Assembly (NCBI GenBank): GCA_002722515.1
Contig: PBMH01000017.1
Location: forward strand, 1 to 34,383
Source of the DNA: Alphaproteobacteria bacterium
GTDB taxonomy: Bacteria > Pseudomonadota > Alphaproteobacteria > UBA6615
Direction of reading: 5' to 3'
Length of the DNA stretch: 34,383 nucleotides
Shown: positions 1-34,383 of the stretch, one piece after another
Layout: each line of letters opens with the position of its first letter
Position numbering within the stretch: position 1 is the stretch's first letter
The notes under the pieces: generated by a model
Told to the model about the DNA's origin: nothing
Seen by the model: the letters and a program-made list of their open reading frames with translations, nothing else
Databases searched by the model: none
Translations under genes and position numbers: made by a program

Positions 1-144
1 CCCGGCGATGTGATCGCGACCGGATCGCCCGCTGGTTCTGGTGCGGGCCGCGAACCGCTACTTTGGATGAAAGGCGGTGACAAACTCGAGGTAGAGGTGC
101 CGAAGATCGGTACACTCGCCGTCGATATCCTCGATGAGGACTGA
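1..144 (+). CDS. Fumarylacetoacetate hydrolase family protein (C-terminal fragment)
   Basis: The reading frame is open from the first base and ends with TGA at 142-144, giving the last 47 residues of a protein that starts before the window. The fragment opens PGDVIATGSPAGSGAG, continues through LLWMKGGD and ends in a KIGTL strand, the typical C-terminus of the FAH fold (2-hydroxyhepta-2,4-dienedioate isomerase, acylpyruvate hydrolase and relatives). It matches the C-terminus of the next gene almost position by position, so the two are tandem paralogues. The next gene begins a few bases after this stop on the same strand, so they are probably co-transcribed. The metal-binding residues lie outside the window, so activity cannot be judged. 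Confidence 0.85.
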   Translation, partial: PGDVIATGSPAGSGAGREPLLWMKGGDKLEVEVPKIGTLAVDILDED

Positions 145-148
145 ACGT

Positions 149-991
149 ATGAATTTCATCAGTTATAAGTTGGGCAATGATGGGGTCGCTACCTGGGGTC
201 TTGTTCGCGAGGACGGGGTTGTTGATTTGGGTGCACGCGGGCCTCACAAAACTATGCGCGATGCGATTGCAGAAGGCGCCCTGATGGGCCTTGGTGAGGC
301 CGCAATGTCGGGTGAGCCAGATGTGGTGTTGCCCGAAGTGACCTTCCTGCCGGTGATTACTAACCCGGACAAGATTCTCTGCGCCGGGCTCAACTACAAG
401 GATCATGTCACGGAAACGGCTAATACACTGCCATCGGAGCTACAACTTTTCATGCGGTCAACCAACACGCTGGTCGGACATTGTGGCGAGATGGAACGGC
501 CGAAGCTGTCGGAGCATTTCGACTTCGAGGGTGAGCTGACGGCAATCATCGGTAAGGGGGGGCGCCATATAAGTGAGGCCGATGCACTTGACCATGTCGC
601 CGGCTACACCATCTTCATCGACGGTTCGGTACGCGACTATCAGCGCCACTCGGTGACGGCGGGAAAGAACTTCCATAAGTCTGGTCCGCTGGGCCCCTGG
701 ATGGTGAGCGTTGACGAAATTCCCGATCCGGCGAGTATGGAGCTTATCACCCGGCTAAACGGTGAGACGGTACAACATTCAACAACCGACATGCTGCTAT
801 TCTCGGTGCCCTACATCATCTCATACATATCAAGGTTCACGCCGCTGGAGCCCGGCGATGTGATTGCGACGGGGACACCAAGCGGTGTCGGCGCTCGGCG
901 CAACCCGCCGCTTTGGATGAAGGCGGGCGACCGGATCGAAGTCGAGATTTCGAAGATTGGCACGTTGTGGGCTGATATCGTTGACGAGTAG
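149..991 (+). CDS. Fumarylacetoacetate hydrolase family protein
   Basis: This is a 280-residue FAH-fold protein. The family hydrolyses or isomerises carbon-carbon bonds in 1,3-diketo acids at the end of aromatic meta-cleavage pathways, using Mg or Mn. The metal site is visible as DFEGEL (E127, E129) and FIDGS (D158), followed by VRDYQRH. The C-terminus carries PGDVIATGTPSGVGA and KIGTL. An ATG at 134 is in frame but lies inside the upstream gene. The ATG at 149 is preferred because a GAGGA sequence sits just upstream and the family usually begins with a short strand like MNFISYK. The paralogous fragment upstream and the extradiol dioxygenase downstream (28-base gap) support a role in ring-fission product processing. 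The exact substrate cannot be named. Confidence 0.9.
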   Translation: MNFISYKLGNDGVATWGLVREDGVVDLGARGPHKTMRDAIAEGALMGLGEAAMSGEPDVVLPEVTFLPVITNPDKILCAGLNYKDHVTETANTLPSELQLFMRSTNTLVGHCGEMERPKLSEHFDFEGELTAIIGKGGRHISEADALDHVAGYTIFIDGSVRDYQRHSVTAGKNFHKSGPLGPWMVSVDEIPDPASMELITRLNGETVQHSTTDMLLFSVPYIISYISRFTPLEPGDVIATGTPSGVGARRNPPLWMKAGDRIEVEISKIGTLWADIVDE

Positions 992-1019
992 ACAGTACGA
1001 ATAGGTAAGGAATGCGGTC

Positions 1020-1919
1020 ATGACCATTACGCGTGTCGAAAAGTTGATCTACGGCGTCGAGAATATGAAGGCCGGCGGCAACTACTTCCGGGACTGGGGT
1101 GTTACAGAGGTAGAAAGCGGCCCGGAGCAGACGGTTTTCCGGACTCGAACGAATCAGACTATCGAGCTGCGCCTAGCCGACGACCCCTCCCTGCCGCCTT
1201 CCCCCGACCCAGCCAAGTCCACCCTGCGCCGTGCTGTATGGGGTGTGCGTGATGCCGATGGGCTAAAGGAGATGTCCGAAGATCTCGCTCATGACCGTGA
1301 GGTTACGGAATTGGATGGTGTGCTGTGCTTCGCTGATGAGAGCGGTAACGGGCTCGGGCTCATGCTAGAGGCACCTATCGAGACCGACGTCGAGATCGTC
1401 CCCCATAATGTTAACACTACCGAGCCGCGAATGAATGCGGTTATCAACCCCGCAGCGCAAGCAAATCCGATCCGTATTGGCCATGTGGTCTACATGATCG
1501 AGATGGCCGACCGGGAGAAGGCGGTCAGTTTTTATCTCGACCGACTGCGCTTCCGCCTATCGGACAGCACCAAGACAGGTGGAGATTTCATGCGCTGCGA
1601 GGGCGGGCATGACCATCATAATCTGTTCCTAGTTAGTCGGGCAGACCGGAACGCCTTTGATCATGCCTCCTTTGAGGTTGAAAATTTCGATATGGTTATG
1701 ATCGGTGGTAAGTTCATGAAAGAGAAAGGCTGGGATCAAGACACGACCCCGGGTCGCCATATTCTCGGCTCGAATTACTACTGGTATTTCAAAAATCCTG
1801 CAGGCGGGCGCACCGAATATTTTGCCGACATGGACCGGATGGATGACAATTGGAAGCCGCGTATTTGGGACGATAGTCCCGGCTTCGCTCTCTGGACGGT
1901 CGATGACGCCACGTCCTAA
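1020..1919 (+). CDS. Type I extradiol ring-cleavage dioxygenase (VOC superfamily)
   Basis: This 299-residue protein has two VOC modules, the layout of 2,3-dihydroxybiphenyl and catechol 2,3-dioxygenases, which open catechols next to the hydroxyls with Fe(II) and O2. The C-terminal module keeps the likely iron ligands: H155 in IRIGHVVYMIE, H215 in FDHASFEV and E267 in GGRTEYFADMD. It also has likely catalytic residues H200 (DHHNLFLV) and H247/Y254 in GRHILGSNYYWYFKNPAG, which matches the family signature GRH...Y..NP.G..EY. The N-terminal module lacks the His, as expected for the degenerate half. The start has a GGTAAGGA ribosome site 8 bases upstream. It follows two FAH-family genes in the same direction. 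Ring-cleavage activity is a strong family inference; the substrate is unknown. Confidence 0.85.
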   Translation: MTITRVEKLIYGVENMKAGGNYFRDWGVTEVESGPEQTVFRTRTNQTIELRLADDPSLPPSPDPAKSTLRRAVWGVRDADGLKEMSEDLAHDREVTELDGVLCFADESGNGLGLMLEAPIETDVEIVPHNVNTTEPRMNAVINPAAQANPIRIGHVVYMIEMADREKAVSFYLDRLRFRLSDSTKTGGDFMRCEGGHDHHNLFLVSRADRNAFDHASFEVENFDMVMIGGKFMKEKGWDQDTTPGRHILGSNYYWYFKNPAGGRTEYFADMDRMDDNWKPRIWDDSPGFALWTVDDATS

Positions 1920-1998
1920 GCTGCTGATATAAGATCCGCCAATCGAGGCTGCTTATAACGGTTTCTTCGGACCTAATCCGTGTATCTTGCCCAAGTTT

Positions 1999-3138
1999 TT
2001 AAGCTTCCAGCACTGCCAGCATCGCCTTCAGGTGAGCTGCGCCGAACGCCTTGGTGCGGTCAGGTGACCAGCCGAATCGGGGATCGGGCCGGTCGGCGTT
2101 GTCCTTGAACGGCATTTCGAGGGTTAGCGCGAGGCATCCGAACTCCTCTGCGACCCAGTTCGAGCACAGCGTCATGTTGCCCTTACCGGGTTTCGCGTCC
2201 GGGTAACCATATTTTGTCTGAAAATCAGGACTCGCGCTTAGCAGTGCGCCAGAGAAGATTTCCTGCTGTAGCTTCTGATTTTCACTGAGCGAGGGGATAC
2301 CCATCATGCCCGCTAGGAAATTATAGGGCAGGGCCTCGTCGCCATGGACGTCGAGGCAGAAATCAACACCCGTCGCCCACATCCGTTCGCGCACAAGGAA
2401 GACCTCCGGGCTTCGGTTCATGGCAGGCTCGGACCATTCCCGATTCAAGTTGGCGCCTGCAGCGTTGGTGCGCAGATGACCTCGGCGTGAGCCATCGGGG
2501 TTCATATTTGGGACGACATGAAAGTCCGCGCGTTTGAGCAGGGCTTGAGCTGCAGGGTCACCTGGATCGAGTAGGCGATCGAGGAAACCCTCCATCCACC
2601 ATTCGGCCATACTTTCACCAGGATGCTGGCGGGCGATGGCCCAAAAGTTTTTCTTCCCCGTATTGGATGGGCCGCCTGTTCCGCTGATGGTGAGAAGGTC
2701 TATGGGCTGGCCATCGAGGGTCTCACCGAGCACCTCGAGCCGGACCCGGTCGTCAAGCTGGGCACGTGCGATCAAGTCGGCGTGGCGTTCCATTGAGAAG
2801 GGAGCAAAGTAAGCGAACCACAGGCTGTCTGTCGTCGGCATGTGTTCGATGGTGAGGACCCCATTTTGATAGCCGGTTGGCACGCGCACCCAATTCTCGC
2901 GGTCGCTCGAGGCGACGGCGCGGTAGTCCTCCCATCCCTTTGGGTAGGCGGCCCCGCCGGCGTTCATGATCCGCAGGCGGCAATTCGTATCTTTCGCACC
3001 AGTCAGACGAAAGTAGAACCACATGTAGAAGTCGGAATTTTTATCCTTGGCAATTTCTAGCCGAATATCGCAAGGGTTTGATGCATCTAGACAGACGATA
3101 TTGCCGCTGTCGAAGCCGCTAGAGATATGAAGGGGCAT
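1999..3138 (-). CDS. M14 family cytosolic-type zinc carboxypeptidase
   Basis: This 379-residue protein combines an N-terminal beta-sandwich (about 1-125) with a zinc carboxypeptidase domain (about 135-375), the layout and length of bacterial cytosolic carboxypeptidases related to eukaryotic CCP/AGBL enzymes. Zinc ligands are H172 and E175 in RQHPGES and H265 in DVHGDE. Substrate-binding elements are NPDG at 213-216 and NLNREW at 231-235, and E341 in TLEMPFKD is the expected catalytic glutamate. There is no signal peptide, consistent with a cytosolic location. A GAGGAAG ribosome site lies 6 bases before the ATG. It starts 18 bases after the PRISE reductase gene and is probably in one operon with it. 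The natural peptide substrate of the bacterial members is not established. Confidence 0.9.
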   Translation of the reverse strand: MPLHISSGFDSGNIVCLDASNPCDIRLEIAKDKNSDFYMWFYFRLTGAKDTNCRLRIMNAGGAAYPKGWEDYRAVASSDRENWVRVPTGYQNGVLTIEHMPTTDSLWFAYFAPFSMERHADLIARAQLDDRVRLEVLGETLDGQPIDLLTISGTGGPSNTGKKNFWAIARQHPGESMAEWWMEGFLDRLLDPGDPAAQALLKRADFHVVPNMNPDGSRRGHLRTNAAGANLNREWSEPAMNRSPEVFLVRERMWATGVDFCLDVHGDEALPYNFLAGMMGIPSLSENQKLQQEIFSGALLSASPDFQTKYGYPDAKPGKGNMTLCSNWVAEEFGCLALTLEMPFKDNADRPDPRFGWSPDRTKAFGAAHLKAMLAVLEA

Positions 3139-3156
3139 TGGTTCTTCCTCGCGAAC

Positions 3157-4203
3157 TCAGGGAATGATCCGAGCGTCGCGGAGTTTTCGTAGTTGATGGG
3201 TGATGGTCGAGGGAGTGTCTCGGAGCTCGGTCCATCCTGCGCCGACAATTTTAGTCAGGCTTGAAATCTGATCCATGTCGTTGCCGAGTGCCATGTCGAG
3301 ATAGCTCCAATTGACCAGCTGGTCCAGCGCATAGGGCTGGAGGTCGTGTTTTTCTACTAGTTCTGTCCAAAGTGGTGCTTTGGGGGTCATGGTCTCCGAG
3401 ATGGCAATGGGTGCAGAATTGCCAATTTCCATATTGAAAAATTCTGCGATCCGTGGCCACACCTCATGCCAGCGGAACAGGTCGCCATTAGTGATGTTAA
3501 AGGCATTGTCCCTTGCCGCCGGGGTTGTTGCAGCCCACACCATTGCCTCGGCCAACAGGTCCGCGTCTATCAGCTGATATAGCCGTTTGAAGAAACCCGG
3601 GTTGCCGGGCCAGTGGAGAGGTTCACCCTCCGCCTTGGCAAGGGCGGCATAGCAGGCGATGCCGGTGAGAAGGTTCATGGCACTACCGGTGGAAAAGCCC
3701 CATACTCCGTGCGGACGGAGCGCGGTCCAGGACCAACTTGCGCCCTCTCGGCGTTTCTCTAGCCAGTCTTGCTGGGCATGGTAAAAATGCTCGACCGCTG
3801 GCCTTGGGTCATCCTCGCGGGCGGGGGTCTTGTATGTGCCGAGGAATGTGCCGTACCACTTGGCGCCATGCATCAGCTGCACATGCTCGAGACCGGAAGT
3901 GATTGGTTCAATTGCGTCCATTAGGTTTGCTAGGATCTCTACGTTCACAGGGATTTCGGCCGCTACCGTCTTCCGCGGGCTATAGGCGGTATAGAAGATG
4001 TGCGTAATATCGCTGTGGCCGGCGAGTTGTGCCCGGCAGTCTGCCGCGTCGTTGAGGTCTACTGACAGAAATGTGGCGCGGCTCTTGAAGTCCGGCGCGC
4101 GCCGGGACAGAGCAACGATGTCCCAGTTGATTAGTCCTTCTAGGTGGCATAGCAATGCCCGCCCGGTGACGCCGAGTGCGCCCGCGATCAATGCCTTGGG
4201 CAT
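3157..4203 (-). CDS. PRISE-type NAD(P)-dependent reductase (extended SDR)
   Basis: This 348-residue Rossmann-fold protein resembles the PRISE family (progesterone 5-beta-reductase/iridoid synthase-like), which reduces activated C=C bonds of enones with NADPH. The nucleotide-binding start is ALIAGALGVTG (4-14). The unusual PRISE catalytic pair is present: K115 in MHGAKWYG and Y141 in HFYHAQQD, in place of the normal SDR YxxxK. The later WTALRPHGVWGFSTG and NITNGDLFRW segments are also typical. The start is supported by AAGGGAG 8 bases before the ATG. It is first in a two-gene unit with the M14 carboxypeptidase and diverges from the FAD oxidase gene. Family assignment is firm; the substrate is unknown. 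Confidence 0.88.
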   Translation of the reverse strand: MPKALIAGALGVTGRALLCHLEGLINWDIVALSRRAPDFKSRATFLSVDLNDAADCRAQLAGHSDITHIFYTAYSPRKTVAAEIPVNVEILANLMDAIEPITSGLEHVQLMHGAKWYGTFLGTYKTPAREDDPRPAVEHFYHAQQDWLEKRREGASWSWTALRPHGVWGFSTGSAMNLLTGIACYAALAKAEGEPLHWPGNPGFFKRLYQLIDADLLAEAMVWAATTPAARDNAFNITNGDLFRWHEVWPRIAEFFNMEIGNSAPIAISETMTPKAPLWTELVEKHDLQPYALDQLVNWSYLDMALGNDMDQISSLTKIVGAGWTELRDTPSTITHQLRKLRDARIIP

Positions 4204-4257
4204 AGCTAAAACTCCCTTCTAAGTGACGACCTTCACCCAAGCGCGATAGTATCAGCA

Positions 4258-4275
4258 CATGGTGGATGGACCATG
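4258..4275. promoter_or_regulatory. Inverted repeat in divergent intergenic region (possible operator)
   Basis: CATGGT-GGATGG-ACCATG is a perfect 6+6 inverted repeat with a 6-base centre, between the divergent PRISE (-) and FAD oxidase (+) genes. It lies about 55 bases upstream of the PRISE start, next to a weak TACTAT -10-like element on the minus strand, so a regulator bound here could block that promoter. No matching regulator gene was identified. Confidence 0.35.
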
Positions 4276-4370
4276 CCCCAAAAATCGCCGTTATGGAGAT
4301 TTAGTAACTAGGCGAGACCATTTGGCCAAGTTGACTAGCGCCGCCCTGAATAATTATGGAGGAGACGATG

Positions 4371-5972
4371 ATGGCAAACAGAAAGCTAAAATACTGGGGA
4401 TGGGGCTATGAGGATACGGGTCTCGATGCCGACGAGACTAGGTCCCTAATGGCGACCTTCGCCAATGGCTTTGACATTCAAGCTTCCCGCGATGGTTCCT
4501 TTCCATCCCTCGATGCTATCGAGCTCCCAACGTGCCGCTTAGATATATCTGCAGCCCTTTCTAAAGTATGCACTGATGACAAGTTCGAGCGTGTCTATCA
4601 TGCCTTCGGTCAGTCACAGGCAGACTCGATACGCACCTATAACGGCGATTTCGAACACGCACCAGACGTCGTAGCCTTCCCGGAGACTGACAGGCACATT
4701 TCTGAGTTATACGAATGGGCCGACAAGGTCGGCGCTGCTGTCATCCCCTGGGGGGCTGGTTCGTCTGTCGTTGGTGGTGTCACGTCCGACGTGAGCTCAA
4801 AGTTCAATGGCACCATCTCTGTTGATATGGGGCGAATGAATAAGGTGATAGAGGTAGACAAGGTATCCCGCGCTGCTCGTATCCAGGGTGGTGCTCGCGG
4901 GCCCGAGATTGAGGCCCAGCTCAAGCCGCACGGTCTAACTCTCCGCCATTTCCCTCAATCCTTTGAGCATTCAACCTTTGGTGGTTGGATTGCCACCCGA
5001 TCTGGCGGCCATTTTGCCACGCTATATACCCATATCGACGACCTCGTGGAGGCGACGACGACCGTAACGCCAGCTGGCAACGTCGTAAGCCGGCGTCTTC
5101 CGGGCTCGGGTGCGGGGCCGAGCCCGGATCGGTTCGTCGCCATGGGTAGCGAGGGGGCGCTGGGTATCATCACCGAGGGCTGGGCCCGGCTCCAGGGCCG
5201 GCCGACCTTCAAGGGCACCGCTGGTTTTCGGTTTAACAATTTTTTTGACGCCGCGCGGGCGGTTCGCGCTGTTTCGCAAGCTGGACTTTTTCCGGCCAAC
5301 GTCCGCATCGTCGATAGCACCGAGCTCCAAGTGAACGGAGTTGGCGACGGCAGCTTCACACTCATGGTTATCTCGTTTGAGAGCGCTGACCACCCCGTAG
5401 ATGCTTGGATGACCCGAGCTGAGCAGTGCTGTTTGGATCACGGGGCGGTAGTAGACGTAGAGTGGCGCGATAACCCCGAGGCGCATTTGCAAGGCGCGGT
5501 CGGTGCCTGGCGCACGGCCTTCATACGCATGCCCTATAATCGTGAACAGCTCACGCCTCGTGGCATCATCTCTGACACGTTCGAGACAGCCATTACTTGG
5601 GACCAATTCGAGGAGTTCTATGAATCTATTAGGGAGACCACCCGGACCGCAATCCGTGATGTGACGGGCCATGCTGGTGCAGTGTCATGCCGTTTCTCCC
5701 ATGCGTATCCAGATGGGCCGGCGCCTTATTTTGCGTTTCACGCGCCCGGTGATCCCGGAAACATGTTAGCGCAGTGGCGGGAGATCAAGAGCCGGTCCTC
5801 TGATGCGCTGATCCGACACGGTGGCACCATCACCCACCATCACGCCGTGGGGCGCGATCATCAGAAATGGTACGAACGGCAGCGCCCGGCGCTGTTCGGG
5901 GATGTTTTAAAGGATGCGAAGAAGCGACTGGACCCGAAGGGTTTACTAAACCCCGGGGTAATTGTGGGGTAG
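4371..5972 (+). CDS. FAD-linked oxidase, alkyldihydroxyacetonephosphate synthase (AGPS)-like
   Basis: This 533-residue flavoprotein is of the vanillyl-alcohol-oxidase type. It begins with LKYWGWGYED, like the KWNGWGYND start of eukaryotic alkyl-DHAP synthase. It has the FAD diphosphate loop IPWGAGSSVVGG (about 125-136), STFGGWIATRSGG, GSEGALGIITEG, a DTFETAITWD segment like the FETSAPWD segment of AGPS, and the histidine triplet THHHAVGRD at 489-491. In AGPS these residues exchange the acyl of acyl-DHAP for an alkyl chain. Upstream in-frame ATGs at 4356 and 4368 exist. The ATG at 4371 is chosen because GGAGGAG (4358-4364) is correctly spaced only for it. Neighbours are catabolic, so it may instead be a 2-hydroxyacid or aryl-alcohol oxidoreductase. 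Confidence 0.85.
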   Translation: MANRKLKYWGWGYEDTGLDADETRSLMATFANGFDIQASRDGSFPSLDAIELPTCRLDISAALSKVCTDDKFERVYHAFGQSQADSIRTYNGDFEHAPDVVAFPETDRHISELYEWADKVGAAVIPWGAGSSVVGGVTSDVSSKFNGTISVDMGRMNKVIEVDKVSRAARIQGGARGPEIEAQLKPHGLTLRHFPQSFEHSTFGGWIATRSGGHFATLYTHIDDLVEATTTVTPAGNVVSRRLPGSGAGPSPDRFVAMGSEGALGIITEGWARLQGRPTFKGTAGFRFNNFFDAARAVRAVSQAGLFPANVRIVDSTELQVNGVGDGSFTLMVISFESADHPVDAWMTRAEQCCLDHGAVVDVEWRDNPEAHLQGAVGAWRTAFIRMPYNREQLTPRGIISDTFETAITWDQFEEFYESIRETTRTAIRDVTGHAGAVSCRFSHAYPDGPAPYFAFHAPGDPGNMLAQWREIKSRSSDALIRHGGTITHHHAVGRDHQKWYERQRPALFGDVLKDAKKRLDPKGLLNPGVIVG

Positions 5973-6068
5973 GGGAAATGCTTCCGCATGAGGCCCTTGC
6001 TCGCCGGCCTCTAATCCTGGAGTTATGGTTTTCTGTTATAGACGTGTTCGCATTAGAAAGAAGAGCGC

Positions 6069-6467
6069 ATGACCAAACACATCGGAACTTGGGAACTTGT
6101 CCGCCTCGAGGCGGTTGATGTGGACGGCGCGTCCGTGGTGCCTGCGCCGTTCGGCGACGGGAATTATATCGGTCGGGTCGTGCTGACCGCGGACCGATTG
6201 TCGTCCACCATCACCGATGCTCGGCCTGTCCTTGCTGACGGCGAGATACGCGAATACTCCTGCTACACCGGCCTCTACACCTTTGACGGCGAGACACTGA
6301 TCACGAGGGTCGACCAATGCTCGGACCCAGCGCGCATGGGTACGGAGCAGGTCCGCGATGTAACCTTTGAGGATGATCTAATGGCGCTGCGTCCGCCGAT
6401 GCAGTCCTATGGCGACAGGCCGGCCGAGCAGCGTACCTTGTGGTGGCGGAAAATCTCTGATGTTTGA
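6069..6467 (+). CDS. Lipocalin-like domain protein
   Basis: This 132-residue protein begins MTKHIGTWELVRLEAVD, the opening of the lipocalin-like family (Lipocalin_5 type): GTW, then alternating strands, FGDGNYIGRVVLTADRLSS, YTGLYTFDGETLITRVDQ, and a final strand RTLWWRKI. This suggests a small beta-barrel that binds a hydrophobic ligand. There is no signal peptide, so it is probably cytoplasmic. It follows the AGPS-like oxidase by 96 bases on the same strand and precedes an LLM monooxygenase. Such proteins often accompany aromatic catabolic genes, but no reaction can be assigned. The ribosome site (AAGAAGAG) is weak. Confidence 0.8.
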   Translation: MTKHIGTWELVRLEAVDVDGASVVPAPFGDGNYIGRVVLTADRLSSTITDARPVLADGEIREYSCYTGLYTFDGETLITRVDQCSDPARMGTEQVRDVTFEDDLMALRPPMQSYGDRPAEQRTLWWRKISDV

Positions 6468-6470
6468 TCC

Positions 6471-6484
6471 CGGTGATTTCACCG
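6471..6484. other. Short inverted repeat just after the lipocalin-like gene
   Basis: CGGTGA-TT-TCACCG begins 4 bases after the stop codon. It could form a small hairpin or be a protein-binding palindrome. There is no T-run after it, so it is not a classical intrinsic terminator. Confidence 0.3.
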
Positions 6485-6676
6485 TGCGCTGTCGTTCCAT
6501 GCCGATGTTAGCCTTGGCGGCAACAACCATAGGAGCTTGGCTGAACTGGGACCACGCTTTGATGTCGCCTGCTTCCTGACAGGGTTTCTGCGATACGTGG
6601 CGAGTTTGAAACGTCCCTGCCTGCCTATATGCTGCGCTCTATAGAACACCACCAAGATTATTTGTTAGAACGCACC

Positions 6677-8020
6677 ATGCCCAAGCCCATCCACATCAAC
6701 CTGTTCATCCAGTCCCGTGGCCATCATGAAACGGCGTGGGACCATCCCGGCGCCGACCCACGCTCCCTGATGAACATCTCTTACTATGTCGACCTGGCTA
6801 AGCAGGCCGAAGCGGCGAAGCTGGATTCGATCTTCTTCGCCGACGTGCTGATGATGACCAACGATGCCATGGAGTCCGGCCGCTTTTGGCCCGACCCGAT
6901 CATTATGCTTGCGGCCATTGCTATGGAGACCGAGCATGTGGGGCTAGTCGCCACGGGCAGCTGCACCTATTCGGAGCCATATAATCTAGCCCGTCAGTTT
7001 GCGTCGATTGACCACATCTCCGGTGGTCGGGCGGCATGGAACATCGTTACCACATGGGTTGAAGCGGTCGCGGCAAACTTTGGGCGTGAGCACACGGCCC
7101 ATGGGGACCGCTATGAGATGGGCGAGGAGTTTGTCGCAGCGGTAAAGGATCTATGGGACAGCTGGGCCGACGATGCGCTGGTGGATGACCGGACCGGCGG
7201 CGGCGTTTGTAGCAATCTGGAGCGTATTACACCTATCGACTTCAAGGGTGAATATTACCAAGTGAAGGGCCCGTTGAATGTACCTCGGTCGCCACAGGGT
7301 CGGCCGGTTCTTGTTCAGGCGGGCGCGTCGGACCGCGGACGCGATTTCGCGGCGCTACATGCTGAGGCGATTTTCACCGCCCATCTGGAGAAGGAAACCG
7401 CACAGGAGTTTTACCGGGACATTAAGAGGCGTGCGGTGGACTTTGGGCGTACCGCCGACCAAGTGGTGGTCTTGCCAGGCCTTAACCCGGTGATAGGTGG
7501 CACCGAGGCCGAGGCGAAAGAAAATCTGATGGCGCTTAACGCGCGGATGGACCCGGAGGTCGGACGGCGGACGCTTTCGCAACGCTTTGCAGACCATGAT
7601 TTTGGTCATCTTGATTTGGACCAGCCCCTCAAGGTTTCTGACTTTCCTGACCCCGAAGGACTAGAAACTATGAAGAGCCGGGCGGCGCTGATCGTTCGCA
7701 TCGTTCGGAAAGAGGGGCTGACGCTCCGCGAACTTCTTGCGCGGTTCGCGGGCGGTCGTGGCCACTACACCACGGCGGGCACGCCTGAGCAGATCGCTGA
7801 CCTTATTCAGGACTGGTGTGATCCGGATGCTCCGGGCGGTCCGGCGGCTGATGGTTTCAACTATATGCCGCCGGTGATCCCCGCGTTGATGGACCCCTTT
7901 ATGGACGAGGTGGTACCGCTCCTCAAGAAACGAGGCCTTTTCCGCACCGAATATGAGGGCAGCACGCTTCGCGAAAACCTTGGGCTCGATCGGCCGAAGA
8001 GCCGTTTCTTCCCGGACTAA
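6677..8020 (+). CDS. LLM flavin-dependent monooxygenase, NtaA/SnaA/DszA type
   Basis: This 447-residue protein belongs to the two-component FMNH2-dependent monooxygenases related to nitrilotriacetate monooxygenase component A, pristinamycin synthase SnaA and dibenzothiophene-sulfone monooxygenase DszA. Visible hallmarks are SYYVDLAKQAEAAKLDSIFFADV, the SIDHISGGRAAWNIVTTW segment, YYQVKGPLNVPRSPQGRPVLVQAG and the C-terminal HYTTAGTPEQIADLIQDWCD. An in-frame ATG at 6629 would add 16 residues. The ATG at 6677 (MPKPIHINLF) fits the family's N-terminus better, but neither start has a clear ribosome site. The enzyme needs a flavin reductase, and none lies next to it. Substrate is unknown; hydroxylation or cleavage of a C-N or C-S bond is typical. 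Confidence 0.9.
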   Translation: MPKPIHINLFIQSRGHHETAWDHPGADPRSLMNISYYVDLAKQAEAAKLDSIFFADVLMMTNDAMESGRFWPDPIIMLAAIAMETEHVGLVATGSCTYSEPYNLARQFASIDHISGGRAAWNIVTTWVEAVAANFGREHTAHGDRYEMGEEFVAAVKDLWDSWADDALVDDRTGGGVCSNLERITPIDFKGEYYQVKGPLNVPRSPQGRPVLVQAGASDRGRDFAALHAEAIFTAHLEKETAQEFYRDIKRRAVDFGRTADQVVVLPGLNPVIGGTEAEAKENLMALNARMDPEVGRRTLSQRFADHDFGHLDLDQPLKVSDFPDPEGLETMKSRAALIVRIVRKEGLTLRELLARFAGGRGHYTTAGTPEQIADLIQDWCDPDAPGGPAADGFNYMPPVIPALMDPFMDEVVPLLKKRGLFRTEYEGSTLRENLGLDRPKSRFFPD

Positions 8021-8075
8021 CGCAAACAGGTTAGCCACGGGTGAGTGCGCGGGTAACCACCCTCGGTACCGACGC

Positions 8076-8951
8076 CTACAGCCCCAGAATTTGGCGAGCT
8101 TCGGCCGGCGAGGCTACCGTGTCCCCGGTACTTTCGACAATCTGGACGGCGCGCTCGACCAGCTGGGCATTGCCCGACGCGAGCTTGCCACGCGCAATGT
8201 ATAGATTGTCTTCGAGACCCACCCGGGCATGACCGCCGAGCAGGACCGCGCTGGCCACCATCGGGAACTCGAAGCGCGAGATGCCGAAGGATGCCCAGTT
8301 GGCGGTCGGCGGCAGCATATCGCGCATCAACATCATTGTTTCAGCGTTAGCCGGCGCCCCCCAGGGGATACCCAAGCAGAGCTGGTAGAGCGGCTTATCG
8401 TCCTTGATTACGTTGGTCTCGAGCATGTGGTTGGCGAGTCTCACATGGCCCGTATCGAACACTTCCAGCTCTGGCTTCACCCCGGCATCCTGAATCAGGC
8501 CGGCCATCTCGTTGAGCATATCGGGTGCGTTGACCATTGGGCGTTCACCGAAATTCATAGTTGCCACATCGAGAGAACATATATCGGGTTTGTTCTCGAC
8601 AACATGGGCGACGCGCTCTACCGCAGTCTTCATTACCGAACCCTGTGCTGCCTTTATTGGATCTTTCCGGTCGGGCGAGAAGCGACCGCCGGGACCGGTT
8701 GTCAGGTTGATTATCACGGGTGAGCCCGAATCCCGAATGCGATCGACCACTTCCTTGTAGAGCTTAGTGTCCATGCTGGCCTTGCCCGTCTCGACATTTC
8801 GTACGTGGACATGTGCGATAGCGGCTCCGGCCTTGTTGGCGGCAATCGCCTCGTTAGCGATTTCCTCGGGGGTCACCGGCACGGCCGGATTGCTACCCTT
8901 GCTATCGGCAGCGCCGGTAACAGCACAGCTGATGATTACGGCTCGAGACAT
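8076..8951 (-). CDS. Beta-keto acid cleavage enzyme (BKACE, DUF849 family)
   Basis: This 291-residue TIM-barrel protein belongs to the family of 3-keto-5-aminohexanoate cleavage enzyme (Kce). These zinc enzymes condense a beta-keto acid with acetyl-CoA and split it into acetoacetate and a new acyl-CoA. Visible features are the zinc motif AHVHVRN (H47, H49), INLTTGPGGR, SLDVATMNFGE, PELEVFDTGH and the late GGHARVGLEDNLY with a zinc-ligand glutamate. The frame runs open to 9032, but the ATG at 8951 is chosen because AAAGGAG lies about 9 bases upstream. It is a single-gene unit convergent with the LLM gene and divergent from the quinone oxidoreductase. The side chain it accepts cannot be read from the sequence. 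Confidence 0.9.
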   Translation of the reverse strand: MSRAVIISCAVTGAADSKGSNPAVPVTPEEIANEAIAANKAGAAIAHVHVRNVETGKASMDTKLYKEVVDRIRDSGSPVIINLTTGPGGRFSPDRKDPIKAAQGSVMKTAVERVAHVVENKPDICSLDVATMNFGERPMVNAPDMLNEMAGLIQDAGVKPELEVFDTGHVRLANHMLETNVIKDDKPLYQLCLGIPWGAPANAETMMLMRDMLPPTANWASFGISRFEFPMVASAVLLGGHARVGLEDNLYIARGKLASGNAQLVERAVQIVESTGDTVASPAEARQILGL

Positions 8952-8986
8952 AACTAAGATTCTCCTTTGATCTTCGGGTGTCTTGT

Positions 8987-9004
8987 TTTGCACATTGTTG
9001 CAAA
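8987..9004. promoter_or_regulatory. Palindromic operator candidate between BKACE and quinone oxidoreductase
   Basis: TTTGCA-CATTGT-TGCAAA is a perfect 6+6 inverted repeat. It can also be read as two imperfect copies of TTTGCAAA separated by 2 bases (TTTGCACA-TT-GTTGCAAA). It lies 36 bases upstream of the BKACE start and about 43 bases upstream of the forward 14-codon ORF, where a regulator could act on both divergent units. The half-site resembles the TTTGCAAA-type sites known for ScfR/RamB regulators, and this window encodes one such regulator. Confidence 0.4.
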
Positions 9005-9046
9005 GCCTAGATAGGCAAATGGACGCTAACAAGGGGAGGATACAAA

Positions 9047-9091
9047 ATGAACGATGGCGTCGAGTATTTGTCGTGCAAGTTTACGCGCTAA
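9047..9091 (+). CDS. Possible 14-aa leader peptide upstream of quinone oxidoreductase
   Basis: A strong ribosome site GGGGAGGA (9033-9040) lies 6 bases before ATG 9047. That ATG opens a 14-codon frame (MNDGVEYLSCKFTR) closed by a double stop TAATAA at 9089-9094. The quinone oxidoreductase start follows 42 bases later in the same frame. This ribosome site is better than that of the downstream enzyme, so the short frame could be a translated leader that affects its expression. Alternatively it is the relic of an older start. The peptide has no recognisable similarity. Confidence 0.4.
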   Translation: MNDGVEYLSCKFTR

Positions 9092-9133
9092 TAATGCATC
9101 CTGAACGAGTGTTACTGCTTGAAAGGAAAAGTG

Positions 9134-10114
9134 ATGGTTAAAGCAGTTTGTATAAGTGAGTTTGGAGAAGTCGAGGCTTTGAAATGGGAAGATGTCGAGG
9201 TTGGCGACCCCGGTCCGGGCGAGCTACGGCTGCGCCATACGGCGATTGGTTTTAATTTTCTCGACATCGCCGTGCGTAAGGGAATTTATCCCGTGCTGCC
9301 TGCGCTGCCGTCGGTCTTGGGTACGGAAGCCGCAGCGGTGGTTGAGAAGGTTGGGGACGGGATTTCGGGCATTAATGTGGGTGATAGGGTGGCCTATGCC
9401 GCGACTATGCCCGGTGCATATGCTGAGGCCCGTCTGATTGACGCATCTCAGGTTGTACTACTTCCCGATGGTATCTCTGACGAGGTGGCAGCAGCCAGTA
9501 TGCTAAAGGGCATGACTGCGGAGTATCTGATCCACCGCTGCTATTCGGCTCGGACCGGTGAGACCGCGCTGGTCCATGCGGCTGCCGGTGGGGTCGGTTT
9601 GTTTCTTTGCCAGTGGTTAGCTGCCAAGGGAGTGAGGGTCATTGGCACGGTTGGTTCGGACGCCAAGAAGGAAACAATTCTGGCCAATGGCGCCGACCAC
9701 GCCGTCAACTATAAGACAGAGAATTTCCAAGAAATCGCCCGCGAGGTGACCGAGGGAATCGGCGTTGATGTGGTCTATGATAGCGTTGGCAAGGACCATT
9801 ACGAACGCTCGATCGATTCTCTGTGTCCGCGAGGCTACATGGTAAATTTTGGCAATTCTTCGGGGCCGCTGCCGCTGATCGATTCGGTGGAGCTTAACGT
9901 CAAGGGCTCGCTGTTCTTCACTAAGGCCTCGATGCGTTTTTATCAATTGAGTCGTCGGGAACTTGAAAACAGCGCCGCCACCCTGTTTGAGGCGATTGCA
10001 GGAGGCGAACTGAAGACCGTGATCGGCCAGCGCTACAAATTGGAAGATGTTGGGGTGGCCCATACCGATGTCGCAGAGGGGCGGACTACCGGCTCGACGG
10101 TGTTCACGATTTAG
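9134..10114 (+). CDS. NADPH:quinone oxidoreductase, zinc-free MDR family
   Basis: This 326-residue medium-chain reductase/dehydrogenase of the zeta-crystallin/Qor type reduces quinones or enones with NADPH. It shows the N-terminal GroES-like domain (MVKAVCISEFGEVEALKWED ending near 110), IGFNFLDIAVRKG, and the cofactor loop AAAGGVGLFLCQWL (about 149-162) followed by GTVGSDAKKE and DVVYDSVGKDHYERS. The Cys/His zinc ligands of alcohol dehydrogenases are absent. The frame is open to a TTG at 9119, but ATG 9134 is chosen because AAAGGA (9122-9127) is spaced 6 bases from it. The stop is 10 bases before the alpha/beta hydrolase start, so the two are co-transcribed. Confidence 0.9.
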   Translation: MVKAVCISEFGEVEALKWEDVEVGDPGPGELRLRHTAIGFNFLDIAVRKGIYPVLPALPSVLGTEAAAVVEKVGDGISGINVGDRVAYAATMPGAYAEARLIDASQVVLLPDGISDEVAAASMLKGMTAEYLIHRCYSARTGETALVHAAAGGVGLFLCQWLAAKGVRVIGTVGSDAKKETILANGADHAVNYKTENFQEIAREVTEGIGVDVVYDSVGKDHYERSIDSLCPRGYMVNFGNSSGPLPLIDSVELNVKGSLFFTKASMRFYQLSRRELENSAATLFEAIAGGELKTVIGQRYKLEDVGVAHTDVAEGRTTGSTVFTI

Positions 10115-10124
10115 GTAGAATCTA

Positions 10125-11111
10125 ATGGAATTAGAATACACTCCGGTCAGCGAGGCCGCGCTCGCATTGATGCGTGAAGGGCACAATAATCCGGAGATGG
10201 TAGCGACATTGAGGGAGATTGTTGCCGAGGGTGTACCGCCAGCGCCCGAGAACAGAGATGGCGAAACCGAGGAAATCGGGGGACTTACAGTCACCCATCG
10301 CTTCGTCGATGCGCCGGGCGAGAGCGAGAGGATTCGTTGGCACTTTGTGGAGACGGGTGAAGGTCCGTTTCTTCTGCTGATGCATGGCATCCCACAATCT
10401 TGGTGCATGTGGCGACCGATTTTACCCGTTCTCGCGAAGCATTTCCGCTGCATCGCGATCGATCTGAAGGGCTATGGACAGTCGGATAAGGGCCGCGGCG
10501 ACTATCGTCATGAAAGTGTTGCCGATCAGGTCGTTTCTCTACTCGATACGCTGGGCATTGACCGGTTCAATCTGTTTAGCCACGACCGGGGGACGGTACA
10601 GGCCGACTTCATTGCGGCAAGCCAGACTTCGCGTGTGATCCGGTATGTGCGTGGTTCCCAGCACCTGATCCACTTTCATCCAGACTTGGCACCTCAGGAT
10701 CTGATGTTTTCTGATCTGGAAACCCGTGGGATCCTGCAGGATCCATTGAAGATGTTTGAATGGGGCTTCTGCCGATTGTGTAAGTATCCTATTCCCAAGC
10801 CTGCGGTAGTTCGCGCGATTCAGGAATTCTCGCGGCCGGGCACCGGGCTAGCGGTTGAGCGATACTTTCAGTCCTCGACCTTCCGCAAGGACTGGATTGA
10901 CCGGCGAACGCGTCTTATTCCGGCGTGGACTGCGCCAATGTTAATTCTCCAGGGGTCGGACGAGCCTCCTATGCCGGTCGAGAACTATGTGGGACTTGAT
11001 GAATATTTACCCGATGCACAAGTCGAACTAGTTGATGGCGGGCATTTTTATGTTGAGGAAAATCCGGCGGACACGCTAGCTAGGACGCTACCGTTTTTAC
11101 TGGGTGATTAG
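10125..11111 (+). CDS. Alpha/beta hydrolase, epoxide hydrolase/haloacid dehalogenase-like
   Basis: This 328-residue alpha/beta hydrolase has an aspartate nucleophile. Features are the oxyanion-hole segment MHGIPQSWCMWRP (86-98), the nucleophile motif SHDRG (D154), the late acid segment LQGSDEPPMP and the catalytic histidine H307 in DGGHFYVEENPADTL. HGIPQS with HDRG is seen in soluble epoxide hydrolases and fluoroacetate dehalogenases, both of which use an Asp-ester intermediate. It carries about 60 residues in front of the usual fold (EAALALMREGHNNPEMVATLREIV), probably helical. It sits 10 bases after the quinone oxidoreductase and converges on mntR. Epoxide hydrolysis is slightly favoured over dehalogenation, without proof. 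Confidence 0.82.
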   Translation: MELEYTPVSEAALALMREGHNNPEMVATLREIVAEGVPPAPENRDGETEEIGGLTVTHRFVDAPGESERIRWHFVETGEGPFLLLMHGIPQSWCMWRPILPVLAKHFRCIAIDLKGYGQSDKGRGDYRHESVADQVVSLLDTLGIDRFNLFSHDRGTVQADFIAASQTSRVIRYVRGSQHLIHFHPDLAPQDLMFSDLETRGILQDPLKMFEWGFCRLCKYPIPKPAVVRAIQEFSRPGTGLAVERYFQSSTFRKDWIDRRTRLIPAWTAPMLILQGSDEPPMPVENYVGLDEYLPDAQVELVDGGHFYVEENPADTLARTLPFLLGD

Positions 11112-11118
11112 GCCTAAT
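11107..11118. other. 12-bp palindrome spanning two convergent stop codons
   Basis: ATTAGGCCTAAT is a perfect palindrome between the convergent alpha/beta hydrolase and mntR. It contains the TAG of the former and touches the TAA of the latter; the coding regions are 6 bases apart. There is no T-run, so a termination role is only possible, not shown. Confidence 0.35.
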
Positions 11119-11591
11119 TAGCCGTCCTTCTCGGATGTGATTTTTTCGAAAGCCGCCAGCGTTTCGGCACTGACATAGTGCTCGATGCCTTCGGCGTCGA
11201 GATCTGCATTTTCAGCGCTCACGCCGATCGCGCGCAGGAAGTTCAGGACGATTTGGTGACGCTTGCGAGACGCGTCGGCGAGCGACGTACCTTGTTCCGT
11301 TAGAAAAATTGAGCGATAGGGACGCGATGTCACCAGCCCGTCGCGCTGAAGCCGTTTAATGATTTTGTTGACCGTGGCGTGGGAAACGCCAAAGCGATGG
11401 GCTAGATCTGTGATCCGAGCCTCACCATAGGCGTTGATTAGATCGTCAATCATCTCAACATAATCCTCGGCCTTTTCGGTCTGCTGGGCGTTGCGAACCC
11501 GCTCAAATTGGGCAGCTTGACGATCCGCATCCATCATCTCTTCGGATTCGTCTGGTACCTTTATTGCGGCTGACTTGGTGTGGTCTGGCAT
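11118..11591 (-). CDS. mntR: Manganese-responsive regulator MntR (DtxR family)
   Basis: This 157-residue winged-helix repressor binds DNA when loaded with Mn(II) and shuts off Mn uptake. The helix-turn-helix is at about 57-82 (ITDLAHRFGVSHATVNKIIKRL), followed by the wing and a dimerisation domain. The six Mn ligands known from Bacillus MntR are all present: D43 and E46 (EDYVEMI), H112 (KRHQIVLNFL), and E134, E137, H138 (AEGIEHYV). It lacks the SH3-like third domain, as usual for MntR. About 35 extra N-terminal residues precede the DNA-binding domain. It is the last gene of the Mn uptake operon, and its ATG overlaps the TGA of the small ORF upstream (TGATG), so the operon is probably autoregulated. 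Confidence 0.93.
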   Translation of the reverse strand: MPDHTKSAAIKVPDESEEMMDADRQAAQFERVRNAQQTEKAEDYVEMIDDLINAYGEARITDLAHRFGVSHATVNKIIKRLQRDGLVTSRPYRSIFLTEQGTSLADASRKRHQIVLNFLRAIGVSAENADLDAEGIEHYVSAETLAAFEKITSEKDG

Positions 11592-11734
11592 CAGACTTCT
11601 ACCTGCGCGCCGTCGCTACGCACCGTCATATCTAAGACCCTCTTCATCATGGCCGGTAGGATCGCATCCGCCGCGATTCCAGGGAAGGCAACAAACTTTC
11701 GGGATTGCATGCCGACGTTCGATGTTCGCATCAT
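11591..11734 (-). CDS. Small ORF (47 aa) between Mn permease and mntR, unrecognised
   Basis: On the minus strand an ATGATG at 11734 opens a 47-codon frame that ends in TGA exactly overlapping the ATG of mntR (TGATG), an arrangement typical of translational coupling. It starts 16 bases after the permease stop, with GGGAGA overlapping that stop as a possible, somewhat distant, ribosome site. The frame fills the only gap in this operon. The peptide begins MMRTSNVGMQSRKFVAFPG and ends in a charged tail (DMTVRSDGAQVEV). It has no obvious signal peptide or membrane segment and belongs to no family I recognise. Third codon positions are mostly G/C, as in the neighbours. E. coli has an unrelated 42-aa Mn-regulon protein, MntS, so a small Mn-linked protein is plausible but unproven. 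Confidence 0.55.
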   Translation of the reverse strand: MMRTSNVGMQSRKFVAFPGIAADAILPAMMKRVLDMTVRSDGAQVEV

Positions 11735-11750
11735 GACGCTTTCTTTCTCC

Positions 11751-12665
11751 CTATTTTACACGACTGCGCTGCGGGCCATAGAGGCATGCCAGCCCGAGGA
11801 TTATCCCGGAGATGCTGGCGATCATGCCAGAAGCGCTAACGGCAGCGGGGCTGCCGAACCATAGAGGGCCGTAGCCCGCGAAGATATAACCCAGCGTTGC
11901 GGAGCTCGTTGCGAAAGCGACGGACCATGCGACTTGGTGCTCAAGTCGGTTTGTCATCAGTCTTGCGGCAGCGGGCGGGCAGATGAACATGGCGATGACG
12001 ATTATCGAGCCGACGGCATCAAATGCGGCGACAGCGGCTATCGCAGCGGTGACGACCAGGCCGAGGCCGAGACCTGCGGCCGGTATTCCGAGCGCTTGAG
12101 CGAAGCCCTCGTCGAAGGTTGAAATCTTCAGCCAGCGCCAGAAAACCAGGGTCAACGCCACTACAATGGCGCAAACCGTTGCGATGCGGACCAATTCGTC
12201 TGGCAGGGTAGCGAGTATTGCCAAGTCCAGAAGTGAGTGCCAGCCTTCGGCCTGTAACCAGACTAGGGATTCGAGGTTCCCCATGAGGGCATGTTCGACA
12301 TCGAGATGGACAGTGCTCGTATCAGTCCGGTCGAGAAGCAATACGCCCGCGGCGAACATGGTCGTGAAAATGGCGCCCATGGCGGCGCCCGGCTCGATGC
12401 CCCCCAGCCGCTTTACAACTTCGATCAGGCCGACAGCTACGAGAGCGGCGCCCGCCGCGCCGAGCAACATTGGGGCGACAGAGGTGACGCCGGTGAGCAG
12501 GAACGCGATCACGATTCCTGGTAGCACCACATGGCTGATCGCGTCACCGATGAGCGCCTGACGGCGTAGAATTAGGAAGTTTCCGGGCAGCGCACAGGCG
12601 ACTGCCGAAAGAATGCCGATCAGGACCGGGATCAGGGATAACTGAACGAATTCGGCGCCCATCAT
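11751..12665 (-). CDS. Metal ABC transporter permease (second permease, MntB/ZnuB/TroD-like)
   Basis: This 304-residue integral inner-membrane protein of the ABC-3 family has about eight to nine hydrophobic helices. It includes the conserved loop ALIGDAISHVVLPGIVIAFLL (about 34-54), LIEVVKRLGGIEPGAAMGAIFTTMFAAGVLLL and STFDEGFAQALGIPAAGLGLGL, the segment that faces the ATPase. It pairs with the adjacent permease to form a heterodimeric channel for Mn(II) or a related divalent metal. Its ATG overlaps the stop of the preceding permease (ATGA). Length is normal for the family, and a final charged PQRSRVK follows the last helix. Confidence 0.9.
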   Translation of the reverse strand: MMGAEFVQLSLIPVLIGILSAVACALPGNFLILRRQALIGDAISHVVLPGIVIAFLLTGVTSVAPMLLGAAGAALVAVGLIEVVKRLGGIEPGAAMGAIFTTMFAAGVLLLDRTDTSTVHLDVEHALMGNLESLVWLQAEGWHSLLDLAILATLPDELVRIATVCAIVVALTLVFWRWLKISTFDEGFAQALGIPAAGLGLGLVVTAAIAAVAAFDAVGSIIVIAMFICPPAAARLMTNRLEHQVAWSVAFATSSATLGYIFAGYGPLWFGSPAAVSASGMIASISGIILGLACLYGPQRSRVK

Positions 12666-13876
12666 TCAGTCCTTGCGGTCACCGGTGGCCCGAGTTGGTG
12701 ATCGAGTTCTGCGATTTCGTCGGCTGTGAAAACATCTTCAATTGGCGTTAGTCCATCATATCGCCCAGTCAGTCCGGTATCCTGATAAATCTCTCGCGCC
12801 ACGTCCCAGCGACGTTCGTCGCGAGCAATTTTAGCGGCCTGTGCGCGCCCGGCATCGGTTGGCACCCCATCTGGGCGCACCAATCCCTCCCGGGTAAGAA
12901 GGCGGAGTGTGTAAGCCTCGCGAATGGGGTGGTGGGCGGCTAGCGCGAGCAACCCCTGGCGCCTATGCACTCGGGCCTGAAAGCCGCGGTGTCGGAATAG
13001 CGTAACGAGAACGCCGCGGTCCGGTGCAAACAGCAGTGAGAAAACGAAAATCCCGGCCGCCACGAGAACAATGATCGGGCCAGTCGGCATGGCTGGCGCT
13101 GATGCTGATAGGACAGCCCCGAGATATCCTGATGCGCCGCCAATACAGCCGGCGATCCAGATCATTTTGGTCGATCGATCTGTCCAGAATCGTGCGGCGA
13201 CCGCCGGGATAATAAGCATCGCGACGATCAAGATGAGGCCCACCAGCTTGAGCCCAATAACCGTAACGGATAGCACGAGGCCCATCATCAGGAGGTCTAT
13301 CCGTCTCACATCATAGCCGAGTGTCATGGCATAGTCGCTATCGAACGCTACTATGGTCATCGGTCGGCGCATGAGCCAGGTCACGAGTACGGCTAACGAG
13401 CCTCCAACGGCGATCAAGAGGGCGTCTTGGAAAAGCATTCCGGCGGTCGACCCGAGAAGGAAACCCTCAAGTCCTGCTTGCCTGCCGGCACTCATTCCCT
13501 GAATGACCGTTAGAAAAACAATACCGGCCCCGAAAAAGGTTCCGAGAATCGCTCCGATGGCTGCGTCTTCTGTAAGCCGGGTGCGGCGGCTTATCCATTC
13601 TATTAACAGCAGCCCGGTCCAGGCCGTCAGAGCAGACCCAGCAATGAGACCCAAAAGGCTTCGGCCGTCGCCGCCAAAAGTAACCATTAAGATGAATGCG
13701 AGGCCGATGCCGGGTAGCGTTGCGTGGGCGACTGCATCTGAAATCAATGCGCGCTTTCGTAGGAAGGGAAATGTACCTGATGCGCCTGCCGCGAAGCCGA
13801 GAACCCCGGCACCGATCGCGACCAAGGTAGCGTTGTAGCCGGCCTGCAGGAAAAACGCCTCGACGAATAGGCTCAA
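12662..13876 (-). CDS. Metal ABC transporter permease with repressor-like C-terminal domain (TroC-like)
   Basis: This 404-residue protein has an ABC-3 permease domain (about 15-290) with RKRALISDAVAHATLPGIGLAFIL and RLTEDAAIGAILGTFFGAGIVFL, then an extra cytoplasmic domain of about 105 residues. That extension (from HRRQGLLALAAHHPIREAYTL through DGVPTDAGRAQAAKIARDERRWDVAREIY to IEDVFTADEIAELDHQL) resembles the winged helix plus dimerisation helices of DtxR/MntR proteins. Comparable tails occur on TroC-type permeases. The Mn-ligand histidines of MntR are not kept (H becomes E or D). Translation starts at a TTG whose last bases overlap the ATPase stop (TTGA), implying coupling. It partners the next permease in the Mn uptake system. 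Confidence 0.9.
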   Translation of the reverse strand: MSLFVEAFFLQAGYNATLVAIGAGVLGFAAGASGTFPFLRKRALISDAVAHATLPGIGLAFILMVTFGGDGRSLLGLIAGSALTAWTGLLLIEWISRRTRLTEDAAIGAILGTFFGAGIVFLTVIQGMSAGRQAGLEGFLLGSTAGMLFQDALLIAVGGSLAVLVTWLMRRPMTIVAFDSDYAMTLGYDVRRIDLLMMGLVLSVTVIGLKLVGLILIVAMLIIPAVAARFWTDRSTKMIWIAGCIGGASGYLGAVLSASAPAMPTGPIIVLVAAGIFVFSLLFAPDRGVLVTLFRHRGFQARVHRRQGLLALAAHHPIREAYTLRLLTREGLVRPDGVPTDAGRAQAAKIARDERRWDVAREIYQDTGLTGRYDGLTPIEDVFTADEIAELDHQLGPPVTARTE

Positions 13877-14700
13877 TGTCCGTCGTCCATTATAGCTAAT
13901 TCGCTGAGATGGGTGGTAGCTAGTCGCCCGCCAAACGTTGCCTGCAGGTTTTCTGTCGTGAACGTCGTCGCGACCGGCCCCTCGGCGATGCGCCGCACGT
14001 TGACCAACAGTATACGGTCGAAATAGTCACGTATCGTAGCGAGGTCATGGTGAACCGCGACGACGGTTTTACCATCTTTTCTAAGCAATTTTAGTACCCC
14101 GATGATCGCCCGCTCCGTCGCGGCATCGACGCCTGCAAATGGCTCGTCGAGAAGGAGAAGATCAGCGTCCTGCGCCAGTGCACGGGCGAGAAACACGCGT
14201 TGTCGCTGTCCGCCCGAGATCTGCCCAATTTGACGATTGGCAAAGTCGGCGAGGCCGACGCGATCAAGGCACTCAAGAGCTTGGGCCCGCCCCTGGCCAG
14301 AGAGCCGCCCGAGCAGTCCAAGTTTGCGATAGAGTCCCATCTGAACGACATCTAGGACCGTTGTTGGAAAGTCCCAGTCGACGCTTGCGCTCTGCGGTAC
14401 GTAGCCGATGCGCGCGCGTGCGTTTCGTAGCGTATCTCCGAAGACGTATACCTCGCCAGACAGGCGCGGAATTACACCCAGCGCGGCCTTCAGGAGAGTT
14501 GACTTGCCGGCTCCATTTGGGCCGACAATGGCCGAAATTTCCCCAGTACTGAAGGCGGCATCAACGGAGAAAACCGCAGGCTTCTCGCTATAGGAAACCG
14601 TCAGCCCATGTATGGCGAGAGCCGCGTCGCGTGGCGCACGCGCTGGACCGACGGCGTGGCCCAGGTCGGATACGATCGCAGGTTTTATTGTTGGAGACAT
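13873..14700 (-). CDS. Metal ABC transporter ATP-binding protein (TroB/SitB/MntA-like)
   Basis: This 275-residue ABC ATPase powers the Mn-type importer at the cytoplasmic face. Walker A is GPNGAGKST at 60-68, the Q-loop is in YVPQSASVDWDFP (100-112), the signature is SGGQRQR (162-168), Walker B is LLLLDEP (181-187) and the H-loop is AVHHD (about 214-218). The DWDFPTTVLDVVQMG segment is typical of Mn/Zn family ATPases. About 25 residues precede the fold. AAGGA lies 7 bases before the ATG. It begins 10 bases after the binding-protein stop and overlaps the first permease by 4 bases. Confidence 0.93.
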   Translation of the reverse strand: MSPTIKPAIVSDLGHAVGPARAPRDAALAIHGLTVSYSEKPAVFSVDAAFSTGEISAIVGPNGAGKSTLLKAALGVIPRLSGEVYVFGDTLRNARARIGYVPQSASVDWDFPTTVLDVVQMGLYRKLGLLGRLSGQGRAQALECLDRVGLADFANRQIGQISGGQRQRVFLARALAQDADLLLLDEPFAGVDAATERAIIGVLKLLRKDGKTVVAVHHDLATIRDYFDRILLVNVRRIAEGPVATTFTTENLQATFGGRLATTHLSELAIMDDGH

Positions 14701-14710
14701 AACCGATCCT

Positions 14711-15667
14711 TCAGTTTAGGAAGCCTTGCATGCCGGTAACCGGCGCTTGGCCACCCATTGCGCTTGTGATGGCCGTTGCATTGTGTTCAATCATTCCGAT
14801 GTAGGTGCCTTCGTAGGTACCCGGCTCGCCCATTGCATCGGAATATAGCTCTCCTCCGATGATCACTTTGTGACCGCGTGCAGCTGCACCCTCAATCAGT
14901 GCACGGATGCTACGATTCGATGCCGAGGTCTCAACGAAGACTGCTCGTATGTTGCGCTCAACCAGCAGGTCGACAAGCTCGGAGATACGCCGCAGGCCAG
15001 TTTCCGATTCGGTCGAGATGCCCTGTATGCCCACGACCTCGAACCCGTGTGCCCGGCCGAAATAGCTGAACGCATCATGAGAGGAAACGACAACTCGGCT
15101 TTCGTTCGGAACCGTTGACAGCGCCGCACTGGCGAAGTTGGCGAGCTTTTCCAGTTGTAAGAGATAGGCTTCGGTATTTGCGCAAAACTCTTCTTTACCC
15201 GCGGGGTGCGTATCAATTAGAGAATCGCGGACGTTGATAACAACGCGTGACCAGAGTCTCGGGTCCATCCAGAGGTGCGGATCGAAGCGGTTTGCATAGT
15301 CTTCGGAACCGATTAGCAGGTCCTGCGGCACGTTTTCGGCCACGGCTACGACCTTGTTTTTGACAGCCAGATCGAGAAGAAAATCCTCGAGCTGTGCCTC
15401 TAGATAGAGGCCGTTCCAAAGCACCAAGTCAGCATTCGCCATAGCCGCGATGTCAGAACGTGTCTGCCGATAGGCGTGCGGATCCACGCCCGGACCCATA
15501 AGCGCCTGCACCTCGATCAGGTTTCCTCCGATCCGGGAGGCAGCGGCGGCAATCATGCTGGTGGTGGTGACGACCTTCAATCGTTCCAATGCCAACGCAG
15601 AGCCCATGGGCAGATAGAAGGCGAATGCAGCCAGTACGGCGATCAATCTTCTCTTGGTTAGGCTCAA
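14711..15667 (-). CDS. Periplasmic metal-binding protein of Mn/Zn ABC transporter (TroA-like)
   Basis: This 318-residue cluster A-I solute-binding protein starts with a Sec signal (KRR then LIAVLAAFAFYLPMGSALA, cleavage near 26). Metal ligands by family alignment are H64 (GVDPHAY), H131 (FDPHLWMD), H197 (SSHDAFSYFGRAHG) and D277 (GGELYSDAMG). That His-His-His-Asp set is as in Treponema TroA, whereas PsaA/SitA proteins have Glu in third place. There is no His-rich loop as in ZnuA. Mn is favoured because the operon encodes MntR, but Zn cannot be excluded from ligands alone. The start is TTG at 15667: a GGAG lies 8 bases upstream, and only this start gives the signal peptide its positive N-terminus. 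Confidence 0.92.
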   Translation of the reverse strand: MSLTKRRLIAVLAAFAFYLPMGSALALERLKVVTTTSMIAAAASRIGGNLIEVQALMGPGVDPHAYRQTRSDIAAMANADLVLWNGLYLEAQLEDFLLDLAVKNKVVAVAENVPQDLLIGSEDYANRFDPHLWMDPRLWSRVVINVRDSLIDTHPAGKEEFCANTEAYLLQLEKLANFASAALSTVPNESRVVVSSHDAFSYFGRAHGFEVVGIQGISTESETGLRRISELVDLLVERNIRAVFVETSASNRSIRALIEGAAARGHKVIIGGELYSDAMGEPGTYEGTYIGMIEHNATAITSAMGGQAPVTGMQGFLN

Positions 15668-15724
15668 ATAATTTACTCCGGCCGGACTTATTCATTGCCG
15701 GCGCCACCGGCATCCACATGCGGT

Positions 15725-15753
15725 TTTATATAGCTGAATAACCTTACGGTCAA
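15725..15753 (-). promoter_or_regulatory. Sigma-70-type promoter of the Mn uptake operon
   Basis: On the minus strand TTGACC (15753-15748) and TATAAA (15730-15725) are separated by exactly 17 bases. Each hexamer matches consensus at 5 of 6 positions. Transcription would start near 15717, giving a leader of about 50 bases before the TTG start of the binding protein. Confidence 0.7.
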
Positions 15754-15775
15754 AATTGCATGTGTATATAAAAAC

Positions 15776-15791
15776 TGTAGCCATAGCTACA
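15776..15791. promoter_or_regulatory. MntR-box-like operator upstream of Mn operon
   Basis: TGTAGC-CATA-GCTACA is a perfect 6+6 inverted repeat with a 4-base centre. The known enterobacterial MntR box has ACATAGC-N4-GCTATGT, so the TAGC-N4-GCTA core and spacing agree. It lies 22 bases upstream of the -35 of the proposed promoter and would overlap a second, weaker promoter using TATATA at 15765-15770. MntR is the last gene of the operon this site precedes. Confidence 0.6.
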
Positions 15792-15995
15792 TCATGCCCG
15801 CCCCGAGCCAACAGTTGGCCAAGAAGCCCTAGACAAAAGTGAAGATGGCCAGCCCATTAGCTGAGCAGAATCGAACGAGTTTATGGTGGGTTAGCTTCGG
15901 TTTCGGCTCAATCTTTTCGAGACATCCGAAGATTGGATAAGACGTACTGCAGGCAAGATTTCCGGCGAGGTAGAGCCTGACCGTCTGCTAATGAC

Positions 15996-16988
15996 TCACA
16001 CTTTGGCCGGTATACCGCTTGCGGCAGATTTCGCGATCGCCTCGTGGATTGCCGCCGTATGGGCCATCTCGTCGGGGCTGAAGAGGTAGGTTTCCTTACC
16101 CTCGCATGCTGCAGCGAAATTCTCGTCGTTGGCGCGAATCTGGGAAATGATGTCACGGGCAGGCAACTCAATCTCGTTTACAGAACCTCCGCCCTCCTCG
16201 ACTGTACCCGCCCCGAAACAGGTAGTGATCTTAGTCGTATCCATCCAGCCATTAGCCCGGGCCCAGCCCTTTGACCCCATTACATGCAAGTGCATGGTGG
16301 CAGGTGTCGTCATAAGGTTGGCAAGGTAGCCTGTTATTCCGCTTTTGAATTTTACTAGAACGGAACCAACGTCGTTTTCCAACGACTGGGTTACAATTTG
16401 TCCGTAGACTTCGCGCATTGGCCCACCATACCAGCACATGATGTCAATCATGTGTGCGCCGAAATGAACGATCCCGCCGGTCGGGGCCTCAGCCGTGGCG
16501 CGCCGCCAGCCCTCGACGCCGATCTGGCCTTGGTGGCTGAGGTTAGCCTCAATATGATGGATGTCGCCGAGGTCGCCTGTCCCGATAATCCGCTTGATTT
16601 CCTGTATGGCTGGACCATAGCGGTAATTGTGGCCGATGCCTAAGGTGAGCCCGGACGCTTTCATCGCGTTTGCAGCGCGTTCACCGTCGGCCTTATTGAG
16701 TGCAAAGGGTTTCTCGGTTAGCACATGCTTGCCGGCTGCGGCGCCAGCTACGATCTGGTCGCTGTGTTGAGAATGGGGTGTAACCAGCACCACAGCATCG
16801 ATATCGGGATCATTCAGTGCGTCTTCGTAATGTGCGGTCAGTTTCAGATCATGTGTGTCGCAAAACCCTTGGACATTTGCGGGTGCAAGGTCGACCGCTC
16901 GAGTAAACTGGATCTTTTCGGATCCCCTGGACGCCGCCACATGGTTTTGGCCCCACCAGCCTAGGCCAACGATTGCTGCATTGATCAT
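15996..16988 (-). CDS. Gfo/Idh/MocA family oxidoreductase
   Basis: This 330-residue NAD(P)-dependent dehydrogenase has an N-terminal Rossmann domain (AIVGLGWWGQNH, 5-16), the family EKP motif (92-94, in LTEKPFALNKA) and a C-terminal sheet domain with GGIVHFGAHMIDIMCWY containing the catalytic-type His/Asp. The family oxidises or reduces sugars, inositols and related polyols. The frame is open to 17075, but ATG 16988 is chosen because AGGA lies about 9 bases upstream and MINAAIVGLG is the natural start of the fold. It follows its paralogue by 37 bases and is the second gene of that operon. Confidence 0.9.
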   Translation of the reverse strand: MINAAIVGLGWWGQNHVAASRGSEKIQFTRAVDLAPANVQGFCDTHDLKLTAHYEDALNDPDIDAVVLVTPHSQHSDQIVAGAAAGKHVLTEKPFALNKADGERAANAMKASGLTLGIGHNYRYGPAIQEIKRIIGTGDLGDIHHIEANLSHQGQIGVEGWRRATAEAPTGGIVHFGAHMIDIMCWYGGPMREVYGQIVTQSLENDVGSVLVKFKSGITGYLANLMTTPATMHLHVMGSKGWARANGWMDTTKITTCFGAGTVEEGGGSVNEIELPARDIISQIRANDENFAAACEGKETYLFSPDEMAHTAAIHEAIAKSAASGIPAKV

Positions 16989-17025
16989 TTTTGTTTTCCT
17001 GTCCTCAGGCTTGTCGGTCGCCGCG

Positions 17026-17985
17026 TTAGGCAACAAACTCGCGTTTTCCCGATTTGATAGAAACGGCCATCGCATCCAGCGCAGCCACGTCGTGTATCAT
17101 CTGTTCATTGGTGAACTTATATAGCGCGGTGCCAGAAATTGCGTCGGCGAATCCTTCCATATTGGCGCGTACAGGATCAATCATGTCCAGATCTATGGTC
17201 TTTGCTTCGCCGCCGCGCATGGCCACCTCGACGCTCGTCGGGCTGGTCATCTTTGCCCAGCCTTTGGAACCGAGAACGTTGCCCATACGGTTGTCGTGGG
17301 TGACCATAACATTTCCGATATAGGCCGATGCGCCGCATTCGAAGGTGAGCAGCGCTGACGCAGTATCACGCGGGATTATGCGCTCTAGAGCTTGTGCATA
17401 GACCTCGGTGATCGGCCCTGCGTAATGCTGGAACAGGTCTAGATAGTGGCTGCCCATATGCCATAGCCCGCCGCCCGGCGCTTGTTCGGGGTCGTGTCGC
17501 CAAGCGTGGGGGCCGGACAGTGTGTCATGAGAGGTGTTACCCTCCATATGCATCACCTCGCCGAGTTCGCCGGCATCAATCATTTGCTTGATCACCGTTT
17601 GCGGTGCGCCGTAGCGCTGGTTGTGCCCCAGACCAAGTTGAATGTTAGCTGCTTCTGCAGCGGCCACCGCGCGTTCGGCCTCGGCCTTGGATAGTGCGAA
17701 GGGCTTCTCGGTGAAGATGTGTTTGCCTGCCCCGGCCCCTGCCACAATCTGTTCGGTGTGCTGTGAATGGGGTGTAACAAGAATGACTGCCTCTATCGCG
17801 TCGTCTGCGAGCACGGCCTCGAAGCTGGGTGCTGTTCGGGCACCAATTTCACGGGCTGTCTTTTCCGAGAGATCCGAATTCAGGTCTACGACCGTATCAA
17901 TTCGTACCTTGTCACTTTTCTCATGCAGTGCCCGAATGTGAGTCTGTCCCCACCAACCAAGCCCAATCAAAGCTACATTCAGCAT
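17026..17985 (-). CDS. Gfo/Idh/MocA family oxidoreductase (paralogue)
   Basis: This 319-residue paralogue of the next gene shares VALIGLGWWGQTH, the TPHSQHTEQIVAGAGAGKH stretch, EKP at 93-95 and GGGLWHMGSHYLDLFQHYAGP. ATG 17985 (MLNVALIGLG) is chosen over the longer open frame to 18012 because an AAGGGGG lies about 8 bases upstream. It is first in a two-gene operon. Tandem oxidoreductases of this family often catalyse successive or opposite steps on the same sugar, but no substrate genes lie nearby. It diverges from the LLM monooxygenase gene. Confidence 0.9.
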   Translation of the reverse strand: MLNVALIGLGWWGQTHIRALHEKSDKVRIDTVVDLNSDLSEKTAREIGARTAPSFEAVLADDAIEAVILVTPHSQHTEQIVAGAGAGKHIFTEKPFALSKAEAERAVAAAEAANIQLGLGHNQRYGAPQTVIKQMIDAGELGEVMHMEGNTSHDTLSGPHAWRHDPEQAPGGGLWHMGSHYLDLFQHYAGPITEVYAQALERIIPRDTASALLTFECGASAYIGNVMVTHDNRMGNVLGSKGWAKMTSPTSVEVAMRGGEAKTIDLDMIDPVRANMEGFADAISGTALYKFTNEQMIHDVAALDAMAVSIKSGKREFVA

Positions 17986-18050
17986 ATCTGTTCCCCCTTC
18001 GACGCCTATCATTGCGCGAAGTGGGGTCCTGAGTCTGCCGCAAGGACGCC

Positions 18051-18078
18051 TTGCTCAAATCTTGAGACATTGGATAAT
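18051..18078 (+). promoter_or_regulatory. Promoter with internal dyad upstream of LLM monooxygenase
   Basis: TTGCTC (18051-18056) and GATAAT (18073-18078) are 16 bases apart, about 60 bases before the LLM start. The dyad CTCAA-ATC-TTGAG (18054-18066) lies over the -35 and spacer, where a bound repressor would block polymerase. The -10 is good and the -35 is weak. Confidence 0.4.
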
Positions 18079-18137
18079 CACGTGCCCAGCAGGAGAATCG
18101 GCATGGTAGGAAGATTCGGCATCAATGGAGAACTCTT

Positions 18138-19169
18138 ATGAAGTTTGGCCTCTTTGGAAGTGCTCAGGCAAAACGCGGCCAAGGTCCGGATGTGGACAGC
18201 TCAAAAGGCTATCGCGACTGGTTGGAATACAACACTGAGGCCGAGGCGCTAGGGTTCTACAGCTCATTTGCCGTGGAGCATCATTTCACCGGTTTTGGTC
18301 AGGTTTCAGCGACCCTGAACCTGCTAACCTATTTGGCGGCCCAGACATCGACGATCCGGCTAGGTACGGCGGTCATGGTGTTGCCTTGGCATAATCCGGT
18401 GCTGCTTGCTGAGCAGGCGGCGACTGTTGACTTGCTGTCGGGTGGACGCCTCGATATGGGCGTGGGAAAAGGCTATCGATTTAACGAATTTAAGGGTTTC
18501 GGGATTCCTATGGAGGAGGCAGACGGGCGGTTCGAGGAATCCCTGAAATTGCTCAAAAAATCATGGACCGAGGACCAGCCCTGGACCTATGACGGCGAGT
18601 TCTGGTCCTACGAGGATGTCGTTGTCGAGCCTCCGACGGCGCAAAAACCGCACCCGCCCTTCTGGATGGGTGCCGGTAGCCCGGCGTCGATCGAGAAGGT
18701 CGCCGAGCGCGGTTATAATCTGTTGCTCGATCAATTTGCGCCGCCAGCTACGATTAATGACCGTATTGATTTGTTCCGCAAGGCCGTCGAGGCTCGGGGG
18801 CGCATGTTTGATGCAAGTGAAGTAGGTGTCGCGCGAGGCCTCTATGTTGCCAAGGACGCTGGCGACCGCGACCAGGCAATTGAGAACCGTATCAATGGGC
18901 GCAGGCGCGTCGACAATCTGGCGCAACGTCCGGATGGTGGGAATAAGGCCTCGATCATGTCGTATGACGACACGATCGAGACTACCGCGGAAGCCGCAAT
19001 TTACGGGACGGTCGATGAAATTGCAGAGAAGATCCAGACACTGCACGATTCAGGTATCCGCTACCTGTTATTTGCCGACGGTGGCTCGGGCATTGAGGGG
19101 CTACGTACCTTCTCGAAGGAGATCATCCCTGCATTTTCTGATGCCGACGCTGCAGAGGCTGCGGAATAG
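18138..19169 (+). CDS. LLM class flavin-dependent oxidoreductase (bacterial luciferase-like)
   Basis: This 343-residue TIM-barrel flavoprotein is of the luciferase-like monooxygenase superfamily. It shows EALGFYSSFAVEHHFTGFG (the EHHF motif of the LuxA-like group), TIRLGTAVMVLPWHNPVLLAEQAATVDLLSGGRLDMGVGKGY, and PPFWMGAGSPASIEKVAERGYNLL. It probably uses reduced FMN supplied by a separate reductase. The ribosome site GGAGA is 8 bases from the ATG. A glutathione transferase gene follows after 11 bases, so oxygenation and glutathione chemistry may act on the same compound. It is unlike the DszA-type enzyme at 6677-8020. Confidence 0.9.
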   Translation: MKFGLFGSAQAKRGQGPDVDSSKGYRDWLEYNTEAEALGFYSSFAVEHHFTGFGQVSATLNLLTYLAAQTSTIRLGTAVMVLPWHNPVLLAEQAATVDLLSGGRLDMGVGKGYRFNEFKGFGIPMEEADGRFEESLKLLKKSWTEDQPWTYDGEFWSYEDVVVEPPTAQKPHPPFWMGAGSPASIEKVAERGYNLLLDQFAPPATINDRIDLFRKAVEARGRMFDASEVGVARGLYVAKDAGDRDQAIENRINGRRRVDNLAQRPDGGNKASIMSYDDTIETTAEAAIYGTVDEIAEKIQTLHDSGIRYLLFADGGSGIEGLRTFSKEIIPAFSDADAAEAAE

Positions 19170-19180
19170 GGTGGGTTACT

Positions 19181-19942
19181 ATGGCGCTTGAACTCTATCA
19201 CGCGGCTCACTCGACTTGTAGCCAGAAGGTGCGCATCTGCCTTGCCGAGAAGGGCCTCGAATGGGTCAGCCGGCCTGTCGACTTTTCTGCGCGCGAGAAT
19301 CTGTCCGCGGAATATATGAGAATTAATCCGAACGGTGTGGTCCCGGCATTCGTGCATGATGGTACGCCGATCATCGAGTCCACGGTGATGTGTGAGTATC
19401 TTGAAGAGGTTTGGCCAAACGAGCCCAGACTGTCTCCTGAAGATCCCAAGAAGCGTGCCGCGATGCGGGCCTGGCTGCGGTTCATCGACGAGGTGCCATC
19501 GATGGCTGTGCGTGTGCCGTCGTTCCAGAACGTATTCCTCGACCGTTTCAAAGCGATGAGCAAAGAACAATATGTCGAGTTCCGGGATTCAAACTCGCTT
19601 CGCCGAGATTTTTTTATGCGCATGAACCACACTGGCTTCAGCGATGACGAGTATGAAAATTCAATGCTGCAGTTGCGCGCGACTGTTGATCGCATGGAAG
19701 AGACGCTGACCCGCGAGGGCCCTTGGCTTATCGGTCAGCAATTCACGATTGCTGATATCTGCGTTGCGCCGTTATTCGAGCGGATGCAGGAATTGGCCCT
19801 GTCGGGCATTTGGGAAGATGCCCCGGCTGTCACTGACTGGTTTTCCCGTATCCGCGCACGGCCTTCGTTCGAGACAGCGTTCTATCCAGGTTCGCGCCTC
19901 TCCGAGGTGTATCCTGAAATTGTTGTGGGGCTGGAGAACTAA
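19181..19942 (+). CDS. Glutathione S-transferase family protein
   Basis: This 253-residue cytosolic GST has a thioredoxin-like N-terminal domain (about 1-80) with HSTCSQKVRICLAEKGLEW carrying the Ser/Cys active-site region (11-14), the cis-proline loop NGVVPAFV and the glutathione-binding ES of PIIESTVMCEYLEE. The helical C-terminal domain includes WLIGQQFTIADICVAPLFERM. It is about 30-40 residues longer than many bacterial GSTs because of an insert around 115-150 (FLDRFKAMSKEQYVEFRDSNS), as seen in beta-etherase-like and related catabolic GSTs. The ribosome site is weak. It is co-transcribed with the LLM enzyme. Conjugation, dehalogenation and ether cleavage are all possible. Confidence 0.9.
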   Translation: MALELYHAAHSTCSQKVRICLAEKGLEWVSRPVDFSARENLSAEYMRINPNGVVPAFVHDGTPIIESTVMCEYLEEVWPNEPRLSPEDPKKRAAMRAWLRFIDEVPSMAVRVPSFQNVFLDRFKAMSKEQYVEFRDSNSLRRDFFMRMNHTGFSDDEYENSMLQLRATVDRMEETLTREGPWLIGQQFTIADICVAPLFERMQELALSGIWEDAPAVTDWFSRIRARPSFETAFYPGSRLSEVYPEIVVGLEN

Positions 19943-20132
19943 GCCCCTATCTTTCTATAACCGCGTGGCGAAGAGCGGCACGAGCGAGTAGCCGTGTGGA
20001 TGGAAATCTCGGGATGCGCGCAGGGTCCCAAAAGTGCGGAGCCCTCGAGGCACAGAGACCCACCCTCCGCCGAGCAGGCAAAGATACCTATATGTTTGTT
20101 AACCCAGCGGCCTGAACGCCTTGGTGGACTTA

Positions 20133-20540
20133 CTATTTCTTAGGCACCTTTATCTCTTTTTCTTTGGTTGGGCCGTTGGCCATCGACCATGCCCCGTAAC
20201 CGCCGCGCATATGCGCAACGGGTGTAAGGCCCATATCGTGAACTGCCTTCGCCGCTAATGCGGAGCGCAGGCCACCTGCGCAATAGAAGATGAACTTCTT
20301 TCCAGTCGTAAAGAGCTCACGGTGGTAAGGGCTTTCAGGGTCGACCCAGAATTCCAGCATCCCTCTGGGCATGTGCTGGGCGCCCGGGATCGTGCCATCG
20401 CGCCACAGTTCTCGGATGTCGCGGATGTCGACCAGGACAACATCCTCGTCAGCGTGAACGGCCATAACCTCCTCGACGGTCATTGTCTCGATCTCTTCCT
20501 CTGCTTCGGCGCAGAGTTGCTTGATACCTTTGGTAATCAT
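20133..20540 (-). CDS. Rhodanese-like domain protein
   Basis: This 135-residue single-domain sulfurtransferase-like protein has VLVDIRDIRELWRDGTIPGAQHMPRG (35-60), the loop YCAGGLRSALAA with the active cysteine C87, and the closing HMRGGYGAWSMANGP. A thiol at C87 with the six-residue loop fits transfer of sulfane sulfur. About 20 helical residues precede the domain. GAGGAAG lies 6 bases before the ATG. It stands alone, divergent from malate synthase, with no obvious functional tie to neighbours. Confidence 0.92.
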   Translation of the reverse strand: MITKGIKQLCAEAEEEIETMTVEEVMAVHADEDVVLVDIRDIRELWRDGTIPGAQHMPRGMLEFWVDPESPYHRELFTTGKKFIFYCAGGLRSALAAKAVHDMGLTPVAHMRGGYGAWSMANGPTKEKEIKVPKK

Positions 20541-20730
20541 TGCTCTTCCTCAAATGTCTTTCGGCGGCATTTATTTTCTTGAGTTTGTTGAAGGATAATA
20601 TAGCTGAAGAAATGGATCAGGACTCGAATCTACACCCCTGTTTTGTGCTATTCATAAGTTGAATTTGATTGCACCCCCTCGGCGCACCCAGTCAAAAATT
20701 GTACTAAAACACCTCATAGGGACGAGAGTT

Positions 20731-22905
20731 ATGAGCGAGATGATCCAGGTAGGAAATATCAAGGTTGCTGCGGAACTCTACAACTTTATCAATGACGAAG
20801 CGCTTCCGGGTACTGGCGTTGATCAGGGGCATTTCTGGGCGAACGTCGACGCGCTAGTAAATGAATTGGGACCCCGCAACGCCGAGCTTCTAGCGAAGCG
20901 TGACGATCTGCAGGCCAAGCTCGATAACTGGCACGAGGCCAACCGCGATTCCGAGTTCGATCCAGTTGCCTACAGGACTTTCCTTGAAGAGATTGATTAT
21001 TTGGTTGCAGAAGGTGATGCCTTCGGTGTCGAGACCGCCAACGTCGATCCAGAAATCGCGTCGATAGCTGGCGCCCAATTGGTGGTGCCAATAACCAATG
21101 CCCGCTATGCGCTTAACGCGGCGAATGCGCGCTGGGGTAGTCTCTATGACGCGCTCTATGGCACGGACGTGATTTCCGAGGATGGTGGCGCTGAGCTCGG
21201 TAAGGGCTACAACTCGGCCCGTGGCGCCAAGGTCATCGCCTATGCCCGAGATGTGCTCGATTACGCAGTACCGCTGGCGTCCGGCTCACATGCCGATGCA
21301 ACGGGCTACACCGTCGAGGATGGCGCACTGACTGTAGCTGCCGGCTCGGGGCTGACCGGGCTCGCTGATCCCGAGCAGTTCATCGGCTATCGTGGCGATG
21401 CCGTGTCTCCGAGTGCGGTCTTACTGGTCCATAACGGTCTGCATATAGAGATTGTGATCGACCGGGACCATTCAATCGGCATGGATGATGCCGCTGGCGT
21501 CGCGGATCTGTTACTCGAAGCAGCAATGACTACTATCATGGATTACGAAGATTCCGTCGCCACCGTAGACGCCGAGGACAAGGTTGTTGCTTATTCTAAC
21601 TGGCTCGGCCTCAACAAGGGCACCCTGACCGCATCCTTCGAGAAGGCTGGCAAGCTCGTCGAGCGCGCCATGGAAGGTGACCGGTCATATACTGCCGCGG
21701 ATGGAAGCGATTTGACGCTGCACGGGCGTTCGCTGATGCTGGTGCGCAACGTCGGCCACCTGATGACCATCGGAATGGTGACCGATAAGGATGGAAACCC
21801 AGCCTATGAAGGTATTCTGGACGGCATTTTTTCGGCGCTGATTGCTATGCATGATTTGCAGGGCAATGGCACCCACGCTAACAGCCGCGCCGGCTCGATC
21901 TATGTGGTGAAGCCGAAGATGCATGGCCCCGAAGAGGTTGCGTTCTCCGACGAGCTATTCGGCCGGATTGAGGACGCGCTAGGCCTAGAGCGATACACCA
22001 TTAAGATGGGGATCATGGACGAGGAACGCCGCACCACGGTGAATCTTAAGGAATGCATCCGGGCGGCCAAGAGCCGCGTATTCTTTATCAACACCGGCTT
22101 CCTCGACCGTACGGGAGACGAGATGCACACCTCCATGGAGGCCGGTGCGATGATTCGCAAGGGCGACATGAAGGCCGCCCCGTGGATCCAGTCTTATGAG
22201 GACTGGAATGTCGATATTGGGCTCGAATGTGGCCTACCGGGCCACGCCCAGATCGGCAAGGGTATGTGGGCCATGCCAGACCTGATGAAGCTGATGATGG
22301 AGCAAAAAATTGGCCATCCGAGTGCCGGGGCGAACACCGCATGGGTACCGTCACCGACGGCGGGCACCCTTCATGCGCTACATTATCACCAGGTTGATGT
22401 TGCTGCTCGGCAGGCCGAGCTTAGGTCGCGCGACCGAGCGAGCTTGGACGATATTCTGGCCATCCCGGTTACCGATCGTCCGAACTGGCCCGAGGCTGAC
22501 ATCCAGGCCGAGCTCGACAACAACGCCCAGGGCATTCTGGGTTATGTCGTACGCTGGATCGACCAAGGTGTGGGCTGCTCTAAGGTGCCCGATATCAACA
22601 ACGTCGGGCTGATGGAAGACCGCGCGACCCTGCGTATCTCGAGCCAGCACATCGCCAACTGGCTTCATCATGGCATCGCGCCCAAAGAGCAGGTTATGGA
22701 GACCATGAAGCGCATGGCCGGCGTGGTTGATGAACAGAATGCTGACGATCCGCTGTATCGTCCTATGGCTGCGGATTTTGAGGGTTCGATTGCCTTCCAG
22801 GCAGCTTGTGACTTGGTCTTCAAAGGATTAGCACAGCCGAACGGCTACACTGAGCCAATTCTGCATGCCCGCCGGATCGAAGCGAAAGCGAAGTTCGGCG
22901 GCTGA
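20731..22905 (+). CDS. glcB: Malate synthase G
   Basis: This 724-residue enzyme condenses glyoxylate with acetyl-CoA to malate, completing the glyoxylate shunt or glycolate use in the cytosol. The length equals that of malate synthase G (about 720). Visible signatures are [38 protein letters not shown] (catalytic arginine region), the metal-site segments [22 protein letters not shown] and [40 protein letters not shown] (catalytic aspartate in MEDRA) and LHHGIAP. The frame extends to a TTG at 20659, but ATG 20731 gives the usual N-terminus and length. It converges on the ScfR-like regulator, whose relatives control acetate and propionate assimilation. Confidence 0.96.
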
Positions 22906-23113
22906 TAAACCCTCCCACACCGGGTACCACGCTCGCATGTGGGCTGAGATACTGCGAGCTCTAATGCGCGGTTTCTGTCCGTTGGTGCCATGCCGAAATC
23001 TCTGCCGGCCAAAGACCGTGCGCGTGCAGATTCTTTATGACGCGCCGATATGCGTGGATTGGTTAAGTGAGCAAAGGCCTGCTCCAAACTGATATCGGAT
23101 TGGACTTTTGCAG

Positions 23114-23989
23114 CTATACATCTTGCGCACGGCTTTTGTAGCCCTTTTGAAGGCGCCTCAATAGCACTGCGGCGAAATAGTCGGCCAACGCGACTCGCGC
23201 CAGCTTGCAGGCCTCGTCGTTTGTGAAATCACCCTCTTCGATGAGTTTATTCAACTCCCGTTCTGCGGCGAGTAGTCCGATTTGGTGCGCAGTCTCAAAG
23301 TTTCGGCCGTCGGCGTGCAGGGGGTTCGAAGGGTCGAGACCCCATTTATCGGTATAAAGCCGGCGCGCTAAAGGCGCTCGTGTTGCCGGTAGATTTGAGA
23401 CGCGGACGTCAAAGGTATTGGCCAGAAACGATGTCATTGCCAGCAGCGGTTCCTCACCGGATAGGGATGCGTCCTCGTTGACCCGTTCGGCGGCCGCCAC
23501 GAGCTCTGGAAAATGGTCGGCGTGGGTTTGAAAGAAGTCCGTCACCTGTTCATCCGGCGACCGGTCCGAGCCGGAACTCTCTGCGAGTATAATATCTGTG
23601 TTGGTTTTCTGATTTTGGTAGCTCTCATAGAGTACCAATACCGCCCTCGCAACGGTTGCGTTCCACGTAACAAGGTCACGGACATCTAGGTCCGTCAGGT
23701 TCAGTTTTCTGAAAAGCTCGTCGCGAAAAACTTCCATCAAGTCTCCATGTAGGTGCGTCTCATCGCCATCCGCGATGTCACTTAGCTCGAGCTCGAATCT
23801 CTTGGTGAGCTTCATTAGGAGGGGCACCGTCACATTGCGCCGATTGTGCTCGATCAGGTTCAGGTAACTAGCGGAGATGCCCAGCTCCGCAGCGAGCTTA
23901 GCTTGGCTCAGGCTCTGCTGGCGCCGTAATCGTCTAATCCGCCCGCCCATCTGCGGTTTATCCGTATGTTCGTGATCAATGCTGGTCAT
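23114..23989 (-). CDS. XRE-family transcriptional regulator, ScfR/RamB-like but C-terminally short
   Basis: This 291-residue protein has an N-terminal helix-turn-helix (about 17-72: IRRLRRQQSLSQAKLAAELGISASYLNLIEHNRRN) followed by the sensory half of the short-chain fatty acyl regulator family (RamB, PccR): RDLVTWNATVARAVLVLYESY, FPELVAAAERVNED, and RNFETAHQIGLLAAERELNKLI. Family members are usually near 470 residues and end in a DUF2083 domain. Here similarity stops at LADYFAAVLL and a short unrelated tail (RRLQKGYKSRAQDV) follows. It converges on malate synthase G, a known type of target of this family. Its own promoter holds repeated TTTACAAA-like sites, so it probably represses itself. 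Confidence 0.88.
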   Translation of the reverse strand: MTSIDHEHTDKPQMGGRIRRLRRQQSLSQAKLAAELGISASYLNLIEHNRRNVTVPLLMKLTKRFELELSDIADGDETHLHGDLMEVFRDELFRKLNLTDLDVRDLVTWNATVARAVLVLYESYQNQKTNTDIILAESSGSDRSPDEQVTDFFQTHADHFPELVAAAERVNEDASLSGEEPLLAMTSFLANTFDVRVSNLPATRAPLARRLYTDKWGLDPSNPLHADGRNFETAHQIGLLAAERELNKLIEEGDFTNDEACKLARVALADYFAAVLLRRLQKGYKSRAQDV

Positions 23990-24035
23990 TTTTTGATACC
24001 TAGCGTTGATAGTTTCCTCTAACTAATGAAACAAT

Positions 24036-24053
24036 TTTACAAAAATTTACAAT
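24036..24053. promoter_or_regulatory. Direct repeat operator candidate downstream of regulator promoter
   Basis: TTTACAAA-AA-TTTACAAT places two half-sites exactly 10 bases apart. The site falls roughly 16-33 bases downstream of the predicted transcription start of the regulator gene and upstream of its ATG, suiting repression of elongation or clearance. Confidence 0.5.
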
Positions 24054-24075
24054 GAATCGTGTTGGCCTCTATAGG

Positions 24076-24104
24076 GTTATAGAATTTTAATAGATTTTTG
24101 TAAA
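24076..24104 (-). promoter_or_regulatory. Promoter of the ScfR-like regulator
   Basis: Reading the minus strand, TTTACA (24104-24099) and TATAAC (24081-24076) are separated by exactly 17 bases, each 5 of 6 to the sigma-70 consensus. The start would fall near 24069, about 80 bases before the ATG. CTATA-GGGT-TATAG (24069-24082 region) overlaps the -10. Confidence 0.6.
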
Positions 24105-24115
24105 TACTTTACAAT
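24097..24115. promoter_or_regulatory. Inverted repeat operator candidate over regulator -35
   Basis: TTTGTAAA-TAC-TTTACAAT contains a perfect 7+7 inverted repeat (TTGTAAA/TTTACAA) with a 3-base centre and covers the -35 hexamer of the regulator promoter. The half-site equals that of the direct repeat at 24036-24053. Confidence 0.55.
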
Positions 24116-24303
24116 TTTCTGAGTTTGTTTCGTACCAAACGCACCGAAATGCGACCACGGGCAATCAATGGCACAACGAACTGGCCTTCTGGTGCTTTGA
24201 ATAGACGATCGAAATGAAGGTTACCGACGAGGCTCCTACCTCCGATTGTATTCGGTCACTAAGGCGCGCGGAGAAGCGCAAGCGGATACGTTAAGCGGCG
24301 GGA

Positions 24304-24717
24304 TCAGTCATTTAGCCAATCTGAGAAATACTTGGCTGCGTCGCCGTCGAGTTTGTCAGGGTCGGCCTGAAACAGTTCAAGAAGTACCCCATCCGGAGCT
24401 GGGCACATGATATATTTCCAAGCTCCAAAATCACGGATGTTACTGCGAAATGCCACACCGTTGGCGCGCAAGCGAGCCTCCAAGGCTTCGAGGTCGTCAG
24501 TACGAATGCCAATGTGGTGGACAGCGCCTTTGCCATCGTCGCGGGGCGACTGCTCATAGAGATGAATGCGGCCCGAACCAAGGCGAATGAAAACATTTCG
24601 CGCACCGCCGAAGTCGCCGTCAAATGCCACCTCGGCACCCAGCATGTTCCGCCACCAAGATATGGTTGCTTCGATATCCTCGGCGAAGAGATGTGTGTGG
24701 TGGATATGTTCGGTCAT
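24304..24717 (-). CDS. VOC family (glyoxalase/dioxygenase-fold) protein
   Basis: This 137-residue single VOC protein has two beta-alpha-beta-beta-beta modules. Metal-ligand candidates are H9 in IHHTHLFAEDIEATISWWRNMLG, H67/H68 in GKGAVHHIGIRTDDLEALEARL and E114 in PDGVLLELFQAD. Glyoxalase, extradiol dioxygenase and epimerase functions all occur in this fold, so no reaction is assigned. It is divergent from the haloalkane dehalogenase gene and shares a 163-base control region with it, which may mean common regulation. The ribosome site is weak. Confidence 0.85.
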   Translation of the reverse strand: MTEHIHHTHLFAEDIEATISWWRNMLGAEVAFDGDFGGARNVFIRLGSGRIHLYEQSPRDDGKGAVHHIGIRTDDLEALEARLRANGVAFRSNIRDFGAWKYIMCPAPDGVLLELFQADPDKLDGDAAKYFSDWLND

Positions 24718-24745
24718 CGTAAAAACGGGGAAATAATTACTGAGG

Positions 24746-24758
24746 GAGCCTATTAGGC
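24746..24758. promoter_or_regulatory. Dyad between VOC and haloalkane dehalogenase genes
   Basis: AGCCTA-T-TAGGCT is a perfect 6+6 inverted repeat with one central base, 29 bases before the VOC start and 123 before the dehalogenase start. It is a candidate operator for the divergent pair. No local regulator has been matched to it. Confidence 0.38.
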
Positions 24759-24880
24759 TAACATGTCACTTTCAGTTATGCGTGTCCGAAAAGAAGAAAG
24801 AAGCTCGGTAGCCGCGCAATGACCCTGCCGCCCTGCGAACTATCTTCTCGGCCAAGCGATACTCATAAAGGAGATGTTGG

Positions 24881-25768
24881 ATGCCTGCGATCAGCGCGCT
24901 CATGCCTTATGAGAAAAAATTCATCGAGGTGAATGGTCGCCGCATGGCCTATGTGGACGAGGGGGTGGGTGATCCTATCGTCTTTATGCATGGTAATGCG
25001 ACGTCATCGTACATGTGGCGCAATATTATGCCCCATCTCCAAGGGTTTGGGCGCTTGATTGCTATTGACAATATCGGCCAGGGCGATTCCGAAAAACTAC
25101 CCGAAAGCGGGCCTGGAAGTTACCTGATTCCCGAACACCAGACGTATATCGACGGAGCGTTCGCCGCGCTTGGCATTGAGAAGAATGTTACCCTTGTGAT
25201 GCATGACTGGGGCGGGACCCTTGGGCTTTCCTGGGCCGAACGACATCCGGACGCAATCAAAGGGCTGGCCCATTGTGAGATTATTGTAGCGAACCATACG
25301 AGCTACGATTCCTATAAAGATGGGCACGGTGCACGGGTGCAGCTTGCCCAGGGGCCTGATGGCGAGTCTCTAGTTCTGGAAGACAATTTTTTTATTGAAA
25401 ACGTCTTCACCGGCGGGGTGATCCGTGAGGTCGATGCCGAGACAATGGCTGAGATCCGGCGCCCCTATGTGGAATCGGGCGAAGCACGTCGTCCCACGTT
25501 GGCCTGGGTGCAGCAGATACCGATTGGCGGGAAACCCGAGTTTGTTGCCGAGCTATCCGAGCGCCTATCGAATTGGGTGGGTAGCGTTGATTGCCCGAAA
25601 CTTTTCATTGAAGCCGATCCGGGCCAGATTATCGTCGACCGCGATTTTGATATCATCAACAGCTGGACCAATCAAACACGCATCAAGGTCCGAGGTCTCC
25701 ACCACCCGCAGGAAGACTCACCCCATGATATTGGCAACGCGCTTGCCGATTGGTACGGCGCGCTGTAA
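24881..25768 (+). CDS. Haloalkane dehalogenase (HLD-II type)
   Basis: This 295-residue alpha/beta hydrolase cleaves carbon-halogen bonds of haloalkanes to alcohol plus halide. The complete HLD-II pentad is visible: N39 (HGNATSSYMWRNI) and W110 hold the halide, D109 (MHDWGG) is the nucleophile, E133 (HCEIIVA) is the acid and H274 (GLHHPQEDSP) is the base. The length matches DhaA/LinB. One deviation is HGNA where characterised enzymes usually have HGNP. AAAGGAGA lies 7 bases before the ATG. It heads an operon with a serine hydrolase (36-base gap) and an aldolase/dehydrogenase fusion. Renilla-luciferase-like relatives share the fold, but the pentad supports dehalogenation. Confidence 0.9.
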   Translation: MPAISALMPYEKKFIEVNGRRMAYVDEGVGDPIVFMHGNATSSYMWRNIMPHLQGFGRLIAIDNIGQGDSEKLPESGPGSYLIPEHQTYIDGAFAALGIEKNVTLVMHDWGGTLGLSWAERHPDAIKGLAHCEIIVANHTSYDSYKDGHGARVQLAQGPDGESLVLEDNFFIENVFTGGVIREVDAETMAEIRRPYVESGEARRPTLAWVQQIPIGGKPEFVAELSERLSNWVGSVDCPKLFIEADPGQIIVDRDFDIINSWTNQTRIKVRGLHHPQEDSPHDIGNALADWYGAL

Positions 25769-25804
25769 TCGAGTCACGACTAAGTTTGGCAATGGGAGGC
25801 GTGA

Positions 25805-26713
25805 ATGGCGGATTACGAACAGGTTTGGGGCGAAGTAGATTTCTACTCGGATAGTAAGAAGATTGCCGCCTATCTCTATCGGCCGAAAGACTGGGCGCCG
25901 GGCGACCCACCACGCCCGGCGATCTGCGTGCTACACGGCTATTCGGGGATGAAGGATGTCTACGGCATGGATGTTCCGCAGTGGCTTTGGGAGGCCGGCT
26001 ATTTCGTGCTCTCACATGACTATCCGGGCTTCGGAGTAAGCGAGGGAGAACGCGGACGTCACCGCCCACTCGAACAGGCACAGAGCATTTATGACGGGGT
26101 CACTTATCTGCAGACCATAGATGGGGTAGACCCAGACCGGATAGGTTTTTATGGCTCGAGCTATGGTGGCGCGCATGCGATCTGGTGTGCCGCTTTCGAT
26201 GAACGTGTGAAGGTTGTGGTATCAGCTGTTATGGTCTCCGACGGCGAGCGCTGGATGGAGTTTGTGCGTCGCCCGCATGAGTGGCAGGAATTCAAGGCAC
26301 GGGTTGAGGAGGCTGAACGCAAACGTGTGCTGACTGGCGAGACAACTAAGATTCCCCTACCCGAAATAATGTTGACTGATCCGCACACGCAAATGGTGTT
26401 GGATGATTTCCATTCCAAAAGCGCGCGCTACAACTCTGAATATGATCTTGAAAGTGCGGCGGCGAACATGCGCTATAAGCCCGAATGGGTGGCGCACAGA
26501 ATCTCGCCGCGTCCGGTTTTGGTGATCTATGCAGAGAAGGACAACCTCGTACCACCACAAGAACAGCTTTCCTGTTACGCAGCGCTCGGGGAGCCCAAGA
26601 AACTGGTGATGCTCCCCGACGCGCAGCACTACGAATCCTACCAGTTCTGCGACGCCGAGAAACACGCCATCCAGAAGGCCGAGGCCTTGGAATGGTTTGA
26701 CAAGTATCTTTAG
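25805..26713 (+). CDS. Alpha/beta hydrolase (dienelactone hydrolase/S9-like, serine nucleophile)
   Basis: This 302-residue hydrolase has nucleophile S119 in GFYGSSYGGAH, the oxyanion segment CVLHGYSGMKDVYG, D246 in IYAEKDNLVPP and H275 in LPDAQHYESY, a complete Ser-Asp-His triad. The insert at about 145-205 (GERWMEFVRRPHEWQEFKARVEEAERKR) forms a helical lid. Enzymes of this type hydrolyse esters, lactones or short peptides. There is no signal peptide. A GGGAGG ribosome site lies 6 bases before the ATG. Its place between a haloalkane dehalogenase and an aldolase fusion suggests a step in the same pathway, such as hydrolysis of an ester or lactone intermediate. Confidence 0.88.
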   Translation: MADYEQVWGEVDFYSDSKKIAAYLYRPKDWAPGDPPRPAICVLHGYSGMKDVYGMDVPQWLWEAGYFVLSHDYPGFGVSEGERGRHRPLEQAQSIYDGVTYLQTIDGVDPDRIGFYGSSYGGAHAIWCAAFDERVKVVVSAVMVSDGERWMEFVRRPHEWQEFKARVEEAERKRVLTGETTKIPLPEIMLTDPHTQMVLDDFHSKSARYNSEYDLESAAANMRYKPEWVAHRISPRPVLVIYAEKDNLVPPQEQLSCYAALGEPKKLVMLPDAQHYESYQFCDAEKHAIQKAEALEWFDKYL

Positions 26714-26739
26714 AGCCGGCAACGAGCGGAGCCTTGTCG

Positions 26740-28782
26740 ATGAAAAATCTCTGGTTGGAGCGCGATGCGCGTGTTTATGTTGGCCGCTACCGCGCACGGG
26801 GCGTTAACGCGGATATCGCCCGACGCATCTACACGACGCGTCTGCTTGGCAATGACCCGCGCCTCGTTTTGCACGGCGGTGGCAACACATCGGTAAAGAC
26901 GGTCGCGATGGATGTTACGGGCGAGAGCGTCGACGTTCTGTGTGTTAAGGGTAGCGGTTGGGACATGGGTAACATTGAGCCTGCCGGCTTACCAGCAGGG
27001 CGGCTCGGCCCGCTGCGCGAGCTGATGGCGCTTGAGAGCCTCGACGATGTCGAGATGGTCAATGTACAGCGGCGCAACCTACTAGACTCTAGCGCTCCGA
27101 ATCCGTCGGTCGAAACGCTTCTGCATGCCTTTCTGCCGCACAAATTCATCGACCACACTCATTCCACGGCCGTCCTTGCCTTAACCAACCAGCCTGACGG
27201 CGCGGAGATTTGTCGTGATCTTTATGGCGAGAAGGCAGCGCTTGTACCCTATATCATGCCCGGTTTCGCGTTGGCTAAAGCCTGTGCGGGGGTGCACGCG
27301 AAGCATCCGGACGTCGAGGGCCTCGTTCTGCTTAAGCATGGAATATTCACATTCGGAGATAGTGCGGAAGACGCCTATGGGCGAATGATCGACTTGGTCA
27401 GCAGAGCCGAGCGTCGACTACGCGTCGGACGACGGAACCCTGTCTTCATAGCGCCCAAGACGAAGCCGCGTGCTGCTGCTGCGAAAATTGCGCCACGTTT
27501 GCGCGGTATGCTGGCGCAAACGAGTGACGCCCAGCCTACCCGTTTCGTGATGACGTTCCGTAGTAGCCCGTCGATCCGGCGTTTTGTCTCTGACCCAACT
27601 GCGAAGCGCTATAGTCAGCAGGGTCCGGTAACACCCGATCACGTGATCCGGATCAAGCCGAATCCCGTGATATTACCGGCTCCGGATTACGGTGACCTCG
27701 AGGGATTCTTCCGGGGCGCCAAACGGGCGCTCGCTCGTTATGAAATCCGCTACCGCGCCTACTTCGCACGCCAGAACGATCCCGCCAATCCGCGCACTCC
27801 CCTGGACCCAGTGCCGCGAGTTCTTCTGGTGCCAGGCTTGGGTTTCTTTGCAGCGGGCGTGAGCGCTGGAGCCGCGGACGTGGCGGCTGACCTGTATGAG
27901 AACAACATTGCCGTCATTACCGCCGCCGAGGCGATCGGCCGGTTCCGTTCTATCACCGAAGCACAGATGTTTGAGATTGAACACTGGTCGCTTGAGCAGG
28001 CCAAGCTTGGCAACGCGCCGGAGAAGCCGCTCTCCCGCCAGGTGGTCGCAATTACTGGGGCGGGTGGCGCGATTGGACAGGCTACGGCACGCGCATTTGC
28101 CGATGCTGGTGCTGTGGTTGCGCTACTTGATCTCGATGCTAATGTGCTGGTCCCACTCGCTGAACAGCTTGGCGGACTGGCGCTCACCTGCGATGTCACG
28201 AAGGACCGCGACGTTGACTTGGCCTTTACTGCGATCTGCGAACGTTTCGGCGGTCTTGATATCCTGGTCTCGAATGCGGGTGCCGCCTGGCAAGGCAGGA
28301 TCGCCGATGTTGATGAGAAACTTCTTCGTGAGAGCTTCGAGCTGAACTTTTTTGCCCATCAGCGCGTTGCACAGGCGGCGGTAGGTATTATGCGGGCCCA
28401 GGGCACTGGCGGAGTTCTGCTGTTCAACGCCTCTAAGCAGGCCGTAAACCCGGGGCGCGATTTTGGGCCTTACGGCCTGCCGAAGGCAGCGACCCTCTTC
28501 TTGTCCCGCCAGTATGCGCTCGACCATGGCAGGGACGGTATTCGGGCCAACGCGGTCAATGCCGATCGGATTCGCAGCGGACTTCTAACTGACGATATAG
28601 TACGCAGCCGTTCAACGGCGCGCGGCTTGTCGGAGGATGCGTATATGTCGGGCAATCTTCTGGGACGCGAGGTGCTGGCTGAGGACGTAGCACAGGCCTT
28701 CGTTGACTTGGCGTTGGCGGACAAGACCACGGCAGCCGTCCTGACGGTCGACGGAGGGAATATCGAGGCCGCGCTGCGTTAG
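26740..28782 (+). CDS. Bifunctional class II aldolase/short-chain dehydrogenase fusion
   Basis: This 680-residue fusion has a class II aldolase domain (about 20-400) with HGGGNTSVK (45-53) and metal ligands H139 and H141 (DHTHSTAVL) and H200 (LLKHGIFTFGD). An SDR domain from residue 433 follows, with TGAGGAIG (439-446), SNAG and YGLPK (Y578, K582). The layout equals RhaE-type rhamnulose-1-phosphate aldolase/lactaldehyde dehydrogenase proteins, which cut a ketose phosphate and oxidise the aldehyde formed. No rhamnose isomerase, kinase or transporter is nearby, so the sugar may differ. A TTG at 26734 is in frame, but GGAG (26728-26731) is spaced for ATG 26740. Confidence 0.9.
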   Translation: MKNLWLERDARVYVGRYRARGVNADIARRIYTTRLLGNDPRLVLHGGGNTSVKTVAMDVTGESVDVLCVKGSGWDMGNIEPAGLPAGRLGPLRELMALESLDDVEMVNVQRRNLLDSSAPNPSVETLLHAFLPHKFIDHTHSTAVLALTNQPDGAEICRDLYGEKAALVPYIMPGFALAKACAGVHAKHPDVEGLVLLKHGIFTFGDSAEDAYGRMIDLVSRAERRLRVGRRNPVFIAPKTKPRAAAAKIAPRLRGMLAQTSDAQPTRFVMTFRSSPSIRRFVSDPTAKRYSQQGPVTPDHVIRIKPNPVILPAPDYGDLEGFFRGAKRALARYEIRYRAYFARQNDPANPRTPLDPVPRVLLVPGLGFFAAGVSAGAADVAADLYENNIAVITAAEAIGRFRSITEAQMFEIEHWSLEQAKLGNAPEKPLSRQVVAITGAGGAIGQATARAFADAGAVVALLDLDANVLVPLAEQLGGLALTCDVTKDRDVDLAFTAICERFGGLDILVSNAGAAWQGRIADVDEKLLRESFELNFFAHQRVAQAAVGIMRAQGTGGVLLFNASKQAVNPGRDFGPYGLPKAATLFLSRQYALDHGRDGIRANAVNADRIRSGLLTDDIVRSRSTARGLSEDAYMSGNLLGREVLAEDVAQAFVDLALADKTTAAVLTVDGGNIEAALR

Positions 28783-28831
28783 CGGTATTCAACCGCTTCG
28801 AGGGTCTGTTCGGACTGTGGGGATCGTTACC

Positions 28832-28960
28832 ATGAAGGCCCTCGGCATTTTTGATGGCGGGTCAAACACGGCACACAATAATGATAACACATTCGGTTTT
28901 GTGGTCCCGAGCAAAATGTTAAGCTCTACGATGCACTTCGTAATGCGGATTACGGCGTAA
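28832..28960 (+). CDS. Possible small ORF (42 aa) upstream of ThDP enzyme
   Basis: ATG 28832 opens a 42-codon frame in the 217-base gap before the ThDP gene, with GGGGA about 8 bases upstream. The peptide (starting MKALGIFDGGSNTAHNN) resembles nothing I know and the sequence is more AT-rich than its neighbours. Its end runs through the CGTAAT dyad, which looks regulatory, so it may well be chance. Confidence 0.2.
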   Translation: MKALGIFDGGSNTAHNNDNTFGFVVPSKMLSSTMHFVMRITA

Positions 28961-28961
28961 T
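28939..28961. promoter_or_regulatory. Dyad plus third half-site at ThDP enzyme promoter
   Basis: CGTAAT-GCGG-ATTACG is a perfect 6+6 inverted repeat, followed after one base by a third CGTAAT (28956-28961). It abuts TATACAAT (28962-28969), a good -10 element, 31 bases before the GTG start. The region is AT-rich. Position and symmetry suggest an operator. Confidence 0.45.
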
Positions 28962-28999
28962 TATACAATAATAACATAAAGTTGTGATTGGAGGTCGGC

Positions 29000-30667
29000 G
29001 TGCGTACGGGTGGTCAGATCTTGGTTGATACGTTGGTGTTGCATGGTGTCGATACCGTTTTCTGTGTGCCGGGTGAGAGCTATCTCGCAGCCCTGGACGC
29101 GTTGTATGATGTTCGCGAATCGGTTCGGGTCATTACCTGTCGCCATGAAAGTGGTGCGGCCTATGCCGCGGAGGCCTATGGAAAGCTGACTGGTCGGCCT
29201 GGTATCGCGTTCGTAACTCGCGGTCCTGGGGCATGCAACGCCAGCATCGGTGTGCACACCGCGTTACAGGATTCCTCCCCGGTGATTCTATTTGTCGGTC
29301 AGGTGCCGCGAAAGTTTCGCCGCCGCGAGGCGTTCCAAGAAATTGATTTCGAAGCTATGTTCGCGCCCATCGCCAAGTGGGCAGTCGAAGTCGATGATGC
29401 TGCCCGCGTGCCGGAGATCACCGCACGCGCCTTTGCGGTTGCAGCCGGGGGACGGCCGGGACCTGTAGTGGTGTCGCTCCCTGAGGATATGCTGACGGAC
29501 GAGGTTGATGTTCTCGACGCGCAAGTTATTGCAAACGCAGCGCCGGAGCCGAGTGATAACGATATCGCTCGCTTGCGCGAGCTATTGGCCGCTGCCGAAC
29601 GCCCGTTAACAATTTTTGGCGGTGGTGGCTGGTCGTCGGAAATCTGCATGGAGTTCGAAGCCTTCTGCAAGTCGAACGGCCTGCCGGCGGTTTCGTCGTT
29701 CCGCACAATGGATATCCTCAACAATGATCATCCCAACTTCGTTGGTGAGCTTGGCTACAACACCAATCCGCAGTTGGCCGAGCGTGTGCGCAATGCCGAC
29801 CTGTTGCTGGTGATAGGTGCCCGGCTGGGCGAGACAACGTCCCAGGCTTATACGATTATTAAAGCGCCGCGCCCTGACCAGACGATGGTCCATGTCTATC
29901 CCGATCATTCGGAACTTGGTCGTGTATTCCAGTCTGACCTGCCCATTGTGTCCGGAATTGGTGAGTTTCTAGCCAAGGCGCGACGTCATATCCAGTTAGA
30001 TCCCGACCGTTGGGCCGCTTGGCTTGAATCCGGCCGTGACGATTTTGAGGCTTGGACCGTTCCGGTCGATGTACCCGGGCCGCTCAACCCGGCGAGGTTG
30101 TTCGTGGAGTTACGCGACATTTTGTCCGACGAGGCTATCATCACTACCGATGCCGGAAACTTCGCAGGCTGGACTAGCCGGTTTTTCCGCTTCCGTACCT
30201 ATCGCACCCAGTTAGGGCCGGCAAATGGCTCCATGGGCTATGGCATGCCGGCAGCGATCGCTGCTAAAGCCGCCCGACCCGACGCTCCCGTGATCTGCTA
30301 CGCGGGCGACGGCGGTATCTTGATGACAGGGAACGAACTCGCGACCGCCGTTCAACACGATCTGCCAATCGTCCTGATTATTGCCAATAATAGTATGTAT
30401 GGAACTATCCGGATGCATGAGGAGCGTGAATATCCTGGCCGCGAGATTGCAACCCATCTTCGCAACCCCAACTTCGTCACCTGGGCCCAAGCCTTCGGTG
30501 CTCTAGCCGAGCGTGTAACGGCGAACGACGAGTTTAGGCCGGCTATGGAGCGGGCGCTCGCTGCACGACGTCCGGCGGTGATTGAACTGGTCATGGACCA
30601 AGAGCTGATAGCGTCCAATTTCACGTTGACGCAATTGCGCGAGCGCGTACGAAACGTTGCCGGGTAG
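29000..30667 (+). CDS. Thiamine diphosphate-dependent enzyme (acetolactate synthase/lyase-like)
   Basis: This 555-residue protein has the three-domain layout of the POX/acetolactate-synthase family: the Pyr domain with FCVPGES and catalytic E50 (CRHESGAAYAAEAYG), a central Rossmann-like domain (about 190-330), and the PP domain with AGDGGILMTGNELATAVQ through IIANNSMYGT, the GDG-N ThDP-Mg motif (436-464). Family members decarboxylate 2-keto acids or make or break carbon-carbon bonds. No regulatory small subunit is nearby, so biosynthetic acetolactate synthesis is unlikely. A TTG at 28988 is in frame. GTG 29000 is preferred since GGAGG (28990-28994) is 5 bases before it. A HAD phosphatase follows 8 bases after the stop. 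Confidence 0.9.
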   Translation: MRTGGQILVDTLVLHGVDTVFCVPGESYLAALDALYDVRESVRVITCRHESGAAYAAEAYGKLTGRPGIAFVTRGPGACNASIGVHTALQDSSPVILFVGQVPRKFRRREAFQEIDFEAMFAPIAKWAVEVDDAARVPEITARAFAVAAGGRPGPVVVSLPEDMLTDEVDVLDAQVIANAAPEPSDNDIARLRELLAAAERPLTIFGGGGWSSEICMEFEAFCKSNGLPAVSSFRTMDILNNDHPNFVGELGYNTNPQLAERVRNADLLLVIGARLGETTSQAYTIIKAPRPDQTMVHVYPDHSELGRVFQSDLPIVSGIGEFLAKARRHIQLDPDRWAAWLESGRDDFEAWTVPVDVPGPLNPARLFVELRDILSDEAIITTDAGNFAGWTSRFFRFRTYRTQLGPANGSMGYGMPAAIAAKAARPDAPVICYAGDGGILMTGNELATAVQHDLPIVLIIANNSMYGTIRMHEEREYPGREIATHLRNPNFVTWAQAFGALAERVTANDEFRPAMERALAARRPAVIELVMDQELIASNFTLTQLRERVRNVAG

Positions 30668-30675
30668 GTGTCCTC

Positions 30676-31230
30676 ATGTCCAAGACGAAGGCGCTTTTTC
30701 TCGACCGTGATGGTGTGATCAATATCGATAGCGGTTACATATGGCGCATAGAGGATTTCATTTTTTGTGACGGTGTTTTTGAGGCTTGTGCTGCCGCACG
30801 GGACATGGGCTATCTGATTATTGTTGTAACAAATCAAGCGGGGATCGGTCGGGGGCTCTATACTGAGCATCAGTTTAACGCGCTTACCGAGTGGATGGAG
30901 ATCCAGTTTCGCAAGCAGGGTGTCGAGGTCGTGCGGACATATTTTTCGCCAACTCATCCTGAGGAGGGTATCGGCGTGTACCGGCGCGAATCGTCCGATC
31001 GCAAGCCGGGCCCGGGGATGCTATTCAAGGCGCGCGATGCCTTCGACATCAATATGGCGGCATCGGTTATCGTCGGCGACCGCGAAACTGATATTGAAGC
31101 GGGCATCAACGGCGGTGTTGGGACCCGTATCATCCTGGATGGCACCGAGGATACGCGCAATACAAGCGCTGATGTGGTTGTAAGTTCGCTGGTTGAGGCT
31201 GTAGCGTGGCTCTCAGAAAACACCGAGTAG
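30676..31230 (+). CDS. HAD-IIIA phosphatase, GmhB-like (zinc loop lost)
   Basis: This 184-residue HAD phosphatase resembles D-glycero-D-manno-heptose-1,7-bisphosphate 7-phosphatase. Motif I is FLDRDGVIN (nucleophile D10, acid D12), motif II is TNQAGIGRG (T52), motif III is DRKPGPGML (K110) and motif IV is VGDRETDIEAG (D135, D139). Canonical GmhB binds zinc through Cys and His residues in the CPH...C.C loop. Here that loop (89-108) reads YFSPTHPEEGIGVYRRESSD with no cysteine. It is tightly linked to the ThDP enzyme and not to LPS heptose genes, so it may dephosphorylate another sugar phosphate. Confidence 0.85.
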   Translation: MSKTKALFLDRDGVINIDSGYIWRIEDFIFCDGVFEACAAARDMGYLIIVVTNQAGIGRGLYTEHQFNALTEWMEIQFRKQGVEVVRTYFSPTHPEEGIGVYRRESSDRKPGPGMLFKARDAFDINMAASVIVGDRETDIEAGINGGVGTRIILDGTEDTRNTSADVVVSSLVEAVAWLSENTE

Positions 31231-31289
31231 TCTGCTACAGTAGGTGACCAATATTGCTACCATCATGTGCGCGGATTTGAAAAACAGAA

Positions 31290-31360
31290 GTGCCACAGAC
31301 GGCACGCAGAGTATCTATGTGCCAACTTATTAGGTCAGCCTCACGCTGAGCCGTGTGAGG
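31290..31360. other. Convergent intergenic hairpins between HAD and HCCA isomerase genes
   Basis: The 141-base gap between the convergent genes holds two inverted repeats, GTGCC-N6-GGCAC (31290-31305) and CCTCAC-N10-GTGAGG (31339-31360). They could form hairpins that end transcription from both sides, but neither has a T-run, so the termination role is uncertain. Confidence 0.3.
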
Positions 31361-31371
31361 AGCGAATGCCG

Positions 31372-31977
31372 CTACGCGGCGATGCACAGCCGCCAGTCGA
31401 TCATCTCAAGCCGATCTTGGCCGAAGAAGAGTTCGCCGTCCACGACGATGGATGGCACGCTCCAGGCGCCGTCAGCGAGGGATTCGTCTGTGTTGGCTTG
31501 GAGCTCGGCAATGACCGCATCGGACCCCGCCGCTGCCACGAGGGCTGCACCATCAAGGCCGAGCCCGTCAGCGATCATCGCGACGTCATCCGGGTCGTTG
31601 ATATTCCTCTCGTTGGCCCAGCAGCCGCGCATTAGGGCGCGGGTGATGTCATGTGGGTTTGCGCCGGTCTGGCCGGCGGCGATGATAACGCCCGACGACA
31701 GCAGGAAGGGTACCGGGAAGTGTTTGGGCTGTGGGTTCAGTGGTACTTCTCGCCAGGCGGCCCAGCGTGGCAGTTCGACCAGCCGATAGGACTGGAGCAC
31801 CGTCGGCCGATCGTCCAGAGGACGGCCGGCGTTAGTCTCCTGCCACTGACGGCCCACGTGGGTTGGCATATAGGCGACCTCCCGTCCGTGCTTTTCGGCG
31901 ATGGCCTTGAGCCCGTCCAGTGCGAGGTATGACCACGGGGATACGCACGCGTAATAGAACTTGATCGGGTCATTCAT
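31372..31977 (-). CDS. 2-hydroxychromene-2-carboxylate isomerase family protein (DsbA-like fold)
   Basis: This 201-residue protein of the HCCA-isomerase/kappa-GST group begins IKFYYACVSPWSYLAL, with serine S13 at the place of the catalytic residue that works with glutathione in NahD. It also has WSVPSIVVDGELFFGQDRL, the cis-proline strand and closing helix typical of this fold. Known members isomerise naphthalene ring-fission products, and relatives act as thiol-disulfide or GST-like enzymes. Its ATG overlaps the spermidine synthase stop (ATGA), so it is translationally coupled to polyamine genes. That partnership is unexpected and leaves the substrate open. Confidence 0.85.
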   Translation of the reverse strand: MNDPIKFYYACVSPWSYLALDGLKAIAEKHGREVAYMPTHVGRQWQETNAGRPLDDRPTVLQSYRLVELPRWAAWREVPLNPQPKHFPVPFLLSSGVIIAAGQTGANPHDITRALMRGCWANERNINDPDDVAMIADGLGLDGAALVAAAGSDAVIAELQANTDESLADGAWSVPSIVVDGELFFGQDRLEMIDWRLCIAA

Positions 31978-32858
31978 CGGGCAGCCTCCAAATGATTGGC
32001 GATGTAGGTCGGTAGAGCGAATGCGCCGACATGAATTTGGGGATTATAATAGCGCGTCGAGATATTGGTCTTATTGTAGCGGTCGGTAAGCCGCTCGACA
32101 TGCAATTCGCGTACCGTGGGGTTGTCGCTGCCCCAGCCGAAAGCCATGAAGCCGCCGGCATAGGTGGGAACGGGTGCGATGTAGGTGCTTGCGTCAACGA
32201 AATGTTCGTCCAGCCGGCGCACTGTACGGGTCAACTCATCACCTTGGATCATAGTAACGCCGCTCTGGGTTACGATTACACCGCCGTCGGTTAGACACGT
32301 CTTACAGTCGGCATAGAATTCTGAGGTGAATAGGATTTCGCCGGGCCCGCGCGGGTCTGTTGAATCCACGATTATGACATCGAAGAGACGATTGGTGTCT
32401 GCGATGAACTTTGCGCCATCGCTGATCACGATGTCGGCGCGCGGGTCGTCGAAGGCACCGCTGGATATAGATGGCAAATACTTGGCACAAATTGCCATTA
32501 CCGCTGCGTCAATCTCGACCATTGTGACCCGGTCGATGGGGTGCTTAAGGGCCTCGCGCAGAATACCGCCGTCACCGCCGCCGATGACGCAAATCTCGCG
32601 GGCATGGCCATGAGCCAGCGTCGGCACATGTGTTAGCATTTCGTGATAAATGAATTCGTCGCGTTCGCAGACCTGCATGATGCCGTCGAGCGCCATCACC
32701 CGGCCCCATTGGGCTGTCTCGTAGACCACTAGGTCCTGATATTCGGTTGTTTCCCGAAAGACGACGGACTCGATTTCGAGTCCGAGTTGAAAGCCGAATC
32801 CAAGGGGTTCGTCGAACCAGGCCCATTTGTGCCGACCGTGATCACCTTGCTTAATCAA
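31974..32858 (-). CDS. speE: Spermidine synthase (polyamine aminopropyltransferase)
   Basis: This 294-residue enzyme transfers aminopropyl from decarboxylated AdoMet to putrescine. The N-terminal strand domain includes LVVYETAQWGRVMALDGIMQ and RDEFIYHEMLTHVP. The nucleotide motif is VIGGGDGGILRE (91-102), followed by MVEID and the catalytic aspartate D165 in VDSTDPRGPGE. The start is TTG: TGA of speD overlaps it (TTGA), an in-frame stop lies directly upstream, and no ATG is available before residue 55, so TTG is the only sensible start. It lies between speD and the HCCA-isomerase-like gene in a tightly overlapping operon. Confidence 0.94.
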   Translation of the reverse strand: MIKQGDHGRHKWAWFDEPLGFGFQLGLEIESVVFRETTEYQDLVVYETAQWGRVMALDGIMQVCERDEFIYHEMLTHVPTLAHGHAREICVIGGGDGGILREALKHPIDRVTMVEIDAAVMAICAKYLPSISSGAFDDPRADIVISDGAKFIADTNRLFDVIIVDSTDPRGPGEILFTSEFYADCKTCLTDGGVIVTQSGVTMIQGDELTRTVRRLDEHFVDASTYIAPVPTYAGGFMAFGWGSDNPTVRELHVERLTDRYNKTNISTRYYNPQIHVGAFALPTYIANHLEAAR

Positions 32859-33268
32859 TCAACCACGCCCCGACGATTCTCGTTCACTGTCATAGTGCCT
32901 GGGCGGAAGGAGGTCTCCAGGATGGGTAGGCAATTCCTAGGATTGCAAGCTCCGCACATGAATATATCAATCGCGGCGAAATCACGTTCAGGCCAAGTGT
33001 GGATCGATATATGGCTCTCGGCAAGGAGTGCTACGCCCGACACGCCACCGGAATTCGAGAATTGATGTAGCTCCATATTGAGGATTGTCGCGGCAGCGGC
33101 CTCGGCCGCCCGGCGCAACGTATGCTCAATGTATGCGATATCTGTCAGATGCCGGGCGTCCCATAGGTCAACCAGCAGGTGGCAGCCGGCGAATGTGACG
33201 CCGTTCTCCTGGACGAAATAGTCTGTTAGGGACGCCGTTGCCACGGCGCGGGGCGCGTTTCTGGCCAT
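32855..33268 (-). CDS. speD: S-adenosylmethionine decarboxylase proenzyme
   Basis: This 137-residue pyruvoyl enzyme makes decarboxylated AdoMet for spermidine synthase. The self-cleavage site is LLAESHISIHTWPE, cutting between E84 and S85, with S85 becoming the pyruvoyl group. H90 and C105 (FMCGACNP) are the other expected active-site residues. The frame extends to an ATG at 33334, but ATG 33268 (MARNAPRAV) is preferred for its GGAG 10 bases upstream and the usual family length. The last codons overlap speE by 4 bases. It is the first gene of the polyamine operon, and the 206 bases upstream show no convincing promoter. Confidence 0.94.
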   Translation of the reverse strand: MARNAPRAVATASLTDYFVQENGVTFAGCHLLVDLWDARHLTDIAYIEHTLRRAAEAAAATILNMELHQFSNSGGVSGVALLAESHISIHTWPERDFAAIDIFMCGACNPRNCLPILETSFRPGTMTVNENRRGVVD

Positions 33269-33474
33269 CCCACGGGGTCTCCAAGAGGCATTAGTTGGAC
33301 CGGAGCTTTTTAGTGGATTTCCCGACCTACGCAACCACCGAATGTAGGCCTAATCGGGGCAATGTGGTTCATAAATAGAGGTTTGGGTCGAATGTGTTTG
33401 GGTTAAGAAACAGCGGACTGGGTTGTTCAGCTCCTATGATAGGCAATATGAGGCCGGTAATAGAGTTTGAAAAA

Positions 33475-34383
33475 CTAGAAAGCTTCTTCCGCCAGCGCCA
33501 TCACCGAATCTCCACCGTTTGTGATGCTAGTCAGGTGCATGGAAGCTCGGGGCAGGATGTGGTCGGCGTAAAACTTGGTGGTGATGCGTTTGCTGCTAAG
33601 GAATGCAAAGGGCAAGTCGTCGCTAGTTTGCGCAGCAATGGCCGTGCGGGCCATCAGCCAGCCGCCGACCACGGTTCCCGTAAGATGCAGGAAAGGTACA
33701 GCGCCGGCGAACTTGCGGTCGGTGTCGTTGGTGTTCGGGTCGAGCATCCATTCCATGGCGCGGCGCAGCGTGAGGTTCGCGTCGGCCTGTGCATCGAGGA
33801 TCGCCTGCAGTTTGGGGTCTTCGGTCTCCATCCCAGCAGTTTCGTCAAGCTCCTCGAGTAGTTCTTCCATGGCCGCACCACCGTCGCGCAAAAGCTTGCG
33901 GCCCAAAAGGTCGATGGCCTGAATGCCATTGGTACCCTCATAGATAGGGGCAATGCGGGAGTCGCGGAAATACTGAGCTGCCCCAGTTTCCTCGATGAAA
34001 CCCATGCCGCCATGGACCTGAACGCCGATGGACGCGATATCAACCCCGAGGTCGGTGCACCAGGCCTTGACCACAGGGGTAAGAAGGTCTGTGCGGCGCT
34101 GGTTGTAGCCGCGCACCTCGGCATCGTCGTGATGGCGTGAGCGGTCTAGCGCCGAGTTAGTGTAGTAGGTTAATGCCCGCATAGCCTCAATCTGTGCGCG
34201 CATGGTCATCAACATACGGCGCACGTCGGGGTGCTGAATGATAGTAACGGATCCGTCTCCGCCCGAGACAGGCGCAGACTGTACACGCTCCCGCGCGTAG
34301 GCCACGGCGTGCTGGTAGGCGCGTTCGGCGACGGAGACGCCCTGCAAGCCGACATTCAGCCGTGCATTGTTCATCATGGTGAA
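33475..34383 (-). CDS. Acyl-CoA dehydrogenase, DmdC-like (C-terminal half, cut by window end)
   Basis: The frame is open through the right edge and ends at 33475, giving the last 302 residues of a protein that should be near 590. FTMMNNARLNVGLQGVSVAERAYQHAVAYARERVQ and the C-terminal extra domain (EDPKLQAILDAQADANL to SVMALAEEAF) mark the group containing 3-methylmercaptopropionyl-CoA dehydrogenase (DmdC) and long acyl-CoA dehydrogenases. YEGTNGIQAIDLLGRK carries the catalytic-type glutamate, and VQVHGGMGFIEETGAAQYFRDSRI is the FAD/substrate segment. The FAD-binding N-terminal half is outside the window. Other DMSP genes are not visible, so the substrate is open. Confidence 0.9.
   Translation of the reverse strand, partial: FTMMNNARLNVGLQGVSVAERAYQHAVAYARERVQSAPVSGGDGSVTIIQHPDVRRMLMTMRAQIEAMRALTYYTNSALDRSRHHDDAEVRGYNQRRTDLLTPVVKAWCTDLGVDIASIGVQVHGGMGFIEETGAAQYFRDSRIAPIYEGTNGIQAIDLLGRKLLRDGGAAMEELLEELDETAGMETEDPKLQAILDAQADANLTLRRAMEWMLDPNTNDTDRKFAGAVPFLHLTGTVVGGWLMARTAIAAQTSDDLPFAFLSSKRITTKFYADHILPRASMHLTSITNGGDSVMALAEEAF

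Follow-up and report, generated by a model that had tools for sequence, protein, structure and literature searches.

Descent of the 47-codon frame between the second ABC permease gene and mntR from the 3' end of a ZIP transporter gene is well supported by sequence comparison, and the frame does not appear to be a new kind of Mn protein. It was studied in a window of 34,383 nucleotides (the whole stretch of DNA that was analysed) and in relatives from the same genus and family. This ZIP stub was left when an ABC cassette replaced the older transporter gene, and has probably persisted as a translational bridge to mntR. A broader reading is offered more tentatively: the remnant of a displaced Mn/Zn transporter may have been co-opted as a bridge frame that ties the Mn regulator, at the level of translation, to whichever transporter occupies the operon and possibly also acts as a peptide.

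The 47-codon frame and its operon

The frame lies on the minus strand at 11591..11734, from an ATG at 11734 to a TGA at 11593-11591, and its translation is MMRTSNVGMQSRKFVAFPGIAADAILPAMMKRVLDMTVRSDGAQVEV. The earlier note had left the strand unstated and was otherwise accurate in its description. A 47-codon ATG-to-TGA frame exists at this place, it starts 16 nt after the permease stop (TAG at 11753-11751), and its TGA overlaps the mntR ATG in the sequence TGATG (11589..11593, minus strand). Codon choice, which had been said to look like that of the neighbours, gave 0.23 bit per codon for the stub versus 0.20-0.36 for the operon genes; among the 115 ATG frames of 35-70 aa that the window contains, 6 reached 0.23. 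A 7.5-kb stretch of the window is overlapped by 54 frames of at least 40 aa. Because open frames of this size are common here, the mere existence of the 47-codon frame proves nothing; chance is exceeded by where it lies, by its homology to the ZIP 3' end and by its conserved core. Searches of the Pfam and NCBIfam families with the 47 aa returned nothing of weight.

The upstream neighbours of the stub are a complete metal ABC operon, also on the minus strand. It consists of a ZnuA-type substrate-binding protein (14711..15667; PF01297, E 2e-74), a Mn/Fe-type ABC ATPase (13873..14700; PF00005, with MntA as the best NCBIfam match, below its cut-off) and two ABC-3 metal permeases, permease 1 (12662..13876; PF00950, E 2e-53, residues 20-283 of 404) and permease 2 (11751..12665; PF00950, E 7e-40). 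On the other side of the stub, mntR (11118..11591, minus strand) encodes a 157-aa protein of the DtxR/MntR family (NCBIfam PRK11050 MntR, 206 bits with a cut-off of 153; Pfam PF01325 and PF02742). An N-terminal extension of MntR into the stub was considered and rejected, as the mntR frame of the window hits a TAG stop inside the stub.

Two further observations were made in this operon. Permease 1 has a C-terminal extension of ~120 aa, and the tail past about residue 283 (QGLLALAAHHPIREAYTLRLLTREGLV...) is without a convincing Pfam match and resembles a tail of the winged-helix/DtxR type. Upstream of the binding protein, where two of the congeners (G004 and G005) have a GST gene, the window has ~330 bp without one (15667-15996).

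Two arrangements of the locus

The arrangements of the locus were found by searching for MntR across the genus and family and then reading the sequence upstream. In the ZIP-type order, a ZIP-like gene of ~390 aa stands directly before mntR; this order was seen in two genomes of the same genus (G002 and G006) and in nine family genomes. A multicopper oxidase (identity tested in G002) precedes the ZIP-like gene, and in each of the 11 ZIP-type genomes the oxidase gene ends at the ZIP start or overlaps it. In the ABC-type order, the ABC cassette occupies the ZIP site before mntR. This order was found in the window's genome (G000), G001, G004 and G005, four congeners that carry the stub and are all apparently drafts. 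Within the genus the ZIP gene and the ABC permease are mutually exclusive. The flanks are alike in both types as far as the contigs reach, with Gfo/Idh oxidoreductases on one side and an alpha/beta hydrolase and a quinone oxidoreductase on the other. In another genome of the genus (G003) mntR, ABC permease 2 and the ZIP parent were all not found, an absence that is uncertain because this assembly is 87% complete. Between the hydrolase and mntR of G004 (L002 669-1047) there is a palindromic-looking repeat whose translation reads MAGLDPAIH, and which we take to resemble the dispersed repeats of alphaproteobacteria.

The parent gene is a divergent relative of the ZIP family, under the Pfam cut-off at full length (PF02535, E ~2e-3, 18 bits; gathering score 35.1). 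The HNFGEG / HNLTEG motifs carried by the G002 and G006 parents, the similarity to the ZupT model PRK04201 (E ~2e-10, 40 bits; cut-off 252) and a weak alignment with PDB entry 7z6m (E 0.93) point to a ZIP fold.

Homology of the stub to the ZIP 3' end

A protein search of 60 relatives gave one significant match outside the window's genome. This was the stub of G004 (E 2.2e-4, 46% identity), which sits likewise between permease and mntR. At the DNA level, the window stub and the G002 ZIP gene shared a 40-bp alignment of 82% identity with a score of 45, and none of 1000 dinucleotide shuffles did as well (scores of 31 or less). The stubs of G004, G005 and G001 scored 51, 52 and 51 against the same gene, with shuffle maxima of 31-33. 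The match of the window stub to the G006 ZIP gene was weaker (score 35, equalled by 1 of 1000 shuffles). The stub corresponds to the congener ZIP 3' end in position and strand, and frame and orientation relative to mntR agree. The ends of the proteins may also be compared: the G004 stub finishes in GAFPVHV and the G002 ZIP in TAFLVQI, its C-terminus reading WGAIFFGIAAGAILQVMVEV...AFLVQI. Against a ZIP protein profile the window stub alone scored 1.2 bits, which is not significant (shuffles reach 6.7), so its link to ZIP was drawn from its DNA, its position and the intermediate forms in G004 and G005.

The TGATG junction before mntR was present in every ABC-type genome (G000, G004, G005 and G001). 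It is also found between the full-length ZIP gene and mntR of G002, and since that pair is intact the overlap most likely predates the stub. In all ZIP-type genomes the stop-to-start junction with mntR lies between -1 and +12 nt. At the other end, TGATGCGCA is common to the start of the G004 stub and the G002 ZIP; we considered from this very short match whether the stub still begins at the start codon of the ZIP gene, and found it too short to decide.

Compared with the ZIP / ZupT family (PF02535), the stub matches the final portion of the ZIP-like gene found at the same locus in congeners. It retains ~15 recognisable codons, the HNxxEG metal-binding helices are absent from the 47 aa, and it cannot transport metal.

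Replacement by the ABC cassette

The permease-2 genes of the four stub genomes formed one clade with a support of 0.99. When 80 loci with the nearest homologous permeases were inspected, a single one had an adjacent mntR downstream, and this was G004 itself. Given one permease clade and cassette homologues elsewhere that have no adjacent mntR, a single replacement event is the simplest history. In the tree of the flanks, monophyly of the four genomes was not rejected (AU 0.16) and was not the best tree. The relatives of the cassette are Roseibium- and Rhodobacteraceae-like, and the donor was placed no more finely than this.

The ancestral order in the family is multicopper oxidase, ZIP-like transporter and mntR. 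A SitABCD/ZnuA-type ABC cassette then displaced the oxidase together with the greater part of the ZIP gene in the lineage that includes the window and its three congeners. The leftover stub is still in the ZIP frame, retains a portion of one transmembrane segment and ends at the ZIP stop within TGATG.

Conservation of the stub and alternative explanations

The earlier note had foreseen that a frame without conservation in relatives of the same gene order would speak against its proposal. A homologous frame was found in all four permease-mntR genomes, intact in three of them. The conserved part is a 45-bp core (11642..11686, minus strand) encoding F-x-G-I-A-x-x-A-[IM]-[LV]-x-x-M, which is homologous to the penultimate transmembrane segment of ZIP. 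Fourfold-degenerate sites of shared genes are 44-62% identical between the four stub genomes, so the stub is old, and without constraint it should be largely scrambled. In the core, 27 of 45 columns are invariant in the four stubs. Under a neutral model with columns drawn from 638 real fourfold sites, the best 45-column stretch of 160 had 15.8 invariant columns on average (scan-corrected P 4e-5). The core is thus kept better than neutral, and the stub is not simply decaying.

These data bear on the possibility that the stub is a plain decaying pseudogene, a roleless leftover that is open by chance in three of the four species. We consider this unlikely, though it is the alternative that survives best. 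Beyond the core, nothing except the start region and TGATG can be recognised, and the three intact stubs differ in length (47, 54 and 56 aa), as decay would have it. Hydrophobicity has gone down from 2.17 to 1.1-1.5 in the stubs, which is under the usual transmembrane level. The frame is broken in G001, and in pairwise simulations the similarity of G004 to G005 and to G001 was no more than neutral (P 0.2), whereas the pairs with the window gave P values of 0.004, 0.002 and 0/2000. Against decay stand the excess of invariant columns in the core and the ribosome site at the stub start. The three stubs are open despite in-frame length differences, for which a rough neutral probability, calculated post hoc, is 0.008.

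A functional small peptide, in which the remnant ZIP helix acts as a modulator of the new permease or of some other metal transporter, is less likely again. By codon position, 9/15, 11/15 and 7/15 of the core columns are invariant in the four stubs; the first two positions are above neutral (P = 0.0045 and P = 0.0001) and the third is not significantly so (P = 0.06). These counts lean towards coding constraint, but the contrast between positions is weak, and the replacements include nonconservative ones (G to D, A to P, Q to P/H/R). A spacing of 16 codons from ATG to core is shared by G000 (from its second ATG), G004 and G005, which would suit a peptide. MntS of E. coli has reportedly been proposed to derive from the signal peptide of SitA, a precedent for a Mn small protein made from a transporter remnant and, if right, a parallel case of such a remnant retained beside a Mn regulon. 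In G001, however, the core is in a different phase from the upstream ATG, which overlaps the permease stop (L033 7403-7530), and this argues against an essential peptide; an assembly error is possible there, as this genome is a draft with 7% contamination. The proposal in the earlier note of an unrecognised Mn small protein is weakened accordingly: the frame stands, as a ZIP remnant of few recognisable codons that has lost transmembrane-level hydrophobicity and whose core cannot be reached in frame from the upstream ATG in one species out of four.

It is improbable that the core is a DNA or RNA element (a promoter, operator or hairpin serving mntR) whose location within the stub is coincidental. 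Retention of the core even in G001, where the frame is lost, and a hairpin predicted in three stubs would fit such an element. A repeated operator was rejected, since the motif does not recur and has a single site in the window. An RNA hairpin was likewise not significant: folding energies were ordinary except in G005 (z -2.8), and covariation was within the range of shuffles (107/500). Nor were the synonymous sites of the same stretch unusually conserved in ZIP genes of the wider family, where no clear synonymous constraint was seen and the same-genus pair alone was borderline.

That the frame is an independent, unrelated small Mn protein of the MntS type is very improbable, for although it sits in a Mn operon and is of similar length (47 versus 42 aa), its DNA shows homology to the 3' end of ZIP at the orthologous position, it has no family match and it occurs in only four genomes of one genus. 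E. coli MntS is a 42-aa member of the MntR regulon that is reported to act with the exporter MntP (PMC4361602). Both are short frames in a Mn regulon context; the earlier note had seen no similarity between the two, their origins differ, and the ZIP descent of the stub makes membership in MntS unlikely.

The stub as a probable bridge to mntR

The reading that we favour, a ZIP stub persisting as a translational bridge, draws on the signals at its two ends. The permease-2 stop and the 16-nt spacer before the stub ATG (11735..11753, minus strand) include a Shine-Dalgarno-like GGGAGA. The anti-SD duplex at the stub start was -9.0, -12.2 and -10.3 kcal/mol in G000, G004 and G005, versus -4.6, -5.4 and -5.4 kcal/mol at the mntR start of the same genomes. 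The stub of G001 has a weak start site (-5.5). The ribosome site is thus strong at the stub start in three of four genomes, and weaker at the mntR start in all four. Without the bridge, the distance from the permease stop to mntR is about 120 to 170 nt. In G001 a 40-codon frame in another phase, from the ATG at the permease stop, ends inside mntR and so links the permease stop to the mntR start.

Translational coupling has been shown experimentally for TGATG pairs (PMC6728339), and it is nearly abolished at gaps of ~20 nt (PMC10666635). The stub and mntR resemble these coupled overlapping pairs in their one-base TGATG overlap, within the -1 or -4 nt and single transcript direction of termination-reinitiation pairs, and in the weak downstream ribosome site. 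They differ in that the upstream partner is apparently a gene remnant without a product of its own, and that coupling is here deduced from sequence. Short frames encoding nonsense peptides can boost translation of a downstream gene (PMC13255528), and the stub would be like these synthetic upstream frames in that its value lies in delivering ribosomes, not in the peptide. Those frames were engineered with a strong ribosome site beside the stop codon, whereas in the stub the strong site is at the start and the site before mntR is weak.

Ribosomes would load at the Shine-Dalgarno site of the stub just behind the permease and translate its 46-56 codons. On reaching TGATG they would terminate and reinitiate at mntR, which has a weak ribosome site of its own. 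MntR output would thereby be tied to translation of the transporter operon, with any effect of the peptide itself secondary. We infer translation of the stub, the coupling and its benefit from these signals. Coupling alone does not account for the better-kept core, and a residual peptide role or a nucleotide element is possible in addition. The other suggestion in the earlier note, that the frame couples translation of mntR to that of its neighbours upstream, has the best support among the functional readings, with the amendment that TGATG was inherited from a full-length ZIP-mntR pair and was not made for the small frame.

If so, a short frame that looks conserved within an operon can turn out to be the stump of a gene, retained for its start and stop signals and not for its product, which is a caution for small-protein discovery resting on overlap and codon use. 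The locus would also represent a natural experiment, in which either of two transporters stands upstream of the same regulator and the bridge was retained across the exchange.
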